A DNA stretch of 64,000 bases. It comes from Nitratidesulfovibrio termitidis HI1. Its GTDB lineage: Bacteria; Desulfobacterota; Desulfovibrionia; Desulfovibrionales; Desulfovibrionaceae. A program made the position numbers and the translations under genes. The notes below the pieces were generated by a model. It had not been told where the DNA came from, ran no database searches, and saw nothing but the letters and a program-made list of their open reading frames with translations. This document shows positions 1 through 64,000 of this stretch, in pieces. The stretch spans positions 4,019,639 through 4,083,638 of the forward strand of contig NZ_KI632512.1 of NCBI RefSeq assembly GCF_000504305.1, in the 5' to 3' direction. The first letter of the stretch is position 1. The number at the start of each line of letters is the position of its first letter.

Positions 1-1089
1 CAGCATGCCGAACATGAAGGCCATGGCAATGGCGAAGCCCACCACCCCGGTGTCCACCAGGAACTGGATGTACACCGAATGCGGGTGCTGGATGCGCGGC
101 GAATTGATGACCGGATGCAACCCCAGCGTCTTGAACGCCGGGGCGAACATGCCCATGCCCCACCCGGTCAGGGGGCGGGCCTCGATGACCTGCCATGCCA
201 TGCGCCACAGCTCGATGCGGCCGTCTTGCATGGCCGTTTCCAGGGTGATGCGCTGCGGGCCGAACAGTACGGCCAGAATGCCGATGCCAACGGGCGCCAG
301 CAGATACACGGGTTTCGGACGGGTGAACAGGCACCACAGCAGGAACAGGGCGGCCACGACGCCCAGGTAGCCGCTGCGGGCCTGGGCGAATATCCACAGG
401 TAGATGCCCGGCGCCAGGATCAGCGCGGTGACGGCGGCCCTGCGCCATGCGGAACGCGTTTGGGACTGCATGGCCCACAGGCCGCAGGCGGGCACCAGGA
501 TGAGCGCCATGTAGTCGCCCACCCGGTAGGTGGACAGGGAACCCGTGAGTCGGCCCGCCATGATGCTCGTGCCCTTGATGAGGTCGTAGCCGGTGACGTG
601 CTGGTAGATGCCGTCCAGGCCCTCGTAGATGCTGGCCACGGCAAAGGCCAGGACAAGGCGGCGCATGTCCCGCGTGTCCCGCACGCATTCCATGGCCACG
701 AAGGGCAGGGCGAAGCCCTTCCAGATGTTGGGCAGCACATAGACAAGGCTTTGGCGCGGGTCCAGCGACAGGGCCGTCTTCACGCAGATGAGCCCGTAGA
801 AAAGCACGAACAGCCACTTGAGCGGAAAGCGGCACAGGGTGGACTGCCGGTACCCCCAATAGTGGTAGGCAAGCAGGGCGGCCAGGCAAAGGATGGGGCC
901 GGTTTCGCGAAAGGCCTGCCCCAGCGGAAACGTGGCGCTGGAAAGCCAGAACAGCCAGAACAGCGCCGTGCGTGCCCATTCCGCCTTCTGCCGGTTGGGG
1001 GCAGCCCGGAAGCTGTCCGGGGCCGTGCGGATGCTGTCCAGGGCGGCAGCCAGTCTGGCTGCGACGGTACGGGGGCGAGTGTCGGTCAT
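1..1089 (-). CDS. O-antigen ligase family protein (3' end lies outside the window)
   Basis: Polytopic inner-membrane protein of the WaaL/Wzy_C type, which ligates or polymerises lipid-linked O-antigen. The frame is open from the ATG at 1089 to base 1 (363 codons), so the C-terminus is missing. Translation shows alternating hydrophobic segments, the family's periplasmic-loop pattern with an RSGYLG motif near residue 240, and a later HPHSVY motif near residue 340, equivalent to the conserved HPH of ligases. It is followed on the same strand by a GT4 glycosyltransferase only about 80 bp away, which fits a surface polysaccharide locus. Ligase and polymerase cannot be told apart without the rest of the gene. 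Confidence 0.8.
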   Translation of the reverse strand, partial: MTDTRPRTVAARLAAALDSIRTAPDSFRAAPNRQKAEWARTALFWLFWLSSATFPLGQAFRETGPILCLAALLAYHYWGYRQSTLCRFPLKWLFVLFYGLICVKTALSLDPRQSLVYVLPNIWKGFALPFVAMECVRDTRDMRRLVLAFAVASIYEGLDGIYQHVTGYDLIKGTSIMAGRLTGSLSTYRVGDYMALILVPACGLWAMQSQTRSAWRRAAVTALILAPGIYLWIFAQARSGYLGVVAALFLLWCLFTRPKPVYLLAPVGIGILAVLFGPQRITLETAMQDGRIELWRMAWQVIEARPLTGWGMGMFAPAFKTLGLHPVINSPRIQHPHSVYIQFLVDTGVVGFAIAMAFMFGML

Positions 1090-1168
1090 GCGCCACTCTT
1101 ATCCCACCCCGCGGGTTGCGGGAAGTGTCGTATGCGCCTGGCTGTGAAAACGTGCGGCAACGTAGTGA

Positions 1169-2281
1169 TCACCGTGTGCTTCCGGCAGGGTGTCCGGAGA
1201 TCAGGTCGGCATAGATTCCGTGCAGGGCCACGGCGTAGCGGTCCATGGTGTGCGGGGCGGACAGGCGGCGCGCCGCATCGGACAGGCGCTGGCGCAAGGG
1301 CGCGTCACGCAGGATGGCGAGCAGTTTGTCCGCAATGTCGGCAGGTTCGGTTTCGCACACCAGGGAAGCCTCCCCGGCCAGTTCCAGCATGGGCACGTGG
1401 CGGGAAACCACGCACGGCAGCCCGCAGTACATGGCTTCCAACTGGGCGATGAGGAACCCTTCGAACTGCGAGGGCATGGCGAACACGTCCGCCGCCTTGT
1501 AGAAGGCGGCCACGTCGGGCCGAAAGCCGGTCAGCGCCACGTGGTCGTGCAGGCCCAGTTCGTCGCGCAGGGCCTCTAGCCGGGACCGTTCCCCGCCTTC
1601 GCCCACCAGCGCCAGCGTGGCGGGCACGCCCGCATCACGCACCATGCGGATGGCCCGGATGAGCAGGTCGAAATTCTTCTGCCGCACGTAGCGCCCCACG
1701 GCCACCACCACCGGGCCGCCCAGGCCGAAGGCGGTGTGCAGGTCCAGCGGGGGCACGTTGAAGCGGCTCGCGTCGATGGCGTTGTACAGCACCTTCACCG
1801 GCCGGCCTGCCAGGTTGTGATCGGTGGCGACCACATCGGCCACGGCCTTGGACACGGCGAGGTACAACGTGGTGGAGTAGGACAGCAGCTTGTCGGAAAG
1901 TCTGCGGTGCAGGCGCTTCTCGTGCTTGGTGTTGCGCAGGTGGGTGATGACGGGAATACCCAGCCCCAGTGCGGCGATGCGTCCCAGATGGTTGGCGCTG
2001 AAATGCACGGTATGGATGATGTCGGGGGAAAATTCGCGCAGCATGGCGCGCAGGCGCAACGAGGTATCCAGCCGGTGCGAGGCGATGGTGCGGATGTGCG
2101 AGCCCACGCAGTGCACGTCGATGCCAGCCGCCCGGTATTCCGGCAACATCTGCCCCGTGCCGGACAGATTGAAGACGCGCGGCGTGACCAGACCGTTGGC
2201 CCGGTAGGCCTGAGCCAGGTCGAACAACCATTTTTCAATGCCGCCGAAGGGTAACCCCCCGACGAGATAGGCGATCTTCAT
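1169..2281 (-). CDS. GT4 family glycosyltransferase
   Basis: Cytoplasmic retaining glycosyltransferase of 370 residues with the GT-B fold. The N-terminus MKIAYLVGGLPFGGIEKW carries the GG(I)E acceptor-side loop typical of GT4. The C-terminal half has VAVGRYVRQKNFDLLI and a FEGF motif (SQFEGFLIAQLEAM) that contains the E-x7-E donor-binding signature. The start at 2281 is chosen because homologous sequence begins there; the longer upstream reading frame is Arg/Pro-rich noise. It lies just upstream of the O-antigen ligase on the same strand and probably adds a sugar to lipopolysaccharide or another surface glycan. Donor and acceptor sugars cannot be read from the sequence. Confidence 0.85.
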   Translation of the reverse strand: MKIAYLVGGLPFGGIEKWLFDLAQAYRANGLVTPRVFNLSGTGQMLPEYRAAGIDVHCVGSHIRTIASHRLDTSLRLRAMLREFSPDIIHTVHFSANHLGRIAALGLGIPVITHLRNTKHEKRLHRRLSDKLLSYSTTLYLAVSKAVADVVATDHNLAGRPVKVLYNAIDASRFNVPPLDLHTAFGLGGPVVVAVGRYVRQKNFDLLIRAIRMVRDAGVPATLALVGEGGERSRLEALRDELGLHDHVALTGFRPDVAAFYKAADVFAMPSQFEGFLIAQLEAMYCGLPCVVSRHVPMLELAGEASLVCETEPADIADKLLAILRDAPLRQRLSDAARRLSAPHTMDRYAVALHGIYADLISGHPAGSTR

Positions 2282-2550
2282 TGCGGAATTTCCGATGGCG
2301 GTTTCTGGGCAGTGCCGCATGCGTGGCTGGCCGGGCCAAGGCACTGGCGAGCACGGCATGTGCCGGAGAGTCGGGCGCGAATGCTGAACGGTCCTACCCG
2401 CAGCCCGCCACATGGTCAAGGGCCACTGACATGGGAAGCGGCGCGGGCAGGGGGGCTGTGTCATTGCCCGTGCTGCCAGTTACGCGGGGAGGGGGCCGCG
2501 CGCAACCGCACGCTTCGCGGCGTTGTCCACCCGACAGTACGCGACCGCGC

Positions 2551-2580
2551 GTGACCGTATGTGACCGTATGTGACCGTAT
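2551..2580. repeat. 10-bp tandem repeat (3 units)
   Basis: Three perfect copies of GTGACCGTAT in the 487-bp intergenic region between the divergent GT4 and sigma-54 regulator genes, with degenerate partial copies before (from 2541) and after (to 2593). No coding function is apparent. Confidence 0.9.
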
Positions 2581-2621
2581 GTCCGTATGTGACAGGCGCA
2601 ACAGCGCAACAGGGGCGACCG

Positions 2622-2693
2622 GCACGACCGGCAGAACTGGCACGACCGACAGAACAGGCGCGACCGGCTGAGCAGGCGCGACCGGCTGAGCAG
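2622..2693. repeat. 18-bp tandem repeat (4 units)
   Basis: Four 18-bp units. The last two are identical (GCGCGACCGGCTGAGCAG at 2658 and 2676); the first two (2622 and 2640) are diverged. The array sits about 75 bp upstream of the sigma-54 activator start. The rest of the 2282-2768 gap shows no gene. Confidence 0.9.
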
Positions 2694-2768
2694 GGGCAAG
2701 CGGACAATCGGTTTTTCCTCCGTGTTCCATCAGTTGATAAAGCTTAAGGTTGCGGGTACAAGGGTCTA

Positions 2769-4259
2769 ATGTCCGCCCGGCGCATACTATTCCTCGCTCC
2801 GGCCACCGCCGTGACCCGAATCTTCCCCAAGCTGCGCGATGCGGGATTCGAGGTCGGCATCGCCGAGAACCTCAAGGGTGCCTCCGCCTTCATCCGCAAG
2901 TCGGGCCCGGCCGTGATTTTTTCACGCCCCAGCCTGCCCGGGTACAAGGTGGACGATCTGCTTGCCGTGGGTGCGGACGACCCTGCCTTTCCCCCCGTCA
3001 TCGTGTTTGCCGAAAAGGGCTCGGCGGAAGAAGCCGAGCGCTGCATGTCGCTGGGCGCGCGCGACTACTGGCTTGAACCGCTGCTGTTCGAGAAGGTGGT
3101 GGCCGCCTTGCCCGCGCCGCGCCGCGTCGCCGCGCCCGTGCCCCCTTCGTCCACCCTGGGCGGTCGCACGCCGGAACAGCGCCCCGGCGTGCCGCGCATC
3201 GTGGGCGACCACCCCGCCGTGCGCCGCGTGCTGGCCCTGGCCCGCCAGGTGGCTCCTTCGCGCGCAACGGTGCTCATTTCCGGAGAATCGGGCACCGGCA
3301 AGGAAATGTTCGCGCGGTTCCTGCACGGCTGGAGCGACCGGGCCGAAGGCCCCTTCGTTGCCGTGAACTGCGCGGCCCTGCCGGAACACCTGCTGGAAAG
3401 CGAACTGTTCGGCCACGAGAAGGGATCGTTCACCGGGGCCATCGCCCGCAAGCTGGGCAAGTTCGAACTGGCCAGCGGCGGCACCATCCTGCTGGACGAA
3501 ATTTCCGAGATGGATCTTGGCCTGCAAGCCAAGCTGCTGCGCGTGCTGCAGGAAAGCGAGATCGACCGCGTGGGCGGCACGGAAACCGTGAAGGTGGACG
3601 TGCGGGTGCTGGCCACCACCAACCGCGATCTGGATGACTGGGCGAAGCAGGGCAAGTTCCGGCAGGACCTGTTCTTTCGCCTGAACGTCATCCCCCTGCG
3701 CCTGCCTGCCCTGCGCGAGCGCGGCGACGACGTGGTGGTGCTGGCCCGGCATTTTGCCGCCACCTACGTGCGCGAGTACGGCCTTGCACCCGTCGAATTT
3801 TCGCCCGAGGCCGAAGAGTGGCTGCAGCACTACGACTGGCCGGGCAACGTGCGCGAGTTGCAGAACCTGATGGAGCGCGCAGTGCTGCTGGCCGGGGGGC
3901 GGGCCATCACCACCCGGCACTTTCTGCTCGACCCCGACACCTGGCCGCTGTTCGAAGAGGGTGACCTGCTCTCCGGAACTGGCGAGGGCGAGGGTGCCGT
4001 TCCGGCAGGGGCGGGTGCGGACGGCGCAGGAGATGCGTCCGGTTCCTCCGGGTTCGCTGCGGATGGCGGTCCCGATGGCGGCGGTTCCTTCCCCGGCGGG
4101 GTCATTCCCCTGCACGAGATGGAGCGCATCATGATCCTGAAGGGGCTGGAGGTCACCTCCGGCAACCGTACCCAGGCGGCGGAACTGCTGGGCATCTCGG
4201 TACGCACCCTGCGCAACAAGCTCAACGAATACCGCGGAATGGGCATAGAAGTGGCCTGA
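2769..4259 (+). CDS. Sigma-54-dependent transcriptional activator with degenerate receiver domain
   Basis: NtrC-type enhancer-binding protein, 496 aa. Residues 1-115 look like a receiver fold, but the acidic pocket is missing: the N-terminal strand reads ILFLAPA instead of the usual IxxVDD, and the phospho-acceptor position in SRPSLPG is Arg53. Phosphorylation control is therefore unlikely. The AAA+ core (about 140-380) is intact: Walker A GESGTGKE, the sigma-54 contact loop as GSFTGA (variant of GAFTGA), Walker B TILLDEIS, and WPGNVREL. A linker rich in Gly/Ala precedes a Fis-type helix-turn-helix at the end ([20 protein letters not shown]). It lies upstream of aconitase, but a 446-bp gap separates them, so its targets are unknown. 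Confidence 0.9.
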
Positions 4260-4390
4260 CGCCCCTTGCGGGCCGCGGTGATGTGCACTACACCGGACAA
4301 GCCGCCCGGAACCCCACGCGCGGGTTCGCGGGCGGTTGCGGCATGAGGCCCCGGCATCGGGAGCCGCATGGCGGCACGTATCACCGTGGC

Positions 4391-4496
4391 GTCCGCGATG
4401 ATGTCCGCGATGATGTCTGCGATGATGTTCGTCGTGATGTCAGGCGGTTGGCGTGACGTTCCGCCAGACGTTCAGCCGGACGTTCAGCCGGACGTC
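4391..4496. repeat. Two 12-bp tandem repeat arrays
   Basis: Three units of GTCCGCGATGAT (4391-4426, third unit with one change) and, 35 bp later, three units of CAGCCGGACGTT-like sequence (4461-4496). They occupy the 446-bp gap between the sigma-54 activator and the aconitase gene; nothing else is evident in that gap. Confidence 0.85.
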
Positions 4497-4705
4497 CGCC
4501 CGGTGTCGCACCCGGTGCCCTTTCACGCCTTGCCCGGCCTTTTGCATGTCTTTGCGCCGATGTTTCGCGGGTGCCGGATCAGCAACCGGCCCGCAACCAT
4601 ATGATGCAGTGTGTCCCAGGGACCTTCGGCCCGCCGGACGAACCAGCTTACGGGCGGCGCGGGTGCGCACGCCATACCGGCAACGCCGAATCCACGAGGG
4701 GTAGC

Positions 4706-6631
4706 ATGTCCATGAACCTTACGCAGAAGATCATCGCGGCGCATCTCGTCAGCGGAGAGATGGCCCCCGGGGCCGAAATCGGCCTGCGCATCGACCAGAC
4801 CCTGACCCAGGACGCCACCGGCACCATGGCCTACCTGCAATTCGAGGCCATGGGCGTTGACCGCGTGCGCACCGACCTTTCGGTGAGCTACGTGGACCAC
4901 AACACCCTGCAGATGGGCTTCCGCAACCCGGACGACCACCGCTTTCTGCGAACCGTGGCCGCCAGGCACGGCGTGATCTTCTCGCCCCCCGGCACCGGCA
5001 TCTGTCACCAGCTGCATCTGGAAAATTTCGCGCTGCCCGGCGCAACGCTGGTCGGCTCCGACAGCCACACCCCCACGGCGGGCGGCATCGGCAGCCTGGC
5101 CATGGGCGCGGGCGGTCTTTCCGTGGCCCTGGCCATGGCGGGCGAACCGTACTTCATCTCCATGCCCCGCGTGGTCAAGGTGCGCCTGGAAGGCCGCCTG
5201 ACCGGCTGGGCGTCGGCCAAGGACGTCATCCTGCACCTGCTCGGGCTGCTCACGGTCAAGGGCGGGGTGGGCAAGGTGTTCGAATTCGCCGGGCCGGGCG
5301 TGGCCACCCTGAGCGTGCCCGAGCGCGCGGTGATCACCAACATGGGCGCGGAACTGGGCGCCACGGCGTCCCTGTTCCCCAGCGACGAGCGCACCCGCGC
5401 CTTCCTGGCCTCCATGGACCGCGAGGGCGACTGGAAGGAACTCCGCGCAGACGCTGACGCCGCCTACGACGACGAAATCGTCATCGACCTTTCCGCGCTG
5501 GTGCCGCTGGTGGCCCAGCCGCACATGCCCGACCGGGTGGTGCCCGTGGCCGAACTGGCGGGCCTTTCCGTGGATCAGGTGGCCATCGGTTCGTGCACCA
5601 ACTCGTCCTATGCCGACATGCGCATGGTGGCCGAGGTGCTGCGCGGCAAGCTGGTGCACGTGGGCACCGACACCATGGTCTCGCCCGGCTCCAAGCAGGT
5701 GCTGAAGATGCTGGCCGCCGAAGGGCTGGTGGAGCCGCTGCTGGACGCGGGCGTGCGCATTCTTGAATGTTCGTGCGGGCCGTGCATCGGCATGGGCGGC
5801 TCGCCCGTGTCGGGCGGGGTCAGCGTGCGCACCTTCAACCGCAACTTCGAAGGCCGCAGCGGCACCAAGGACGCCAGGGTGTACCTGGTCTCGCCGCTTA
5901 CCGCCGCCATGGCCGCGCTGCAGGGGCAGTTCACCGACCCGGCCACCTGGGGCACGCCCCCGGCCCAGCCGGAACTGCCTGCCAAGGCGCCCTCCATCCG
6001 CCACCTGTTCGTCTTCCCGCCCGAGGACGGCAGCGGCGTTGAAGTGCTGCGCGGGCCCAACATCGTGGCGCTGGAACAGTTCACCGCCATGGACGACACG
6101 GTGACCGCGCCGGTGGTCATCAAGCTCGGCGACGACATCACCACCGACCACATCATGCCCGCCGGGGCGGAGATCACCTCGTTGCGCTCCAACGTGCCCG
6201 CCATCGCGCAGCACGTGTTCGGCCGGGTCGACGCGGATTTCGTGGCCCGCGCCAAGGTGGCGGGCGTCGGGGTCATCGTGGCCGGGGACAACTACGGCCA
6301 GGGCTCCAGCCGCGAGCACGCCGCGCTGGCTCCGCGCCATCTGGGCATTCGCGCGGTCATCGTGCGTTCGCTGGCGCGCATCCACCGGGCCAACCTGGTG
6401 AACTTCGGCATCCTGCCGCTGATCCTGTGCGACCGGGCCGACTACGACAGGCTGGCCGTGGGCGGTACGGTGACCATTCCCGCTGCGACCATCACCGCGG
6501 GAGGAGAGGTGGACGTGCAGGTGGAGGGCGTGGGCGCCATCCGCGTGCGGAACGATTTGACGCAGAAGGAATTGGATATTATCCGGGCAGGCGGATTGCT
6601 GAACCACGTCCGCCTTTCCAGAAAACAGTAG
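4706..6631 (+). CDS. Aconitate hydratase
   Basis: [4Fe-4S] hydro-lyase interconverting citrate and isocitrate in the cytoplasm; in Desulfovibrio-type organisms it feeds the biosynthetic (incomplete) TCA branch. The 641-aa product has the aconitase/isopropylmalate isomerase domains in order: large Fe-S domain (about 1-420) and the swivelling C-terminal domain with GQGSSREHAALAPR, which binds substrate. Cluster ligands are Cys297 (GSCTNSS) and Cys357/Cys360 (CSCGPCIG). The protein is shorter than AcnA (about 890 aa) and matches the compact aconitase subgroup near 640-660 aa. The start at 4706 (MSMNLTQK) is where homology begins. It is followed by the PpiD-like gene 116 bp downstream. Confidence 0.93.
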   Translation: MSMNLTQKIIAAHLVSGEMAPGAEIGLRIDQTLTQDATGTMAYLQFEAMGVDRVRTDLSVSYVDHNTLQMGFRNPDDHRFLRTVAARHGVIFSPPGTGICHQLHLENFALPGATLVGSDSHTPTAGGIGSLAMGAGGLSVALAMAGEPYFISMPRVVKVRLEGRLTGWASAKDVILHLLGLLTVKGGVGKVFEFAGPGVATLSVPERAVITNMGAELGATASLFPSDERTRAFLASMDREGDWKELRADADAAYDDEIVIDLSALVPLVAQPHMPDRVVPVAELAGLSVDQVAIGSCTNSSYADMRMVAEVLRGKLVHVGTDTMVSPGSKQVLKMLAAEGLVEPLLDAGVRILECSCGPCIGMGGSPVSGGVSVRTFNRNFEGRSGTKDARVYLVSPLTAAMAALQGQFTDPATWGTPPAQPELPAKAPSIRHLFVFPPEDGSGVEVLRGPNIVALEQFTAMDDTVTAPVVIKLGDDITTDHIMPAGAEITSLRSNVPAIAQHVFGRVDADFVARAKVAGVGVIVAGDNYGQGSSREHAALAPRHLGIRAVIVRSLARIHRANLVNFGILPLILCDRADYDRLAVGGTVTIPAATITAGGEVDVQVEGVGAIRVRNDLTQKELDIIRAGGLLNHVRLSRKQ

Positions 6632-6747
6632 GGTGTCCTTGCCGGGGTTCCGCACGGAACCTCCGGCACCCCCGGCCCCCCGACGCAACCGCTTGCAACG
6701 ACGGACGCACCGGGGGGCATTGGCGCACACCGCAATGGAGTTTCTCA

Positions 6748-8640
6748 ATGCTTGAACTGATCCGTGCCCACGCGCAGTCGTGGGGCGTGAAGATCGCCTT
6801 CGGCGTGATCATCCTCGTATTCGTCTTCTGGGGCGTGGGCTCCATGAACAACAGTTCGTCAGGCGCCCTTGCCACGGTGAACAGGAAGTCCATCCTGCTC
6901 CAGGAGTTCGGGCGCGAATACGAGCGCCAGGTGGAGGCGCTGCGCAGCCGCTACCCCGGCATCACTGCCGAGGACATGAAGCAGATGGGCCTCAAGCGCC
7001 AGGTGTTGCAGTCCATGATCACCGAACGCCTGCTGACCGACGAGGCCGCGCGCGTCGGGCTTTCGGTGTCGCCGGTGGAACTGCGCCGCTCCATCGAGTC
7101 CATATCGGCCTTCCGCAACGGCGACGGCAAGTTCGACGCCGAGGTGTACCGTTCCGTGCTCAAGGGCCAGCAGACCACCCCCGGTCGCTTCGAGGACGGC
7201 ATCCGCCACGACATGCTGCTGCAGAAGCTGCGCGACCGGGTCACCTCGCCCGCTTCGGTCACCGATGAAGAAGCCCGCGCCCTGTTCGACTACGGTCGTG
7301 AGCGCCGGACCATCGAATACATGCTGTTTCCGCTGGAAGACTACGTGCTCAAGGTGACTCCCACCGACGAGCAGATCGCGGAACGCTACAACGAGAACAT
7401 GGATGCCTGGCGCAACCCCCAGCGCATCAGCCTGGACGCGGTCACCCTGACCCCGGCCAGCCTGGCCGCCAGCGTGGAGATTCCCGAATCGGCCATCGCC
7501 GCTTTCTACGCGGATAACGCCGAAACGTATTTCGTGGAGCCGGAGCGCGTGCGCGCCCGCCACATCCTGTTCATGGCCCAGGAAGGGGCGAGCAAGGAAG
7601 AGGATGCCGCGGCCCACGCCAAGGCCGAGGACGTCATTGCCCAGTTGAAGAAGGGCAAGGACTTTGCCACGCTGGCCACGAAATTGTCCGACGACAAGGG
7701 CAGCGGCGCGCAGGGCGGCGACCTTGGCTGGTTCACCAAGGGCCAGATGGTGCCCCCCTTCGAGGAAGCCGCGTTTGCCCTGAAGCCCGGCGAGGTCAGC
7801 GCGCCCGTGCGTACCGCCTTTGGCTGGCACGTCATCAAGCTGGAAGCGCACGAAGCCCAGCGCACCCGTGCCCTGGACGAAGTGCGCGGTGAGATCCGCC
7901 AGCGCCTGGGCGAGGAGAAGGCCTCCGAACGGATGCACGACGCCCTGGATACCGCGCTGGAAATGGCGGGCGCGGGCAAGTCCATCGACGACATCGCCAA
8001 GGCGCTGAAGCTGGAGCACAAGCCCACCGGCCTGTTCTCGCGGGCGGATGCGGGCGCCGCGGTCGGCCTGAAGGGTCAGTCCGTGGGCACCGCCTTCACC
8101 ACCCCGGCCGGCACGGTCATCGACACCCCCCTGGAAGTCGAGGGCGGGTACATGATCGCCGCCGTGCTGGAATCTCAGCCGGAAAGCGTGACCCCGCTGG
8201 AAAAGGTGAAGGAAGAAGTGGCCGCCCAGGTGCGCCGTATCGAAGGCGCCAAGCTGGCGGTGAAGGCCGCGCAGGAAGCCGGGGCCACGTTGGCCGATGG
8301 CGTGCCCGCCGAGCTTGCCGCCAGGGTGAAGGCCGCCGATCCCTTCGGTCGCAACGGCGTCATCGCCCCCTTCGGCCAGAGCCGTGCGCTGGTGGATGCC
8401 GCCTTTGCCGCCGCCCCCGGCGTCTGGCAGCCCGCCCCGGTGGATACCTCGTCCGGCGCCGTGCTGTTCCGGGTCAAGGACGTGCAGCGCCCCACCGACG
8501 CCGAATGGACCGCCGCCGCTGAAACGGTGCGCGCCACCGTGTTGTCCGCCAAGCGTGAGGAACTGTTCCGCGTGTTCGTGGGCGAGCTTTCCGCCGTCGC
8601 CAAGATCGAACTGCGCAACGCCAAGCTGCTCGACGACTGA
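6748..8640 (+). CDS. PpiD/SurA-type membrane-anchored peptidyl-prolyl isomerase
   Basis: Periplasmic folding factor of 630 residues. A single N-terminal membrane anchor (about residues 12-32, IAFGVIILVFVFWGVG) is followed by a SurA_N-like helical domain (40-210) that cradles unfolded outer-membrane or exported proteins, then a parvulin domain (about 268-365) with the hallmarks RARHILF, GGDLGWF and GWHVIKLE. A long C-terminal PpiD-like region follows. Compared with E. coli PpiD (623 aa) the length is typical. The ATG at 6748 is preceded by a GGAG-type ribosome site; the longer frame upstream overlaps the aconitase gene and is not coding. A strong terminator follows at 8667. Confidence 0.9.
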   Translation: MLELIRAHAQSWGVKIAFGVIILVFVFWGVGSMNNSSSGALATVNRKSILLQEFGREYERQVEALRSRYPGITAEDMKQMGLKRQVLQSMITERLLTDEAARVGLSVSPVELRRSIESISAFRNGDGKFDAEVYRSVLKGQQTTPGRFEDGIRHDMLLQKLRDRVTSPASVTDEEARALFDYGRERRTIEYMLFPLEDYVLKVTPTDEQIAERYNENMDAWRNPQRISLDAVTLTPASLAASVEIPESAIAAFYADNAETYFVEPERVRARHILFMAQEGASKEEDAAAHAKAEDVIAQLKKGKDFATLATKLSDDKGSGAQGGDLGWFTKGQMVPPFEEAAFALKPGEVSAPVRTAFGWHVIKLEAHEAQRTRALDEVRGEIRQRLGEEKASERMHDALDTALEMAGAGKSIDDIAKALKLEHKPTGLFSRADAGAAVGLKGQSVGTAFTTPAGTVIDTPLEVEGGYMIAAVLESQPESVTPLEKVKEEVAAQVRRIEGAKLAVKAAQEAGATLADGVPAELAARVKAADPFGRNGVIAPFGQSRALVDAAFAAAPGVWQPAPVDTSSGAVLFRVKDVQRPTDAEWTAAAETVRATVLSAKREELFRVFVGELSAVAKIELRNAKLLDD

Positions 8641-8666
8641 TCTTCAAGCGCCAACAGGATACGCAC

Positions 8667-8703
8667 AAGGCCGCCCCTCCTCACGGAAGGGCGGCCTTTC
8701 TCG
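8667..8703 (+). terminator. Rho-independent terminator after the PpiD-like gene
   Basis: A 14-bp stem with one mismatch (AAGGCCGCCCCTCC / GGAAGGGCGGCCTT), loop TCAC, followed by TTTC. It lies 27 bp after the stop codon. Confidence 0.9.
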
Positions 8704-8739
8704 TTGCACGCGGAGCCTGCCGGCTGTGGCGTTCCTGCG

Positions 8740-9075
8740 TCAGCAGGTACAGCCGGGGCGCAGCAGTTCCTCGCGCACGCAGGGGGTGATGTCGTTGGCG
8801 TAGTGCAGGTACACTCCTTCCACACCCGCCAGGGGTGTCCAGTAGGTGTCGATGAAGCGCTTTCCTGCTTCGTTGTAGCTCAGGCTGCGGACGCAGGCAT
8901 TGTCGCGCACGGCCTGGTTGGCCCTGCATGCGGCGCAGGGCTTTTCCGGGCCACACAGGGTGAAGCACTTGCGTCCCGGCTCGATGCCAGCGGCCAGTGC
9001 CGCCGCGTTGGCGGCCACGATGGTGCGGTTGGACCGGGTGAGCATGACCGGGGATGGGTGCTTGTCCCACATCAT
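8740..9075 (-). CDS. Small cysteine-rich PAS-like protein
   Basis: A 111-aa soluble protein. The middle (NRTIVAANAAA...) and the end (HYANDIT) read like the first strands and last strand of a PAS fold, and between them lies a cysteine cluster, CFTLCGPEKPCAAC, plus further Cys residues before and at the C-terminus (GCTC). The in-frame stop at 9133-9135 and the absence of other start codons fix the start at 9075 or 9072. Such Cys-bearing single PAS modules are common in sulfate reducers, where they may bind a metal, heme or Fe-S group, but the ligand here is unknown. It is transcribed divergently from the AraC-type regulator, with about 240 bp between them. Confidence 0.7.
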   Translation of the reverse strand: MMWDKHPSPVMLTRSNRTIVAANAAALAAGIEPGRKCFTLCGPEKPCAACRANQAVRDNACVRSLSYNEAGKRFIDTYWTPLAGVEGVYLHYANDITPCVREELLRPGCTC

Positions 9076-9317
9076 GTGAAAGGCTTCCAGAATGTTGGGT
9101 GCAATGTCGCCGGGTGTCGCGGCGGCGTGGGGCTAGTCGAGGGGGGCCATGTGTCCTCCGTGTCTTGCGGGTATTGCCGGTGGCAGGGGCGGGGCCGGGG
9201 GGGGCGATGCAGGTGGTGCTGGCGCATCGCCTGGGGTATGCTGCGACATGGATGCCAGTTCGGGGCATTTTTAATTACCCTGAATGCCATGCTATGCAAT
9301 GAACATCAGGGAGTGAA

Positions 9318-10283
9318 TTGCCGATTGGCCACAATGCTTACCTGATCGGACAGAAGATGTTCTGGAGTTTTTCCCTTACCCTCGCGGAATCCACCGCATG
9401 GCACACCCACGACGTGTACGAGTTCGTGCTGTGCCGTTCCGGCAGCGGCCTGCTGTTGCTGGACAGCGGTGAGGTGGTACTGGCAAAGGGGCGTACCGTG
9501 CTGGTGGCTCCGCGCGTGCGGCATCGCTATGTCTTTGGCCGGGGCGAATCCGTCGGGCTGAAAGTGGTGTGCCTGACCCAGGGGGACATGGCCACCCAGC
9601 TTTCCCCCGCGCAGGTTGCCGCCCTCATGGCGCCGCAACCGACGGGCTGTTCCATGGTGGAACACCATGCCGACGCCGCCCGGTTGTGGGATACGGCGGA
9701 CATGATCCCCGACGGCATCGGACGGGACGAAGGGGTGGACGTGCCGGTGGCGTGGGGGGCCATCGGCCTGCTGTTGGCCTTTCACGTGCGGGACATGCAG
9801 GCGGGTGGCGATGCCAGGGCACGCCACAACGACGCCATGCGCGGGGTGCGCGGCTGGCTGGATGCCCATCTGGCCCAGCCGGTGGACCTGGATGGACTGG
9901 CTGCCCGGTTCGGCCTGTCGCGCAGCCTGCTGACGCGCGAATTCCGGCGCCATGCGGGCGCCAGCGTGGTGGAATACGTGAACACCCGCCGTCTGGAAAA
10001 GGCCGGGGGCGAACTGGCGGAATCGGACCGGGGCATCGCCGAGGTGGCGCTGCGTTGCGGCTTTGCAAGCCTGCCCAATTTCTATCGCCGGTTCCGGGCG
10101 CTGTACGGAGTGACCCCTGCGGAGTTCCGGCGGGTTGTCGCCGAGAATGCCGGTTTTGGTGCCGGGGGCAATGGGGGTGTCGCGCCAACGGTGCGGCCAG
10201 CCGTGCGGCCAGCCGTGCGGGCAGCCGTGCGGTCAGACGTGCGGCCAGACGCAGGGGTGGGCCCGGAGGCGGGCAGGGGGTGA
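9318..10283 (+). CDS. AraC family transcriptional regulator with cupin sensor domain
   Basis: A 321-aa DNA-binding regulator. Residues about 15-90 form an AraC-type cupin (WHTHDVYEFVL..SGSG, DSGEVVLAKGRTVLVAP) for a small effector. Residues about 175-275 contain the paired helix-turn-helix of the AraC/XylS family (LDGLAARFGLSRSLLTREFRR and IAEVALRCGFASLPNFYRRF, then GVTPAEFRR). TTG at 9318 is chosen as start because AGGGAG lies 4 bp before it; the next Met is 13 codons later. The C-terminal 20 residues are a VRPA/VRPD repeat encoded by a 12-bp tandem array, so the protein end is probably disordered and length-variable. Regulated genes are unknown; the divergent PAS gene and downstream gpt are candidates. 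Confidence 0.85.
   Translation: MPIGHNAYLIGQKMFWSFSLTLAESTAWHTHDVYEFVLCRSGSGLLLLDSGEVVLAKGRTVLVAPRVRHRYVFGRGESVGLKVVCLTQGDMATQLSPAQVAALMAPQPTGCSMVEHHADAARLWDTADMIPDGIGRDEGVDVPVAWGAIGLLLAFHVRDMQAGGDARARHNDAMRGVRGWLDAHLAQPVDLDGLAARFGLSRSLLTREFRRHAGASVVEYVNTRRLEKAGGELAESDRGIAEVALRCGFASLPNFYRRFRALYGVTPAEFRRVVAENAGFGAGGNGGVAPTVRPAVRPAVRAAVRSDVRPDAGVGPEAGRG
10191..10250. repeat. 12-bp tandem repeat inside the AraC gene tail (5 units)
   Basis: Five in-frame copies of GTGCGGCCAGCC-like sequence (the first two identical), translated as a Val-Arg-Pro-Ala type repeat at the C-terminus of the AraC regulator. Confidence 0.9.
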
Positions 10284-10505
10284 GCCGGGGGCAGGTCTGG
10301 ACAGGTCCCAATTGGGTCCCAGGAAATCCAGCCGGACTTCAGTCGGGCTCCCGGCAGGTCCGCGTCGACCACGCCCCGGCCAGGGTAAGCGCTTGACAGC
10401 AGGGGCGGGGCAGGGCAAGGGAGGCGTCACCCGCAACGGGAGCCGGAAGACGCGCCGCATGGCAGGCCGCGTCCGCCCCGACTCCGCAACCCGCAGGAAC
10501 CCCAC

Positions 10506-10997
10506 GTGCGCACCGCAGACTCCTACCGCAAGGTCTTTCCCGTCACCTGGGAACAGCTTCACCGCGACGCCAAGGCGCTGTCGTGGCGGCTGCTGGAGAA
10601 AGGGCCCTGGAAAGGCATCATCGCCATCACCCGCGGGGGCCTGGTGCCCGCCGCCATCATCGCCCGTGAAGTGGGGGTGCACCTCATCGATACGGTGTGC
10701 ATCACCAGCTACAAGTGGCAGGATCAGTCCAGCCGCCTGGAAGTGCTGAAGGGCGTGCAGGGCGACGGCGCGGGCTGGCTGATGGTGGACGACCTGGTGG
10801 ACACCGGCCGCACGGCCAAGGCGGTGCGGGAAATGCTGCCCAAGGCCCACTTCGCCACCGTGTACGCCAAGCCCGAGGGACGCCCCCTGGTGGACACCTA
10901 CATCACCGAAGTCAGCCAGGATACATGGATTCTTTTTCCGTGGGACTCGGAGGTGCAGTACGTGCAGCCCCTTGTCAACCAGCGGGAAGCGGGCTAA
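10506..10997 (+). CDS. gpt: Xanthine/guanine phosphoribosyltransferase
   Basis: Purine salvage enzyme that joins xanthine or guanine (less so hypoxanthine) to PRPP. The 163-aa product carries the PRPP-binding loop as [12 protein letters not shown] (about residues 95-106) and the type I PRTase features [10 protein letters not shown] and, near the C-terminus, DTWILFPWD, which matches the Gpt-specific base-binding end. Length is close to E. coli Gpt (152 aa). GTG at 10506 is the start; AGG lies 10 bp upstream. It directly precedes a Bmp-type nucleoside ABC transporter operon, which suggests uptake and salvage of purines are linked. No purine riboswitch could be recognised upstream. Confidence 0.88.
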
Positions 10998-11132
10998 AAA
11001 TCATTTTTTCCGCATCAGCGCTGGCCTGCTGCCCGCAAGGCGTCGGGCCGCGGTCTTTTGTACTTTGGCGGACGGGTGTTCCCGTTCGCAGCCGTATACC
11101 GTTCCATTCACCAAGCCCCGAGGAGGCTCCCG

Positions 11133-12290
11133 ATGCGCAAATCCGTATCCGCGATGTTGCTGGTTGCCGCCATGTTGCTCATGGCCGCGCTGACCGGCTG
11201 CGGCGAAGACAAGAAGCCTGCCGAGGCCCCCAAGGCCGAGCAGAAGCCCGCCGCCGCCGCGCCCGCCCCGGCTGCCGCACCGGCACCCGCTCCTGTGAAG
11301 GAAATGCAGGTCGGCTTCGTCTACGTTTCGCCCGTGGGCGACGTGGGCTGGTCGTGGGCCCATGACCAGGCCCGCAAGGCCATCGCGGAAATGCCCGGCG
11401 TGACCACCTCGTTCGTGGAATCGGTGCCCGAAGGGGCCGACGCCGAACGCGTCATCCAGAACATGGCGCGCAAGGGTTTCGACATCATCTTCACCACCAG
11501 CTTCGGGTACATGGACCCCACGCTGAAGGTGGCGGAGCAGTTCCCCAACATTACCTTCATGCATTGCTCGGGCTACAAGACCGCGCCCAACATGAGCAAC
11601 TACTTTGGCCGCATGTACCAGGCCCGCTACCTGACCGGCATGGTGGCCGGCGCCATGACCAGGTCGAACATCCTCGGCTACGTGGCTGCCTTCCCCATCC
11701 CCGAGGTGATTCGCGGCATCAACGCCTACACCCTGGGCGTGCGCGCCGTGAACCCCAAGGCCGAAGTGCGCGTGGTGTGGACCAAGACCTGGTACGACCC
11801 CGCCACCGAAAAGGAAGCCGCCAAGAGCCTGCTGGACGTGGGCGCAGACGTCATCGCCCAGCATCAGGATTCCCCCGGCCCGCAGGAAGCGGCCCAGGAA
11901 CGCGGCGTGTACTCCGTGGGCTACAACTCGGACATGAGCCACTTCGCCCCCAAGTCGCTGCTGACCTCCGCCGTGTGGAACTGGACCCCGTTCTACAAGG
12001 ACGTGGTGGAAAAGGTCCGCAAGGGTGAATGGAAGTCCGGTGCGTTCTGGCCCGGCATGGAAAGCGGCATCGTGGGCATCGCCCCCTACGGCGACATGGT
12101 GCCGCAGGACGTGCGTTCCAAGGTGGACGCGCGCAAGGCCGAGATCGTGGCGGGCGCCTACAAGGTGTTCTCCGGCCCGGTCAAGGACCAGAACGGCGCC
12201 GTGCGCGTACCCGAAGGCCAGGTGCTTTCCGATCAGGACATGCTGGGCATGACCTGGTTCGTGGAAGGCGTGGTCGGTTCCACCCAGTAG
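11133..12290 (+). CDS. Bmp/PnrA family nucleoside-binding lipoprotein (ABC transporter)
   Basis: Periplasmic substrate-binding lipoprotein, 385 aa. A signal sequence of 22 residues ends in a lipobox (ALTGC, lipidated Cys23), followed by an Ala/Pro-rich spacer (about 28-60) and a Bmp domain (VGFVYVSPVGDVGWSW, FTTSFGYMD, QHQDSPGPQEAA, GYNSDMS). Bmp/PnrA proteins bind purine nucleosides; the ligand of this one is inferred from family and from the neighbouring gpt. ATG at 11133 follows a strong GAGGAGG ribosome site. It is the first gene of a four-gene transporter operon (binding protein, two permeases, ATPase). Confidence 0.88.
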   Translation: MRKSVSAMLLVAAMLLMAALTGCGEDKKPAEAPKAEQKPAAAAPAPAAAPAPAPVKEMQVGFVYVSPVGDVGWSWAHDQARKAIAEMPGVTTSFVESVPEGADAERVIQNMARKGFDIIFTTSFGYMDPTLKVAEQFPNITFMHCSGYKTAPNMSNYFGRMYQARYLTGMVAGAMTRSNILGYVAAFPIPEVIRGINAYTLGVRAVNPKAEVRVVWTKTWYDPATEKEAAKSLLDVGADVIAQHQDSPGPQEAAQERGVYSVGYNSDMSHFAPKSLLTSAVWNWTPFYKDVVEKVRKGEWKSGAFWPGMESGIVGIAPYGDMVPQDVRSKVDARKAEIVAGAYKVFSGPVKDQNGAVRVPEGQVLSDQDMLGMTWFVEGVVGSTQ

Positions 12291-12318
12291 CCGCGCCAAG
12301 AACCGGAGCCCCCTGTCC

Positions 12319-13392
12319 ATGTTCCTACCCAGAGTCGTGAAACGGCAGGAGCCCCTTCAGTGGGGCTCCTTTTTCATTTTCGCGGTGGCCCTTGTCGTAT
12401 CGCTGGGGGTCAGCTGCGCGTTGCTCGCCGTGCATGGCAAGCCGCCGCTGAAGGCGCTGGCGGTCCTGTGGTCGGGCGGTTTCGGCGGTCCCTTCGCGCT
12501 GGAAGACACGCTGCTCAAATCCATCCCCATCTTCCTGTGCTCGCTGGGGGTGGCGGTGTCGTTCCGCATGCAGGTGTGGAACATCGGCGCGGAAGGGCAG
12601 TTCGCCCTGGGCGCCGTGGGCGCCACGTGGGCGGTGCTGGCCTTTCCGGGCCTGCCCATGTGGGCCATGATGCCGGTGATGTTCCTGTGCGCCGCCGTGG
12701 CGGGCGGGCTGTGGGCGGCGGTGCCCGCCGTGCTGCGCCTGCGCTTCGGCATGAACGAGATCATCTCCACGCTGATGTTCAACTACATCGGCATCCTGTT
12801 TCTGCAATTTCTTGTCTATGGCGTGTGGAAGGACCCGACCAGCTTCGGCTTTCCCATGACGCCCATCTTTCCCAAGGCCGCCATCATCGGCCCCATAGCC
12901 CCGGCCACCCTGGGACGGGTGCACTGGGGCCTTGCGGTGTGCGCGGGCGTGGCCGTGTTGCTGGCCGTGTTCCTGAAGCGCACCCGCCTCGGTTTCGAAC
13001 TGCTGGCCGGGGGCGAAAACCCCCGCGCCGCGCGCTATGCCCGCATGCCCTACAACCTGCTGGTGCTGCTGGTCATGTCGCTGTGCGGCGCGCTGGCTGG
13101 CTTTGCCGGGTGCATCGAAACGTCGGCCACGGTAAACCGCCTGCAACCCAGCATCATGGTGGGCTACGGGTACACCGCCATCGTGGTGGCCTGGCTGTCG
13201 CGCCTGCGGGTCAGTTCCATCGCCTGTTTCGCCTTTCTGCTGGCGGGGCTGCGCGTGGGCGTGGAGCATCTGCAACTGGACTTGCAGGTGCCCGCCGCCT
13301 TCGGGGGCATTCTTGAAGGCATGATCCTGCTTTCGGTGCTGGCCGGGCAGTTCTTCGACCACTACCGCTTCACGCTGAAGGGGAGGAGCTAG
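12319..13392 (+). CDS. Nucleoside ABC transporter permease 1
   Basis: Inner-membrane permease of the branched-chain/ribose-type family (BPD_transp_2), 357 aa with about nine hydrophobic helices; the first covers residues 17-38. Motifs include AEGQFALGAVGA and GENPRAARYARM, the conserved cytoplasmic loop that contacts the ATPase. It starts 29 bp after the binding-protein gene. A 9-bp perfect hairpin followed by TTTT lies inside codons 10-18 (see 12347-12374). It pairs with permease 2 and the double ATPase downstream to form a nucleoside importer of the YufPQ/BmpC type. Confidence 0.88.
   Translation: MFLPRVVKRQEPLQWGSFFIFAVALVVSLGVSCALLAVHGKPPLKALAVLWSGGFGGPFALEDTLLKSIPIFLCSLGVAVSFRMQVWNIGAEGQFALGAVGATWAVLAFPGLPMWAMMPVMFLCAAVAGGLWAAVPAVLRLRFGMNEIISTLMFNYIGILFLQFLVYGVWKDPTSFGFPMTPIFPKAAIIGPIAPATLGRVHWGLAVCAGVAVLLAVFLKRTRLGFELLAGGENPRAARYARMPYNLLVLLVMSLCGALAGFAGCIETSATVNRLQPSIMVGYGYTAIVVAWLSRLRVSSIACFAFLLAGLRVGVEHLQLDLQVPAAFGGILEGMILLSVLAGQFFDHYRFTLKGRS
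12347..12374 (+). terminator. Terminator-like hairpin within the 5' coding end of permease 1
   Basis: Perfect 9-bp GC-rich stem AGGAGCCCC / GGGGCTCCT with a 6-nt loop (TTCAGT) followed by TTTTCATTTT. It starts 57 bp after the Bmp lipoprotein stop codon but 28 bp inside the permease reading frame, and no later start codon precedes the first membrane helix. It has all features of an intrinsic terminator and could reduce permease and ATPase transcripts relative to the binding protein. Confidence 0.65.
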
Positions 13393-13393
13393 C

Positions 13394-14320
13394 ATGGACA
13401 TGGATACCGCGCTGCTGCTCTCCATCCTGGCCGCCACCGTGCAGTCGGGCACGCCCATCCTGTACGCCACCCTGGGCGAGATGTTCACCGAACGCTCCGG
13501 CGTGCTGAACCTGGGCGTGGAGGGCATGATGATCGTGGGGGCGTTCACCGGGTTTCTGACCACCCATCTCACCGGAAGCCCGTGGGCCGGGGTGCTGGCC
13601 GCCGGGCTGTGCGGGGGCGGACTTTCGCTGCTGCACGGGGTGGTCTGCCTGATCTTTCAGGGCAACCAGGTGGTGTCCGGCCTTGCGCTGACCATCCTGG
13701 GGCTGGGGCTGGCCGACTTTCTGGGCACGCCGTACGTGGGCATCACCACCACCGGCTTCCAGGCCTTCGCCGTGCCGGTGCTGTCGGACATTCCCGTACT
13801 GGGCGCCATCTTTTTCCGGCACGACGCGCTGGTCTACCTGTCGTACCTGTTGCCGCCGCTGTTCTGGCTGTTCATGGCCCGCACCCGTCCGGGGCTGGCC
13901 CTGCGCGCCGCCGGGGAACACCCCGCAGCCGCATCCGCCGCCGGGCTTTCGCCGGTGCGCATCCGCTGGTGCGGCATCTTCACGGGCGGTTTTCTGGCCG
14001 GTATCGGCGGGGCCTACCTGTCGCTGGCCTACACCCACCTGTGGACCAACAACATGACTTCGGGGCGCGGCTGGATTGCCGTGGCGCTGGTCATCTTCGC
14101 CTTCTGGCGGCCTGGCCGCGCCGTGTTCGGCGCGTACCTGTTCGGCGGGGTGATGGCCCTGCAACTGCGCTTGCAGGCCATGGGGGCCAACCTGCCTTCG
14201 TCGCTGATGCTCATGCTGCCCTACGCGCTGACCGTGCTGGTGCTGCTGGCCTCGTCGGCGCGCGGTGGCGGGCGCGCCGCGCCCGCCGCGCTGGGCGTGA
14301 ACATCGAGCCCGAGGAATGA
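13394..14320 (+). CDS. Nucleoside ABC transporter permease 2
   Basis: Second inner-membrane permease of the same family, 308 aa, about eight hydrophobic segments. It carries the recognisable TLGEMFTERSGVLNLGVEGMM segment near the N-terminus (usual in the YufQ-like subunit) and GEHPAAASAAGLSP, the ATPase-contact loop. The ATG is one base after the TAG of permease 1 and is preceded by GGGGAGGAG, so the two are translationally linked. The ATPase gene follows after 4 bp. Role: forms the membrane channel with permease 1. Confidence 0.88.
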   Translation: MDMDTALLLSILAATVQSGTPILYATLGEMFTERSGVLNLGVEGMMIVGAFTGFLTTHLTGSPWAGVLAAGLCGGGLSLLHGVVCLIFQGNQVVSGLALTILGLGLADFLGTPYVGITTTGFQAFAVPVLSDIPVLGAIFFRHDALVYLSYLLPPLFWLFMARTRPGLALRAAGEHPAAASAAGLSPVRIRWCGIFTGGFLAGIGGAYLSLAYTHLWTNNMTSGRGWIAVALVIFAFWRPGRAVFGAYLFGGVMALQLRLQAMGANLPSSLMLMLPYALTVLVLLASSARGGGRAAPAALGVNIEPEE

Positions 14321-14324
14321 TGCC

Positions 14325-15965
14325 ATGAGCGATACGCCGCATACCCCCGCCGCCGTGGCACGGAAAACGCCCCGGCGCGCCCGCGAGGCGCACGCCCACC
14401 TGCCGCCCGTGGTGCGCCTGGACGGCATCTGCAAGTCGTTCGGCAAGGTGCGCGCCAACCACGACATCACGCTGGACATCCGCCCCGGCTGCATCAAGGC
14501 CCTGCTTGGCGAGAACGGTGCGGGCAAGTCCACCCTCATGTCCATTCTGGCAGGCAAGCTGCGCCAGGATGCAGGTTCCATCATGGTGGACGGCGCGCCC
14601 ACGGTGTTCGCTTCGCCGCGTGACGCCCTGCGCGCGGGCATCGGCATGGTCTACCAGCACTTCATGCTGGTGGATTCCATGACCGTGGCCGAAAACGTGC
14701 TGCTGGGCCAGTCACCCGACATGGTGCTGCGGCCCGCCCGCATGCGCGACGAGGTTGCCGCCTTGGCCGAACGCTACGGCCTGGCAGTTGACCCGGCGGC
14801 CCGCGTGGGCGGCCTGTCCATGGGCGAACGGCAGCGGGTGGAAATCCTGAAGCTGCTGTACCGCGACAGCCGCGTGTTGATCCTGGACGAACCGACGGCG
14901 GTGCTCACCCCGCACGAGACGGACCAGTTGTTCGAGGCCATGTGGCGCATGGCCGACCAGGGCAAGGCGCTGGTGTTCATCAGCCACAAGTTGCAGGAAG
15001 TGCTGACCGTGGCCGACGAGATCGCCATCCTGCGCCGGGGCGAGGTGGTGGACGAGTTCAGCGAGGCCGACGTGCCCAACCAGACCGTGCTGGCCAACCG
15101 CATGGTGGGGCGCGACGTGGTGTTGCAGGTGGACGCCAAGCGGCTGACCCCGGTGGACACCGTGCTGTCCGTCGAGCATCTTTCCGGTCCCGGTCTTTCC
15201 GACGTCTCGCTGGAGGTGCGGCGCGGCGAGATCGTGGCCATCGCCGGGGTGGCGGGCAACGGGCAGAAGGAACTGGTGGAAGCCATCTGCGGCCTGAACC
15301 GTCCCGAAGCGGGCGAGGTGCGCATCCTTGGCCGCCCGTGGCGCGAATTCTTTGCCGGGCCTCCCGGCAGGCGCGGGCTGGCCTACATCCCCGAGGACCG
15401 GCAGGGGCTGGCCACCTGCCGCCATCTGGACCTTGTGGACAACTTTCTGCTGACCACGCGCAACCTGTTCGCCAAGGGCGTGTTCCTGGACCGCACCGAG
15501 GCCACCAACGCCGTGAAGCGGGTGGTGTGGGAATACAACGTGCAGCCCGGCGACATCACCGCGCCCGCGCGGGCGCTTTCGGGCGGCAACCTGCAGAAGC
15601 TGGTCATAGGACGCGAGTTCTTCCGCAAGCCGGAAGTCATCGTGGCCGAAAACCCCACCCAGGGGCTGGACATTTCCGCCACCGAGGAAGTGTGGGGCAG
15701 GCTGCTGGAGGCGCGTTCCACCGCCGGGGTGCTGCTGGTCACCGGCGACCTGAACGAGGCGCTGGAACTGGCCGACCGCATCGCCGTGATGTACCGGGGC
15801 CGGTTCATCGACGCGTTCGACAAGGACGACGCCGCCAAGGTGCAGGCCATCGGCCTGATGATGGCCGGGGTGCGCCCGAATGAGGCTGGCGAGGCAGGCG
15901 AGGCTGGCGGGCCAGAAGGGGCAGGCAAGCCTGTCGAGCCGGACATGGCGGAAACGCGGGCGTAG
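14325..15965 (+). CDS. Nucleoside ABC transporter ATP-binding protein (two ATPase domains)
   Basis: Cytoplasmic energy-coupling subunit of 546 aa with two fused ABC domains, as in ribose/nucleoside importers (RbsA/YufO). Domain 1 (about 28-265) has Walker A GENGAGKST, signature LSMGERQRVE and Walker B VLILDEPT. Domain 2 (about 275-510) has a degenerate Walker A (GVAGNGQKE), signature LSGGNLQKL and an altered Walker B (VIVAENPTQGLD), usual for this subfamily. The first 27 residues and the last 30 (Gly/Ala/Glu repeat NEAGEAGEAG) are low-complexity additions. It ends the operon, followed by a strong terminator. Confidence 0.9.
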   Translation: MSDTPHTPAAVARKTPRRAREAHAHLPPVVRLDGICKSFGKVRANHDITLDIRPGCIKALLGENGAGKSTLMSILAGKLRQDAGSIMVDGAPTVFASPRDALRAGIGMVYQHFMLVDSMTVAENVLLGQSPDMVLRPARMRDEVAALAERYGLAVDPAARVGGLSMGERQRVEILKLLYRDSRVLILDEPTAVLTPHETDQLFEAMWRMADQGKALVFISHKLQEVLTVADEIAILRRGEVVDEFSEADVPNQTVLANRMVGRDVVLQVDAKRLTPVDTVLSVEHLSGPGLSDVSLEVRRGEIVAIAGVAGNGQKELVEAICGLNRPEAGEVRILGRPWREFFAGPPGRRGLAYIPEDRQGLATCRHLDLVDNFLLTTRNLFAKGVFLDRTEATNAVKRVVWEYNVQPGDITAPARALSGGNLQKLVIGREFFRKPEVIVAENPTQGLDISATEEVWGRLLEARSTAGVLLVTGDLNEALELADRIAVMYRGRFIDAFDKDDAAKVQAIGLMMAGVRPNEAGEAGEAGGPEGAGKPVEPDMAETRA

Positions 15966-15991
15966 ACTGCGCGTACGAATGAAGTCAATGC

Positions 15992-16032
15992 AACGGCGGG
16001 CCATCCCAGTGGGGTGGCCCGCCGTTTCTTTA
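15992..16032 (+). terminator. Terminator of the nucleoside transporter operon
   Basis: A 16-bp stem with one G-U pair (AACGGCGGGCCATCCC / GGGGTGGCCCGCCGTT), loop AGT, followed by TCTTTATT. Confidence 0.9.
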
Positions 16033-16075
16033 TTGATGCAGCAGGATAAGGTGGCTGTGTGCAGATGCCGTGCGT

Positions 16076-16393
16076 CTAGTTGGCGCAGCCGCAACCGCCG
16101 CCGTTCCCGCCGCCGCATCCATCCGGCTTGGGGGCGACGCCGCTGGCGCAGGCGCAACCGGACGCGGGAGTGGCGGCAGTGCCTGCGCAGCCGCAGCCCG
16201 TGGCGGCCCCGGCCCCTGCGTTGCGCGGGGTGCTGGTGAACGGGCTGCCCGCGCGCAGTTTGGGAGTTGCGGCGGACATCATCCGGGTACCCTGGCCGCC
16301 GCAGGCAGGGCAGGCGCAGGTTTCGGCATCACGGGCGCACAGTTCCTCGAATACGGCGCCGCATACCTGGCAGGAAAATTCGTACATGGGCAT
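16076..16393 (-). CDS. FmdB family zinc-ribbon protein
   Basis: Small 105-aa protein. Residues 1-40 match the FmdB zinc ribbon: MYEFSCQVCG..FEEL, then CPACG, with paired CxxC motifs. The remainder is Gly/Ala-rich and contains a Cys-rich end (GCGCAGTAA, GCACAS, CGGGNGGGCGC), giving an unusually high total Cys content. FmdB proteins are named from the formamidase operon, where they were proposed as regulators, but no general function is established. The ATG at 16393 has AAGGT upstream; MYEF at 16387 is an alternative start. It converges with the transporter operon terminator. Confidence 0.82.
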   Translation of the reverse strand: MPMYEFSCQVCGAVFEELCARDAETCACPACGGQGTRMMSAATPKLRAGSPFTSTPRNAGAGAATGCGCAGTAATPASGCACASGVAPKPDGCGGGNGGGCGCAN

Positions 16394-16750
16394 GTGTGTG
16401 ACCTTTGCGTGCCGACCGGCTTTCGACCGGTCGTGATGTGTGGTTGCGGTTGTAAGCAGCCGCTGAACGCGCTATTGATAGAATGCGCAAACACTCCCGC
16501 GCGGGGGCGTCGGCATCCATGAGCCCGTCCATGAGCCCATTATAAACATGGACCGCGTGCCGCCCGGCGGGAAATCGACCCTGCGGCGTCCCCTTGGCCT
16601 GGCGCTTCAATAATCATTTCGCGCCGGGACGCAAGCCGTGGCGCAAGCGTTGCGCCGCACCGGCGTCAGCATCCCCTCCCAACCCCCGACCGGCATGCCG
16701 GTTGCGGCGCCAAGGCCGCCCCGTGCACGTCGGCAGCAAAGGAGCACGAC
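16394..16750. other. Divergent intergenic region, no gene seen
   Basis: 357 bp between the FmdB gene (minus) and the PfpI gene (plus). It holds a short inverted repeat around TCGACCGGTCG near 16425 and the duplicated word CATGAGCCC near 16518-16540, but no convincing promoter or small gene. Confidence 0.5.
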
Positions 16751-17338
16751 ATGGCAGTGAAGAAGATTCTGTTCCTGGTGGGCGATTTCGTGGAAGACTA
16801 CGAAGTCATGGTGCCGTTCCAGATGCTGCTCATGGTGGGCCACGACGTGCACGCGGTATGCCCCGGCAAGAAGGCGGGGCAGCAGGTGCGCACGGCGGTG
16901 CACGACTTCGAGGGCGACCAGACCTATTCAGAAAAGCCGGGCCACAATTTTACCCTGAATGCCGACTTCGACGCCGTGAACACGGCGAACTACGACGCGC
17001 TGGTGATTCCCGGCGGTCGCGCCCCGGAATACATCCGCCTGAACCCGCGCGTGGTCGAGATCGTGCGCGAGATGGCGGCGGCCAAGAAGCCGATAGCCTC
17101 GATATGCCATGGGCCGCAGTTGCTGGTAACGGCGGGCGTGGTCAAAGGGCTGACCTGCACCGCGTACCCCGCCGTGAAGCCGGACATCGAGGACGCAGGC
17201 GGCACGTGGTGCGAGGTGAATGACACGTTCACCAATGCCTGCGTGGACGGCAATATTGTCACCGCGCCCGCGTGGCCCGCGCACCCCGAGTGGATGCGCA
17301 AGTTTCTTGGGGTGCTTGGTTCGCGCATCGAACCGTAG
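16751..17338 (+). CDS. DJ-1/PfpI family protein
   Basis: A 195-aa class I glutamine-amidotransferase-like protein. It has the family's acidic residue near position 16-18 (DFVEDYE), the nucleophile elbow ICHGPQLL with Cys at about residue 118 followed by His, and [12 protein letters not shown]. PfpI/YhbO/DJ-1 members act as stress-related chaperones, deglycases or proteases; which activity applies here is not determinable. AAAGGAG lies 6 bp upstream of the ATG. It is monocistronic; the large palindromic element at 17357 follows. Confidence 0.9.
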
Positions 17339-17356
17339 GGGACTGCCCCAAATTGC

Positions 17357-17563
17357 CTTTTTGCCCGTTGGCTGCGTCAAACTTCGCCTGCCATGGCTCT
17401 GCTGTCCTTATCCGTAAAGTTCGCTACGCTCACTTAACGGCTAAGGCTCGGTCGAATACCAAAGAGCGCGTTGCGGTCCTCATCCGTAATGGCTCGAGGA
17501 CTCGCCAACGGCTGAGGCATATTCCTTCATGGCAGGCTCGTTTTCCTCGCCAGCGAACAAAAA
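17357..17563. repeat. Large imperfect palindromic element, copy A
   Basis: A roughly 207-bp element whose ends are mutually inverted: 17357-17395 (CTTTTTGCCCGTTGGCTGCG... ending GCCTGCCATG) pairs with 17528-17563 (CATGGCAGGC... ending GCGAACAAAAA). Between the arms are two similar smaller hairpins: CCTTATCCGT/ACGGCTAAGG (17406-17446) and CCTCATCCGT/ACGGCTGAGG (17478-17517). The right-arm core TTCCTCGCCAGCGAACAAAA recurs with one change in copy B at 43981. It lies 18 bp downstream of the PfpI stop codon and encodes no plausible protein. Confidence 0.8.
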
Positions 17564-17612
17564 ACTGGTTTGCAAACACGCCCTAGATGCTGCCCCTGCC
17601 AACGATCGAAAC

Positions 17613-17642
17613 GCGACGTCCGGCGACCCCGCCGGACGTCGC
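17613..17642. other. Perfect 12-bp hairpin in the 5' leader of the DLH gene
   Basis: GCGACGTCCGGC / GCCGGACGTCGC with a 6-nt loop (GACCCC), 35 bp upstream of the start codon at 17678. No T-run follows, so it is more likely a leader structure or protein-binding site than a terminator. Confidence 0.7.
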
Positions 17643-17677
17643 TGCATATGGCGCATGACCGCCACCGGGGAGGCTTG

Positions 17678-18523
17678 ATGGACAGGAAGGATGCCGGAAT
17701 GGGTACGTGGAGCGGCACGGTGGGGCTGTTTGCGGATGACGATCTGGAGCGGACGGGCAGGGCGGTGACGTATGCCGCGCCTGCAAGTTCAGTCGGACCG
17801 GGCGGCGATACTGTGGATTGCGAGGGCCGTCTGTTTCTGCCGGACGGATTCGACGCGTCCAGCGGAAAAGTGGCGCACTGCGGCGTGCCCGGCGTGCTGC
17901 TGCTGCACGAGTACACCGGCCTTGGCGGCTACCTGTTCCGCAGTGCCGCGCAGTTGGTGCGGGCGGGGTATGCCGTGCTGTGCGCCGACCTGTACGGTAC
18001 CGCCTTACGCCCGACGGACATCGAGCAGGCCCGGACCTGCCTGTATCCTTTGCGCAACGACCGGGCGCTGCTGCAACTGCGCGCGCGGGCCGGGCTGGAC
18101 GCGCTGGCCAGCGTGCCGGGAGTGGATGCAGGACGCCTGCTGGCCATGGGCTTTTCGCTGGGCGGCGGGGCCACGCTGGAACTGGTCCGCGCTGGCGCTC
18201 CTCTGCGCGGCGCGGCCAGCATGTACGGATACCTTGCCTCGTCGCAGCAGGTGACGCCCGGCGCGGCGCATTGCCCGGTGCTGGTGCATCTGGCCGGGCG
18301 CGACCACGTCATTCCCTTGCGCGACATCGAGCCCTTTGTCCGCGAGATGACCGACGCTGGCGTGGACTGCCGGGTGTTGCTGCACGCGGGCGCGGGCCAC
18401 GGCTTCTGCAACGCGGCGTACGGGACGAACTTCAATGCAGCGGCGTCGTGGCATTGCCCACGTACCGAAGCCAGGGCCTGGGGGGATGTGTTGCGCTTTT
18501 TCGCGGAGTGTCTGGAAGACTGA
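17678..18523 (+). CDS. Dienelactone hydrolase family protein (alpha/beta hydrolase)
   Basis: A 281-aa alpha/beta hydrolase. The order of motifs fits dienelactone hydrolases: oxyanion region GVLLLHEYTGL, nucleophile elbow GFSLGGGA, acid region LAGRDHVIP and catalytic His in GAGHGF. The nucleophile is Ser in GFSLGG, whereas classical dienelactone hydrolases use Cys (GxCxG), so esterase-like chemistry is more likely. ATG at 17678 follows GGGGAGG; the upstream 36 codons of open frame cross a palindromic hairpin and are not homologous. No aromatic-degradation neighbours are present, so the substrate is unknown. Confidence 0.83.
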   Translation: MDRKDAGMGTWSGTVGLFADDDLERTGRAVTYAAPASSVGPGGDTVDCEGRLFLPDGFDASSGKVAHCGVPGVLLLHEYTGLGGYLFRSAAQLVRAGYAVLCADLYGTALRPTDIEQARTCLYPLRNDRALLQLRARAGLDALASVPGVDAGRLLAMGFSLGGGATLELVRAGAPLRGAASMYGYLASSQQVTPGAAHCPVLVHLAGRDHVIPLRDIEPFVREMTDAGVDCRVLLHAGAGHGFCNAAYGTNFNAAASWHCPRTEARAWGDVLRFFAECLED

Positions 18524-18572
18524 CCCCATGGCGGAGGGGGACGGCGCAGGACGGCGGACGCGGAGGTGCAGG

Positions 18573-18608
18573 GCCACCGTTACTGCCACCGTCACTGCCA
18601 CCGTCACT
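18573..18608. repeat. 12-bp tandem repeat (3 units)
   Basis: GCCACCGTTACT followed by two identical GCCACCGTCACT units, in the short space between the convergent DLH and phosphodiester glycosidase genes. Confidence 0.9.
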
Positions 18609-18680
18609 GCCGCCGGTGGGCGGGCTGGTGATGCAGGCCCGTCCGGTAAAAAACTCCCCCGGTGACGTGCGGCCCTGCCC

Positions 18681-19670
18681 CTAGAATTGCGGCACGGGCC
18701 TTTCGCGCCCGTCGGGGAACAGGCCGGGCTGCGGCGGCGTGGCCCGGCGCCGCGCGCCCAGCACATTGGGCAGGGGGGCAGCCGCGTTGCCGCCGCTCCA
18801 GAAGTCGGCCAGATGGCGTCCCATCCAGATGTCGCTGCGCATCGGGGTGCGCAGGTACAGCCCGGCCTGTGGTCCGCCCTCCACGTACATCACGTCGCGG
18901 ATGTCGATGGGCAGCGCCAGCAGGATGGTGGCGAAGCGCCACGCCGTGAGCGGTTCGCGGCAGTGCAGGAACAGGATGGCACCGCTGCCGTCCTGGCCCA
19001 CGGCGGCCACCGAATACAGCGGCCCGCCCTGCGGCCACAGGATGCGCCGGTTGGCCCCGATGAGCCGGTAGTTCTGCACCGCAGAGCGGTACTGCGGCAG
19101 CAGTTCTTCCCAGGGGTCGGCGGTGCGGTCCAATAGATCGGCCTGGGGCAGGTCGGGCGATAGCGGCCCGAACACGAAGAACGCCCCCAGGTTGCCCCCG
19201 ATGCGCGGGTTGTTCAGGTGCGCGCCGTTACGCAGGTAGCCGGTGCTGGTGCGCGCGTCGGGCAGATACATGCTGGCGTTGATCACCGCGTTCAGGTCGT
19301 GGCGGCGGGCCCATTCTGTCAGCGACAGGGCGGGTTCGCCCTCTTCCGACGTGGTGTGCAGGCTGAATTCGTAGTAGGCGGGGTCGATGCGCACGGCCAC
19401 GATGCGTTCGGGGCCATCGGGCGCGTCGGGCGCGGGAAAGATGCCCAGTTGCAGGCCGGTGTCCAGTTCCGTCCAGCCGGGAGACTCGTCCGTCAACGTC
19501 CCGCTCGGGCGTATTTCGTCCGCTTGCGCCGTGACCGTTGCCAGCAGCAGCCCCAGCATCGTCAGGACGCCAACTGCCCCGCGCAGGGCACGGATGCAGG
19601 CCCACGGGCGGCGGAAGCCGGATGGTGCGGGGCGCGCGGGCGCGGCAGGGAGCGATGCGGTGACGGTCAT
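18681..19670 (-). CDS. Exported phosphodiester glycosidase (NAGPA/DUF2233) family protein
   Basis: A 329-aa protein with an N-terminal hydrophobic segment (about residues 31-50, ending ATVTAQADE) that looks like a signal peptide preceded by a long Arg/Pro-rich n-region. The body matches the NAGPA-like fold: INASMY, LRNGAHLNNP, FFVFGP, LFLHCREPLTAWRFA and MYVEGGPQAGLYL, the last being the conserved D/E-GG motif. Members hydrolyse phosphodiester-linked sugars or cell-wall modifications; the substrate here is unknown. The start at 19670 is the first ATG giving a credible leader; the upstream ATG at 19772 would add 34 residues with no similarity. Confidence 0.72.
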   Translation of the reverse strand: MTVTASLPAAPARPAPSGFRRPWACIRALRGAVGVLTMLGLLLATVTAQADEIRPSGTLTDESPGWTELDTGLQLGIFPAPDAPDGPERIVAVRIDPAYYEFSLHTTSEEGEPALSLTEWARRHDLNAVINASMYLPDARTSTGYLRNGAHLNNPRIGGNLGAFFVFGPLSPDLPQADLLDRTADPWEELLPQYRSAVQNYRLIGANRRILWPQGGPLYSVAAVGQDGSGAILFLHCREPLTAWRFATILLALPIDIRDVMYVEGGPQAGLYLRTPMRSDIWMGRHLADFWSGGNAAAPLPNVLGARRRATPPQPGLFPDGRERPVPQF

Positions 19671-20097
19671 GTCGGTACGGCGGGTGTGGCTGCGCTGGGT
19701 GGCCGGGCGCCATGGAGGGGGTGCCCGGAGCATGAACGGTGCGTGCGGCAGGGGGATGCCAGATCGGGGCATACCTGGCCGGAATGGGCCAGATCGGACC
19801 AGATTGGGCAGGGAAGACAGACCGGACAGCCCCCCCGGTGCAGGCTGGCAGTGTAGGTGAAAGCCTTGCGTGGCGCAACGGGCAGGAAGGAGTCAGGCCC
19901 GGTTCCGGGGACGTCAGGTTCTGTTCCGGGGACGTCAGGCCCGGTTCCGGGGAGCGGACCCCGATTCCGGAGGCGTTGGCTGGTTCCGGTGGCGTTGGCT
20001 GGGACCGGTCCTGTTTGGGGTGGTATCAGGATTGGCAGGGCGTCCGGACGTGCTGGCTGCCGGTGGCGGAGGGTATGGTTTGATCAACATTTCAATA
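19671..20097. other. Intergenic stretch with 21-bp tandem repeats
   Basis: Upstream of the metF promoter. Besides the 21-bp array at 19892-19954 it contains degenerate GGCCAGATCGGACCAGAT-type repeats (about 19785-19815) and GTTGGCTGG(T/G) duplications (about 19975-20010). No gene is seen. Confidence 0.6.
19892..19954. repeat. 21-bp tandem repeat (3 units)
   Basis: Units begin GTCAGGCCCGGTTCCGGGGA (19892), with a variant second copy (19913) and a near-identical third (19934). The array lies about 150 bp upstream of the metF operator. Confidence 0.9.
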
Positions 20098-20125
20098 TTG
20101 ACATATCAAGATAGCTTGATATAGA
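20098..20125 (+). promoter_or_regulatory. metF sigma-70 promoter
   Basis: TTGACA (20098-20103), 16-bp spacer, TATAGA (20120-20125). The region is strikingly AT-rich against its surroundings. The spacer and part of both boxes are covered by a 20-bp palindrome. The metF start codon is about 180 bp downstream. Confidence 0.75.
20103..20122. promoter_or_regulatory. Palindromic operator over the metF promoter (likely SahR site)
   Basis: ATATCAAGATAGCTTGATAT: two perfect 8-bp arms around a 4-bp centre, filling the -35/-10 spacer. A second small palindrome, TCAATATTGA, lies at 20092-20101. From memory, the ArsR-family regulator SahR controls metF and other SAM-cycle genes in Desulfovibrio through AT-rich palindromes of this kind, released by S-adenosylhomocysteine. 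The assignment to SahR is inference; the palindrome itself is seen directly. Confidence 0.7.
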
Positions 20126-20309
20126 GTGGCTCCATCACAGGAAGCGAGAGGGGGCCCACCCCCGGCAGCCAGAGCGGGCTGGTTTCGGTCAGGCCGTTGT
20201 CCATCCGGACGCAGCCTTGGCCCCAGCCCCGGTCGAGCAACCTTGCGCACCGCCGCCTTTCGCCCGACAGCACCCGCAGACGCCAGCCCCAGGCAGCAAA
20301 GGATACGCC

Positions 20310-21185
20310 GTGAAGATCAGAGACAGCATCGCCGCCAGCACCCGGCCCTTTTATTCGCTGGAATTCTTTCCCCCCAAGGAACGGGAAAACTGGCCCGGCT
20401 TCTTCGCCACCGTGGAACGGCTGAAGGCCCTGGATCCGTTGTTCGCCTCGGTCACCTACGGGGCGGGTGGTTCCACCCAGGACAACACGCTGGAAATCAC
20501 CTCGCACCTCAAGAACGTCATGGGTCTCGAGCCCATGGCCCACCTGACCTGCGTGGGCGCCACGCGCGAGCGCATTGCCGACTACCTGCGCCGTCTGCGC
20601 GAAGTGAACGTGGACAACGTGCTGGCCCTGCGCGGCGATGCCCCCAAGGGGCAGGACATCGACTGGGACACGGCGGAATTTCGCTACGCCGCCGACCTGG
20701 TGCGCTTTACCCGCAGCGAGCAGCCCGACATGGGCGTGTGCGTTGCCGGGTACCCTGCGGCGCACCCCGAATCGCCCAGCTTCGCCAGTGACGTGCGCCA
20801 CACGGCGGACAAGGTCAACGCGGGGGCAGACTTCATCGTCACCCAGTTGTTTTTCGACGTGCGGGAATATTTCGACTTCGTGGAGCGGCTGCGCGCCATG
20901 GGCGTGACCGTGCCGGTGCTGCCGGGCATCCTGCCCATCCAGAGCCTGGAGTCGGTGCGGCGCATCCTTTCGCTGTGCGGGGCCAACATTCCCGGCAAGC
21001 TGTATCTGGAACTGGAGGCCGCCAACGAGAAGGGCGGGGCGGAAGCCGTGAAGGAAGCGGGCATCGCCTTTGCCCAGCGGCAGATTCGTTCGCTGCTGGA
21101 CGGCGGGGCTCCGGGCATCCACCTGTACACGCTGAACCGTGCCGATACCTGCCTGAGCATTGCCGAAGCGGTAGGCATGAAGTAG
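20310..21185 (+). CDS. metF: Methylenetetrahydrofolate reductase
   Basis: Reduces 5,10-methylene-THF to 5-methyl-THF, supplying methyl groups for methionine and the SAM cycle. The 291-aa TIM-barrel protein shows the family pattern: SLEFFPPK at the N-terminus (Glu near residue 20 is catalytic), FASVTYGAGGS, MAHLTCVG, NVLALRGDAP, AGYPAAHPES and GADFIVTQLFFD. Length is normal (E. coli MetF 296 aa). GTG at 20310 with AAAGGA 6 bp upstream is preferred to the ATG at 20217, whose 31 extra residues are Pro-rich noise. It is expressed from the operator-covered promoter at 20098 and appears monocistronic. Confidence 0.95.
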   Translation: MKIRDSIAASTRPFYSLEFFPPKERENWPGFFATVERLKALDPLFASVTYGAGGSTQDNTLEITSHLKNVMGLEPMAHLTCVGATRERIADYLRRLREVNVDNVLALRGDAPKGQDIDWDTAEFRYAADLVRFTRSEQPDMGVCVAGYPAAHPESPSFASDVRHTADKVNAGADFIVTQLFFDVREYFDFVERLRAMGVTVPVLPGILPIQSLESVRRILSLCGANIPGKLYLELEAANEKGGAEAVKEAGIAFAQRQIRSLLDGGAPGIHLYTLNRADTCLSIAEAVGMK

Positions 21186-21450
21186 TGCCGCGTGGTTCGG
21201 GAACGTCCTGCGGTCGCTTGACTTTCCGTGCGGTTTCGGCAATAGCTGAATTGTTGATTGATTAAACAGTTCGTCTGCGCCACAGGGCACCGAAACGACG
21301 CGACGGACCTCACCGCACTTTCAGGCGAGGCACGGCACGGATGGCACCCGCGCCGGTCCGCGCAGGGTCGGGAACATTCGGTCATGGTACCGGCTGCGCA
21401 AGAGGGCTTGCCAGTTCCCGTCCGGCGCGGCGCGCCGCCGCCAGCGGTTC
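21186..21450. other. Gap after metF, no gene seen
   Basis: About 265 bp separates metF from the first terminator. It includes an AT-rich patch (TTGTTGATTGATTAAACAG, near 21251-21269). It may be a long metF 3' UTR or hold a small RNA; the sequence alone does not decide. Confidence 0.4.
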
Positions 21451-21453
21451 AAG

Positions 21454-21486
21454 GCCCCCGGAGCCGCCAGGTCTTCGGGGGCTTTT
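21454..21486 (+). terminator. Terminator-like hairpin downstream of metF
   Basis: GCCCCCG / CGGGGGC stem (21454-21460 and 21476-21482) with a 15-nt loop that can partly pair, followed by TTTTT. It lies 270 bp after the metF stop codon. Confidence 0.65.
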
Positions 21487-21510
21487 TCCGTGGTCCGGAT
21501 CGTGCCGTGC

Positions 21511-21540
21511 CGGGTCGTGCCGGGTCGTGCCGGGTCGTGT
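21511..21540. repeat. 10-bp tandem repeat (3 units)
   Basis: CGGGTCGTGC repeated three times (last unit with one change), directly after the metF-side terminator and upstream of the GT9 gene. Confidence 0.9.
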
Positions 21541-21730
21541 GGGACCATGCCGTGCCGTGACACTGCCCGACCCGCTTTCCTCCCGCTCCTGCCAGCCTCT
21601 GCCAGCCTTGCCGCGTTCTTGCCGGGTTCTCCGGTTGTGCTATCCCCGTCTTCTCCTCCGCCCGCCCGCTCCCCTGGTTGACGCTCTGCACGCAAGACGG
21701 TAGCACGGCTCCATTCCAGATGGAGTATCC

Positions 21731-22855
21731 GTGAACAGCACCGCATCTTTTCCCCATCGCAATTCCGGGGCGTTGTCCCCCGCCGGGTATTCCGGCCCCC
21801 CCGTCCGCCCGATCATCGACCCGGCCAGCGTGCGGCGCATCCTGGTCTGCCAGTTGCGGCAGATCGGCGACGTGCTGCTGGCCACGCCTTCGCTGGAACT
21901 GCTGCACCGCCACTTTCCCGACGCGGAAGTGCACGTGCTCACCGAGCGCAAGTGCACCCCCATGCTGCAAGGCAACCCCGCCGTGCACACGGTGTGGGCC
22001 ATCGACAAGAAGGGCCTGAGTTCTCTTGCCCGAGAGGTTGCCTTCTACTGGCGGGTGGCGCGCACCGGCTTTGACGTGGTGGTGGATTTTCAGCAGTTGC
22101 CGCGCTGTAGGTGGGTGGTGGCCATGTCCCGCGCCCGGGTGCGCCTGTCGTACACGCCCGCGTGGTACAACCGCTGGCTGTTCACCCACTGGGTGCGCCC
22201 CCGTGACGGGTATGCCGCCATGGCCAAGGCCAGCGTGCTGGAGCCGCTGGGCGTGCGCTGGAACGGAGAACGCCCTCGCCTGTACCTGAGCGACGCGGAG
22301 CGCGACGCCGCCAGCGGCATGCTGGCCACGCTGGGGCTGGCCCCCGGGCAGCGGCTGATAACCGTGGACCCCACGCACCGCCGCATTACCCGGCGCTGGC
22401 CTGCGGACCATTACGGCAGGCTGCTGTCGCTGGCCGCCGCACGCGATCCCTCGTTGCGCTTCATGCCCCTGTTCGGCCCCGGAGAGGAAGACGACGTGCG
22501 CGCCGTGCTCGCCGCCTGCGACTGCCCGGAAAAGGTGTTGATGCCCGACAGGATGCTGTCGCTGCGCGAAATGGCGGCCTGCATCGACCAGGCCGTGCTG
22601 CACGTGGGCAACTGCTCCGCGCCGTGCCACATCGCCGTGGCCGTGGGTACGCCCACCTTCGTGGTGCGCGGGGCCACCAGCAAGGCGTGGTCGTTCCCTG
22701 CACCGGAACATTTCCACATGGCCCTTGGGCTGGACTGCCAGCCCTGCAACCGCAACGAGTGCGCCAACCCCGACACGTTGGCCTGCCTTGTGCGCCTGAC
22801 GCCGGAAGCCGTGTGCCAGGCCATGCTGGATCATCTGGATTCCGTGTCGCGTTGA
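21731..22855 (+). CDS. GT9 (heptosyltransferase-type) glycosyltransferase
   Basis: Cytoplasmic GT-B enzyme of the ADP-heptose:LPS heptosyltransferase family, 374 aa, for lipopolysaccharide core assembly. Recognisable features: RILVCQLRQIGDVLLATPSL at the N-terminal Rossmann start (after about 35 non-conserved residues), VDPTHRRITRRWPADHYGRL, and the donor-binding C-terminal region HVGNCSAPCHIAVAVGTPT. A Cys cluster near the end (CQPCNRNECANPDTLAC) is common in GT9 members of delta-proteobacteria. GTG at 21731 has TGGAG 5 bp upstream and no earlier start is possible without crossing the repeat array. The transferred sugar is not certain. Confidence 0.85.
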   Translation: MNSTASFPHRNSGALSPAGYSGPPVRPIIDPASVRRILVCQLRQIGDVLLATPSLELLHRHFPDAEVHVLTERKCTPMLQGNPAVHTVWAIDKKGLSSLAREVAFYWRVARTGFDVVVDFQQLPRCRWVVAMSRARVRLSYTPAWYNRWLFTHWVRPRDGYAAMAKASVLEPLGVRWNGERPRLYLSDAERDAASGMLATLGLAPGQRLITVDPTHRRITRRWPADHYGRLLSLAAARDPSLRFMPLFGPGEEDDVRAVLAACDCPEKVLMPDRMLSLREMAACIDQAVLHVGNCSAPCHIAVAVGTPTFVVRGATSKAWSFPAPEHFHMALGLDCQPCNRNECANPDTLACLVRLTPEAVCQAMLDHLDSVSR

Positions 22856-23295
22856 GCAGCAACGGGGCAAGGGGCAGGACAGCCACGGCTGGCATGCGCT
22901 GGCGTCCGGCCTGCCCCGGAGGCGGGAGCGGCCCTGCGGTGTCAGGGCGGCACGCTCCGGTTCGACGGGCTTTTCCTGACATTATAAGGCAAAGGGTGTG
23001 TTCGGGCTTTCGCGGCGGGGGGAAAGCGGCTACTATGCCAAGGGTCTCCTGCGGTCCGACCACGCAGTTGTGCAGGACTGTCGTGCGTGCGGCATGCGGC
23101 GGACTGCGCCGGGCCTGGCGCATGGACATGTCCGTGCCCTGGCATTAGGCCCTGCATTCACCTTTGTGTGTGGCAACACGGCATGGTGGCGCCGTGACAT
23201 GTCTCTGTAGTGCCATGCAGCATGGGGCAACGTGCACGTAAACATGTGGGGAATTCATGCCGTGTCACTGTCGCTTTTGTCGCCATGCAACGCAA
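22856..23295. other. Intergenic region without a recognised gene
   Basis: 440 bp. It contains a TATAAG box (22983-22988) with a weak -35 (TTCGAC, 22961-22966) and a 10-bp palindrome GGACATGTCC (about 23124). With the bidirectional terminator at 23296 a plus-strand non-coding transcript is conceivable. The 70-aa reading frame at 22998 has no protein-like features. Confidence 0.35.
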
Positions 23296-23327
23296 AAACC
23301 CCGCAGCGGGTTTCCACTGCGGGGTTT
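23296..23327 (-). terminator. Terminator of tRNA-Lys (bidirectional)
   Basis: Perfect 11-bp stem AAACCCCGCAG / CTGCGGGGTTT; on the minus strand it is followed by TTTTTGCG, directly after the tRNA 3' end. Confidence 0.9.
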
Positions 23328-23336
23328 CGTTTGCTC

Positions 23337-23412
<76 letters not shown>

Positions 23413-23432
23413 AGCGCCTCAACGCGAAGGGG

Positions 23433-23461
23433 AAACTAAAGAGAACCCGCTCCGAAGTCAA
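23433..23461 (-). promoter_or_regulatory. tRNA-Lys promoter
   Basis: On the minus strand: TTGACT (23461-23456), 17-bp spacer, TAGTTT (23438-23433), placing transcription start about 12-15 bp before the tRNA 5' end. Confidence 0.7.
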
Positions 23462-23498
23462 GCGGATTTTTTCGAGGCTTTCAATATTTTTCTAAATT

Positions 23499-25643
23499 AT
23501 GAAAAAAGAACATAAAATCAAAATGTTAAAGCACGCATTTTCTGGCATTCGGGTGTCTGCGGCGGTGCTTGTCTGGCTGCTTTGCGCGGCCTTTTCCCTG
23601 CATGCGGCCGATCTGTCCGCTCCGGAGGGTGGTTCAACCGCTCTTGGGCCTCGCCCCGAGGTGACCACCGAGGTCTTCAGGGAGGCTCGCGGGCGCGAGG
23701 ACGGCGCACTGGTGGTGGTCTGGCTGGAACTGCCCGCCGGGTATCATGCCTATGCCAACGACATGGACGGCAGCGGCGGTAAGGGAAGCGGCGTGGGATT
23801 GCCCACGGTGGTCAGCCTGCGCGCAGCCTTGCCCCAGGCCCCTGCCCGGCCAACGCCTTCCGGCGGTACGCCCGACATCCTGTACCTGCCGGGCCGCGAG
23901 ATCATGGACCCCTTGTCCCCCGGCCAACGGGTGCGGGTGTACGAGGGACGAGCGCCCGTGTTCGTGCGCCTGCCGCAGGATCACCTGGACCGTGACCTTA
24001 TGGCCTCCGTCTCGTTGCTGCTGTGTTCCGATCGCAACTGCCTGCCGTATCGCGGCAAGGTGCCCCTGCGTGTGGAGGCTGCCGCGTTGGGGGCATTGCC
24101 TCGTGCCGACGGGCAACCATGGGCGGAACAACTGCGCGCTGCGCGTCCCGGTGTGCAGTCGGCAGCCGCCCGCACGGGTGAGGGAGAGGGCGGCGTCTCT
24201 TTTCCTGCTTCCCCGGCGCAGGGCGCGCCAGCCGCAGTGGGCGCACAGGCCGGTCAGGAGCAGGGCGACAGGGTGACCATTCCCTTCGGCAAGGGGGGGC
24301 GCTCCGTGCCTCTGCCGGGCATGCCGGACGCACAGGCAGCCGCCAACGCCACGGAAAGTGCGGTGGCTGGTGCCCAACCCGGCGCCATCCACTGGAATTT
24401 CGCGCCGCGCTATCAGGTGCCCGAACTGGAGGTTTCCGGTCTGGGCAAGGCGTTGCTGCTGGGGCTGCTGGCTGGCCTGCTGCTGAACCTGATGCCCTGC
24501 GTGCTGCCGGTGATCAGCCTGAAGCTGAGCGGCTTCGTGGCCGTGGCGGGCCTGGGGGGCGACGATGTGCGCCGGGCGCACTTCCGCGAGCACAATCTGC
24601 TGTTCGCGGCGGGGATCATGGCCTGGTTTCTGCTGCTGGCTTTCATTTTGGGCGGCGCGGGGCTGGCCTGGGGACAACTGTTCCAGCGGCCCGGTGTTGT
24701 GCTAGGCCTCTTGCTGGTGGTGTTCGCCCTTGGGCTGAGCATGTTCGGGCTGTTCACCCTGCCCGTGCTGGACCTGAAGGCCGTGGGTGCTGGCGGCTCA
24801 AGCCGGGCGCAGCCGTTCTTCACTGGGCTGGTGGCCACGCTGCTGGCCACTCCGTGCAGCGGTCCGCTGCTGGGCGGCGTGCTGGGCTGGGCCTTTCAGC
24901 AGCCGCCGGAGATCATGGCCTTCGTGTTCACCTCGGTGGGCGTGGGCATGGCCCTGCCGTACCTGGTGCTGGCGGCCCGACCGGGGCTGGTGCGCCATTT
25001 TCCCCGGCCCGGCGCGTGGACCGGCACGTTGGAACAACTGGTGGGCTTTTTCCTGATGGGCACCTCGGTGTACCTGCTGACCATCCTGCCCGATGCCTGG
25101 CTGATGCCCGCGCTGGTGACCCTGCTGGCGGTCGCCTTTGCCGCGTGGATCTGGGGGCGTTGGGGCGGGCTTGATGCCTCGCCGCGCCGTCGGACGATGG
25201 TGCGGTTGACGGCTGCGGCCCTGGTGGCGGTGGCGGTGTGGCTGTCCTTTGCCCCTTCGGCCCCGCCTGCCCGCTGGGAGCCCTTCGATCCCGCCACCTT
25301 CCGGACCATGCTGGGGCGCGAGCCGCTCATCGTGGACTTTACCGCCGACTGGTGCCCCAACTGCAAGCTGCTGGAACAGACCACCCTGTCCAGCGCGGCG
25401 GTGTCCGAATGGGCGCGCCGCCATGGCGCCCGGCTGGTGCGCGTGGACCTGACGACGGAGTCGCCCGAGGCCCAGGCCCTGTTGCGCGCGCTGGGCAGCA
25501 GCAGCATTCCCGTGGTGGCGCTGTTTCCCAAGGGACTGTTGTCCGCCTCACCGGTGGTGTTGCGCGACCTGTTCACCACCGGTCAGATGGAACAGGCCCT
25601 GCTGGAGGCATTCGGCAAGCCGAAGCAGGAGTGGGTGGACTGA
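23499..25643 (+). CDS. DsbD/ScsB-type thiol:disulfide interchange protein
   Basis: Inner-membrane protein of 714 aa that carries electrons from cytoplasmic thioredoxin to periplasmic disulfide reductases. Order: signal peptide ending LHAADL; periplasmic N-terminal domain with the DsbD-alpha pair CSDRNCLP (near 170-177); Ala/Gln-rich linker; membrane domain with the two catalytic Cys in LLLNLMPCVLPVIS and LLATPCSGPLLGG; C-terminal thioredoxin domain with DWCPNC (about 618). All three redox centres are present. The start is either 23499 or the ATG at 23523 (MLKHAF); neither has a clear ribosome site, and the leader is unusually AT-rich. A 13-bp tandem repeat begins immediately after the stop codon. 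Confidence 0.9.
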   Translation: MKKEHKIKMLKHAFSGIRVSAAVLVWLLCAAFSLHAADLSAPEGGSTALGPRPEVTTEVFREARGREDGALVVVWLELPAGYHAYANDMDGSGGKGSGVGLPTVVSLRAALPQAPARPTPSGGTPDILYLPGREIMDPLSPGQRVRVYEGRAPVFVRLPQDHLDRDLMASVSLLLCSDRNCLPYRGKVPLRVEAAALGALPRADGQPWAEQLRAARPGVQSAAARTGEGEGGVSFPASPAQGAPAAVGAQAGQEQGDRVTIPFGKGGRSVPLPGMPDAQAAANATESAVAGAQPGAIHWNFAPRYQVPELEVSGLGKALLLGLLAGLLLNLMPCVLPVISLKLSGFVAVAGLGGDDVRRAHFREHNLLFAAGIMAWFLLLAFILGGAGLAWGQLFQRPGVVLGLLLVVFALGLSMFGLFTLPVLDLKAVGAGGSSRAQPFFTGLVATLLATPCSGPLLGGVLGWAFQQPPEIMAFVFTSVGVGMALPYLVLAARPGLVRHFPRPGAWTGTLEQLVGFFLMGTSVYLLTILPDAWLMPALVTLLAVAFAAWIWGRWGGLDASPRRRTMVRLTAAALVAVAVWLSFAPSAPPARWEPFDPATFRTMLGREPLIVDFTADWCPNCKLLEQTTLSSAAVSEWARRHGARLVRVDLTTESPEAQALLRALGSSSIPVVALFPKGLLSASPVVLRDLFTTGQMEQALLEAFGKPKQEWVD

Positions 25644-25682
25644 GCCGATGGATTGGGCCGATGGACTGGGCCGATGGACTGA
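25644..25682. repeat. 13-bp tandem repeat starting at the dsbD-like stop codon (3 units)
   Basis: GCCGATGGATTGG, GCCGATGGACTGG, GCCGATGGACTGA, beginning at the base after TGA (25641-25643). Confidence 0.9.
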
Positions 25683-25729
25683 ACTGGCCGAATGGCCGGG
25701 CCAGGCCGGGTCTTGAGTCTGAATGCGAT

Positions 25730-25764
25730 GCGCCGTCCGGGGATGCCCCGGACGGCGCTTTTTT
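25730..25764 (+). terminator. Terminator of the dsbD-like gene
   Basis: Perfect 13-bp stem GCGCCGTCCGGGG / CCCCGGACGGCGC with a 3-nt loop (ATG) and TTTTTT. Confidence 0.95.
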
Positions 25765-25826
25765 GCGCCCCCCGAGAGGTGGGGCGCATGGGTGTTGCGA
25801 TCGCGCAGGTTATCCTGCCGAGCGGG

Positions 25827-26345
25827 CTATTCCCGAACGAAGGTGCGGTACATCAGCGACATGCCCAGCATGTTCGAGGCCGCCTGCACGGCGTCAACCA
25901 CATCCGATTCGCGCCACCCCTGTTCCACCAGCGTCTCGATGTCGGCGCGGGTGACCGTTGTCGGCTCGTTGACAGCCTTGGTCACGAAGGCCAGCAGGGC
26001 GCTTTCGGTTTCGTCCAGCGGGGTTTCTGCGGGCTTGCAGGACAGGCTGGCGATGTCGTCCTCGGTCATGCCCTGCATGCGCAGCAGGTCGTGGTTGAAC
26101 ACGGCGCAGGGCGCGTAGGCGAACTTTTCCGAGGCCACGTAGCGGATGGACGCCAGCAGCGGGGGAGAAAGCCGGTCGTGATGGCGGAAATAGCGAATCA
26201 TGTTGGCCTGGCGTTCCATCAGGCCGGGGCTGACGCTCAGCAGGCGCATGGGCATGGGAATGTCGATCTGCGCGGGAACCAGGGCGTAGGTGTCGGCCAC
26301 GATGCCTTCGGCCTTGTCACGTTCCACGGTGTTCACCAGATACAT
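25827..26345 (-). CDS. Carboxymuconolactone decarboxylase/AhpD family protein
   Basis: A 172-aa all-helical protein of the CMD/AhpD superfamily. The usual AhpD redox motif E-x-C-x-x-C-x-x-x-H is here EKFAYAPCAVFNHD: only one Cys remains, so a thioredoxin-like disulfide cycle is unlikely within one subunit. Two such modules seem to be present in tandem (the second around ESALLAFVTKAVNEP). AAAGGAGCC precedes the ATG at 26345. A TAGACCGGTCGTCTA box lies 33 bp upstream and also occurs before the neighbouring TetR gene, so the gene is probably repressed by that regulator and induced by a reactive or toxic compound. Substrate unknown. Confidence 0.8.
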   Translation of the reverse strand: MYLVNTVERDKAEGIVADTYALVPAQIDIPMPMRLLSVSPGLMERQANMIRYFRHHDRLSPPLLASIRYVASEKFAYAPCAVFNHDLLRMQGMTEDDIASLSCKPAETPLDETESALLAFVTKAVNEPTTVTRADIETLVEQGWRESDVVDAVQAASNMLGMSLMYRTFVRE

Positions 26346-26377
26346 GGGAGGCTCCTTTGGTTCGACGTGTTTTGTAG

Positions 26378-26392
26378 TAGACCGGTCGTCTA
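26378..26392. promoter_or_regulatory. TetR-type operator upstream of the CMD gene
   Basis: TAGACCGGTCGTCTA, inverted TAGAC/GTCTA arms with a 5-bp centre; 14 of 15 bases match the box at 27090. Confidence 0.75.
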
Positions 26393-26460
26393 CATAGATG
26401 GCCGGATGTTCCCTTGAAGAAAGGCGGATGCTGCGGCGCGCGTGCGCGAGGCTGGCGCGG

Positions 26461-27078
26461 CTACACGTCGTGCGGACCAGTTCGGGGGGCGGGTCGGGAC
26501 GAGTTCAGGATACGGGTAAAGACCATGTGTTCCAGCCGCAGCAGGGGGTGGACGTTCTTCTCAGCCTTCATGCGCAGGATGGCCCCTTCCCAGGCGTCCA
26601 TGACGAAGGCGGCGGTCTCGTAGGGTTCCAGGCCGGGGGCCAGTTCGCCCCGTGCGGCGGCCTCGTTCAGGATGTCGCCCATGGCCCGCGACAGGCCGTC
26701 GAGCACCTCGCGCAGCTTGCCGCACATGGCCGGTGACAGGTCGCACATTTCCTGGGCCAGATTGCCGAAGGGGCAGCCGCGCTCATAGTCCCATTCCTGG
26801 TAGCGCTGGCGGGCCAGTTCGAAGAACCTGCGCAGCCGGTCCAGCGGGGGCACGTTCGCATTGCGCAGCACCTGGGCAAGGGCCGGGGTGCGCACTTCGC
26901 GGTAATGGTCGATGAGCGCCAGCCCGAACTCTTCCTTGCTGGGGAAGTAGAAATAGAACGAACCCTTGGGCACACCGGCCAGGTCGAGGATTTCCTTGAT
27001 GCCGGTGTTGTTGAATCCCTTGCGGTGGACCAGTTCGGCCCCGGCGTCCAGGATGGCTCGGCGTGCGTCGCGTTTCAT
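26461..27078 (-). CDS. TetR family transcriptional repressor (NemR/AcuR-like)
   Basis: A 205-aa repressor. The N-terminal helix-turn-helix (residues about 6-50) reads RRAILDAGAELVHRKGFNNTGIKEILDLAGVPKGSFYFYFPSK with the canonical KGSFYFYF recognition end. The ligand domain includes ERGCPFGNLAQEM, equivalent to the Cys-containing segment that senses electrophiles in NemR-like proteins (from memory). It sits upstream of the CMD gene on the same strand. A TAGAC-N5-GTCTA box lies 12 bp before its start and a second before the CMD gene, which indicates autoregulation plus control of the neighbour. Confidence 0.85.
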   Translation of the reverse strand: MKRDARRAILDAGAELVHRKGFNNTGIKEILDLAGVPKGSFYFYFPSKEEFGLALIDHYREVRTPALAQVLRNANVPPLDRLRRFFELARQRYQEWDYERGCPFGNLAQEMCDLSPAMCGKLREVLDGLSRAMGDILNEAAARGELAPGLEPYETAAFVMDAWEGAILRMKAEKNVHPLLRLEHMVFTRILNSSRPAPRTGPHDV

Positions 27079-27089
27079 GGGGTCACTAA

Positions 27090-27104
27090 TAGACCAGTCG
27101 TCTA
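27090..27104. promoter_or_regulatory. TetR-type operator upstream of the tetR-like gene
   Basis: TAGACCAGTCGTCTA, 12 bp upstream of the repressor start codon; the twin of the box at 26378. Confidence 0.75.
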
Positions 27105-27116
27105 GTTGTGGTCAAG

Positions 27117-27164
27117 GGAAAAAAGAACCCGCCCGTCTGCGTACTGTGCGCAGACGGGCGGGTT
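27117..27164 (-). terminator. Terminator of the M24 peptidase gene
   Basis: Perfect 16-bp stem AACCCGCCCGTCTGCG / CGCAGACGGGCGGGTT (27126-27141 and 27149-27164), loop of 7, followed on the minus strand by TTCTTTTTTCCC. Confidence 0.95.
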
Positions 27165-27207
27165 GTGTGATTCTGGCGCGTTATGAGTGGAAGTGCGGCA
27201 GACGGCG

Positions 27208-28467
27208 CTACACGCAGACCATGTCGTAGGCGGCGCCGGTCAGGGCGCGACCTCCTTGCGAGGTAACCTCGAAGGTGTTCTCCACCCCCACCATGCCCAC
27301 TCCGGCAATGCCCATCTTGGGTTCCAGGGCGATGGTCATGCCTTCTTCCAGCGGCTCGTCGAAACGGTGGGCGATGACCGGGTATTCATCGATGGTCAGG
27401 CCTATGCCATGGCCCAGAAAGGTGACCTTGTTGGAGCCCAGCCCCATGAACCCTTCGGACAGGCCCGCGCGCTCCACGATTTCCAGCGTGGAACGCCAGA
27501 TGTCCGAAGGGATTTCGCCGGGGCGCAGCCGTTCCGCCGCTCGGGCCTGCACCTCTATGCACAGGTCGTGGGCGCGGCGCACCGCGTCGGGGATGGATGC
27601 GGCGTTGCCCGCCCAGTACAGTTGGGTCTTGTCGGTGTGGTAGCCTTCAAGGCAGAAGCCGATGTCCAGCGCCAGCGGGGTGCCGCGCCGCCAGACCGAC
27701 CCCGCGTACCCCATGAACGGGATGGCCGGGTGCTCGCCCTTCAGGCCCAGCGGGCCGTTGAAATGGCTGGGGTAGTTGCCGTTGTCCCCGGCGGCTATGT
27801 GTCCCAGAAAGCATTCCTCGCCCGGCGCGCCCATGCGCATCAGCCCGCCATGCCCCCGGCTGAAGAAGACCTGCCACGACAGGTGCGAAATCTCGCGTTC
27901 GCTCATGCCGGGGCGCAGCAGGCCGGGCAGCACGTCATGCAGGCATTCGTGGTGGCGGGCGCCAGCCAGGCGCAGCTTGACCAGTTCCCATTCGGTCTTG
28001 CGGGCGCGGGCACGGGTGAGCACCGTGTCCCCCGGCAGGAAGGAAACCCCGGTCAGGCGCTGTTGCAGCATGGCGGCCAGCGACCACGGCAGGCCGGACA
28101 TTTCCGCCGCCACCACCGGAGCCAGCGGGCTGCCCGCATTGGCGCACAGGCCGGTCAGGTCGCCGTAGGAACGGAAGGACACGATGTTGGCCAGCGGGCT
28201 TTCCAGCCGGGCGCGTTCCTCGCCCTTGCGCACCAGCAGCACCGGTTCGCCGTCGCGGGGCAGCCACAGCACGCCGTTGCCCGCCGTGCCGGTCAGGTAA
28301 TAGATGGCCACGCGCGAGAAGGCCATCAGCCCGCCCGCGTCGGGGGCCTGCGCTGCAAGGATGTCCAGCGCGCGGGACTGGCGCAGCCGGGCTTCTTCGG
28401 CGGGCAGGCGTTCGGCGGCGGTGAACGGGCGGGGAGCAGGGGCGTGTGAAGCGTGGGCGTGGGACAT
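27208..28467 (-). CDS. M24 family metallopeptidase (Xaa-Pro peptidase-like)
   Basis: Cytoplasmic metallopeptidase of 419 aa with the pita-bread fold: creatinase-like N-terminal domain (about 30-170) and catalytic C-terminal domain. All five metal ligands of M24 can be placed: the two Asp in ALDIGFCLEGYHTDKTQ, His in GHGIGLTIDEYP, Glu in TIALEPK and Glu in GVENTFEV. It therefore should be an active di-metal aminopeptidase or prolidase rather than a pseudo-enzyme. Start at 28467 has AGGAG upstream; the extra upstream codons lie in a 20-bp repeat array. It is followed by its own strong terminator. Confidence 0.9.
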   Translation of the reverse strand: MSHAHASHAPAPRPFTAAERLPAEEARLRQSRALDILAAQAPDAGGLMAFSRVAIYYLTGTAGNGVLWLPRDGEPVLLVRKGEERARLESPLANIVSFRSYGDLTGLCANAGSPLAPVVAAEMSGLPWSLAAMLQQRLTGVSFLPGDTVLTRARARKTEWELVKLRLAGARHHECLHDVLPGLLRPGMSEREISHLSWQVFFSRGHGGLMRMGAPGEECFLGHIAAGDNGNYPSHFNGPLGLKGEHPAIPFMGYAGSVWRRGTPLALDIGFCLEGYHTDKTQLYWAGNAASIPDAVRRAHDLCIEVQARAAERLRPGEIPSDIWRSTLEIVERAGLSEGFMGLGSNKVTFLGHGIGLTIDEYPVIAHRFDEPLEEGMTIALEPKMGIAGVGMVGVENTFEVTSQGGRALTGAAYDMVCV

Positions 28468-28525
28468 GGTGAGAAAGGCTCCTTTGCGGCTGCGGTTCCG
28501 GCGATGGGCACAGGGTAGGCCAAGG

Positions 28526-28585
28526 CGAAGCCGGGTGCAACAGGACGCAGCCGGGTGCAACAGGACGAAGCAGGGTGCGGCAGGA
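28526..28585. repeat. 20-bp tandem repeat (3 units)
   Basis: CGAAGCCGGGTGCAACAGGA, one near-identical copy and one diverged copy, in the 441-bp divergent gap between the M24 gene and the CoA-binding gene. No other feature is evident in 28468-28908. Confidence 0.9.
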
Positions 28586-28908
28586 CGCCGTGGAGGGGGG
28601 AACGGGGCCGGGCTGGACGCAACCGGGTGGGGCTGGGCTGGGAATACTCCATGATGGCAGGCGTGGCAGGCCGACTGGCGCAGTGCCGGGGGGCGTTACC
28701 GGCGGGCGGTTGCGCACCCGGCGCCACGCAAATGCAATGGCCCGGCGCGGCGATTGCGCTTGGCGGCAAGGCCGGGTAGAGAGGATGTTTCCGGATTGTT
28801 GCTCGCGGCCGACAACGGCGGCGCGACCGTAAAAGAGGCAAGGGCCGCGCCAGATTACGGGGCGTGCGCCCACGACTTTGTCCGTTCATGCGGTTTCAGG
28901 GGTACAGG

Positions 28909-29331
28909 ATGCTGCTCGACGCCACGCTACGCACCATATTGCGCGAATCGCGCACCATTGCCGTCATCGGCGCCAAGGACAAGCCCGGGCAGCCCGTGGA
29001 CATGGTGGGCCGCTATCTGATCGAGGCCGGATACGACGTGCGCCCGGTGCATCCGGTGCGCCGCACCGTGTGGGGCATGCAGGCCTATCCCACCATCGCC
29101 GACGTGCCGGTGGACGTGGACATCGTCAACGTGTTCCGCGCGCCGGAGCATTGTCCGGCCCACGCCGTGGAGGTGCTGGCCCTGCCGCGCCTGCCGCGCC
29201 TGTTCTGGATGCAGTCGGGCATCACCAGTCCGGAAGCGGGGCGGATGCTCTTCGAACGCGGCGTGGCCGTGGTGGAGGATCTGTGCCTGATGGTGGAGCA
29301 TCGCAGGCTGATGGCCGGGGGGCTGTTGTGA
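28909..29331 (+). CDS. CoA-binding domain protein (YccU-like)
   Basis: A 140-aa single-domain Rossmann protein of the CoA_binding_2 family. Typical elements: RTIAVIGAKDKPGQP (nucleotide-binding loop), GYDVRPVHPVRRTVWGMQAYPTIADVP, DIVNVFRAPE and LFWMQSGI. Such proteins bind CoA or acyl-CoA, with no assigned reaction. ATG at 28909 is the conserved start; MRFQ at 28888 is possible. Its TGA overlaps the GTG of the next gene by three bases (GTGA), indicating translational coupling. Confidence 0.88.
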   Translation: MLLDATLRTILRESRTIAVIGAKDKPGQPVDMVGRYLIEAGYDVRPVHPVRRTVWGMQAYPTIADVPVDVDIVNVFRAPEHCPAHAVEVLALPRLPRLFWMQSGITSPEAGRMLFERGVAVVEDLCLMVEHRRLMAGGLL

Positions 29332-29918
29332 GCGGCAACGATCCCACGTTCTCCATGACCACCATGCCCTCCATGACCACCAAATCGGGCGCGCCCTCTG
29401 CCTCGGGCCCGTCTTCCACACCTGTCGAGTCTTCCAAGCCATGGGATGACGCCTTCGACTGCCGCATGTGCGGCCAGTGCTGCCAGGGCGAGGGCGGCAT
29501 CGTGGTCAGCCCCGCCGATCTTTCGCGCATCTGCGCCTTTCTGGGCATGACGCCCGAAGCCTTCGAGGCTACCTACGGCGAACGTCGCAACGGCAAGCTG
29601 AAGGTGCGCACCGGGGCGGACGGCAACTGCGTGTTCTTTGCCGCCGGACGCGGTTGCACCGTGCACGAGGGCAAGCCGGACATCTGCCGGGCCTGGCCGT
29701 TCTTTCGCGGCAACCTGGTGGATGCGGACAGCCTGGGCATGGCCAAGGAATACTGTCCCGGCATCCGGCCCGACGTGCGCCACGCGGAATTCGCCGCCGC
29801 CGGGCGGGCCTATCTGGCCGCGCGGGGACTGCTGGCCTCCGACTGTACGTGCGAGGCCAACGCCCTGGTGCTGGACAGGGACAGGGACAGGAACAGGGGC
29901 AAGGCCGACGGCAAGTAG
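29328..29918 (+). CDS. YkgJ family cysteine-cluster protein
   Basis: A 196-aa protein with the CxxCxxC..C..C metal-binding domain (UPF0153): CRMCGQCCQGEGG, then NCVFFAAGRGC, KPDICRAWPF and EYCP. It likely binds zinc or an Fe-S cluster; function unassigned. Start GTG at 29328 overlaps the preceding stop, followed by a 40-residue Ser/Thr/Met-rich leader; internal ATGs at 29355 and 29370 are weaker options. The C-terminus is a DRDRDRNRG repeat from a GACAGG hexamer run. Confidence 0.85.
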   Translation: MSGNDPTFSMTTMPSMTTKSGAPSASGPSSTPVESSKPWDDAFDCRMCGQCCQGEGGIVVSPADLSRICAFLGMTPEAFEATYGERRNGKLKVRTGADGNCVFFAAGRGCTVHEGKPDICRAWPFFRGNLVDADSLGMAKEYCPGIRPDVRHAEFAAAGRAYLAARGLLASDCTCEANALVLDRDRDRNRGKADGK

Positions 29919-30021
29919 CTGCAAACCGGTCGACCGGTCGCAAGTGGCACGGCGACGGTAAGGTTTTTCGCCCCGACTGCCGAAAGGCTGTGTGCAAGGA
30001 CCGTGGGGGCCTGGAGGTTGC

Positions 30022-30981
30022 GTGACGCTGAGGGAATGCTACCGGATACTGCAAGTCGGCAACGGCGCGTCGCTTGACGAGGTCAAGAAGGCGTACCGCA
30101 GGCTGGCGTTCGAGCTGCATCCGGACCTGAACCCCGGCAGGCCCGACGCGGCTCGCCGTTTCCAGCGCCTGAACGAGGCGTACGTGCTGCTTTCGCGCAC
30201 GCTGGACGCCGCCGGGCCGGGCGGCAACGGCAACGGGATGGGCCCGACTGGCGCGGCTGGCGGCGCTGCGGAACGCGAATCCGCCGAGCGGGAGGCCACC
30301 CGCGCCTACGAACAGGCCCGGCAACGCTTCGGCGATATGGGGTCTGGCGGGACGGGAGGCGGTAACGGGGCGTCCGCGTCTGGTGCGTCAGCGGGCACTT
30401 CCGCTGCGGGGGCTACCTCGGGCACATCTGCTGGCATGTCTGCGGGTACATCTGGAGGACCGGCTGGCGGATCATCCGCAACACGCGGCGCAAGCGGGGC
30501 CGATCGCGCACGCCGCAAGGCCGAGGCCACCTATCAGGGCCGACAGGACGAGGTGTTGCAGGACATCCTGCGCGATCCGTTCGCCCGGCGGGTGTTCGAG
30601 GACATCTACAGCCAGATCCGCCGTGACGGCGGCGGGGGGCTGGCAGCGCGCCCGCCCAAGAAGCGCAAGCTCAGCCTGGAATGGGGCGGCAAGGCCCTGA
30701 CGCTGGACCTTACCCACGGCATCGGCGGGGCGGTGAAGGGCTGGCTGCGCCGCCAGATCGACGACGAGCAGACGGTGCACCTGCCAGCGCTCAGCATCGT
30801 GCCGGGGGCGCGGCTGCGTTTGCAGGTAACGCAGGGGCTGTCCGGCGAGGTGCGCACCGTGGAGGTGACCCTGCCTCCGGACTACGTGGTGGGGCGGCCC
30901 ATCCGGCTCAAGGGGCTGGGCAAGCGCATCGGCCCGTGGCAGGGTGACCTGTATCTGCGCATTCTGGCCAAGACCTTGTAA
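30022..30981 (+). CDS. DnaJ-domain co-chaperone (CbpA-like, no zinc finger)
   Basis: A 319-aa J-domain protein. Residues 1-60 contain the J domain with the essential HPD (ELHPDLNPG), which stimulates DnaK ATPase. A long Gly/Ser/Ala/Thr-rich segment (about 65-165, many SAGTS units) follows, then a C-terminal substrate-binding-like region with [19 protein letters not shown], reminiscent of the last beta-domain of CbpA/DnaJ. There is no CxxCxGxG zinc domain. GTG at 30022 with TGGAGG 5 bp upstream fixes the start better than the GTG at 29992. No dnaK or grpE is next to it. Confidence 0.87.
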
Positions 30982-31090
30982 CGGTTCCGTTGCAAGGGAG
31001 CGCGTTTGCGGTGCGCGCTTTCAGGGCGGTACGCTCCGGACCGATACGCCCCGAAGCGCACGCACAGGACGGCAGCAGGACGATTCTTGA

Positions 31091-32062
31091 TCATTCCACG
31101 GGCATGTGCCCGCGCGCGAGGCCGGTATCTTCACCGGCCTCCTTCATTTCCGGAGCCTCGGCAATACCGGCGGCGCGGGATACGCCCCCGTCGCGGTTGT
31201 CACCACCGCGCGCGCCGTCCAGCACCACGCAGAACACCGCCGCGATGACCAGCCCGGCGCCGATCCAGCCCGAGGGCGGGAACAGTTCGTCCCACAGCCA
31301 GTAGGCCAGCAGGGCTGCCAGCACCGGCTCGAAGTTGGCCACCACGGCCACGCGGGTGGGGGAAAGGCGGCGCATGCCCTCGCAGTAGGCCATGTACGCG
31401 CCGTAGGTGGTCACCAGCCCCATGCCCAGCACCAGCAGCGCCCAGGCCAGCGGCCCCTTGGGTGCGAAGGTGACGAAGGGCAGCAGGGCCAGCGCTCCCA
31501 CGGGCAGGCAGAACAGGTACAGGGTGACCGGCGAATGGCGGTGCAGGAAATGGCGACTGAACACGTAGTGCAGCGAATAGGTAAAGCCCGCCAGCAGGCC
31601 GAAGCCGATGCCCGCTACGCTGGTGCCCCCCTGCAACCCGCCGCCCGACCGGCAGATCAGAAAGGCCCCGACCATGGCCAGCCCAAGGGCCGCCAGCTTG
31701 GCGCGGGTCAGCGGTTCGCCGAAGCACAGCCGCGAAAGCAGCGCCACCCACGCCGGGGCGGTGTACAGCAGGATGGAGGCCAGCGCCGCGCCGCCTTCGC
31801 GCACGGCCAACTGGTACGAGCCGAAGAACAGCGCCACCCCCACCAGCCCGAAGGCCGCAAAGGTGGCCGCATCGCGCGCCGGGGCGCGCCACAGCCCGTG
31901 CCGGACGGCGTGCAGGCCGAAGAACAGCGTTCCGAACGCGGCGCGCCAGAAGGCGATTTCCAGCGGTGTAACCCCTTCGGCAAGGCAGTAGCGGGCCAGC
32001 GGGCCGATAAGCGCCCACAACCCGGCGGCAAGCAGCACGAAGCCGTATCCGGCCAGCGGCAT
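31091..32062 (-). CDS. EamA/DMT family transporter
   Basis: Inner-membrane metabolite exporter of 323 aa with ten hydrophobic helices arranged as two EamA repeats of five (about 5-135 and 148-285). Typical phrases: GLWALIGPLARY, ILLYTAPAWVALLS in repeat 1, and VAVVANFEPVLAALLAYWLWDE in repeat 2. Substrates of such permeases (amino acids, nucleotides sugars, drugs) cannot be predicted. ATG at 32062 has GGGAGG 5 bp upstream. The C-terminal 35 residues are charged and cytoplasmic. Confidence 0.88.
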   Translation of the reverse strand: MPLAGYGFVLLAAGLWALIGPLARYCLAEGVTPLEIAFWRAAFGTLFFGLHAVRHGLWRAPARDAATFAAFGLVGVALFFGSYQLAVREGGAALASILLYTAPAWVALLSRLCFGEPLTRAKLAALGLAMVGAFLICRSGGGLQGGTSVAGIGFGLLAGFTYSLHYVFSRHFLHRHSPVTLYLFCLPVGALALLPFVTFAPKGPLAWALLVLGMGLVTTYGAYMAYCEGMRRLSPTRVAVVANFEPVLAALLAYWLWDELFPPSGWIGAGLVIAAVFCVVLDGARGGDNRDGGVSRAAGIAEAPEMKEAGEDTGLARGHMPVE

Positions 32063-32393
32063 GGCATCCTCCCGTTGTTGTCGTACCGGTGTTGTGAACG
32101 ATGGCGGGGGGGATGGCAAGCGGCGATGGCCGTGTGTCGACGAAACGCGCGGACGGTCACGGAACCGCGCGCAGTGTCGCGTAATGTTTCCGTAACCACG
32201 GGGCGGCTTCACAGGGGGGCTTCGGGATGGTACACAAGGCGGAGACATGCCCGACGGAAACGGATCGGGCATGCCGTGCCGGACGCGCTCACCCGATTTT
32301 GTCCGGCCACTCCGGCCACGCCCGACCACCCCGAATCATGCAGACCAATGGGACCCGCGCCGCAAGGCCAGCGCCCGCAGGAGGATGCCACGG
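32063..32393. other. Divergent intergenic region, no gene seen
   Basis: 331 bp between the DMT transporter (minus) and the membrane-anchored hypothetical gene (plus). I see no repeat array, tRNA or convincing promoter. Confidence 0.5.
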
Positions 32394-33635
32394 ATGGCCC
32401 CCGATATGCCCGATCAGACTCCCGAACAGACCCCCCGCCGCGACACCTCCGGGCCTGACCGCCCTGATCGCCCTGACCGCCCCATTCGGCAGGACGGCAG
32501 CCTGCTCGACATGCCCCGCCCCCCCAGGCGCAACCGCAGCAAGCTGGTATGGGTGTTCGTGCTGGCCCTGCTGGTGGCGGGGGGGGCCCTGTGGCAACTG
32601 CGCGACCTGGTCCTGAGCGATGCCGTGCCCGACCGGCAGGCCAACATGACCGGCACCGAGGCGGCCATCCTTGGCCCCAACGCCACCAACGGCACGCTGC
32701 CCTCCATGGTGCCCATGGACGGCGACGCCGCAGCCGATGCCGCCGGGCAGGCCAACGCCACCGCCGCCGCACCGGGCGTCAATGCCACCAGCCCGGACGG
32801 GGCCTTTGCCCAGGACGACGCTGTGGTCCGCTTCGCCTTTGCGGAGGACATGGCCAACTGGCTGGTGGAAAACTATTACCCCAAAGGCACCCACATGGAG
32901 GCGCGCACCTCCGGCTGGGTCGCACCCAGCCTGAAGTCGACCAACATGCGCTACGGCGTGAACATGACCGGGCTGTCCTGGTCCGGCGACGACATTTCCG
33001 CCGGGCGCGCCAGCGTGCTGGACTATGCCTTCACCCCGGCCATGCTCGAAGCCCTGCAACGCCTGTACGCCGACCGGTTCATGGAGGCCATGGCCGCGGC
33101 AGCCGCCAACGCCAAGGTCACGGACAAGGGCAGGGAACGGTCCCTGACCCCCGCCGAGGTGGCGGAAATGTACAGCCTGTATGCCACGCGGCTGCGCGGC
33201 CTGTCCGGCGCCCTGCGCGAGATTGCGGGCATGTCCGACGCGGTGGTGCGGGTCAACGCATGGCTTACCGCGCAGCAGACCGCGCTGGAAGCCAACGCCA
33301 AGTATCAGGACGCCGTGTTCGGCTATGACACCGCGCGCGAGGGCAATTCCGCGCATCTGGCCGAGCAGGCCCGGCGGATCATGGAGCTTTCCGGCAAGGC
33401 GTACCAGCAGGCCATCATGGCCCGCGAACGCGCCCGTGAAACCCTGGCCGAGGCTGTACGCCGCAACCCCGACGCCCGCAGGCTGGACGATGACACTCTG
33501 GTCTACACGGCCGGGTGGGTATACCGCCGGGCCAATGGCAAGCCGGAAAAGATGGACGCCGTGCGCATGGCCGCAACCGTGTTGTCGGACACAGCGGCAC
33601 GGTTCGACAAGGCCGCGCAGGCGGCGCGCCAGTAG
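32394..33635 (+). CDS. Membrane-anchored hypothetical protein
   Basis: A 413-aa protein I do not recognise. Residues 1-50 are Pro/Asp/Arg-rich (GPDRPDRPDRP repeat), residues 51-68 form one membrane helix (LVWVFVLALLVAGGALW), so the bulk should be periplasmic with the N-terminus inside. A variable Ala/Asn/Thr-rich linker (about 80-140) leads to a conserved-looking, mostly helical domain (145-413) with VVRFAFAEDMANWLVENYYPKG, many Ala-rich amphipathic helices and few Cys. Start at 32394 follows AGGAGG with 9-bp spacing. It stands alone with a terminator-like hairpin behind it. Confidence 0.75.
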   Translation: MAPDMPDQTPEQTPRRDTSGPDRPDRPDRPIRQDGSLLDMPRPPRRNRSKLVWVFVLALLVAGGALWQLRDLVLSDAVPDRQANMTGTEAAILGPNATNGTLPSMVPMDGDAAADAAGQANATAAAPGVNATSPDGAFAQDDAVVRFAFAEDMANWLVENYYPKGTHMEARTSGWVAPSLKSTNMRYGVNMTGLSWSGDDISAGRASVLDYAFTPAMLEALQRLYADRFMEAMAAAAANAKVTDKGRERSLTPAEVAEMYSLYATRLRGLSGALREIAGMSDAVVRVNAWLTAQQTALEANAKYQDAVFGYDTAREGNSAHLAEQARRIMELSGKAYQQAIMARERARETLAEAVRRNPDARRLDDDTLVYTAGWVYRRANGKPEKMDAVRMAATVLSDTAARFDKAAQAARQ

Positions 33636-33662
33636 GCTCGGAAAGACAATCATGCAATGACG

Positions 33663-33696
33663 ACGCCGCGAGGGGGCAACCCTTCGCGGCGTTCTT
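33663..33696 (+). terminator. Terminator-like hairpin
   Basis: ACGCCGCGA / TCGCGGCGT 9-bp stem extended by GGG/CCC with a bulge, followed by TCTT; sits between the convergent hypothetical and DUF457 genes. Confidence 0.65.
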
Positions 33697-33737
33697 GCGT
33701 GGGAATATGTGGTGGAAGAAGGACTGGGGGAGGGGCG

Positions 33738-34187
33738 TCAGAACTGACGGTCCAGCAAGAGGTGCGAGAAATATCCCAGCACGGCAGCCGCATACCATGG
33801 CGCCGTCGCCTGCCACGCCCAGCCGTACAGCAGCACCGGGGCCAGCAAAAGGGGCAGGGGCACCAGCAACATGGCCCACCAGGTGTGCGTCCACCCCCGG
33901 TGCCCGTCGATGGCGGGCAGCATGGCCAGCAGCCCCAGCAGGGCGGCCCACTGGTAGCGCCGGGTGGCGATGAGCGCCACGTCGGCCACCACCAGCAGCC
34001 CGTAGAACCAGGTGCGCCCGCGCGAGTGGGTGTCCACGTCCGGGGCCAGGGCAAAGGCGGTGGACACGGCCAGCAGGGCCGCCTGGGTTGGCAGGCCGGG
34101 GGAATACACGCGCAGGGTCTGCGCGGCGAGCAGGGCTCCGGCGGCCAGCAGGGTGCCGCCGATGATGTGGGTGCGGTATCCGGGCAT
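33738..34187 (-). CDS. YdjM/DUF457 family membrane-bound putative metal-dependent hydrolase
   Basis: A 149-aa protein with four or five membrane helices and the metal-binding pattern of the LexA-binding, inner-membrane-associated hydrolase family: YRTHIIGG near the N-terminus, APDVDTHSRGRTW, HRGWTHTWW and GYFSHLLLD at the C-terminus. These His/Asp residues suggest a membrane-embedded metallohydrolase; activity is unproven for the family. Start at 34187 gives the canonical MPGYRTHI beginning. No SOS box was recognised upstream. Confidence 0.83.
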   Translation of the reverse strand: MPGYRTHIIGGTLLAAGALLAAQTLRVYSPGLPTQAALLAVSTAFALAPDVDTHSRGRTWFYGLLVVADVALIATRRYQWAALLGLLAMLPAIDGHRGWTHTWWAMLLVPLPLLLAPVLLYGWAWQATAPWYAAAVLGYFSHLLLDRQF

Positions 34188-34570
34188 TGGTGGTGAGCGT
34201 TGAGGTGCGGGTTGGTGTGGGGCGCGCGGATGAAAACGTGCGTACTGGCGCTGGGTGCGGGGCAGGGGCTTGGGACCACTCCGCGCGCCGCGCAGACCAT
34301 ATGTCAGCCCCGGCCCGGCGGGCAAGCGGGGCGCGCTGGATAGGCAGGGCCGTAGCGTGCTACAGCAAGGCCGGGCGGCAGATGCCTGTCAGGACGGCAG
34401 ACGCGGTCTGGCGAGGATGCAGCCGGGCTGCCCGCGTGTCCGAGCCGGTTTCCGGGTCCGGTTTCTGGGTTCGACTTTCGTATCGTGTCCGGCCACCCGA
34501 CGCGTTGTCGGTGTGGAGCGCAGCCTGCTCCTGTTCCCGTCACTTTCGTCACCCCAACCGTGGACCCGTT
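34188..34570. other. Divergent intergenic region before cobU
   Basis: 383 bp. I looked for a cobalamin riboswitch (B12 box, CCCGCCACTG core) before cobU and did not find one. No small gene is seen. Confidence 0.5.
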
Positions 34571-35236
34571 ATGCCCGAACCGTTGTCCGAAGCCCATATC
34601 CCCGGCACCGTCCCCGCCCGCACCATCCTGTTCACCGGCGGATGCCGTAGCGGCAAGAGCGGCCTTGCCCAGCGCTGGGTGGAAGCGCTGGGACCGGAGC
34701 GGGTGTACATCGCCACCGGGGCCGCCCGCGATGCGGAAATGGCCGAGCGGGTGCGCCGCCATCAGGCCGCGCGAGGCGCGGGCTGGCGCACGGTGGAGGA
34801 GCCACTGGACGTCTGTGCGGCCCTGCGCGAGTGCACGGGGCAGGGGCAGAGCCTGTCCGCCCCGCAATTCGCCCAACAATCCGGCCAACAATCCGGCCCG
34901 CAGTCCGCCCTGCCGTCCCGCCCGCAAGGTATCCTGCTGGACTGCATCACCCTGTGGCTGACCAACCGCATGCTGGCCGACCATGACGATGCGGCCATCC
35001 TGCGGGGGGTGGAAGATTTGGCGGCGCTGCTGCGCACGGCACCCGTACCCGTGGCCGTGGTGACCAACGAGGTGGGCTGGGGCGTGGTGCCGGAAAGCTC
35101 GCTGGGCCGCCGCTTCCGCGATCTGTCCGGCGAGGCCAACCAGCTTTTGGCAACGGTGTGTACCGGCGTGATCCTTGCCGTCAGCGGTTTGCCGCTGGCC
35201 GTGAAGGGAAAGGTGCCTGCCGCCTGTGCGGGGTAG
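34571..35236 (+). CDS. cobU: Adenosylcobinamide kinase / adenosylcobinamide-phosphate guanylyltransferase
   Basis: Nucleotide-loop assembly enzyme of cobalamin synthesis: phosphorylates adenosylcobinamide and transfers GMP to it. The 221-aa product shows P-loop GGCRSGKS (about 23-30), YIATGAARDAEM, RVRRHQAARGAGWRTVEEP (the GMP-linked His is in the RHQ segment), LLDCITLWLTN and VTNEVGWGVVPE. A Gln/Ser-rich insert (about 95-120) made of repeated Q-x-G/S words is unusual. It is not adjacent to other cob genes here, and no B12 riboswitch was recognised. Confidence 0.92.
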   Translation: MPEPLSEAHIPGTVPARTILFTGGCRSGKSGLAQRWVEALGPERVYIATGAARDAEMAERVRRHQAARGAGWRTVEEPLDVCAALRECTGQGQSLSAPQFAQQSGQQSGPQSALPSRPQGILLDCITLWLTNRMLADHDDAAILRGVEDLAALLRTAPVPVAVVTNEVGWGVVPESSLGRRFRDLSGEANQLLATVCTGVILAVSGLPLAVKGKVPAACAG

Positions 35237-35269
35237 GGGGAGCGGCCTGCGAATGGCCGGTTTGTATTG

Positions 35270-35431
35270 TTACTTCTTGCAGTTATTCGCGTTTTGTTTG
35301 CCGCGACACTCGTTGCAGAATTCCCCGGTAGTGGGCTTTGATTGCTGCTCCACATAGTCGGTGGTGGGCCAGTTGGAACAGTTGGAACAGTAGTGCCAGG
35401 TGTCCGAGTTCTTTTTTCTTCTGTACGCCAT
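35270..35431 (-). CDS. Small zinc-ribbon-like protein (53 aa)
   Basis: A short gene: ATG at 35431 preceded by GGAGA, TAA at 35272-35270, 53 codons. The product begins MAYRRKKNSDTWHYCSNCSN and has two CxxC knuckles (CSNC at 15-18 and CNEC at 39-42) about 20 residues apart, plus a basic N-terminus and C-terminus: a plausible single-zinc ribbon that could bind nucleic acid or protein. I recall similar short proteins in Desulfovibrio, with no known function. It lies antisense to a spurious hydrophobic reading frame and between cobU and an exported protein gene. Confidence 0.78.
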   Translation of the reverse strand: MAYRRKKNSDTWHYCSNCSNWPTTDYVEQQSKPTTGEFCNECRGKQNANNCKK

Positions 35432-35615
35432 AGGGGTATCTCTCCTTGGGCCATTCGCAGGTGGGTATTTGCTATTAGCTTATTTTATACTTGTAAACCT
35501 ATGTAGAGGTTTAATGCCGCACGTTCAAAACACGAACACTGGACCACAACCCGCCGCTGGAGTAGAAGCCGCATGTGCCGCCTGTGCGGCCCCAACCCCA
35601 GAACAGGAAGCCCAC

Positions 35616-36341
35616 ATGTCCGGATATTTTCGCCGTTTCGTTTCGCCCCGCCTGATTTCCCACGGCTCGATTTTGCCTGGCCTGCTGCTGGCAGCCGCCT
35701 TGCTGGCCGCTGCCGTCTCCGTTCCCGCCCCCTGCCTGGCCGCCGCCGAGGAAACCCCGGAAGCCGCCCTGCGCCAGGTGCAGACCGCCATCGACACCAA
35801 CGACGCCGCGCTGCTGGAAAGGTACATGGACGTGGGCCGCATTGCCCTGCGCGGGGTGGACGCCTTCATGTCCGACCTGGTGGCCCGCCCGCCCAAGGCC
35901 GTTTCCGGCGGCGGCGAAACGCTGCCTCTGCTGGCCATGCTGTCCAGCGCGGTGCAGTCGGGCGCGCAGTCGCAGACCGCCCAGACCGTGAAGATGCTGG
36001 TGGCCGAGGAAACCCGCAAGTTCGTGGTGTGGGGCGTGTCGTCCGGCAACTTCTCCGGCAAGCCGGTCAAGAAGGAACGCAAGGCCACCGACGGCGGTCT
36101 GTTCTCGCCCCTGTTTTCCGATGCCTCGGTGGGCCGCAAGGAACTGCGCAGCGTGAAGTCCGTGACCCGTGACGGCGACAAGGCCACCGCATCCGTCACC
36201 CTGTTCGACCACGGCAGCGACCGCTCCTACCCCGTGGACCTGGCCCTGACCCGGCGGCAGGAGGGCTATTGGCAGGTCACCGACGTGACCAATGCCGCCG
36301 CGCTTATTTCCGCCATCCGCAAGGAAGCGGAGAACCGGTAG
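35616..36341 (+). CDS. Exported hypothetical protein (DUF2939-like)
   Basis: A 241-aa protein with a signal peptide (about residues 18-42, LLLAAALLAAAVSVPAPCLAAAEE; an LPxC-like context makes lipidation possible but not convincing). The mature part has EAALRQVQTAIDTNDAALLERYMDVGRIALRG, a helix-rich pattern resembling DUF2939-type proteins, then a basic loop GKPVKKERKATDGG and a C-terminal beta-rich half ending GYWQVTDVTN. ATG at 35616 has AGGAAG upstream. Function unknown; likely periplasmic. Confidence 0.7.
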   Translation: MSGYFRRFVSPRLISHGSILPGLLLAAALLAAAVSVPAPCLAAAEETPEAALRQVQTAIDTNDAALLERYMDVGRIALRGVDAFMSDLVARPPKAVSGGGETLPLLAMLSSAVQSGAQSQTAQTVKMLVAEETRKFVVWGVSSGNFSGKPVKKERKATDGGLFSPLFSDASVGRKELRSVKSVTRDGDKATASVTLFDHGSDRSYPVDLALTRRQEGYWQVTDVTNAAALISAIRKEAENR

Positions 36342-36441
36342 GTCGGGCTGCGGATCGGTGCGCTTCCAGCGCTGCCGGTGCTGGATGATCAGGCCCCGTT
36401 TTTCTTGAAAAGTGGGGCAGGAGCGGGGCAGCAGGGATGCC

Positions 36442-36495
36442 AAAAACGTACAGCGGCCCGCGCACGCATCCCAAGATGCAGGCGCAAGCCGCTGT
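36442..36495 (-). terminator. Terminator of tRNA-Leu
   Basis: On the minus strand: ACAGCGGC ... GCCGCTGT 8-bp outer stem with an inner GCATC/GGATGC hairpin, followed shortly by GTTTTT. Confidence 0.75.
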
Positions 36496-36503
36496 TTTCA
36501 TTC

Positions 36504-36590
36504 TGGTACCGGGAGCGAGACTCGAACTCGCAAGGTGTTGCCACCGGCGGATTTTGAGTCCGCTGCGTCTACCAATTCCACCATCCCGGC
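36504..36590 (-). tRNA. tRNA-Leu (CAA anticodon)
   Basis: An 87-nt class II tRNA with encoded CCA. Acceptor GCCGGGA/TCCCGGT (one G-U pair), D-arm GGTGGAATTGGTAGACGC, anticodon arm GCGGA-CTCAAAA-TCCGC with anticodon CAA, long variable arm CGGTGGCAACACCTT, T-arm GAGTTCGAGTCTC. It reads UUG, a rare leucine codon in this GC-rich genome. Confidence 0.97.
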
Positions 36591-36605
36591 AGGTGTAGGG
36601 AAAGG

Positions 36606-36635
36606 GCTATGGCACAGCGGACGTGGTCCGGTCAA
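36606..36635 (-). promoter_or_regulatory. tRNA-Leu promoter
   Basis: On the minus strand: TTGACC (36635-36630), 18-bp spacer, CATAGC (36611-36606), 15 bp before the mature tRNA. The -10 is weak. Confidence 0.5.
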
Positions 36636-36774
36636 GGGCAGAGTTGTGCCATGGGCCGGAAGATGGCTGCGGGCGGTGGTTCGCGCGGGTCGATTCTCTG
36701 TCGCACGCGGTGGCAGGCTCAATCTCTCAGGCCCCCTGCGCAACCCCGCAAATTTCTCGTCCCGCGCCGCTTCC

Positions 36775-37395
36775 CTACTGTCCGCCAGCGGGCAGGATCA
36801 CCTTGGAAAAGGTGCTGCCGTTCCAGCGGTACAGCACCTTGTGGTCGAACGTCACCTGCGCAAGGCCGGTGGATGTCCACAGCAGGGCGCGGGCTTCCAG
36901 GCCGTCCTCGCCAAGGCAGAGCATGACGGACGGGCTTGTGCCCGGGGGCAGCCTGTAGCCGGGGGCAAAGAAGTCGACGATGTCGGGGTCTTCTGGCGTG
37001 GCGGCGGGGGCCAGCCTGCCGTCGGGCTTGCGGCGCCACAGTTCCAGCGCGCAGGCCTCGCCGTTCTTCACGCCCATGGCGGCCAGGGTGTCGCCGTTAT
37101 CGGCGCGGAATACCCGCACCGAAACGCGCGTGTCCAGCGCGGGCAGGGCACCCACCTCGAAATGTTCCGGGGTGTTTTCGATGACCGCCCAGAAATCGGT
37201 TTCGCCTTCGTCGGCAAGCTGCTGCTTTTCTTCTTCGTTCAGCCCTTCGGCGGTATTCTCGAAGATGGTGGCGGGCAGCATCCGGAACATGTCCAGCGCG
37301 GTGACCTGTCCCCCGGCGGCATGGGCCGTTGCTGCGGCCATTGCCGTCACCGTCAGTGCCGCCAGAAGGGCGGTAACGCGCAGAATGCGATGCAT
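36775..37395 (-). CDS. Exported hypothetical protein
   Basis: A 206-aa protein with a clear signal peptide (MHRILRVTALLAALTVTAMA, cleavage after AHA near residue 26). The mature part includes FRMLPATIFENTAEGLNEEEKQQL, a helix-loop with many acidic residues, FWAVIENTPEHFEV, and a C-terminal beta-rich part with LYRWNGSTF. I do not recognise the family. AAGGAAGGAG precedes the ATG at 37395. Likely periplasmic; no operon partner. Confidence 0.72.
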   Translation of the reverse strand: MHRILRVTALLAALTVTAMAAATAHAAGGQVTALDMFRMLPATIFENTAEGLNEEEKQQLADEGETDFWAVIENTPEHFEVGALPALDTRVSVRVFRADNGDTLAAMGVKNGEACALELWRRKPDGRLAPAATPEDPDIVDFFAPGYRLPPGTSPSVMLCLGEDGLEARALLWTSTGLAQVTFDHKVLYRWNGSTFSKVILPAGGQ

Positions 37396-37793
37396 GGTGA
37401 ACTCCTTCCTTCTTTCGATGCCGCCGCCAGCCTGCGACGGCGCAGCCATGATACGCGGGCCACGGGGCCGTGTCCATTTGCAGGGTGCCAGAACCGTGGG
37501 AAATTTCCGTGAGCGGGGTCACGCCTTGGGCGGCGGCATGTCGGCTCTGCGTGGGCAATTGCCATGCGCCGCCGAGCGGGTGACATGCGGCCGCACGGCG
37601 TCTGCCCGGATGCCGTCCGACAAGATGCCGTCTGGCTGATGGAGAAGGGCGGCATGCGCAGAATCCGGGCCTGCACCTCTACTGCGGCATGCACCTGCAC
37701 GCGGTAAGGCGTCTGCTGCAAAATGGCAGGTAAAGCTGCTTCCAAGTCCCTGTCGTTTCCGGTATCACGGTGCTCCAACAAACGGAGCATATC
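37396..37793. other. Divergent intergenic region, no gene seen
   Basis: 398 bp. It contains GATGCCGTC duplications (37608-37632) and a short inverted repeat TGCTCC/GGAGCA (near 37770-37789) just before the DUF554 start. Confidence 0.45.
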
Positions 37794-38480
37794 GTGACTC
37801 TTCCCGTCGGTTCACTCATCAACATGGCCGCCGTTGTCGGCGGCGGCGCGCTGGGCATGCTGCTGGGGGCGCGCCTGCCCGACCGCGTGCGGGCCATCGT
37901 GTTTCAGGGGCTGGGGCTGTGCACCATGGTCATCGGCATGCAGATGGCCTTCAAGACGGCCAACCCGCTGATCATGATCTTCAGCATTCTCAGCGGGGCC
38001 ATCATCGGCGAACTGCTGCGGCTTGAAGACGCCTTTGCCCGCGCGGGCGAGGCGCTGAAGGCAAAGCTGCGTTCCGGCAACCCGCGCTTTACCGACGGCT
38101 TCGTCACCGCCACGCTGCTGTTCTGCATCGGGTCCATGGCCATTCTGGGGCCGTTCGACGAGGGCCTGCGCGGCGACCGCACCATCGTGCTCACCAAGTC
38201 CATCCTCGACTGTTTTGCGGCCATCGCCCTGGCTTCTGCCTACGGGGTGGGCGTGCTGTTTTCCGCGCTGCCGCTGTTCATCTATCAGGGCGGGCTGACG
38301 GTGTTTGCCGGGGTGCTCCAGCCGCTGCTGGGTCCGGCAGTGATGAACGAACTGACCGCCACGGGCGGGCTGATGGTCATCGGCATCGGCATCAACCTGC
38401 TGGAACTGAAGCGCATTCCGCTGGCAAACATGCTGCCCGCGCTGCTTACGGCGGTGCTGCTGGCCTCCATTTTCATGTAG
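37794..38480 (+). CDS. DUF554 family membrane protein
   Basis: A 228-aa polytopic protein of the DUF554 family (YdfK/YqgA-like), about seven membrane helices. It begins MTLPVGSLINMAAVVGGGALG, which matches the usual family N-terminus, so GTG at 37794 (GGAG 6 bp upstream) is preferred to the GTG at 37770. Conserved-looking parts: MQMAFKTANPLIMI, GAIIGELLRLE, FVTATLLFCIGSMAILG and VMNELTATGGLMVIGIGINLL. The family has no established function. Monocistronic. Confidence 0.85.
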   Translation: MTLPVGSLINMAAVVGGGALGMLLGARLPDRVRAIVFQGLGLCTMVIGMQMAFKTANPLIMIFSILSGAIIGELLRLEDAFARAGEALKAKLRSGNPRFTDGFVTATLLFCIGSMAILGPFDEGLRGDRTIVLTKSILDCFAAIALASAYGVGVLFSALPLFIYQGGLTVFAGVLQPLLGPAVMNELTATGGLMVIGIGINLLELKRIPLANMLPALLTAVLLASIFM

Positions 38481-38510
38481 CGTGGCGGCGGAATGGGGCG
38501 GACGTCCGGC

Positions 38511-38537
38511 GTGTCGGGCGTGTCGGGCGTGTCGGGC
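38511..38537. repeat. 9-bp tandem repeat (3 units)
   Basis: Three copies of GTGTCGGGC between the DUF554 gene and uvrA. The remaining 396-bp gap shows no gene. Confidence 0.85.
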
Positions 38538-38876
38538 GCGGCCAATCCGCATCGGCACACCTCGCATCCACGTTCCGCGCGGCATGGTTTTTTCCGGCGC
38601 GTTCGCGTACCCGACAACACCGGGTGCACGGCGCGCCGGACGCCGTTTGGCGCGGGCGCCTGATGGCATCGGGCGGGTATCAGCGGGCAGCGAGCAGACA
38701 TCCGGCTGGCCTCGGCCACGCGATGGTAACCGGACCATCTTGCGCCGGGTACTTGCCCCGTGCGTCGGATGTCGTATCTTACCCCCTGTTGCAATAAACA
38801 CCCCCCTCACACCAACCCGCGCGTCCCGCACGACGCCTTGGCGGTTCTGCCGCCCGCCCCACACGAGACCCACCGC

Positions 38877-41800
38877 ATGAGCAAGCCCTGCATCCATATC
38901 GAGGGAGCGCGCCAGCACAACCTCAAGAACGTCACCCTCGACATCCCCCGCGACGAACTGGTGGTGGTCTGCGGCCCCTCCGGTTCGGGCAAGTCCACCC
39001 TGGCCTTCGACATCGTCTACGCAGAGGGCCAGCGCCGCTACGTGGAATCGCTGTCGGCCTACGCACGCCAGTTCCTGCCCCAGATGGACAAGCCGGAGGT
39101 GGAAAAGATCGAGGGGCTTTCCCCGGCCATTTCCTTGGAACAGCAGACGGCCACGCGCAACCCGCGTTCCACCGTGGGCACCGTGACCGAGGTGTACGAC
39201 TTTCTGCGCGTGTTCTGGGCGCGGCTGGGGCGCATGTACTGCCCGCAGTGCGGACTGCCCATCGAGGCGCGCGCGGCGGACGAGATCATCGCCGACATCC
39301 TGGCCCTGGGCGAAGGCACCCGGTGCATCGTGCTGGCCCCGCTGGTGGAACACCAGAAGGGCACCCACCTCGACCGGTTCAAGAAGCTGAAGGCCGAAGG
39401 CTTCGTGCGCGTGCGGGTGAACGGGACAATCATGGGCATCGACGAGGTGCCCGCGCTGGACAAGAACCGCAAGCACACCATCGACCTTGTGGTGGACCGG
39501 CTGGTGATCAAGGACGGCATCCGGGGGCGGTTGGCCGATTCGGTGGAACTGGCCCTGCGCTACGGCGACGGTCGGCTGGTGGTGCATCTGCCAGCCGGGG
39601 GTGATGGCAAGGATGGCGGCGCAGGAAAGGCCAGCGCCAATGCCGGGCGCGACATCGTGCATTCCACGGAATCGGTGTGCCCGGCCTGCCGCATCAGCCT
39701 GCCCGCGCCCAGCCCGCAGCTTTTTTCGTTCAACAGTCCGCAGGGGGCCTGCCCGCGTTGTCTGGGCCTTGGCAGCGTCGAATATTTCGAGCCCGCGCTG
39801 GTGGCGCCCAACCGGGGCCTGTCGCTGAACACCGGCGCGCTGCTGCCGTGGAAGAACACCAAGCTGTTCGAACGCCACAAGGACGCCCTGACGGCCCTTG
39901 GCAAGCGCTGGGGCTTCACCCTGTCCACGCCGCTGGCCGCCTATTCGGCGGATGCGCTGGACGCGCTGTTCCATGGCGAAACCGAGGATGGCCGCCCGGC
40001 AGGGCGCGGCGCGGGCAGCAACCTGCGCCGCAACTGGCTGGGCGGGTCCGTGGTGGTGGGCGGCAACGGCCAGAATGGGGACGGAGGCAACGGCGAGAAT
40101 GGGCATGTGGGGCACGACCACGGCCCGGCGCTGTCCGTGGCTCCGGCCACCGTCAACGGCGGCACCGTCACGGCGGACCGCTGGCCCGGCGTGGTGTCCA
40201 TTCTCGAACAGGGCATGCAGTACGGCGATGCCTGGCGCGAACTGCTGTCGCGCTATCGCCAGAGCATGGCCTGCCCGGTGTGCTCCGGCGCGCGCCTGCG
40301 TCCGGAATCGCTGTCCGTGCGGGTGGACAGCCTGAACATCCACGAATTCTGTTCCATGTCCGTGGCCCGCGCGCTGGACTGGCTGCGCGAACGCCGCTTC
40401 GAGGGGCGTCACGCGCTGGTAGCCGAGCCGCTGATGAAGGAACTGCACCACCGGCTGGAATTCATGGTCAACGTGGGGCTGGACTACATCGCCCTTGGCC
40501 GCAACATGGCCACCCTGTCCGGCGGCGAGGCGCAGCGCATCCGTCTGGCCTCGCAACTGGGGTCGGGGCTGGTGGGGGTCACCTACGTGCTGGACGAACC
40601 CTCCATCGGCCTGCACCCGCGCGACAATGAGCGGCTCATCAAGACCCTGCGCAGCCTGCAACGGCGCGGCAACACCGTGCTGGTGGTGGAGCACGACGAG
40701 GCCACCATCCGCGAGGCGGACACCGTCATCGAGCTTGGCCCCGGTTCCGGCGCGCTGGGCGGCGAGGTGGTGTTCAACGGCCCGGTGGATACGCTGCTGT
40801 CCTCGTCGCAAAGCCTTACCGCGCAATACCTGCGGGGCGACATGGCCATTGCCCGGCCCCGGGCGCGCCGCGCCCCGCGCGGCTGGATGACCCTGCACGG
40901 CGTGACCACCAACAACCTGCAGGGCATCGACTGCCGGGTGCCGCTGGGCGTGCTGACCTGCGTGACCGGGGTTTCCGGTTCGGGCAAGAGCTCGCTGGTC
41001 ATGGATACCCTGTACAAGCACCTGGCGCTGGCGCAGGGTATCCGGGTGGACCAGCCGGGCAGCATCGAGGGCATCGAGGGCGCGGAGACCATCGAGCGCA
41101 TCGTGTCCATCGACCAGACGCCCATCGGGCGCACCCCGCGCTCCAACCCGGCCACCTACACCAAGATATTCGACGAGATACGCGGTATCTTCGCCATGAC
41201 GCCGGATGCCCGCAAGCGCGGCTACAAGCCGGGGCGGTTCAGCTTCAACGTGCGCGGGGGCCGCTGCGAGGCCTGCGGCGGCGACGGGCAGATCCGCGTG
41301 GAAATGCACTTTCTGCCCGACGTCTACGTGACCTGCGACGTGTGCAAGGGCCGCCGTTACAACCACGAGACGCTGGAAGTGCGCTACAAGGGGCTGAACA
41401 TCGCGGAAGTGCTGGACCTTACCGTGCGTCAGGCGCGCCAGTTCTTCGAGAACTACCCGGTGCTGGAACGCCGCCTTGGCGTGCTGGAGGACGTGGGGCT
41501 GGAATACCTGCGCCTTGGCCAGCCCGCCACCACGCTGTCCGGCGGCGAGGCCCAGCGCATCAAGATATCGCGCGAACTGGGCAAGCGCAGCCTGCCCGGC
41601 ACCATGTACATCCTCGACGAACCCACCACCGGCCTGCACATGCACGAGGTGGGCAAGCTGATCACCGTGCTGAACCAACTGGTGGACCGGGGCGCCACGG
41701 TGACGGTGATCGAGCACAACACCGACGTCATCCTGGCCTCGGACCACGTGGTGGACCTTGGCCCCGGCGGCGGCGAGAACGGCGGGCGCATCGTGTCGGC

Positions 41801-42242
41801 GGGCACCCCGGAAGAGATCATGGACGACCCCCACTCGGTGACCGGCACCTTTCTGGTGCAGGAACACGCCACCCGCCACCCCGGCGTGCCCATGCCGCGC
41901 GTGCCCGTGGCCGACGCGCCCGCGCCCGTCCAGATTCCCGGTATTGATATGAAGGATGCTGGGGAGATGGAGGACGTGGACGGTGACAGCACCGGCCCAG
42001 ACGATACGGACGACACGGGCGACACGGATGGCGCGAACGGCACGGGGGCCACGGCGACCTCTGCCAAGCCGGGGCGCAAGCCCGGGGCAGGCGCGATGGA
42101 GAAGGGCGGCAAGTCCGGCAAATCCGGCAAGTCTGGCAAGACTGGCAAGGCTGGCAAGCCAGTTGGCGTTGCCTCGGACTCCAGTTCCCCCACCACAGCG
42201 GACGCCCCGCGCAAGCGCGGCAGGCCCCGAAAGAACCCGTAG
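38877..42242 (+). CDS. uvrA: Excinuclease ABC subunit A with extended C-terminal tail
   Basis: Damage-recognition ATPase of nucleotide excision repair, loads UvrB at lesions. At 1121 aa it is about 180 residues longer than usual. The core is complete: Walker [10 protein letters not shown] (about 33-41) and GVSGSGKSS, signatures LSGGEAQRI twice, Walker B YVLDEPS and YILDEPT, and the zinc module [23 protein letters not shown] lies in the first half. Extra sequence: a Gly/Asn-rich insert (about 380-430, [15 protein letters not shown]) and a C-terminal tail of about 150 residues with an acidic part ([11 protein letters not shown]), then KSG/KTG repeats and a final KRGRPRK, an AT-hook. Start at 38877 is the conserved [16 protein letters not shown]. 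Confidence 0.96.
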
Positions 42243-42615
42243 GCCTGGCGGGCTGCGTACCGTCAGGACCGTGCCGAATCGATGGGGCTGGTCTGGCAGG
42301 GGTGGTCCGCAACGCCGGTTTGGCAGCACCCGCCTTCTGGCCAATGCCATTGCCCTCGTGCGCACCCGCACGGGGGCGTTGCGTGTCCGCGTTGCGGCAT
42401 GATTTGGTCATGACTGGAAAAGGCGGGGCACTCCCCGGTGTGTTTCGTGCGGCGCCGGTCAGGCGCGTGTGAAGAAATGTCAGGCTGTGCACTTTTCCCT
42501 GTCCGCCATGGTAAGCGCCTACTCCGCGCCTGCCATGTTTCCGTTGCCGCATCCCGCGCATGGGTGTAAGATGCCCAACGAATTGACCGTACGTTTTCCC
42601 CCACAGGAGATGCAC
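42243..42615. other. Intergenic region, no gene seen
   Basis: 373 bp between uvrA and the NYN gene; no repeat array, tRNA, terminator or clear promoter was recognised. Confidence 0.45.
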
Positions 42616-43872
42616 ATGGGCCGATTTACCGGCTTCGATGAAGTATATGCCGCGCTGTATGTGGATTTCGACAACATCTATTCGCGCCTGCGTGAACAGG
42701 ACGAAGACATCGCCCGCGCCTTTGCCACCAACCCCCAGCGCTGGGTGAAGTGGATAGAAGGGCATGCCCTGCGCATGTTGTACGGCGACGGGGTGCGCCG
42801 TCGCATCCTGAAGCGCATCTGTTACATGAACCCGCAGTGCTTCCACGAGTTCCGTCCGTTCTTCATCCGCGCCGCCTTCCAGGTGGTGGACTGCCCGCCG
42901 CTGACCAACCAGGGCAAGACCAGCGCCGACATCCATCTGGTCATGGACTGCATGGACGCGCTGAACCATTCCACCCGCTTCGACGAATTCATCATCCTTT
43001 CCGGCGACGCGGACTTCACGCCGTTGCTCATCCGCTTGCAGGAGCATGCCCGCCGCCCGCTGGTGCTTTCCGTGGGCTACACCTCGCCCGCGTACACCGC
43101 CGCCGCTTCGTGGCGCATCCGCGAAGACTGGTTCGTGCAGCAGGCCCTTGAAGACGAGCGCCCGGTGGAGCCCGCCCCCGCGCCCCCCCCGTATGCCCCG
43201 CGCGGTAACGGCGAACGGCTGGCCCGCGTGGCCGAGGTGGTGCGCCGCACCGTGGCCGATTCCCCCGCCCCGGTGGGCGTCGCCTCGCTGGCGCAGACCC
43301 TGCAACGCGAGGTGGACCCCGGCGCGGACTGGTTCGGCTATGGCCGCCTGCGCGACCTGCTGGACGTGCTGGACCTGAAGGGGCTGGAATTTTCGGCGGT
43401 GCCGCCCGGCTACCTGTACGACCCGGAACGCCATGAGCAGCCCGAGGAACGCGACGCCCACGACGACTTCCGTTCGCGCTACCCCGACCTGTACGATTTT
43501 GCCCTGAAGGTGCACCGCCTGACCGACATGCCCCTGCTGCGGCCCGACCACTTCCGGCAACTGCTGGGCATCATAGTGGAAGAGGTCAATGCCAACGGGT
43601 TCTTCATGACCACCACCTCGCGCAACGTGCGCGACCGGTGCGTGGAGGCGGGCCTGCCCATCGCGCGGGGCCACGTGAACTTCGTGCTGGTGGGCATAGC
43701 GCGCGGGGGCTACCCCCTCAACGAGCAGGACGGCGTGAACCTGCGCGAGGTGGGCAAGGCCTTTCTGCGCAACGCCTACGACCTGTGCCGCATGTCGCAG
43801 ATCGACCTGACCAAGGCGGAACAGCAGATGTTGATGGTGTGGATACTGCCCAAGGAGTCCATGGGCGATTAG
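42616..43872 (+). CDS. NYN-domain ribonuclease-like protein with LOTUS/OST-HTH domain
   Basis: A 418-aa protein. Residues about 8-180 form a NYN (PIN-like) nuclease domain: ALYVDFDNIYSRL at the N-terminus, SADIHLVMDCMDAL in the middle and ILSGDADFTPLLIRLQ, supplying the acidic metal-binding cluster. A Pro-rich linker leads to a LOTUS/OST-HTH module (about 195-265: VAEVVRRTVADSPAPVGVASLAQTL...GRLRDLLDVLDLKGLEF), a winged helix that binds RNA or partners. The last 140 residues may hold a second winged-helix unit. Such proteins are putative RNases (limkain-b1/LabA-like). ATG at 42616 follows AGGAG by 7 bp. Palindrome copy B follows the stop codon directly. Confidence 0.85.
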   Translation: MGRFTGFDEVYAALYVDFDNIYSRLREQDEDIARAFATNPQRWVKWIEGHALRMLYGDGVRRRILKRICYMNPQCFHEFRPFFIRAAFQVVDCPPLTNQGKTSADIHLVMDCMDALNHSTRFDEFIILSGDADFTPLLIRLQEHARRPLVLSVGYTSPAYTAAASWRIREDWFVQQALEDERPVEPAPAPPPYAPRGNGERLARVAEVVRRTVADSPAPVGVASLAQTLQREVDPGADWFGYGRLRDLLDVLDLKGLEFSAVPPGYLYDPERHEQPEERDAHDDFRSRYPDLYDFALKVHRLTDMPLLRPDHFRQLLGIIVEEVNANGFFMTTTSRNVRDRCVEAGLPIARGHVNFVLVGIARGGYPLNEQDGVNLREVGKAFLRNAYDLCRMSQIDLTKAEQQMLMVWILPKESMGD

Positions 43873-43873
43873 G

Positions 43874-44023
43874 GGGGTGGCATTGCCACTGCGTTCTTTT
43901 TGCCCTCTGGCGTCGTCAGAACGATTTTTTATTCAAGTCGAGTACGAGAAGAGTACACTCCTTTCATAAAAAATCGTTCTTCCTCGCCAGAGAACAAAAA
44001 TCTCCGCAGTGCCAACGCCACCC
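43874..44023. repeat. Large imperfect palindromic element, copy B
   Basis: About 150 bp with inverted arms of about 58 bp: left 43874-43932 (GGGGTGGCATTGCCACTGCG ... AACGATTTTTTAT) and right 43966-44023 (ATAAAAAATCGTTCTTCCTC ... GTGCCAACGCCACCC). The inner 33 bp hold the AGTCGAGTAC / GAGTACACTC words. Right-arm core TTCCTCGCCAGAGAACAAAA differs by one base from copy A, and the left core CTTTTTGCCC..TGGC..CGTCA is shared. It starts one base after the NYN stop codon. Confidence 0.85.
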
Positions 44024-44076
44024 AAAGGCAAGTGGCCTGTTTGCCTGAGGGCGTGTCACGACGAAATGAAAAAGGA

Positions 44077-44107
44077 ACCGGCTCCCCATGCGGGGAGCCG
44101 GTTTTTG
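44077..44107 (+). terminator. Terminator between NYN and aldA genes
   Basis: Perfect 11-bp stem ACCGGCTCCCC / GGGGAGCCGGT, loop ATGC, followed by TTTT; also T-rich on the minus strand (CTTTTTCA), so it can serve both convergent genes. Confidence 0.93.
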
Positions 44108-44176
44108 CTTTCAGTAGAATGGGTTCTGGCGTTCAGCCGGACAAGCCCGGTGCGGTGCAGGGCACGCGTGCCCCGC

Positions 44177-45610
44177 CTACCACTGCACGTAGCTGATGTG
44201 GGTTTGCAGGTATTCCATCAGGCCGTGCTTGCCGTCGGCCCCGCCGATGCCGGACTTGCGCCACCCGGCGTGGAAGCCCTGCATGGCCTCGAAGTGTTCG
44301 CGGTTGACGTACGTTTCACCGAACTTCAGGCGGTTCATGGCATACATGGCGCTGTTCACGTTGGTGGTGAAGATGGACGAGGTCAGGCCGTATTCGCTGT
44401 CGTTGGCAAGGGCGATGGCCTCGTCCAGGTCCGTGAAGGTCAGCACCGGCAGCACCGGGCCAAAGATTTCCTGCTGCACGATCTCCATGGCCTGGCGGCA
44501 GCCGCCCAGCAGGGTGGGCTGGTAGAAGTGGCCGGACGGCGTATCCGGGATGTGCCCGCCGGTGATCACGTGCGCCCCGTCTTCCACGGCGCGCTGCACC
44601 ATGTCCGCCACCTTTTTCTGCTGTTCCGCGCTGACCTGGCTGGACATGTCCGGGGCGGTGGCGGCCATGGGGTCGCCGAAGGTCACGGCCTTGAAGGCCT
44701 TGGTCAGCATGTCGGTGAACTGGTCGGCGATGCGCGCGTCCACGTACAGCCGCTCGGCGCAGTTGCACACCTGCCCGCTGAAGATCACGCGCGAAGCCAC
44801 CACCGCCTTGGCGGCAAGTTCCAGGTCGGCGTCGGCGCAGACGATGGCCGGGGCCTTGCCGCCCAGTTCGAGCGAGGTCTTGGTGATGTTCTTGGCGGAA
44901 GCGGCAATGACCCGCTGGCCCGCCTCCACGCTGCCGGTCAGCGAGATGATGCCCGGAATGGGGCTGTGCACCAGCGCCTCGCCCAGCGTGCCGCCCGCGC
45001 CGGTGATGATGTTGAGAACCCCGTTGGGCAGGTCCAGCCCGGTCAGCAGTTCCGCAAAGGCCATGATGGTGTTGGGGGCCACGGAGCTTGGCTTGATGAC
45101 CACCGCGTTGCCGGTGAGCAGGGCCGGGGCCACCTTGCGGGCCATGACGAAGAACGGGAAGTTCCACGGGCAGATGCCCACGGACACGCCCACCGGCTTG
45201 CGCATCAGGAAGATGCTTTCGCGCGGGCGGTCGCTCTGGATGATCTCGCCTTCGTAGATGCGCCCCCATCCGGCGTAGTAGTCGAAGTATTCTGCGGTGA
45301 CGTCGATCTCCACCTGCGCCAGCGGCAGCACCTTGGCCTGTTCCTCCACCAGGATATGGGCCAGTTCCACGCGGTGCTTGCGGATGAGCTCCGCCATCTT
45401 CTTCAGGTATCCCGCGCGGTCGGGGGCACTGCGGGCCGCCCAGGCGGGTTGTGCGGCGCGGGCCGCTTCCAGCGCGCGCACCGCATCTGCCTCGTTGCCG
45501 TTGGGCACCGTGGACACGGTCTTGCCGGTGAACGGGTTTTCGACCTCTATGACGTCCGTGCTGCTGGAGGAAACCAGGGAACCATCGATGTACTGCTTGT
45601 AAGCCTTCAT
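44177..45610 (-). CDS. aldA: AldA-type aldehyde dehydrogenase (lactaldehyde/glycolaldehyde)
   Basis: NAD(P)-dependent aldehyde dehydrogenase of 477 aa, very close in sequence pattern to E. coli AldA as remembered: YEGEIIQSDRP, NITKxxLELGGKAPAIV, SGQVCNCAERLYV, FGETYVNREHFEAMQGFHAG and GWRKSGIGGADGKHGLxEYLQT. Catalytic Cys282 (SGQVC) and general base Glu249 (LELGGK) are present; the Asn near residue 150 (CPWNFPF) is conserved. AldA oxidises L-lactaldehyde and glycolaldehyde to the acids. ATG at 45610 follows GGAGG by 5 bp. It stands alone; a 15-bp palindrome at 45851 lies about 240 bp upstream. Confidence 0.9.
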   Translation of the reverse strand: MKAYKQYIDGSLVSSSSTDVIEVENPFTGKTVSTVPNGNEADAVRALEAARAAQPAWAARSAPDRAGYLKKMAELIRKHRVELAHILVEEQAKVLPLAQVEIDVTAEYFDYYAGWGRIYEGEIIQSDRPRESIFLMRKPVGVSVGICPWNFPFFVMARKVAPALLTGNAVVIKPSSVAPNTIMAFAELLTGLDLPNGVLNIITGAGGTLGEALVHSPIPGIISLTGSVEAGQRVIAASAKNITKTSLELGGKAPAIVCADADLELAAKAVVASRVIFSGQVCNCAERLYVDARIADQFTDMLTKAFKAVTFGDPMAATAPDMSSQVSAEQQKKVADMVQRAVEDGAHVITGGHIPDTPSGHFYQPTLLGGCRQAMEIVQQEIFGPVLPVLTFTDLDEAIALANDSEYGLTSSIFTTNVNSAMYAMNRLKFGETYVNREHFEAMQGFHAGWRKSGIGGADGKHGLMEYLQTHISYVQW

Positions 45611-45850
45611 GATGCCTCCGGATTGCAGATGAGGGGAAAGGGACGGGCCCGGCATGCGCGGGCGAAGGATGGCCAATGGTCCCGCCCATGCGAAGCATGG
45701 GGGATCATGAAGGACTACACCGCCTTTCGCCGCAGCAGTCAAGGCATGAAAACGGGCTTGCAGCGCAAAGCTGTTGCAGTGGCGCTGCATTCGCGAGAGG
45801 CGCGGCAGTTCTTGCGCATGGATTACCAGGGATTCGTGACCATGAATGTT

Positions 45851-45865
45851 GGCATGCGGCATGCC
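45851..45865. promoter_or_regulatory. Palindrome in the aldA/modA-like divergent region
   Basis: GGCATGC-G-GCATGCC, perfect 7-bp arms with a 1-bp centre, between the divergent aldA and binding-protein genes. A possible operator for either gene; no regulator can be assigned. The surrounding 410-bp gap otherwise contains a -10-like TATAGT (45981) and a GTGGCGCCAC palindrome (45988-45997) before the binding-protein gene. Confidence 0.45.
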
Positions 45866-46020
45866 GACGGGGATGGAATGGCGCGGAAAGCATCATGCAC
45901 CCGACTGCTTACATAGTTATTGTCTATTGAATCGAGCAGAATTAATCAGCTATTTCGCTTTGTGGGCCTTCCGCGCGGCGTATAGTGTGGCGCCACTACT
46001 CATAACACGCGGAGGTGTTC

Positions 46021-46881
46021 ATGCGTCAGTTGCAGGACGAGGGGCGGCGCGGGTTTCTGCGCGCCTCGCTGACCGGGGTGGCGGGGCTGGCCGCTGCCTC
46101 TTTGCCGGGTGCCGCGCAGGCCGCGCCGTTCCCCGGCGGCAGGTTGCAGGTATGGTCGTGCGGGGGGCTGGCCGAGGCCATGCAGCCCGCCCATGCGGAC
46201 TACGAACGGCGCAGCGGCGCGGCGGTGGTGTACACCGGGGCGTTTGCGGCGGCGCTGGGCAAGTCGCTGCTGGGCAGCGGATCGACAGAGGTTTTCGCGG
46301 GGCGGGTGCTGGATCTTGCCAAAAAGCTGCGTGCGGAAGGGCGGATGATCTATTTCAAGCCGCTGTGCTTCACCAGCTACGTCATCGTCACGCCCACGGG
46401 CAATCCGGGCAACGTGCGCTCCGTGGACGACATGGCCCGCAAGGGCGTGCGGGTGGCCATGGCGCCGGAGGCGTCGCCCCCCGGCGGCGCGGCGGTCATG
46501 GGCCTGCTCAAGAAGGCTGGCTGCCAGGATGCGGTGATGGCCAACGTGGCCAACCCCGGCACCTGCGTGCAGCGTTCGGTGGAGGCGGTAACCACCGGCA
46601 AGGCCGACGCCATGATCGTGGAACTGCGGGTCACCCGCCTGCCCCAGTTCGCGGGCAAGCTGGACATCGTGGAGATTCCCGCCGGGCTGTTCCCCCCGCC
46701 GCCGCTTACCTTCACCGTGGGCGTCATGCAGGAAGCGCGCGACCGCGCCTTGGCCGATGACTACGTAACATGGGTGACGTCCCCCGAGGGACAGGCGCAC
46801 TTCGAGCGGGCCGGGTTCATCCCCGCCATTTCGCCGCGCGGGCAGGAACTGGTGGAAAAGCTGGGGGTGAAGGATGTCTGA
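46021..46881 (+). CDS. ModA-like periplasmic substrate-binding protein with Tat-type signal
   Basis: A 286-aa periplasmic binding protein of the molybdate/tungstate-like class. N-terminus has GRRGFLRASLTGVAGLAAASL, a twin-arginine-type signal with cleavage after AQA near residue 39. The mature sequence follows the ModA order: LQVWSCGGLAEAMQPAHADYERRSG, then TEVFAGRVLDLAKKL, SYVIVTPTGNPGNVRSVDD, VANPGTCVQRSVEAV and YVTWVTSPEGQAHFERAGFIP. Several Cys are present in the mature part. GGAGG lies before the ATG at 46021. No ABC permease or ATPase accompanies it; instead it overlaps a NapH-like gene, so it may act as a metal-oxyanion sensor or donor rather than an importer subunit. Ligand unproven. 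Confidence 0.78.
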   Translation: MRQLQDEGRRGFLRASLTGVAGLAAASLPGAAQAAPFPGGRLQVWSCGGLAEAMQPAHADYERRSGAAVVYTGAFAAALGKSLLGSGSTEVFAGRVLDLAKKLRAEGRMIYFKPLCFTSYVIVTPTGNPGNVRSVDDMARKGVRVAMAPEASPPGGAAVMGLLKKAGCQDAVMANVANPGTCVQRSVEAVTTGKADAMIVELRVTRLPQFAGKLDIVEIPAGLFPPPPLTFTVGVMQEARDRALADDYVTWVTSPEGQAHFERAGFIPAISPRGQELVEKLGVKDV

Positions 46882-47692
46882 TGCGGGTGCGAATGCCGTG
46901 CACGCCATGGGCGGCACGGCCAATCTGACGGAACTGAAGCCCCGCATGAGCGCGCGCGCCCGTACCGTGCGCCTGTGGAACCGGGCGATGCAGGTGGTCA
47001 TGCTGGCCGTCATTGGCCAGTGGTCGTTCTACGGCATCTTTCGTTGCCCCTTTGTGGTGCCGTACGTCAGCTGTCAGAACTGTCCGGTGGTGGCCTGCCA
47101 CGGGCGGCTGTTCACCATGTTCTGGGGCGTGTGGGCCGGGTGGCTGGCACTGGCGGCCCTGTTCGGACGCGCCTTCTGCGGGTGGGCCTGCCCCGGCGGC
47201 ACGGTGAACCGTCTGCTCGGGATCTTCGCCCCCCTGCGCCTGAAGCCCGGCAGCCTGGCCGCGCGCCTGCTGCCCCTCGGCAAGTACGGCGGGCTGGCGC
47301 TGGCCATGTGGGCCTACTTCGTGCTGGGGCAGCCGCGCGTCAACGTACCCATCCGCACCGGGGAATTCTTCGGCGCGGTGTCCCTTACCTTTGAACATGC
47401 CATGCCGCTGTGGCTGGTGCGCACCTGGACTGTGGTGGGCCTGCTGTCGCTGGGGGTGGCCATATCCGCCGCGTGGTGCCGTTTCGCCTGCCCGGCGGGC
47501 GGGGTGCTGGAAGTGGTGCGCCGGTTCGCCCCGTTCTCGGTGTACAAGACCGACGCCTGCAACGGCTGCGACAAGTGCCGCAAGGTCTGCTACATGGCCA
47601 CGCGCCCGGAAGAGACCAACTGTACCAACTGCGGGGACTGCCTTGGCTCGTGCCCGCAGGATTGCATCGGCATCGGGCGGAAGCCGCGATGA
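46874..47692 (+). CDS. NapH/NosR-like membrane 4Fe-4S protein
   Basis: A 272-aa membrane ferredoxin. About four membrane helices carry the family's CxxxCP motifs: CGWACPGG and CRFACPAGG, and an N-terminal SCQNCPVVACHG. The C-terminal domain has two cluster-binding sets, CNGCDKCRKVCY and CTNCGDCLGSCPQDC, on the cytoplasmic side. Relatives (NapH, NosR, RdxA/CcoG) pass electrons from the quinone pool or ferredoxin to redox enzymes. The ATG lies inside the end of the binding-protein gene (8-bp overlap), and its TGA overlaps the next ATG (ATGA), showing a tightly coupled operon. Confidence 0.87.
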   Translation: MSDAGANAVHAMGGTANLTELKPRMSARARTVRLWNRAMQVVMLAVIGQWSFYGIFRCPFVVPYVSCQNCPVVACHGRLFTMFWGVWAGWLALAALFGRAFCGWACPGGTVNRLLGIFAPLRLKPGSLAARLLPLGKYGGLALAMWAYFVLGQPRVNVPIRTGEFFGAVSLTFEHAMPLWLVRTWTVVGLLSLGVAISAAWCRFACPAGGVLEVVRRFAPFSVYKTDACNGCDKCRKVCYMATRPEETNCTNCGDCLGSCPQDCIGIGRKPR

Positions 47693-48639
47693 ACGCGGGC
47701 GATTCGCGCCATCCGTGCTTTACCGCCGGGGCGCACGCAACGCACGCGCGCATCCACCTGCCGGTGGCGGCGGCCTGCAATATCCGCTGCGGCTACTGCG
47801 ACCGGCGGCACGACTGCGTCAACGAGTCTCGCCCCGGCGTGACCAGCCGCGTGCTGCACCCGGCAGAGGCCGCGCAACTGGTGGACCGGGCCGTGGCGGC
47901 GCTGCCGCACCTTTCGGTTGTGGGCATCGCCGGTCCGGGCGACCCGCTGGCCAACCCCGGCCCCACGCTGGAAACCCTGGCCCTGGTGCGCCGCGCGCAT
48001 CCCGGACTGTTGCTGTGCCTGTCCACCAACGGGCTGGCCCTGCCGGAACATGTGAATGCGTTGGCCGAACTGGGTGTGGGGCACGTCACCGTGACCTTGA
48101 ACGCCGTGGACCCGGTGGTGGGTGCGCGTTTGTACCCCCATGTGACCGGTGATGATGGGCATGCGCTGCACGGCGCGGAAGGCGCAGCGTACCTGCTGTC
48201 CCGGCAGGAGGAAGCCCTGACGCGCCTTGCGCGGGCGGGCATTGCGGTAAAGGTGAATACCGTGGTGGTGCCCGGCGTCAATGACGCCCATGTGGAGGCG
48301 GTGGCCCTGCGCGCCGCCGCGCTGGGGGCATCGCTGATGAACTGCATCGGACTGATTCCGGTTGCGGGCACGCCGCTGGGCGGCTTGGCCGCACCGGGAC
48401 CGCAGCTGATGGACGCGGTGCGTGCGGCTGCGGGGCGACATCTGCCCCAGATGCGCCACTGCGCGCGCTGCCGGGCCGACGCCGCCGGATTGCTGGGCGA
48501 CGGCGGCACGCTGGGCGGGCTGGGCCTGCTGCCCATGCAGCCGGACCATCCGCGCCGGGGGCATGGCCCGTCGGGACTGCCGAATGTGGCAGGCCAGTCA
48601 GGCATGTCGGGGTGTACGGGGCGGCGGCGCTGCGACTGA
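47689..48639 (+). CDS. nifB: NifB-type radical SAM protein (without NifX domain)
   Basis: A 316-aa radical SAM enzyme with the NifB hallmark motifs. N-terminal HPCF (His8, Cys10), ARIHLPVAAACNIRCGYC with cluster ligands Cys30, Cys34, Cys37 and a further Cys43 in HDCVNESRPGV, then GIAGPGDPLANP, LCLSTNGLALP, VTVTLNAVDP and, near the end, QMRHCARCRADAAGLLGD, the CxxC pair that binds an extra cluster in NifB. NifB builds the NifB-co precursor of FeMo-co. No NifX/NafY domain follows; the last 40 residues are Gly/Arg-rich. Coupled by an ATGA overlap to the NapH-like gene. No other nif gene is in the window, so its role in nitrogen fixation is uncertain. Confidence 0.85.
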   Translation: MNAGDSRHPCFTAGAHATHARIHLPVAAACNIRCGYCDRRHDCVNESRPGVTSRVLHPAEAAQLVDRAVAALPHLSVVGIAGPGDPLANPGPTLETLALVRRAHPGLLLCLSTNGLALPEHVNALAELGVGHVTVTLNAVDPVVGARLYPHVTGDDGHALHGAEGAAYLLSRQEEALTRLARAGIAVKVNTVVVPGVNDAHVEAVALRAAALGASLMNCIGLIPVAGTPLGGLAAPGPQLMDAVRAAAGRHLPQMRHCARCRADAAGLLGDGGTLGGLGLLPMQPDHPRRGHGPSGLPNVAGQSGMSGCTGRRRCD

Positions 48640-48698
48640 GGGCGGTGCGGCCTTGGGAACGCTACCGCGCTTCCTGACCGAACCACGTGAAAAGACAA

Positions 48699-48735
48699 AA
48701 GGACGCCGTCCCGTCATGGGCGGCGTCCTTTCCTG
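48699..48735 (+). terminator. Terminator of the ModA-NapH-NifB operon (bidirectional)
   Basis: AAGGACGCCG / CGGCGTCCTT 10-bp stem with a CCC/GGG inner pairing; followed by TCCTGTTT on plus and TTGTCTTTT on minus, serving also the convergent msrA gene. Confidence 0.85.
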
Positions 48736-48763
48736 TTTCCGGGTGGCGGCCCCGCGAACCGGA

Positions 48764-49471
48764 TCACTTTTCCGCGCCCCAGACCTGCTCAAGCCGCCGG
48801 TCGCGGCCGCAGCCGGTCCGGTAGTAGGCGTAGCGGATGGGGTTCTTGCGGTAGTAGTCCTGATGATAGTCTTCGGCGGGCCAGAAGATGGAGGCGTCTT
48901 CTATGCTGGTGGCAACCGGCTTGCCCAGGCGCGCCTCGATGGCTTTCTTGCTGGCCTCGGCGGCATTGTGTTGCGCGGCATTGGCCACGAAGATGGCCGA
49001 GCGGTACTGGTTGCCCCGGTCGCAGAACTGGCCGCCCGCGTCCAGCGGGTCCACGTTGCGCCAGAAAACGTCCAGCAGGGTTTCGTAGCTGACCTTGGCC
49101 GGGTCGTAGGTCACCCGCAGGGATTCGGCATGCCCGGTAACCCCGGAGGACACCTGCTTGTAGGTGGGGTTGTTCACGTTGCCGCCGGTGTAGCCAGAAG
49201 TGGTATCCAGCACGCCATCCAACTGGTCGAAGGGCTTTTCCATGCACCAGAAGCACCCCCCGGCGAACACGGCGGTGGCCGTCGTTCCGGTGGTTGTTGA
49301 CCCGGTAGACGCCTGCGCGGTGGCGTCCTGCGCGGCGCGGGCGGTGGCGGGCAGCAGCAGCGCCGCCGCCAGCAGCAGGGCGGAAAGGGGCAGCAGGTGC
49401 GCCAGCGCGGTCAGCGCGGCCAGGGCAGGCGCGGTGCTTTCGATGACAGTGGGGTGAAGCAGGGTGGACAT
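48764..49471 (-). CDS. msrA: Peptide methionine sulfoxide reductase MsrA, exported form
   Basis: Reduces methionine-S-sulfoxide in proteins. The 235-aa product has an N-terminal leader of about 46 residues with a long hydrophobic core (PLSALLLAAALLLPATARAAQ) pointing to periplasmic location, a Thr/Ser linker and then the MsrA domain: AVFAGGCFWCMEKPF (catalytic Cys in GCFWC), GYTGG, PTYKQV, GHAESLRVTYDP, FCDRGNQYRSAIF and DYHQDYY. GGGAGAG precedes the ATG at 49471. There is no adjacent msrB or electron-donor domain; the DsbD-type protein at 23499 could supply reducing power, which is inference. Confidence 0.93.
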   Translation of the reverse strand: MSTLLHPTVIESTAPALAALTALAHLLPLSALLLAAALLLPATARAAQDATAQASTGSTTTGTTATAVFAGGCFWCMEKPFDQLDGVLDTTSGYTGGNVNNPTYKQVSSGVTGHAESLRVTYDPAKVSYETLLDVFWRNVDPLDAGGQFCDRGNQYRSAIFVANAAQHNAAEASKKAIEARLGKPVATSIEDASIFWPAEDYHQDYYRKNPIRYAYYRTGCGRDRRLEQVWGAEK

Positions 49472-49629
49472 GATGCACTCTCCCGTGCCGGAGGCGGTGC
49501 GTCGGAAATGGCGCGCCCCTTCGGGCATCATGTCAGATATAGCACGCCCGCGCCGGGAGTACAGGGGGCGTTGTCCTGCATGGCCACGTGGCGGCGGGGT
49601 GGCGGAGGCGACGCGCTGGCGGCGGATGG

Positions 49630-50685
49630 CTATCCACCGGCCCACATGTCCGCCAGTTGCTGGCGGTGGTGCAGCAGGATGTCGCAGTAGTCCAGTTCCA
49701 TTTCCAGCATGTCCCGGTCGCTGCGGCGCAGCCACTCCGACAACCAGCCGAAGCGGGATGCCAGCACCATCAGCGGCAGGTGACGCAGCGTGTCGGCCTC
49801 CATTCCGGCAAGACCGTACGGCGGTACTCCTTCGCGCAGTGCGGTGGTGAACCCTGCGGCAAAGCCGCGCCCCAGGCCCGAAGGATGCTCGAACCCCACG
49901 CAGCCGATGCAGTTGGCGGCATCGTACAGCACGGGCTGCGCCCCGGCGAATTCCCAGTCGATGACCCCGCGTAGCGCGGCCAGCGGTTCGGAAACCGGTG
50001 CCCCGGTGGCGTCCGTCAGGGCAGAGTCGTCGCCATCTCCGCAGGGCGCCCAGATCAGGTTCAGCGGGTGGGCGTCGCCGTGGGCCAATACCACCGGCTG
50101 GGCGGCCAGCACGTCGGGCAGGACCTCCAGCGCGTCGCGTACCGGGTGCAGGCGGCGGGCGGCATCCGGCTGCCTGCGGGCCACCGTTTCGTGCAGCCCG
50201 GCGATGAACGCGGGCAGCGGCGGCACCGGCGCGGGGGGCAGTCCTGCGGGCAGGTTGTCCCCGGCCCGGTGCAGGGCCAGCAGCAGGGCGGCCACCGCGC
50301 GTCCGCGCCAGCCGTGGTCCAGGTAGTCCGGGCGGGGCGGTTCCGCGCCGGGCACGAAGGGCGAAAGCTGCCAGTACCCGGCGTGGGGCGGCGTGTCCGC
50401 CTTCAGCACGTAGCGCAGATCGCCACCTTCCACCGGCAGGTATGCGGGCACCAGCGCGGCCAGTTCCGGACCGGATACGGCGGGGTCCGCCAACTGCGCC
50501 AGCAGCTCGCCCATGGCCTCGCGCCGGGGCACCTGCGTCGGGGCCAGCCGTTCCAGCATCCACAGCCGTCCGTCGTCGGCCTGCACCGCCGTGCGCGTAA
50601 TGCAGCGTTCCGGGCTGCCGGGTAGCGGGAATTCCGCGGCCAGGCGGCGCGGGGTGATGCCGAAACGGTGCAGCAGGTCGAGCAT
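49630..50685 (-). CDS. Aminoglycoside phosphotransferase (APH)-fold protein
   Basis: A 351-aa kinase-like protein. The N-lobe has WMLERLAP, with the nucleotide-contact strand; the C-lobe has the catalytic loop VLAHGDAHPLNLIW (Asp in HGD) and metal-binding GVIDWEFAG, the APH family signatures. Such proteins phosphorylate small metabolites (for example homoserine, choline or sugars) and need not confer drug resistance. The start at 50685 (GGAG upstream) gives MLDLLHRFGI; an earlier ATG at 50751 is possible. It converges on no operon partner; substrate unknown. Confidence 0.82.
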   Translation of the reverse strand: MLDLLHRFGITPRRLAAEFPLPGSPERCITRTAVQADDGRLWMLERLAPTQVPRREAMGELLAQLADPAVSGPELAALVPAYLPVEGGDLRYVLKADTPPHAGYWQLSPFVPGAEPPRPDYLDHGWRGRAVAALLLALHRAGDNLPAGLPPAPVPPLPAFIAGLHETVARRQPDAARRLHPVRDALEVLPDVLAAQPVVLAHGDAHPLNLIWAPCGDGDDSALTDATGAPVSEPLAALRGVIDWEFAGAQPVLYDAANCIGCVGFEHPSGLGRGFAAGFTTALREGVPPYGLAGMEADTLRHLPLMVLASRFGWLSEWLRRSDRDMLEMELDYCDILLHHRQQLADMWAGG

Positions 50686-50980
50686 GGAAACTCCGGGGCG
50701 GTTGATATGGCTGTTGAGGTAGCGGGAAAATGGAAGGGCGCAGTGTTCCATGCCGGGGGCACCGTGTCCAGTCGACCGGGGGCGGGCACGCGGCGGCAGG
50801 GTGATGCGGACAGGTGATGCGGAGAGGGGGAGGAGAGGGCCGCGTGTCCGGCGTCCTCTGGCGTTCCCCGGCATTGCCACGCTCGCCGGGGCAACGTAGA
50901 ATCTCCCGGCGTTACGGTTCCGCCTTCCGCGTCCCGTGTTCGAACAGCCAGGCCCCCGGCCATTCCGGAGTGTTTCCGCC

Positions 50981-52660
50981 GTGACCTTCGCCGAACTGCC
51001 CCTCGACGCCCGCCTGTTGGCCGGGGTGGAAAGCATGGGCTACCATCTGCCCACCCCCGTGCAGCGCCGGGCCATCCCCGCCGCGTTGTCCGGGCGCGAC
51101 GTGCTGGCCCTGGCCGCAACCGGCACGGGCAAGACCGCCGCCTACGCGCTGCCGCTGCTGCAACGTCTGCTGGAGGGTCCGCGCGGGCAGGTGCGGGCGC
51201 TGGTGGTGGCCCCCACGCGCGAACTGGCCGAACAGATTCACGACCATATCCGGCGGCTGGCCTCCATGACCCGCCTGCGTTCCACCACAGTCTACGGCGG
51301 GGTGGGCATCATGCCGCAGGCCCTGCGGCTGCGCACGGGCGTGGAGATCGTGGTGGCCTGCCCCGGTCGGCTGCTGGACCACCTGCGGCGCGGCAACCTG
51401 GACCTTTCCGCCCTGGACGTGCTGGTGCTGGACGAGGGGGATTCGCTGTTCGAACTGGGCTTTCTGGCCGACGTGCGGGAACTGCTGGCCGCCGTGCCCG
51501 CGCGGTGCCAGCGCATGCTGTTTTCCGCCACCTTGCCGCAGGCCGTGCGCGGCCTGGCGGGCGAGGCCCTGCGCGACCCCGTGACCGTCAGCGTGGACGC
51601 GCAGGCCCCGGCGGCCACCGTGGACCATGCCCTGTATCCGGTACCCGCCCACCTCAAGACCCCGCTGCTGAAGGCCATGCTGCGCGCCCGGCTGCTGCCC
51701 GGCCTGGCGGAGCATTCCGGCGCTGTACATGCGCCCGAATTGCCCGATTTTCCGGACATGCCGGAAGACGTTGAAGGCGACATCGATGATGGCAATGGCG
51801 ATGGCATCGACGACGCTGCCGCCAGACAGACCGGCGGCGATCACCCGCCCGCGCACTTCGTCGAGGATGAGCCCCTGGCCGGTGCGGTGCTGGTGTTCGT
51901 GCGCACCCGGCACGGGGCGCGCCGCCTGTGGCAGCAACTGGCCTCCACCGGGCTGCACGTGGGGTGCCTGCAGGGCAAGCTTTCGCAGCGGCGGCGTCAG
52001 GCCACGCTGGACGGGTTTCGCACCGGACGCTACGCCGTGCTGGTGGCCACCGACGTGGCCGCGCGCGGGCTGGACATTTCGCGGGTAACCCATGTGGTGA
52101 ACTACGACGTGCCCGCCACGGCGGACGCCTACATCCACCGCATCGGCCGCACCGGGCGCGCCGCGCGTTCCGGCACGGCCATGACCCTGGTGGCCCCCGG
52201 CGACGAGACGGCGGTGCGCCACATAGAGCGCGCCCTGGGCGGCCCGGTGACCCGCTGCCGCTTCGAGGGCTTCGACTATGGCGCAGCGGCGCGCAGTCCG
52301 GAAGGGGCGCGCCCGGCCCTGCCGCCCCGGCAGGCCCGCCTGCCCGGCGGTCGCAAGCCGCAGCTGCAAGCCGCCGAGGTTCCGGAACCGCCGCGCCAGC
52401 CCGCCCGCCCCCGTCCGGCCCGCCATGCCGTGCCCCCGGCGGCCCAAGGTGCCCTGGGCGGTGCGCAACAGCCGCAAGGTCAGCAAACGGCCAAATCTGT
52501 CAGGCCGCAGCCCGGCCCCGGAACTTCCGGGCATGCGGGGCAGGATGCGCGCCCCAAGGGCGGTAGGGACGGGATGGGCCGTGAAGGCAGTGGGCGCGGG
52601 TCTTCCGGTGGTTCGTCCGGTGGTTCTTCTGGCGGCTCCGGGCCCCAGTCCGGCAGCTGA
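50981..52660 (+). CDS. DEAD-box RNA helicase with DEGD motif II
   Basis: A 559-aa RhlE-like RNA helicase. Motifs: Q-motif region GYHLPTPVQRRAIP, I AATGTGKT, Ia PTRELAEQ, Ib CPGRLLD, II VLDEGD (normally DEAD), III SATLPQ, V ATDVAARGLDI, VI HRIGRTGRA. An acidic insert (about residues 235-295, DVEGDIDDGNGDGIDD) separates the two RecA lobes beyond the usual linker. The C-terminal 110 residues are Pro/Gln/Arg-rich and end in SGGS repeats, a disordered RNA-binding type tail. GTG at 50981 (GGAG 10 bp upstream, MTFAELPLDARLL) fits the family start better than the GTG at 50936. Confidence 0.9.
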   Translation: MTFAELPLDARLLAGVESMGYHLPTPVQRRAIPAALSGRDVLALAATGTGKTAAYALPLLQRLLEGPRGQVRALVVAPTRELAEQIHDHIRRLASMTRLRSTTVYGGVGIMPQALRLRTGVEIVVACPGRLLDHLRRGNLDLSALDVLVLDEGDSLFELGFLADVRELLAAVPARCQRMLFSATLPQAVRGLAGEALRDPVTVSVDAQAPAATVDHALYPVPAHLKTPLLKAMLRARLLPGLAEHSGAVHAPELPDFPDMPEDVEGDIDDGNGDGIDDAAARQTGGDHPPAHFVEDEPLAGAVLVFVRTRHGARRLWQQLASTGLHVGCLQGKLSQRRRQATLDGFRTGRYAVLVATDVAARGLDISRVTHVVNYDVPATADAYIHRIGRTGRAARSGTAMTLVAPGDETAVRHIERALGGPVTRCRFEGFDYGAAARSPEGARPALPPRQARLPGGRKPQLQAAEVPEPPRQPARPRPARHAVPPAAQGALGGAQQPQGQQTAKSVRPQPGPGTSGHAGQDARPKGGRDGMGREGSGRGSSGGSSGGSSGGSGPQSGS

Positions 52661-52931
52661 CCGCGCATTCCGGCCTGCGCCGCATCGGCAGCGGGTCAGA
52701 TCACGGTCCGGCGCAGGCTCCGGTTCGACGCACCTCGCGCTGGCTTGAACCATGACGCTCCCTTTGCTACATCCTGTGTCCTCATGCAGGATCGGCAGGC
52801 CTTGTCCGAACCGATCTGGCCCGCCTTGGCCCGACTTGACCTGGCCCGGCCCGACCAACACCTGCGGCCACCCGGCCCCCAGAACACGTTTCAATCCGCG
52901 TGCCCACGGCACGCTCCATCCGGAGGTTCGC

Positions 52932-53420
52932 ATGCCCTCGTTCGACGTGGTCAACAAGGTAGAGATGCAGGAACTCGATAACGCCGTGAACAACGTGAAA
53001 AAGGAAGTGGACACCCGCTACGACTTCCGCAATTCCGTCACCGAAATCGAACTGCATCGCGGCGACAAGCGCATTCACCTGCTGGCGGGCGACGAAATGA
53101 AGATGCGCGCCCTGCAGGACATGCTGCAATCGCACTGCATTCGGCGCAAGGTCGATCCCAAGTGCCTTGAGTTCAAGGACATCGAACCGACGTCCAAGGG
53201 CCAGGTCAAGCGCGACGTGGTGATCCAGGAAGGCATCACCAAGGATGTCGCCCAGAAGATCGTCAAGAAGATCAAGGAGTCGAAACTGAAGGTCCAGGCC
53301 GCCATTCAGGACGACCAGGTGCGCGTGACCGGCAAGAAGATCGACGACCTGCAGGAAGTCATCCAGTTGCTGCGGGGGGAGGAGCTTGGCGTACCTCTCC
53401 AGTTCGTCAACATGAAGTAG
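52932..53420 (+). CDS. yajQ: YajQ family nucleotide-binding protein
   Basis: A 162-aa cytoplasmic protein of the YajQ family (UPF0234), two ferredoxin-like domains. Diagnostic phrases: [90 protein letters not shown] (shown here in part as IKESKLKVQ and [12 protein letters not shown]). Members bind ATP/GTP, tRNA or cyclic-di-GMP in some species. ATG at 52932 follows GGAGG. Monocistronic; the 271 bp upstream show only degenerate GGCCCGACC words. Confidence 0.95.
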
Positions 53421-53557
53421 GGCGGTGCTCGGGGGCGGCCTGCGGCTGCAACGCGGGGGACGATTAGTGGAAGACCGGGATAACTGCACTCCGTATTTTT
53501 TGTGAAATGGCATTCCGACCCGCCGCGTGCCGAGGTAAACGGATTGCCAATCAAGCG

Positions 53558-53596
53558 AAAACGCCCGGACACATTGCGTGTTCGGGCGTTTGTTTT
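53558..53596 (+). terminator. Terminator after yajQ
   Basis: AACGCCCGGACAC / GTGTTCGGGCGTT stem (one G-U), loop ATTGC, followed by TGTTTTG. Confidence 0.88.
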
Positions 53597-53663
53597 GATG
53601 TGCAGCTGTCGTCGGAAAGTACAGCCCCTGCTGGCTTGTATGGTCCGTTCAGGCAACGACCCT

Positions 53664-54062
53664 TTACCCGGCACGTCCTTCGCGCACGGCGGCGGCAAAG
53701 GTTTCCAGGTCGTTGGGCTGTCCGGGGGTGTGATCTTCCGGGTAGAGCAGGGCGGACATGTAGAACACGGAATCGATGCGCAGGGCGTTGGATGCGCTGG
53801 AGGCAAAGCGCGACAGTCGGTCGGCGATGGCATCGCGCTCGCGCCCCTCGAACTGGGGCAGCAGGTCGCGGGCGCGGTCGGGCAGCGAGGTCAGCAGTTG
53901 CGCCTTGCGGCGCATCAGGTCGCGGTAGGCGTCCTGGTCCTCGTTGCGATGCAGCGCCTGTTCGGCCTCGTGTTCGATGTCACGCACGGTGGCGGCCATT
54001 TCTTCGAGCCAGTGTCCAAGGGCTTCGCGCCCCTTGCGGGCGTCGGGTTCGGTGGCGGGCAT
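53664..54062 (-). CDS. Small helical hypothetical protein
   Basis: A 132-aa soluble, highly charged protein, largely helical: EALGHWLEEMAATVRDIEHEAEQAL, AYRDLMRRKAQLLTSLPDRARDLLPQFEGRERDAIADRLSRFASSASNALRI, ending with LLYPEDHTPGQPNDLETFAAAV. Heptad-like spacing in the first 75 residues suggests a coiled coil or helical bundle. CAGGAGGTG gives a strong ribosome site before the ATG at 54062. I do not recognise the family. It lies downstream of the chemoreceptor gene on the same strand, 200 bp away. Confidence 0.72.
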   Translation of the reverse strand: MPATEPDARKGREALGHWLEEMAATVRDIEHEAEQALHRNEDQDAYRDLMRRKAQLLTSLPDRARDLLPQFEGRERDAIADRLSRFASSASNALRIDSVFYMSALLYPEDHTPGQPNDLETFAAAVREGRAG

Positions 54063-54261
54063 GGATGGCACCTCCTGTATAGCCTTAGTACCCTTGTGCG
54101 GGCCGGGGCGCAAGCGTTGCGCCCCGCGCCTTGTGCTTCCGCATGGCTGGGCAGCCAGGGGGCATGGAAGGGGCGGCGAATCGAGCAGAAAGGGGCGAGG
54201 CGTCGTGCGCCCCGCCCCCGTGCATCGTTGATGGCGGATGAGGGGCCGGAGCCCCCGCGGC

Positions 54262-56226
54262 TCAGCGCCGCAGTTCCAGCCGTACGCCCTTGCCAGCCGT
54301 GCCGCCCGGCGTGCCGCCCGGCGTGCCGCCCGGCGTGCCGCCCGACAACTGCGAGGTGTGCGCATCGCGTCGGTAGGATGCGCTCTTGAAAAAGTCGCAT
54401 TTGGCGCAGTTGCCGATCTTCTTGGCAAAGGTTTCCTGCACCTGTCCGCCGCAGAAGGTGCCGGTAACCCCGGCACAGCTGAAGCCGTGGTCGGGCCAGG
54501 CGGGACAGATGCCCATTTCCTTTTCCTTGGGGCCGCCTTTTTCGCGCCCGCACTTCTTGAATTCCCAGCAGGGCAGGCCCTTGCCGGCCGCCGCTGCGGC
54601 TTCGGCCGTGTCGGCCCCGTCGGTTGCGGAGATGCGCGCAACGGTGCGCGAAAGGTCGCTGGAACGCCCGGCCAGGCTGAAGATGTCCTGCGCGGCGTGG
54701 TTCATCATGTCCATGGTGCGTCCGGCAATGCCGGTAATGGCCTCCACCGCGCGGTTGATCTCGGCGGATGTGGCCGACTGCTGCTCCGCGGCGGTGGCGA
54801 TGGACTGCACCTGAATGCTGGTGTTGTCGGTAAGGGTAAGGATTTCCGACAGCGCGGCGCCGGAATCCTGGGCGCGGCGGGCGGCCTCGTTGACGGCGGC
54901 GCGGGCCCCGTCCATCTCGCGGGCGGCGGCGCGCGAGCTTTGCTGGATGCCGGTGATCACCTCGCTCACCTCGCGGGTGGCGTTCATGGTCTTTTCGGCC
55001 AGTTTGCGCACCTCGTCGGCCACCACGGCGAATCCGCGCCCGGCGTCACCGGCGCGGGCCGCCTCGATGGCCGCGTTAAGCGCCAGCAGGTTGGTCTGGT
55101 CGGCGATGTCGGAGATCACGTTCATCACCTGGCCGATGTTGCCCGCCTGCGCGTCCAGCGCGCCCACGCGTTCGGCCAGTTGGCCGATGACCTGCTCCAC
55201 GCCGTCGATGTGGGCCACCAGTTCGTTCACCTGGCGGGCGCCATCCACGCTGCGGCGGCGGGTTTCGGCGGCCTGGTCTGCGGCGTGGGCCGCGTTGCGG
55301 GCCACCTCGAGGACCGTGGCGTTCATTTCTTCCATGGCGGTGGCGGTTTCCGCCGTGCGCTCCTGCTGGCTGTTGGCCCCCGCGTTGGCTTCCTGGATCA
55401 GGGTGGCCAGGTCTTCCGCGGCGCGGGTCACCTCGTCGGCAGCCGACATGGAGTCGGCGGCAAAGCGTTCGATGCGCGACGAGGTGCTGGCCAGACTGCA
55501 CTGGGCGGCGCGCAGCGCGGTCATGTCGCGCAGCAGCACGAAGCTGCCGTGGGCGCGCCCCGCCGTGTCGGTGATGGGCCGCGCGATCAGGGAAAAGTGG
55601 ATCAGGCAGGAGGCGGCATTCATGTGCGCCGTGGCGCTTGCGCCCGCGGGCATTCCGCAGGCGACGGGAATGGCGATTTCTCCGCTGGCGGCACGGCCTT
55701 CGCGGGCCTGGCGCAGCAGTTCCGCGCCCTTGGCGTCGGATGGTGCCGGACGCAGCCCCAGCGCTTCGAGAGAGGCAGGCAGGGCGGGCGCAGTGGATCC
55801 CGCGTCGAGCAGGGCCAGCAGTGACGGGGACGCACAGGTCACCATGCCCCTGGCGTCCAGCAGCATGTAGGGTTCAACCCCGTCCAGCGATTCCAGGATG
55901 GCCTGCCCGGCGGCGGCGTTGCGCAGCGCTTCGTCACGCAGGGCGGCGATGGCGGCGGCGGCATCACCCATGGCGGCGGGCGTGTCGCCTGCGGCGGCGC
56001 TGCTGTCCTTCAGGGCCGTGTCGTGCAGCAGGCGTGCGTCGGCTTTTTGCCCGCAGCAGCGGCCTATCAGCAGGCCGACTGCGGCGATGCAACCCGCAGC
56101 CAGGCTGGCAATGCCATGCGCTGCGGAAAGCGTGCCGGAAACAAGCGGCACAAGAACGGCTGCCCCGGCCGTGAGAAGGCCGGTGCCTATGGCACAGAAC
56201 ACGGTTTGTGAAGAAAAGTGGCGCAT
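54262..56226 (-). CDS. Methyl-accepting chemotaxis protein with PAS and C-terminal two-CW domain
   Basis: Chemoreceptor of 654 aa. Two N-terminal membrane helices (about 9-31 and 37-56) with almost no periplasmic loop, so sensing is cytoplasmic. A PAS-like region (about 110-245) follows, then the MCP signalling domain (about 255-555) with the hairpin tip [22 protein letters not shown]. The end carries a Cys-rich module, [28 protein letters not shown] and NCAKCDFF, fitting the two-CW domain of delta-proteobacterial receptors. A GGTP repeat from a 12-bp array precedes the C-terminus. Start 56226 is chosen because the ATG at 56316 overlaps a promoter -35; 56259 is an alternative. Confidence 0.9.
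54299..54346. repeat. 12-bp tandem repeat in the chemoreceptor tail (4 units)
   Basis: Four in-frame copies of GTGCCGCCCGGC (last with one change), read on the minus strand as Gly-Gly-Thr-Pro repeats near the C-terminus of the chemoreceptor. Confidence 0.92.
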
Positions 56227-56293
56227 GGATACCCCGGGGGATTGTGGCGTGTGCGCCATTTCCCATGGCGCTTGATGCGACGGTAGTGCTGCG

Positions 56294-56321
56294 TCTATCT
56301 CTTGCTGTGGAGGCATGTCAA
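56294..56321 (-). promoter_or_regulatory. Promoter of the chemoreceptor gene
   Basis: On the minus strand: TTGACA (56321-56316), 16-bp spacer, GATAGA (56299-56294). It gives a leader of about 60 bases to the start at 56226. An inverted GTTAGC/GCTAAC pair (about 56324-56366) lies just upstream. The rest of the 323-bp divergent gap has two TTTGTTCGG words near 56480-56515. Confidence 0.5.
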
Positions 56322-56549
56322 TGTTAGCGCGTACTTACGTATGTTTTTGTGTTGTAGTGCTAACGTTCCGGTATCGCAGTGTTTTGTGGACTTGTTTCGT
56401 CCGGCTTGCCCGGTGGCCGGTTGCGCGTTAAACTGATTGATTGAACGCTATATCCGGCTGTTGGCGGACTCTCTGCGGACATTTGTTCGGATAGTCGAAT
56501 TTTTGTTCGGCATTTTTGCGGCAACGTATATTTCTGGTGGGATACACGC

Positions 56550-58514
56550 ATGGCACTGCTCGGCATACAGGACGTCACGCTCAACCTCGGCACCGGCAAG
56601 CTGCTGGACGGGGCCACCCTGCACGTGGAGCAGGGCGAGCGCATCTGCCTTGTGGGGCGCAACGGCGCGGGCAAATCGACGCTGCTGCGGCTGATGGCAG
56701 GTGACCTGCGCCCCGATGCGGGCGAGGTGGTGCGCACGCCGGGCATGCGCTTTGGCAGCATGCCGCAGGAGGTGCCGGTGGACATGACCGGCCCGGTGTT
56801 CGGCATCGTGGCCGGGGGGCTTGGTCTGCAGGGCGCGGCTCTGGCTGCCTTCCATGTGCTGGAAGCCGCGCGCGAGGCGGGCCGCCCCGTGGACGAGGCC
56901 GCCCTGGCGGCGGCGCGGCGCGGTCTGGAATCGGGCGAGGGGTGGGAGCACTATGGTGACGTCGTCTCCGTATGCAACCACCTGCGGCTGGACCCGGAGC
57001 GCGAGTTCTTCACCCTGTCCGGCGGGCGCAAGCGCCGGGTGCTGCTGGCCCGCGCGCTGGTGGCCTCGCAGGACCTGCTGCTGGACGAACCCACCAACCA
57101 CATCGACATCGACACCATCGCCTGGCTGGAAGAATATCTGATGCGCCGCGCGCGCACGCTGGTGTTCGTCTCGCACGACCGGGCCTTCGTGCGCCGCCTG
57201 GCCACCCGCATCGTGGAGGTGGACCGGGGCAGGCTGCATTCCTACGCCTGCGGGTACGACCAGTATCAGGAGCAGCGCGAGGCCCGGCTGGAGAACGAGG
57301 AGCGTCAGTTCGCCCTGTTCGACAAGAAGCTGGCTCAGGAAGAAGCCTGGGTGCGCCAGGGCATCAAGGCCCGGCGCACGCGCAACATGGGCCGGGTGCG
57401 CGCCCTGTACGCCCTGCGCGAGGAACGCGCCCGCCGCCGCGAGAAGCAGGGCGGCGTGGCCATGCTGGCGCAGGAGGCGGAACGCTCGGGCAAGCTGGTC
57501 ATCGAGGCGCGCAACGTGTGCTTCGCCCACGAGAACGCCAAGTCGGTGCTGCGCGATTTTTCGGCGCTGATCCAGCGCGGTGACCGGGTGGGGCTGATCG
57601 GGCCCAACGGCTCCGGCAAGACAACCCTGCTGCGCCTGCTGCTGGGCCAGCTGACGCCCCATTCCGGCGAGGTGCGCCACGGCACCCGGCTGGAAATCGC
57701 CTATTTCGACCAGCTGCGCACGGCTCTGGACGGCGAGAAGTCGGTCATGGACAACGTGGCCGAGGGCGCGGACACCATAGAGGTCAACGGCAACCGCCGC
57801 CACGTGGCCGGGTACCTGCGCGACTTCCTGTTCGAGCCGGACCGGCTGCGCCTGCCCGCCAAGGTGTTGTCCGGCGGCGAGCGCAACCGCCTGCTGCTGG
57901 CCAAGCTGTTCACCCGGCCGTCCAACCTGCTGGTGCTGGACGAACCCACCAACGATCTGGACGTGGAAACACTGGACCTGCTGGAGGAACTGCTGGCCGA
58001 ATATCAGGGCACCGTGCTGCTGGTGAGCCACGACCGTTCCTTCCTGGATGACGTGGTGACCAGCACCCTGGCCTTCGACGACGACGGCAACGTGCGCGAG
58101 TACGTGGGCGGCTACACCGACTGGCTGCGCCAGCGCCCGAAACCGGCAGCCGATGGGGCCGGAGGAGATGCGGGGCCACGCGCGAACGGCCAGGCGGGCG
58201 ACGGCCCAGGCAACGGTTCCGGCAATGGCCCCGCCAACGGCCAGATCCGCAAGCTGACCTTCAAGGAGCAGCGAGAACTGGCCGGGCTGCGCGAGGAACT
58301 GGCGGCCCTGCCCGGCAACCTGGACGCGCTGGAGCGCGAGCAGGCCACGCTGGAAGCGCGTCTTGCCGAGCCGGATTTCTTCACCACCGACCCGGAGGGC
58401 TTCAACGCCGCCGCCGCGCGCGTAGCCGCGCTGGAAGGCGAGCAGACCGCCCTGCTGGAACGCTGGGAGGTTGTGGAGGCGCGTATCGCCGAGCTGGCCC
58501 AATTCCGCGAATGA
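56550..58514 (+). CDS. uup: ABC-F family ATPase (Uup-like)
   Basis: Soluble ABC-F protein of 654 aa that acts on ribosomes or DNA rather than in transport. Two ABC domains: Walker A GRNGAGKST and GPNGSGKTT, signatures LSGGRKRRV and LSGGERNRL, Walker B LLLDEPTNHID and LVLDEPTNDLD. Between them lies the linker with ARRTRNMGRVRAL. After a Gly/Asn/Pro-rich spacer (about 535-565) comes the C-terminal coiled coil (FKEQRELAGLREELAALP... to the end), the Uup hallmark. ATG at 56550 is the conserved start (MALLGIQDVTLNLG). Monocistronic, divergent from the chemoreceptor. Confidence 0.92.
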   Translation: MALLGIQDVTLNLGTGKLLDGATLHVEQGERICLVGRNGAGKSTLLRLMAGDLRPDAGEVVRTPGMRFGSMPQEVPVDMTGPVFGIVAGGLGLQGAALAAFHVLEAAREAGRPVDEAALAAARRGLESGEGWEHYGDVVSVCNHLRLDPEREFFTLSGGRKRRVLLARALVASQDLLLDEPTNHIDIDTIAWLEEYLMRRARTLVFVSHDRAFVRRLATRIVEVDRGRLHSYACGYDQYQEQREARLENEERQFALFDKKLAQEEAWVRQGIKARRTRNMGRVRALYALREERARRREKQGGVAMLAQEAERSGKLVIEARNVCFAHENAKSVLRDFSALIQRGDRVGLIGPNGSGKTTLLRLLLGQLTPHSGEVRHGTRLEIAYFDQLRTALDGEKSVMDNVAEGADTIEVNGNRRHVAGYLRDFLFEPDRLRLPAKVLSGGERNRLLLAKLFTRPSNLLVLDEPTNDLDVETLDLLEELLAEYQGTVLLVSHDRSFLDDVVTSTLAFDDDGNVREYVGGYTDWLRQRPKPAADGAGGDAGPRANGQAGDGPGNGSGNGPANGQIRKLTFKEQRELAGLREELAALPGNLDALEREQATLEARLAEPDFFTTDPEGFNAAAARVAALEGEQTALLERWEVVEARIAELAQFRE

Positions 58515-58723
58515 CCGCGAACAGCCGCGAATAACCGGCGCGGCATGATATTCCGGGGACGCCCCCGCCAGTTCGTCTGGACATGCGGCGTCCCCGTTCC
58601 TATCTGCACGGTTCGCCGTCGCGCGCGGCAGGCGCGCGGCGGGCTTTTCCATCCGGGTCTGATCCGGACATTTCACACGTGCATGCATCGGCCCGGCAAC
58701 ACCGGGCTTCAAAGGATATTGTC

Positions 58724-60130
58724 ATGTCCCGTACTTCTCATGTCGCCACGCCCCCGCACCAACCCGCCCCCAACCCTGTGGCCCTGCTGCCGCTGGGCCT
58801 GTTCCTGGTCCTGTTCATCGGCGCGGGGCTGGCTCTTGGCGCCGCCGGAACGAAGATGGCCTTCTACCAGCTGTCCCCCACGGTGGCCATTCTGCCCGCC
58901 ATCGCCCTGGCCCTTGTCCTGCGCGAAAGGGCTCCGGCCACGGCGGGCCTGCCCGGCGGGCTGACCCGGCGGGTCAACGTCTTTTTGTCCGGCGCGGGCG
59001 AGATCAACATCGTCACCATGTGCGTCATCTACCTGCTGGCGGGGGGCTTTGCCTCGGTGGCGTCGGCCATCGGCGGGGTGGAATCCACGGTGAACCTGGG
59101 GCTGTCGCTGGTGCCGCATCGGCTGGTGCTGCCGGGATTGTTCGTCATTTCGGCCTTCGTGGCCACGGCCATGGGCACCTCCATGGGTACCATCGCTGCC
59201 GTGGGGCCCATCGCGGCGGGCGTGGCCGCCCAGACCGGCATGGATGCCGCGCTGCTCATGGGCGCGGTGGTGGGCGGGGCCATGTTCGGCGACAACCTGT
59301 CCATGATCTCCGACACCACCATTGCGGCCACCCGCACCCAGGGCTGCGACATGCGCGACAAGTTCCGCATGAACTTCGCCATCGCGCTGCCCGCCGCGCT
59401 GCTGGCCGTGGCGGTGTTCTGGATGGCGGGCGATGCGGGCAGGGCCGCCGCGCCTGGCGGTTACCGGCTGGTCACGGTGCTGCCCTACATCGCCATCCTG
59501 ACCATGGCGCTGGCGGGCATGAACGTGTTCGCCGTGCTGTTTGCGGGCATTGCCCTGGCGGGCGGCGTGGGCATGGCCGTGGTGGAAGGCTACACCCCGC
59601 TGAAATTCGCCCAGGACATCTACAAGGGCTTTACCGGCATGCACGAGATCCTCGTGCTGTCCATGCTCATGGGCGGCCTTGGCGAACTTATCCGCTATCA
59701 GGGCGGGGTGGCCTGGCTGCTGGCCGCCGTGCGCCGGTTCACCGACCGGCCCGGCAGCAGCCAAGGGGCCGCCGCCCGCACCGCAGAGGCGGGCATCTCC
59801 GGGCTGGTGGCCGTGGCCGACCTGTGCACCGCCAACAACACCGTGGCCATCATCCTGACCGGGGGCATGGCCCGCGAGATCGCCGCCACCTCCGGCGTGG
59901 ACCCGCGCCGCAGCGCCAGCCTGCTGGACATCTTCTCGTGCGTGGTGCAGGGGCTGGCCCCGCATGCGGCGCAGGTGCTGCTGGCCGGATCCATCGCGGG
60001 CATCTCGCCCGTGGCGGTGCTGTCGGCCAACTACTATTGCCTGTTGCTGGGCGTGGCTGGGGTGCTGGCCATCCTTGTCGGTCTGCCGCGTGCCCCGCGC
60101 ACGACCGTGACCGAGGTCGAGCGGGTGTAA
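58724..60130 (+). CDS. NhaC family Na+/H+ antiporter-type transporter
   Basis: Inner-membrane carrier of 468 aa with about twelve hydrophobic segments. The NhaC signature GDNLSMISDTTIAATRTQGC lies near residue 190 and contains the conserved Asp residues needed for cation movement; a matching inverted repeat half has AVADLCTANNTVAIILTGG. NhaC proteins exchange Na+ (some carry amino or organic acids) for protons. ATG at 58724 has AAAGGA 7 bp upstream. About 550 bp separate it from groES, and an inverted repeat CAGGTTGCC/GGCAACCTG (60202-60259) lies after the stop. Confidence 0.87.
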   Translation: MSRTSHVATPPHQPAPNPVALLPLGLFLVLFIGAGLALGAAGTKMAFYQLSPTVAILPAIALALVLRERAPATAGLPGGLTRRVNVFLSGAGEINIVTMCVIYLLAGGFASVASAIGGVESTVNLGLSLVPHRLVLPGLFVISAFVATAMGTSMGTIAAVGPIAAGVAAQTGMDAALLMGAVVGGAMFGDNLSMISDTTIAATRTQGCDMRDKFRMNFAIALPAALLAVAVFWMAGDAGRAAAPGGYRLVTVLPYIAILTMALAGMNVFAVLFAGIALAGGVGMAVVEGYTPLKFAQDIYKGFTGMHEILVLSMLMGGLGELIRYQGGVAWLLAAVRRFTDRPGSSQGAAARTAEAGISGLVAVADLCTANNTVAIILTGGMAREIAATSGVDPRRSASLLDIFSCVVQGLAPHAAQVLLAGSIAGISPVAVLSANYYCLLLGVAGVLAILVGLPRAPRTTVTEVERV

Positions 60131-60683
60131 TCACCCAATACGCCCAATGCGCCCGGTACGCCCGAAGCGTGCCCGAAATCTGCCCGGACAGTGCGGCAGG
60201 GCAGGTTGCCGGCCTGTCTGCCTGGATATACTGTCCGGGTAGCCTGCCTGGGCAACCTGTTCGGGCTGGCCGCCCAATCTTCCGTATTTTTCGGTTTGCA
60301 GACCTGGGGGATACGGGGATAAGGGTGAGATGGACGGATGCGTGCGAAAGTGCCCAATTTTGCAGGTTTTTCCGCAAGGAATACCGGGCGTGCAACCCGC
60401 TGGATTTGCAGGGTGCGCGAAGAAAATGCAAAAAAATGCACACGCCCCCCTTTTCAAGCCGTAAACCTGCCTTATTATCCAACGCGGTTGCCATGCACCG
60501 CCACCGCGTCAGCGGGAGCGGGCGCGCAGCCGCATCCGGCAGCCAGACCCGGCCCCTGCGGGTTCAGCCACAGCCGAAAAGCCACGATACACCGGGCGAG
60601 ACGAATTTCGCCCCCCGCCACCCGGCGGGAGGGCGCGCGCGTGACACTGTCATGACGCGCGGCGAGATGACCGCCCTTGTCGC
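60131..60683. other. Long intergenic region upstream of groES
   Basis: Over 550 bp. It starts with degenerate TACGCCC repeats (about 60134-60165), then a 9-bp inverted repeat CAGGTTGCC/GGCAACCTG (60202-60210 and 60251-60259) and an A-rich patch near 60420-60435. No gene is recognised. Confidence 0.5.
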
Positions 60684-60708
60684 TGGCACTCGCACCCCGT
60701 GAGTGCCA
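60684..60708 (+). promoter_or_regulatory. CIRCE element (HrcA operator) upstream of groESL
   Basis: TGGCACTC-N9-GAGTGCCA, perfect 8-bp arms, matching the CIRCE consensus core GCACTC-N9-GAGTGC. CTTGTCG (60676) and CCCCGTGA (60695) overlapping it weakly resemble a heat-shock sigma-32 promoter. Binding of the repressor HrcA is family knowledge; hrcA is not in the window. Confidence 0.9.
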
Positions 60709-60755
60709 AGAGACGGGACAAACAGCGATCACCTAAAGTTGGAGGACTAGTTGTC

Positions 60756-61043
60756 ATGAATCTGAAGCCTTTGAATGACCGCGTTCTGGTGAAGCGCCTC
60801 GAATCCGAAGAAAAGACCGCTGGCGGCCTCTTCATCCCCGACACCGCCAAGGAAAAGCCCTCGCGCGGCGAAATCGTCGCCGCCGGTCCCGGCAAGGTCG
60901 CGGAAGACGGCAAGCTCATCGCCATGACCGTCAAGAAGGGCGACACCGTGCTCTTCAGCAAGTACGCCGGCACCGAGATCAAGCTTGACGGCGTCGAGCA
61001 CCTTGTCATGCGCGAAGACGACATTCTCGCCATCATCGAATAA
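60756..61043 (+). CDS. groS: Co-chaperonin GroES
   Basis: 95-aa cap of the GroEL folding chamber. Features: [14 protein letters not shown] at the N-terminus, the mobile loop [14 protein letters not shown] that docks on Gro[33 protein letters not shown] and a C-terminal [16 protein letters not shown] at 60756 has GGAGG 10 bp upstream; the earlier in-frame start at 60699 would overlap the CIRCE element. First gene of the groESL operon, 43 bp before groEL. Confidence 0.97.
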
Positions 61044-61086
61044 CGCCCTGCGAAATCAGAACTTTCTCCCGAGGAGGATGAATACA

Positions 61087-62733
<1,647 letters not shown>

Positions 62734-62776
62734 GCCGAAAGGCTGGTACAGCGCGCGCATCATCGCACGTGACTGT

Positions 62777-62808
62777 GGGCCGGAACCTTCGGGTTCCGGC
62801 CCTTTTCG
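62777..62808 (+). terminator. Terminator of groESL
   Basis: Perfect 11-bp stem GGGCCGGAACC / GGTTCCGGCCC with a stable TTCG tetraloop and TTTTCGTTT. Confidence 0.96.
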
Positions 62809-62897
62809 TTTGTGCGGCGGGGGGAACTGCGAGGATGCGGGCCATTTCGACTTGACGCGAACCCGGAGCACGGGCACCACGGGGCAGGAGAGGAACC

Positions 62898-63491
62898 ATG
62901 GCGAACGCGAAACACACGGACGCGAACACCGCGCCGGACGGCATGCAACCCACGAACGAGCCCGACAGGCCATTGCTGCCTGACAGGGCGCTGCTGCTGG
63001 ACTGGGGCGGCACGCTGATGCGCGTCATGCCCCGCTGGATGGGGCCGCAACACGGCTGGACCGACGAGGAACCCATGCCCCACGCGGGCGATGTGCTGTG
63101 TGCGCTGGCCGCACGCTGGCGGCTGGCCCTGGCATCCAATGCCTCGGAATCTGAAGAAGAGCCCATCCGCGCAGCCCTTGCCCCCATGGGCGTGGGACCG
63201 CTGCTGGCCGGGGTGTACACGTGGCGCTCGGCAGGGTCGCCCAAGCCCTGGCCGCCGTTCTGGGCCCACGTGCTGCGCGATTTGGGTCTGCCTGCCAATA
63301 GGGTCGTGATGATTGGTGATGACTGGACCGGCGATGTGTGGGGCGCCACGCAGGCGAGGATGCATGGCATCTGGTTCGATCCGCCGCGCAACGGAACCGT
63401 GCGCGAGACGCGCACCGCGCCCCGCGTGCGCACCATGCGCGACTTCCGCGAACTGCCCGACCTGCTGGCCGAACTGGGGTTCGCGAACTGA
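62898..63491 (+). CDS. HAD superfamily protein
   Basis: A 197-aa haloacid-dehalogenase-fold protein. Motif I is LLLDWGGTLMR: the nucleophile Asp is present but the +2 acid/base residue is Gly instead of Asp, so ordinary phosphatase activity is doubtful. Motif II is LALASNAS (Ser/Thr replaced in part), motif III includes the Lys of GSPKPWPPF, motif IV is VVMIGDDWTGDVWGA with intact acidic residues. The first 25 residues are a variable leader. AGGAGAGG precedes the ATG. A 10-bp tandem array begins at the stop codon. Confidence 0.83.
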   Translation: MANAKHTDANTAPDGMQPTNEPDRPLLPDRALLLDWGGTLMRVMPRWMGPQHGWTDEEPMPHAGDVLCALAARWRLALASNASESEEEPIRAALAPMGVGPLLAGVYTWRSAGSPKPWPPFWAHVLRDLGLPANRVVMIGDDWTGDVWGATQARMHGIWFDPPRNGTVRETRTAPRVRTMRDFRELPDLLAELGFAN

Positions 63492-63570
63492 CCGGAATTG
63501 GCCGGAATTGGCCGGAACTGACCGGAACTGACCGGAACTGGCCGGAACTAACCGGAACTGGCCGGAACTG
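63491..63570. repeat. 10-bp tandem repeat (8 units) beginning at the HAD stop codon
   Basis: Eight units of (A/G)CCGGAA(C/T)TG with a partial ninth (63571-63577), starting at the last base of the TGA stop. Longest array in the window. The following 63578-63881 hold only the hairpin at 63697 and no gene. Confidence 0.93.
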
Positions 63571-63696
63571 GCCGGACCATCGGCCTGCGTCGATCGGAAC
63601 AATGGCGGCGACGCCGGGGCAGGGGTACCCCGCGCCTGGCCCGGCCGTTGGCCGCCGTGCATGCCGCGTTCATATTCCTTCTGCCGCCAATGTGAA

Positions 63697-63730
63697 CGCC
63701 CCCGCCGGTTTCCCGACGGGGGCGCTTTCG
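63697..63730 (+). terminator. Terminator-like hairpin
   Basis: CGCCCCCG / CGGGGGCG 8-bp stem with a 12-nt loop, followed by CTTTCGTCT. Probably terminates HAD-gene transcription. Confidence 0.6.
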
Positions 63731-63881
63731 TCTGTCGTCATGTGTGCCGGGCCATGGGGGCCGCCGGAGCGCGCGGGCACGCGGGGCGGGGGAGTGGCCC
63801 GGAAAGCGATGCGTCGAAGGCCGGGACAGGCAACGCAACGGGCAGGGCGCGCTGCCGGACGCGCCCGCCGAAGGTGCCCGG

Positions 63882-64000
63882 CTACACCAGGTAGCCGCAG
63901 GAATGGATGATGTTCTTGCGCAGGGTGCGCCCCTTCCAGACCGCCTCGGGGCCTTCGCTGCGGATTTCCTCGCTCACGATGTCGCGCAGTTCGCGCATCT
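63882..64000 (-). CDS. C-terminal part of an unidentified protein (runs off the window)
   Basis: The minus-strand frame is open from the window end to a TAG at 63884-63882. The last 39 residues read MRELRDIVSEEIRSEG, then WKGRTLRKNI and a C-terminal IHSCGYLV. An ATG at 63998 is present at the very edge, so this could be a tiny gene, but an ongoing larger gene is more likely. I do not recognise the family from this tail. Confidence 0.5.
   Translation of the reverse strand, partial: MRELRDIVSEEIRSEGPEAVWKGRTLRKNIIHSCGYLV

Follow-up and report, generated by a model that had tools for sequence, protein, structure and literature searches.

A nitrogenase cofactor-core enzyme probably employed for another job: a nifB operon with a putative exported metal protein in Nitratidesulfovibrio termitidis

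Why would a bacterium that carries two nitrogenase clusters, each with a nifB of its own, keep a further nifB in an operon with an exported binding protein and a membrane ferredoxin? The question is raised by a 64,000-nucleotide stretch of the Nitratidesulfovibrio termitidis HI1 genome (contig NZ_KI632512.1; the whole stretch is hereafter the window), in which three genes lie on the + strand at positions 46021–48639. As a preliminary description of the sequence had it, they form a coupled operon. The gene for a Tat-exported ModA-like protein of 286 aa (P0001; 46021–46881), preceded by GGAGG, read from the sequence as its ribosome-binding site (46011–46015, +), overlaps by 8 bp the gene for a NapH-like membrane ferredoxin of 272 aa (P0002; 46874–47692), which in turn overlaps by 4 bp the gene for a single-domain NifB of 316 aa (P0003; 47689–48639). 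The flanking genes encode an aldehyde dehydrogenase and MsrA. The terminator described after the operon is supported by folding: a terminator-type hairpin at ~48701–48733, to which no strand is assigned, reaches −31.3 kcal/mol with its tail (z = −3.05; 0 of 200 shuffles equally stable) and, lying between the operon and the convergent msrA, may terminate both. A simple terminator scan found 2 candidates against a shuffled mean of 2.1, which is no excess, and this hairpin was absent from its + strand candidates.

The host genome is a single contig of 4.26 Mb. Its Mo-type nitrogenase cluster comprises nifH, nifD (above cut-off), nifK, nifE and nifN with a 427-aa nifB, and its Fe-only cluster comprises anfD, anfG and anfK (all above their cut-offs) with a 480-aa nifB; the NifBs of both clusters exceed the NCBIfam cut-off. 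The nifB of the window is located far from both clusters and, because each of them owns a nifB, it is the host's third. The preliminary description had named, as a finding that would undo its proposal, a normal nif cluster in which this gene is simply the annotated nifB; the host does have nitrogenase clusters, two of them, but both use other nifBs.

By its motifs P0003 is a NifB-type protein with putative NifB activity: HPC (47710–47718, +), the radical-SAM motif CNIRCGYC (47776–47799, +), NESRPGV and CxxCRADA (in HCARCRADA; 48457–48483, +) are all present. It scored 327.7 bits against the nifB model TIGR01290, below the equivalog cut-off of 343.65, and its match covers profile positions 10–278 of 441, from which it follows that P0003 has the complete radical-SAM part and lacks the NifX-like part at the C-terminus. 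The label of a full NifB thus holds for the catalytic domain but not for the C-terminal part. The best solved relatives are the radical-SAM protein 6y1x (240.7 bits) and NifB structures, and identity to the host's two cluster NifBs is 56% and 55% over the matched part.

The first product, P0001, has the Tat-type exported binding-protein fold expected of it (RRGFLR), and reading of the flanking genes revealed no permease or ATPase gene beside the window's operon. It shares the SBP_bac_11 fold family with ModA (156 bits) but falls under the ModA cut-off TIGR01256 (48.5 vs 62.5 bits). Aligned to 4kd5, P0001 has G49, A76 and E201 at the positions of S12, S39 and Y170, the Ser, Ser and Tyr that serve ModA as oxyanion ligands. 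An alignment of 19 ModA-like proteins, all with the Tat motif RRxF[LI], contains three invariant cysteines: C47 (in VWSCGGL; codon 46159–46161, +), C116 (in PLC[FY]T; codon 46366–46368, +) and C182 (in xCVx; codon 46564–46566, +). Also invariant are Y71, R95, E201 and R203. In the 4kd5 alignment C47 falls two residues ahead of the G49 position and C182 adjacent to the V152 position, so that the three cysteines are predicted to stand beside the binding-protein cleft. An AlphaFold2 prediction, built from four sequences, reached only a pLDDT of 57.9 and a pTM of 0.56 and was set aside. Because the ModA ligand residues are lost and invariant cysteines flank the pocket, P0001 appears not to be the molybdate-class binder for which it had been taken.

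The second product, P0002, has the two CxxxCP motifs (47177–47191 and 47477–47491, +) and the two 4Fe-4S cysteine sets (47558–47653, +) originally ascribed to it. This is the likeness it bears to ferredoxins of the NapH/NosR type, although it scores far under the NapH subfamily cut-off TIGR02163 (37.2 vs 213 bits). The cysteines of these motifs, those of the second CxxxCP included, are invariant in an alignment of 18 NapH-like proteins (locus L098 left out), which has 16 invariant cysteines in all: 12 belong to the NapH pattern, and the other four come after the first helix. These four (residues 58, 67, 70 and 75, in RCPFxVPxxxCxxCPxxxCxG; 47045–47098, +) and the partnership with a cysteine-bearing binding protein set P0002 apart from the NapH/NosR type. 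Hydropathy analysis gave the window's protein three helices and added an intermediate fourth in 6 of the 18 relatives. Because the N-terminus is basic and the protein follows the NapH plan, this charge reading would place the four additional cysteines in the periplasm.

We searched 395 Desulfobacterota genomes, the phylum to which the pair search was confined, with the NapH-like protein as query (E ≤ 1e-20), and obtained matches in 16 genomes of 14 genera. A ModA-like relative adjoins the NapH-like gene in all 16, and the two genes overlap by 8 bp in 13 of 18 loci by our own start calls. NifB (E ≤ 1e-40) was found in only 110 of the 395 genomes, so its presence in 16/16 pair genomes is far from chance (P = 5.7e-10 by genome; by genus, 14/14 vs 77/246, P = 3.6e-8, with deeper kinship ignored). 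It adjoins the pair in 11 of the 16, forming a trio (the host, G172, G296, G208, G390, G214, G210, G255, G201, G294 and G133), in the order NifB-ModA-NapH in G294 and G133. Five genomes (G109, G335, G249, G330 and G384) have their sole NifB beside nitrogenase-family genes (PF00148). The adjacency of the pair in 16/16 and of NifB in 11/16 rules out chance neighbours.

A second sample, of 55 genomes from the class of G255, contained the ModA-like protein in 8 genomes, 5 of them new, and the three cysteine motifs are kept at all five of its loci that were read, one of which (L139, in G494) is identical in sequence to the already counted L052. In this sample all 52 genomes not previously examined for the pair's partners were tested, some of them shared with the first sample. 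One genome (G501) has one NifB beside the pair and a second with its nitrogenase; another (G490) has a nitrogenase with NifB, and its pair contig stops within the start of another NifB. In G484 (88% complete) the ModA-like gene breaks off where the contig ends and neither NifB nor PF00148 was found, and we counted it as an exception; upstream lies a gene resembling PF06050, judged by its start only. G488 has PF00148, and we regard the failure to find NifB there as a draft gap. In the class of G208, the search was positive in 1 of 85 genomes, which was G208 itself.

With PF00148 as the criterion for nitrogenase, applied at its cut-off in the first sample and at E 1e-10 for G492 and G494, 12 of the 16 first-sample pair genomes were positive. 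No match at all was found in G208 and G210, and a single sub-cut-off scrap each in G201 and G255; in G492 and G494 NifB adjoins the pair, and PF00148 gave no match at E 1e-10. By comparison, PF00148 was present in 80/80 of the first-sample NifB genomes lacking the pair that were tested (80 of 94) and in all 18 such genomes among the 52 of the second sample, 5 of which had been tested before. When the samples are pooled, 6 of the 20 pair genomes that have NifB show no PF00148 over threshold, versus 0 of the 93 tested NifB genomes without the pair (P = 1.5e-5, again with deeper kinship ignored). All six nitrogenase-less genomes are drafts, of 98% (G208), 99% (G210), 93% (G201), 93% (G255), 88% (G492) and 93% (G494) completeness, and as three belong to one family (f91) they are not six independent cases. 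Genomes G133 and G294 each contain a single NifB and two divergent PF00148 genes, which that NifB may serve. The check on co-occurrence with nifHDK that the preliminary description had called for indicates that the trio does not always accompany nitrogenase, and the suggestion of NifB chemistry outside nitrogenase gains support. On the simplest view, the pair depends on a NifB product, from its own NifB or from that of the nif cluster, and functions where nitrogenase was not found.

Conservation within the trio NifBs is compatible with such a product. HPC, CxxxCxxC and CxxCR[AS]DA are retained in 14/14, the radical-SAM motif of L019 having been read separately from this 14-protein check; the RPGV pattern as written misses three (L097, L102 and L103), and the Cys-(S/T)NG pattern misses three (L089, L102 and L103), as it also does many nif-cluster NifBs. 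In the NifB tree that had been called for, which has 70 rows, 12 trio NifBs branch off immediately beyond a clade of 43 rows, most of them NifBs from nif clusters; the trio NifBs of G294 and G133 are placed apart, also outside that clade. The 14 trio NifBs require three label changes on this tree, compared with a mean of 13.0 after shuffling (0 of 500 as low). Constraining 12 or all 14 of them to group together was not rejected (p = 0.329 and 0.101), which makes a single origin possible but does not show it; the tree contains long branches and three rows of odd composition, the window NifB among them.

We propose that the cofactor-core enzyme is probably employed here for another job, arming an exported metal protein. 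That the operon's function is linked to NifB and separate from nitrogenase is very likely, because several bacteria carry the operon and no nitrogenase was found in their genomes. In the scheme that we find best as a whole, though we put it at slightly under an even chance, the operon is a nitrogenase-independent user of NifB whose cluster is loaded on an exported cysteine protein. NifB would build an [8Fe-9S-C]-type cluster in the cytoplasm, and the ModA-like protein would bind it via the three invariant cysteines near the cleft. The folded, cluster-loaded protein would then be exported by the Tat system; Tat export suits proteins that acquire a cofactor before export. Electrons entering either from quinol or from the cytoplasmic ferredoxin side would be relayed by the NapH-like protein, via its four-cysteine motif, to the exported protein, which would then reduce a small molecule in the periplasm. 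The invariant cysteines make the exported protein the likeliest acceptor of the NifB cluster, a carrier role that we advance tentatively and with slightly more doubt than confidence. The presence of a nif-linked NifB in 5/5 genomes lacking a trio NifB suggests that the ordinary NifB product serves. The comparison shows that the two genes are kept together, that they are tied to NifB, that they occur in genomes in which no nitrogenase was found and that their cysteines are conserved; the identity of the cluster, its transfer to the exported protein, the electron route and the reaction are our inference. Against the scheme stand G484, in which no NifB was found, the draft state of the six nitrogenase-less genomes with three from family f91, and the divergent PF00148 genes of G133 and G294.

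Neighbouring genes offer a hint of the substrate. A porin-like gene lies immediately upstream in four loci (L098, L100, L102 and L103; the one member scanned matched Alginate_exp), and HdrA/FlpD-type genes, molybdopterin genes and a YedE-like gene recur. These hint that the substrate reaches the periplasm through a porin and that the reductions involved are difficult; none of them is universal and none lies beside the window's operon.

Other accounts of the operon must be weighed against the proposed loading of an exported protein. NifB might supply a cytoplasmic acceptor other than the exported protein, such as the double-cubane cluster protein or some enzyme not yet recognised, and the pair would then see to the supply of metal, sulfur or electrons. 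A PF06050 gene does occur near the pair in 4 of the 16 genomes (G210, on both sides, G255, G201 and G133), three of them nitrogenase-less, where 0.22 loci would be expected under uniform placement (P = 8.7e-5), with a similar gene in G484; the PF06050 gene of L094 matches PDB entries 6eno and 7yyl (E 1e-133), the former of which is the double-cubane protein. We nevertheless consider this account unlikely: PF06050 is missing from G294, only weakly matched in G214 and not near the pair in 12 of 16 genomes, and the invariant cysteines and Tat signal are left unexplained. An altered function or product of the trio NifB, with the exported protein binding a simple metal, a small Fe-S cluster or a thiol-reactive ligand for periplasmic redox chemistry or sensing, would agree with the capacity of three cysteines to hold many metals, with the lack of the NifX-like domain in the window NifB and with the position of the trio NifBs outside the nif clade. 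It seems quite unlikely given that the cluster motifs are kept in every trio NifB and that a nif-linked NifB is present wherever the trio NifB is missing.

The gene could also be a backup nifB, or one under special regulation, that serves the Mo- and Fe-only nitrogenases of the host, with neighbours that sense metals. Both of these enzymes are encoded by the host, several pair genomes look diazotroph-like, and at L057 a related single-domain NifB lies behind an Fe-only nitrogenase cluster; yet each host cluster has its own NifB above cut-off and six pair genomes have NifB with no nitrogenase over threshold, so we hold this to be improbable. Scarcely probable at all is the route first put forward for this locus, in which capture of molybdate or another oxyanion in the periplasm is coupled to NifB cofactor synthesis. 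The fold of P0001, its distant similarity to ModA and the molybdopterin-enzyme genes near some pairs (e.g. L098) speak for it, whereas the predicted replacement of the molybdate ligands by cysteine and glutamate and the lack of transporter genes beside the window's operon speak against it; moreover, no handling of Mo or V by NifB is known.

The operon shares with the nitrogenase route from NifB through NifEN to NifDK the NifB radical-SAM domain and its motifs, and differs in having neither a NifEN/NifDK partner nor the NifX-like domain. As the features tested for each fail, we do not file the unit as a ModA, NapH or nitrogenase system; the last was judged by PF00148 structural proteins, which were not found over threshold in the six genomes named above. 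Maturation by a NifB-like protein for an enzyme other than nitrogenase is described for methylthio-alkane reductase, whose MarB has this role, but in MarBHDK the acceptor is a nitrogenase-like enzyme (PMC12552129), in contrast to the six pair genomes without PF00148 over threshold. In the literature found, carbide-centred Fe-S clusters were confined to the nitrogenase family and, since 2025, the archaeal MCR-activation complex of methanogens, the only precedent outside that family. The report on that complex describes clusters of [8Fe-9S-C] type outside nitrogenases and their relatives, one of them held by two and perhaps three cysteines in the McrC/Mmp7 complex, and NifB as essential in methanogens, including those that lack nitrogenase genes (PMC12176620). 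That complex is archaeal, cytoplasmic, ATP-driven and built from other protein families, whereas the operon combines a Tat-exported binding-protein fold with a membrane ferredoxin; no McrC/Mmp7 model was matched in general profile searches with the three operon proteins. A search of largely open-access journal literature yielded no description of the trio that we recognised.

What is new is the combination of genes rather than any single protein: each of the three belongs to a known superfamily, and the function of the system is putative. It is possible, though we lean against it, that the system represents a new class of periplasmic metalloprotein, in which a Tat-exported binding-protein fold with a NifB-made Fe-S-carbide cluster, supplied by a dedicated membrane ferredoxin, catalyses a reaction in the periplasm of anaerobic bacteria with no nitrogenase-family protein. 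If true, a bacterial, exported and nitrogenase-free user would widen NifB chemistry and the story of its origin and add a small new cluster scaffold, and nifB alone would be no marker of nitrogen fixation.

A recent mobile insertion was considered and rejected: the flanking genes recur in L018 and L019, and a plasmid search gave no match beyond two modA genes with identities of 27.1% and 25.0%. Between the host and two close relatives, dN/dS was well below 1 for all three operon genes: 0.08 for the ModA-like gene, 0.11–0.15 for the NapH-like gene and 0.14–0.34 for nifB, against 0.02–0.13 for controls. The value was highest for nifB, the C-terminal tail of which is variable.

Genes of the double-cubane type, assigned to PF06050, adjoin the ModA-like/NapH-like pair at loci L094 (two genes, 2998-4278 and 6747-7976), L095 (4423-5697), L097 (4418-5698), L103 (3522-4673) and L141 (102-1376), and at some of these loci they are accompanied by a gene for a BadF-type ATPase. 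Because an Alginate_exp-type porin gene lies immediately upstream within the operon at L098, L100, L102 and L103, we suggest that the small-molecule substrate of the proposed periplasmic reaction enters across the outer membrane by this route. Upstream of the operon in the window, a 418-aa protein (42616-43872) had no NCBIfam match at E 1e-10; it is kept at the equivalent place in L018, a locus with the same flanking genes.

In its own genome, N. termitidis HI1 carries an Fe-only nitrogenase cluster (L017, C1:74000-93900; anfH-nifI1-nifI2-anfD-anfG-anfK), together with its own nifB and a sigma-54-type regulator. At L057 (371-8906), such a cluster is followed by a regulator and then by a single-domain NifB with 54% identity to the window's NifB (47689-48639, plus strand); the pair was not found within the L057 stretch retrieved. 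In Flavonifractor and related gut bacteria (L060:4482-8777, L061, L068), NifB adjoins a NifH-like gene and two distant NifD/NifE-like genes, forming a nitrogenase-like unit. NifB was not found in a search of the draft genome G488 despite four nitrogenase-family matches, a gauge of how draft genomes can mislead presence/absence counts.

The nifK-nifE interval of the organism's own Mo nitrogenase cluster encodes a 416-aa NifB-like paralogue (L015:15367-16617; TIGR01290, 154.5 bits). Since a motif check found none of HPC, CxxxCxxC and CxxCRADA, this protein is, judged from its sequence, probably not a radical-SAM enzyme. Its relatives at L021, L039 and L044 share 35-36% identity with it.
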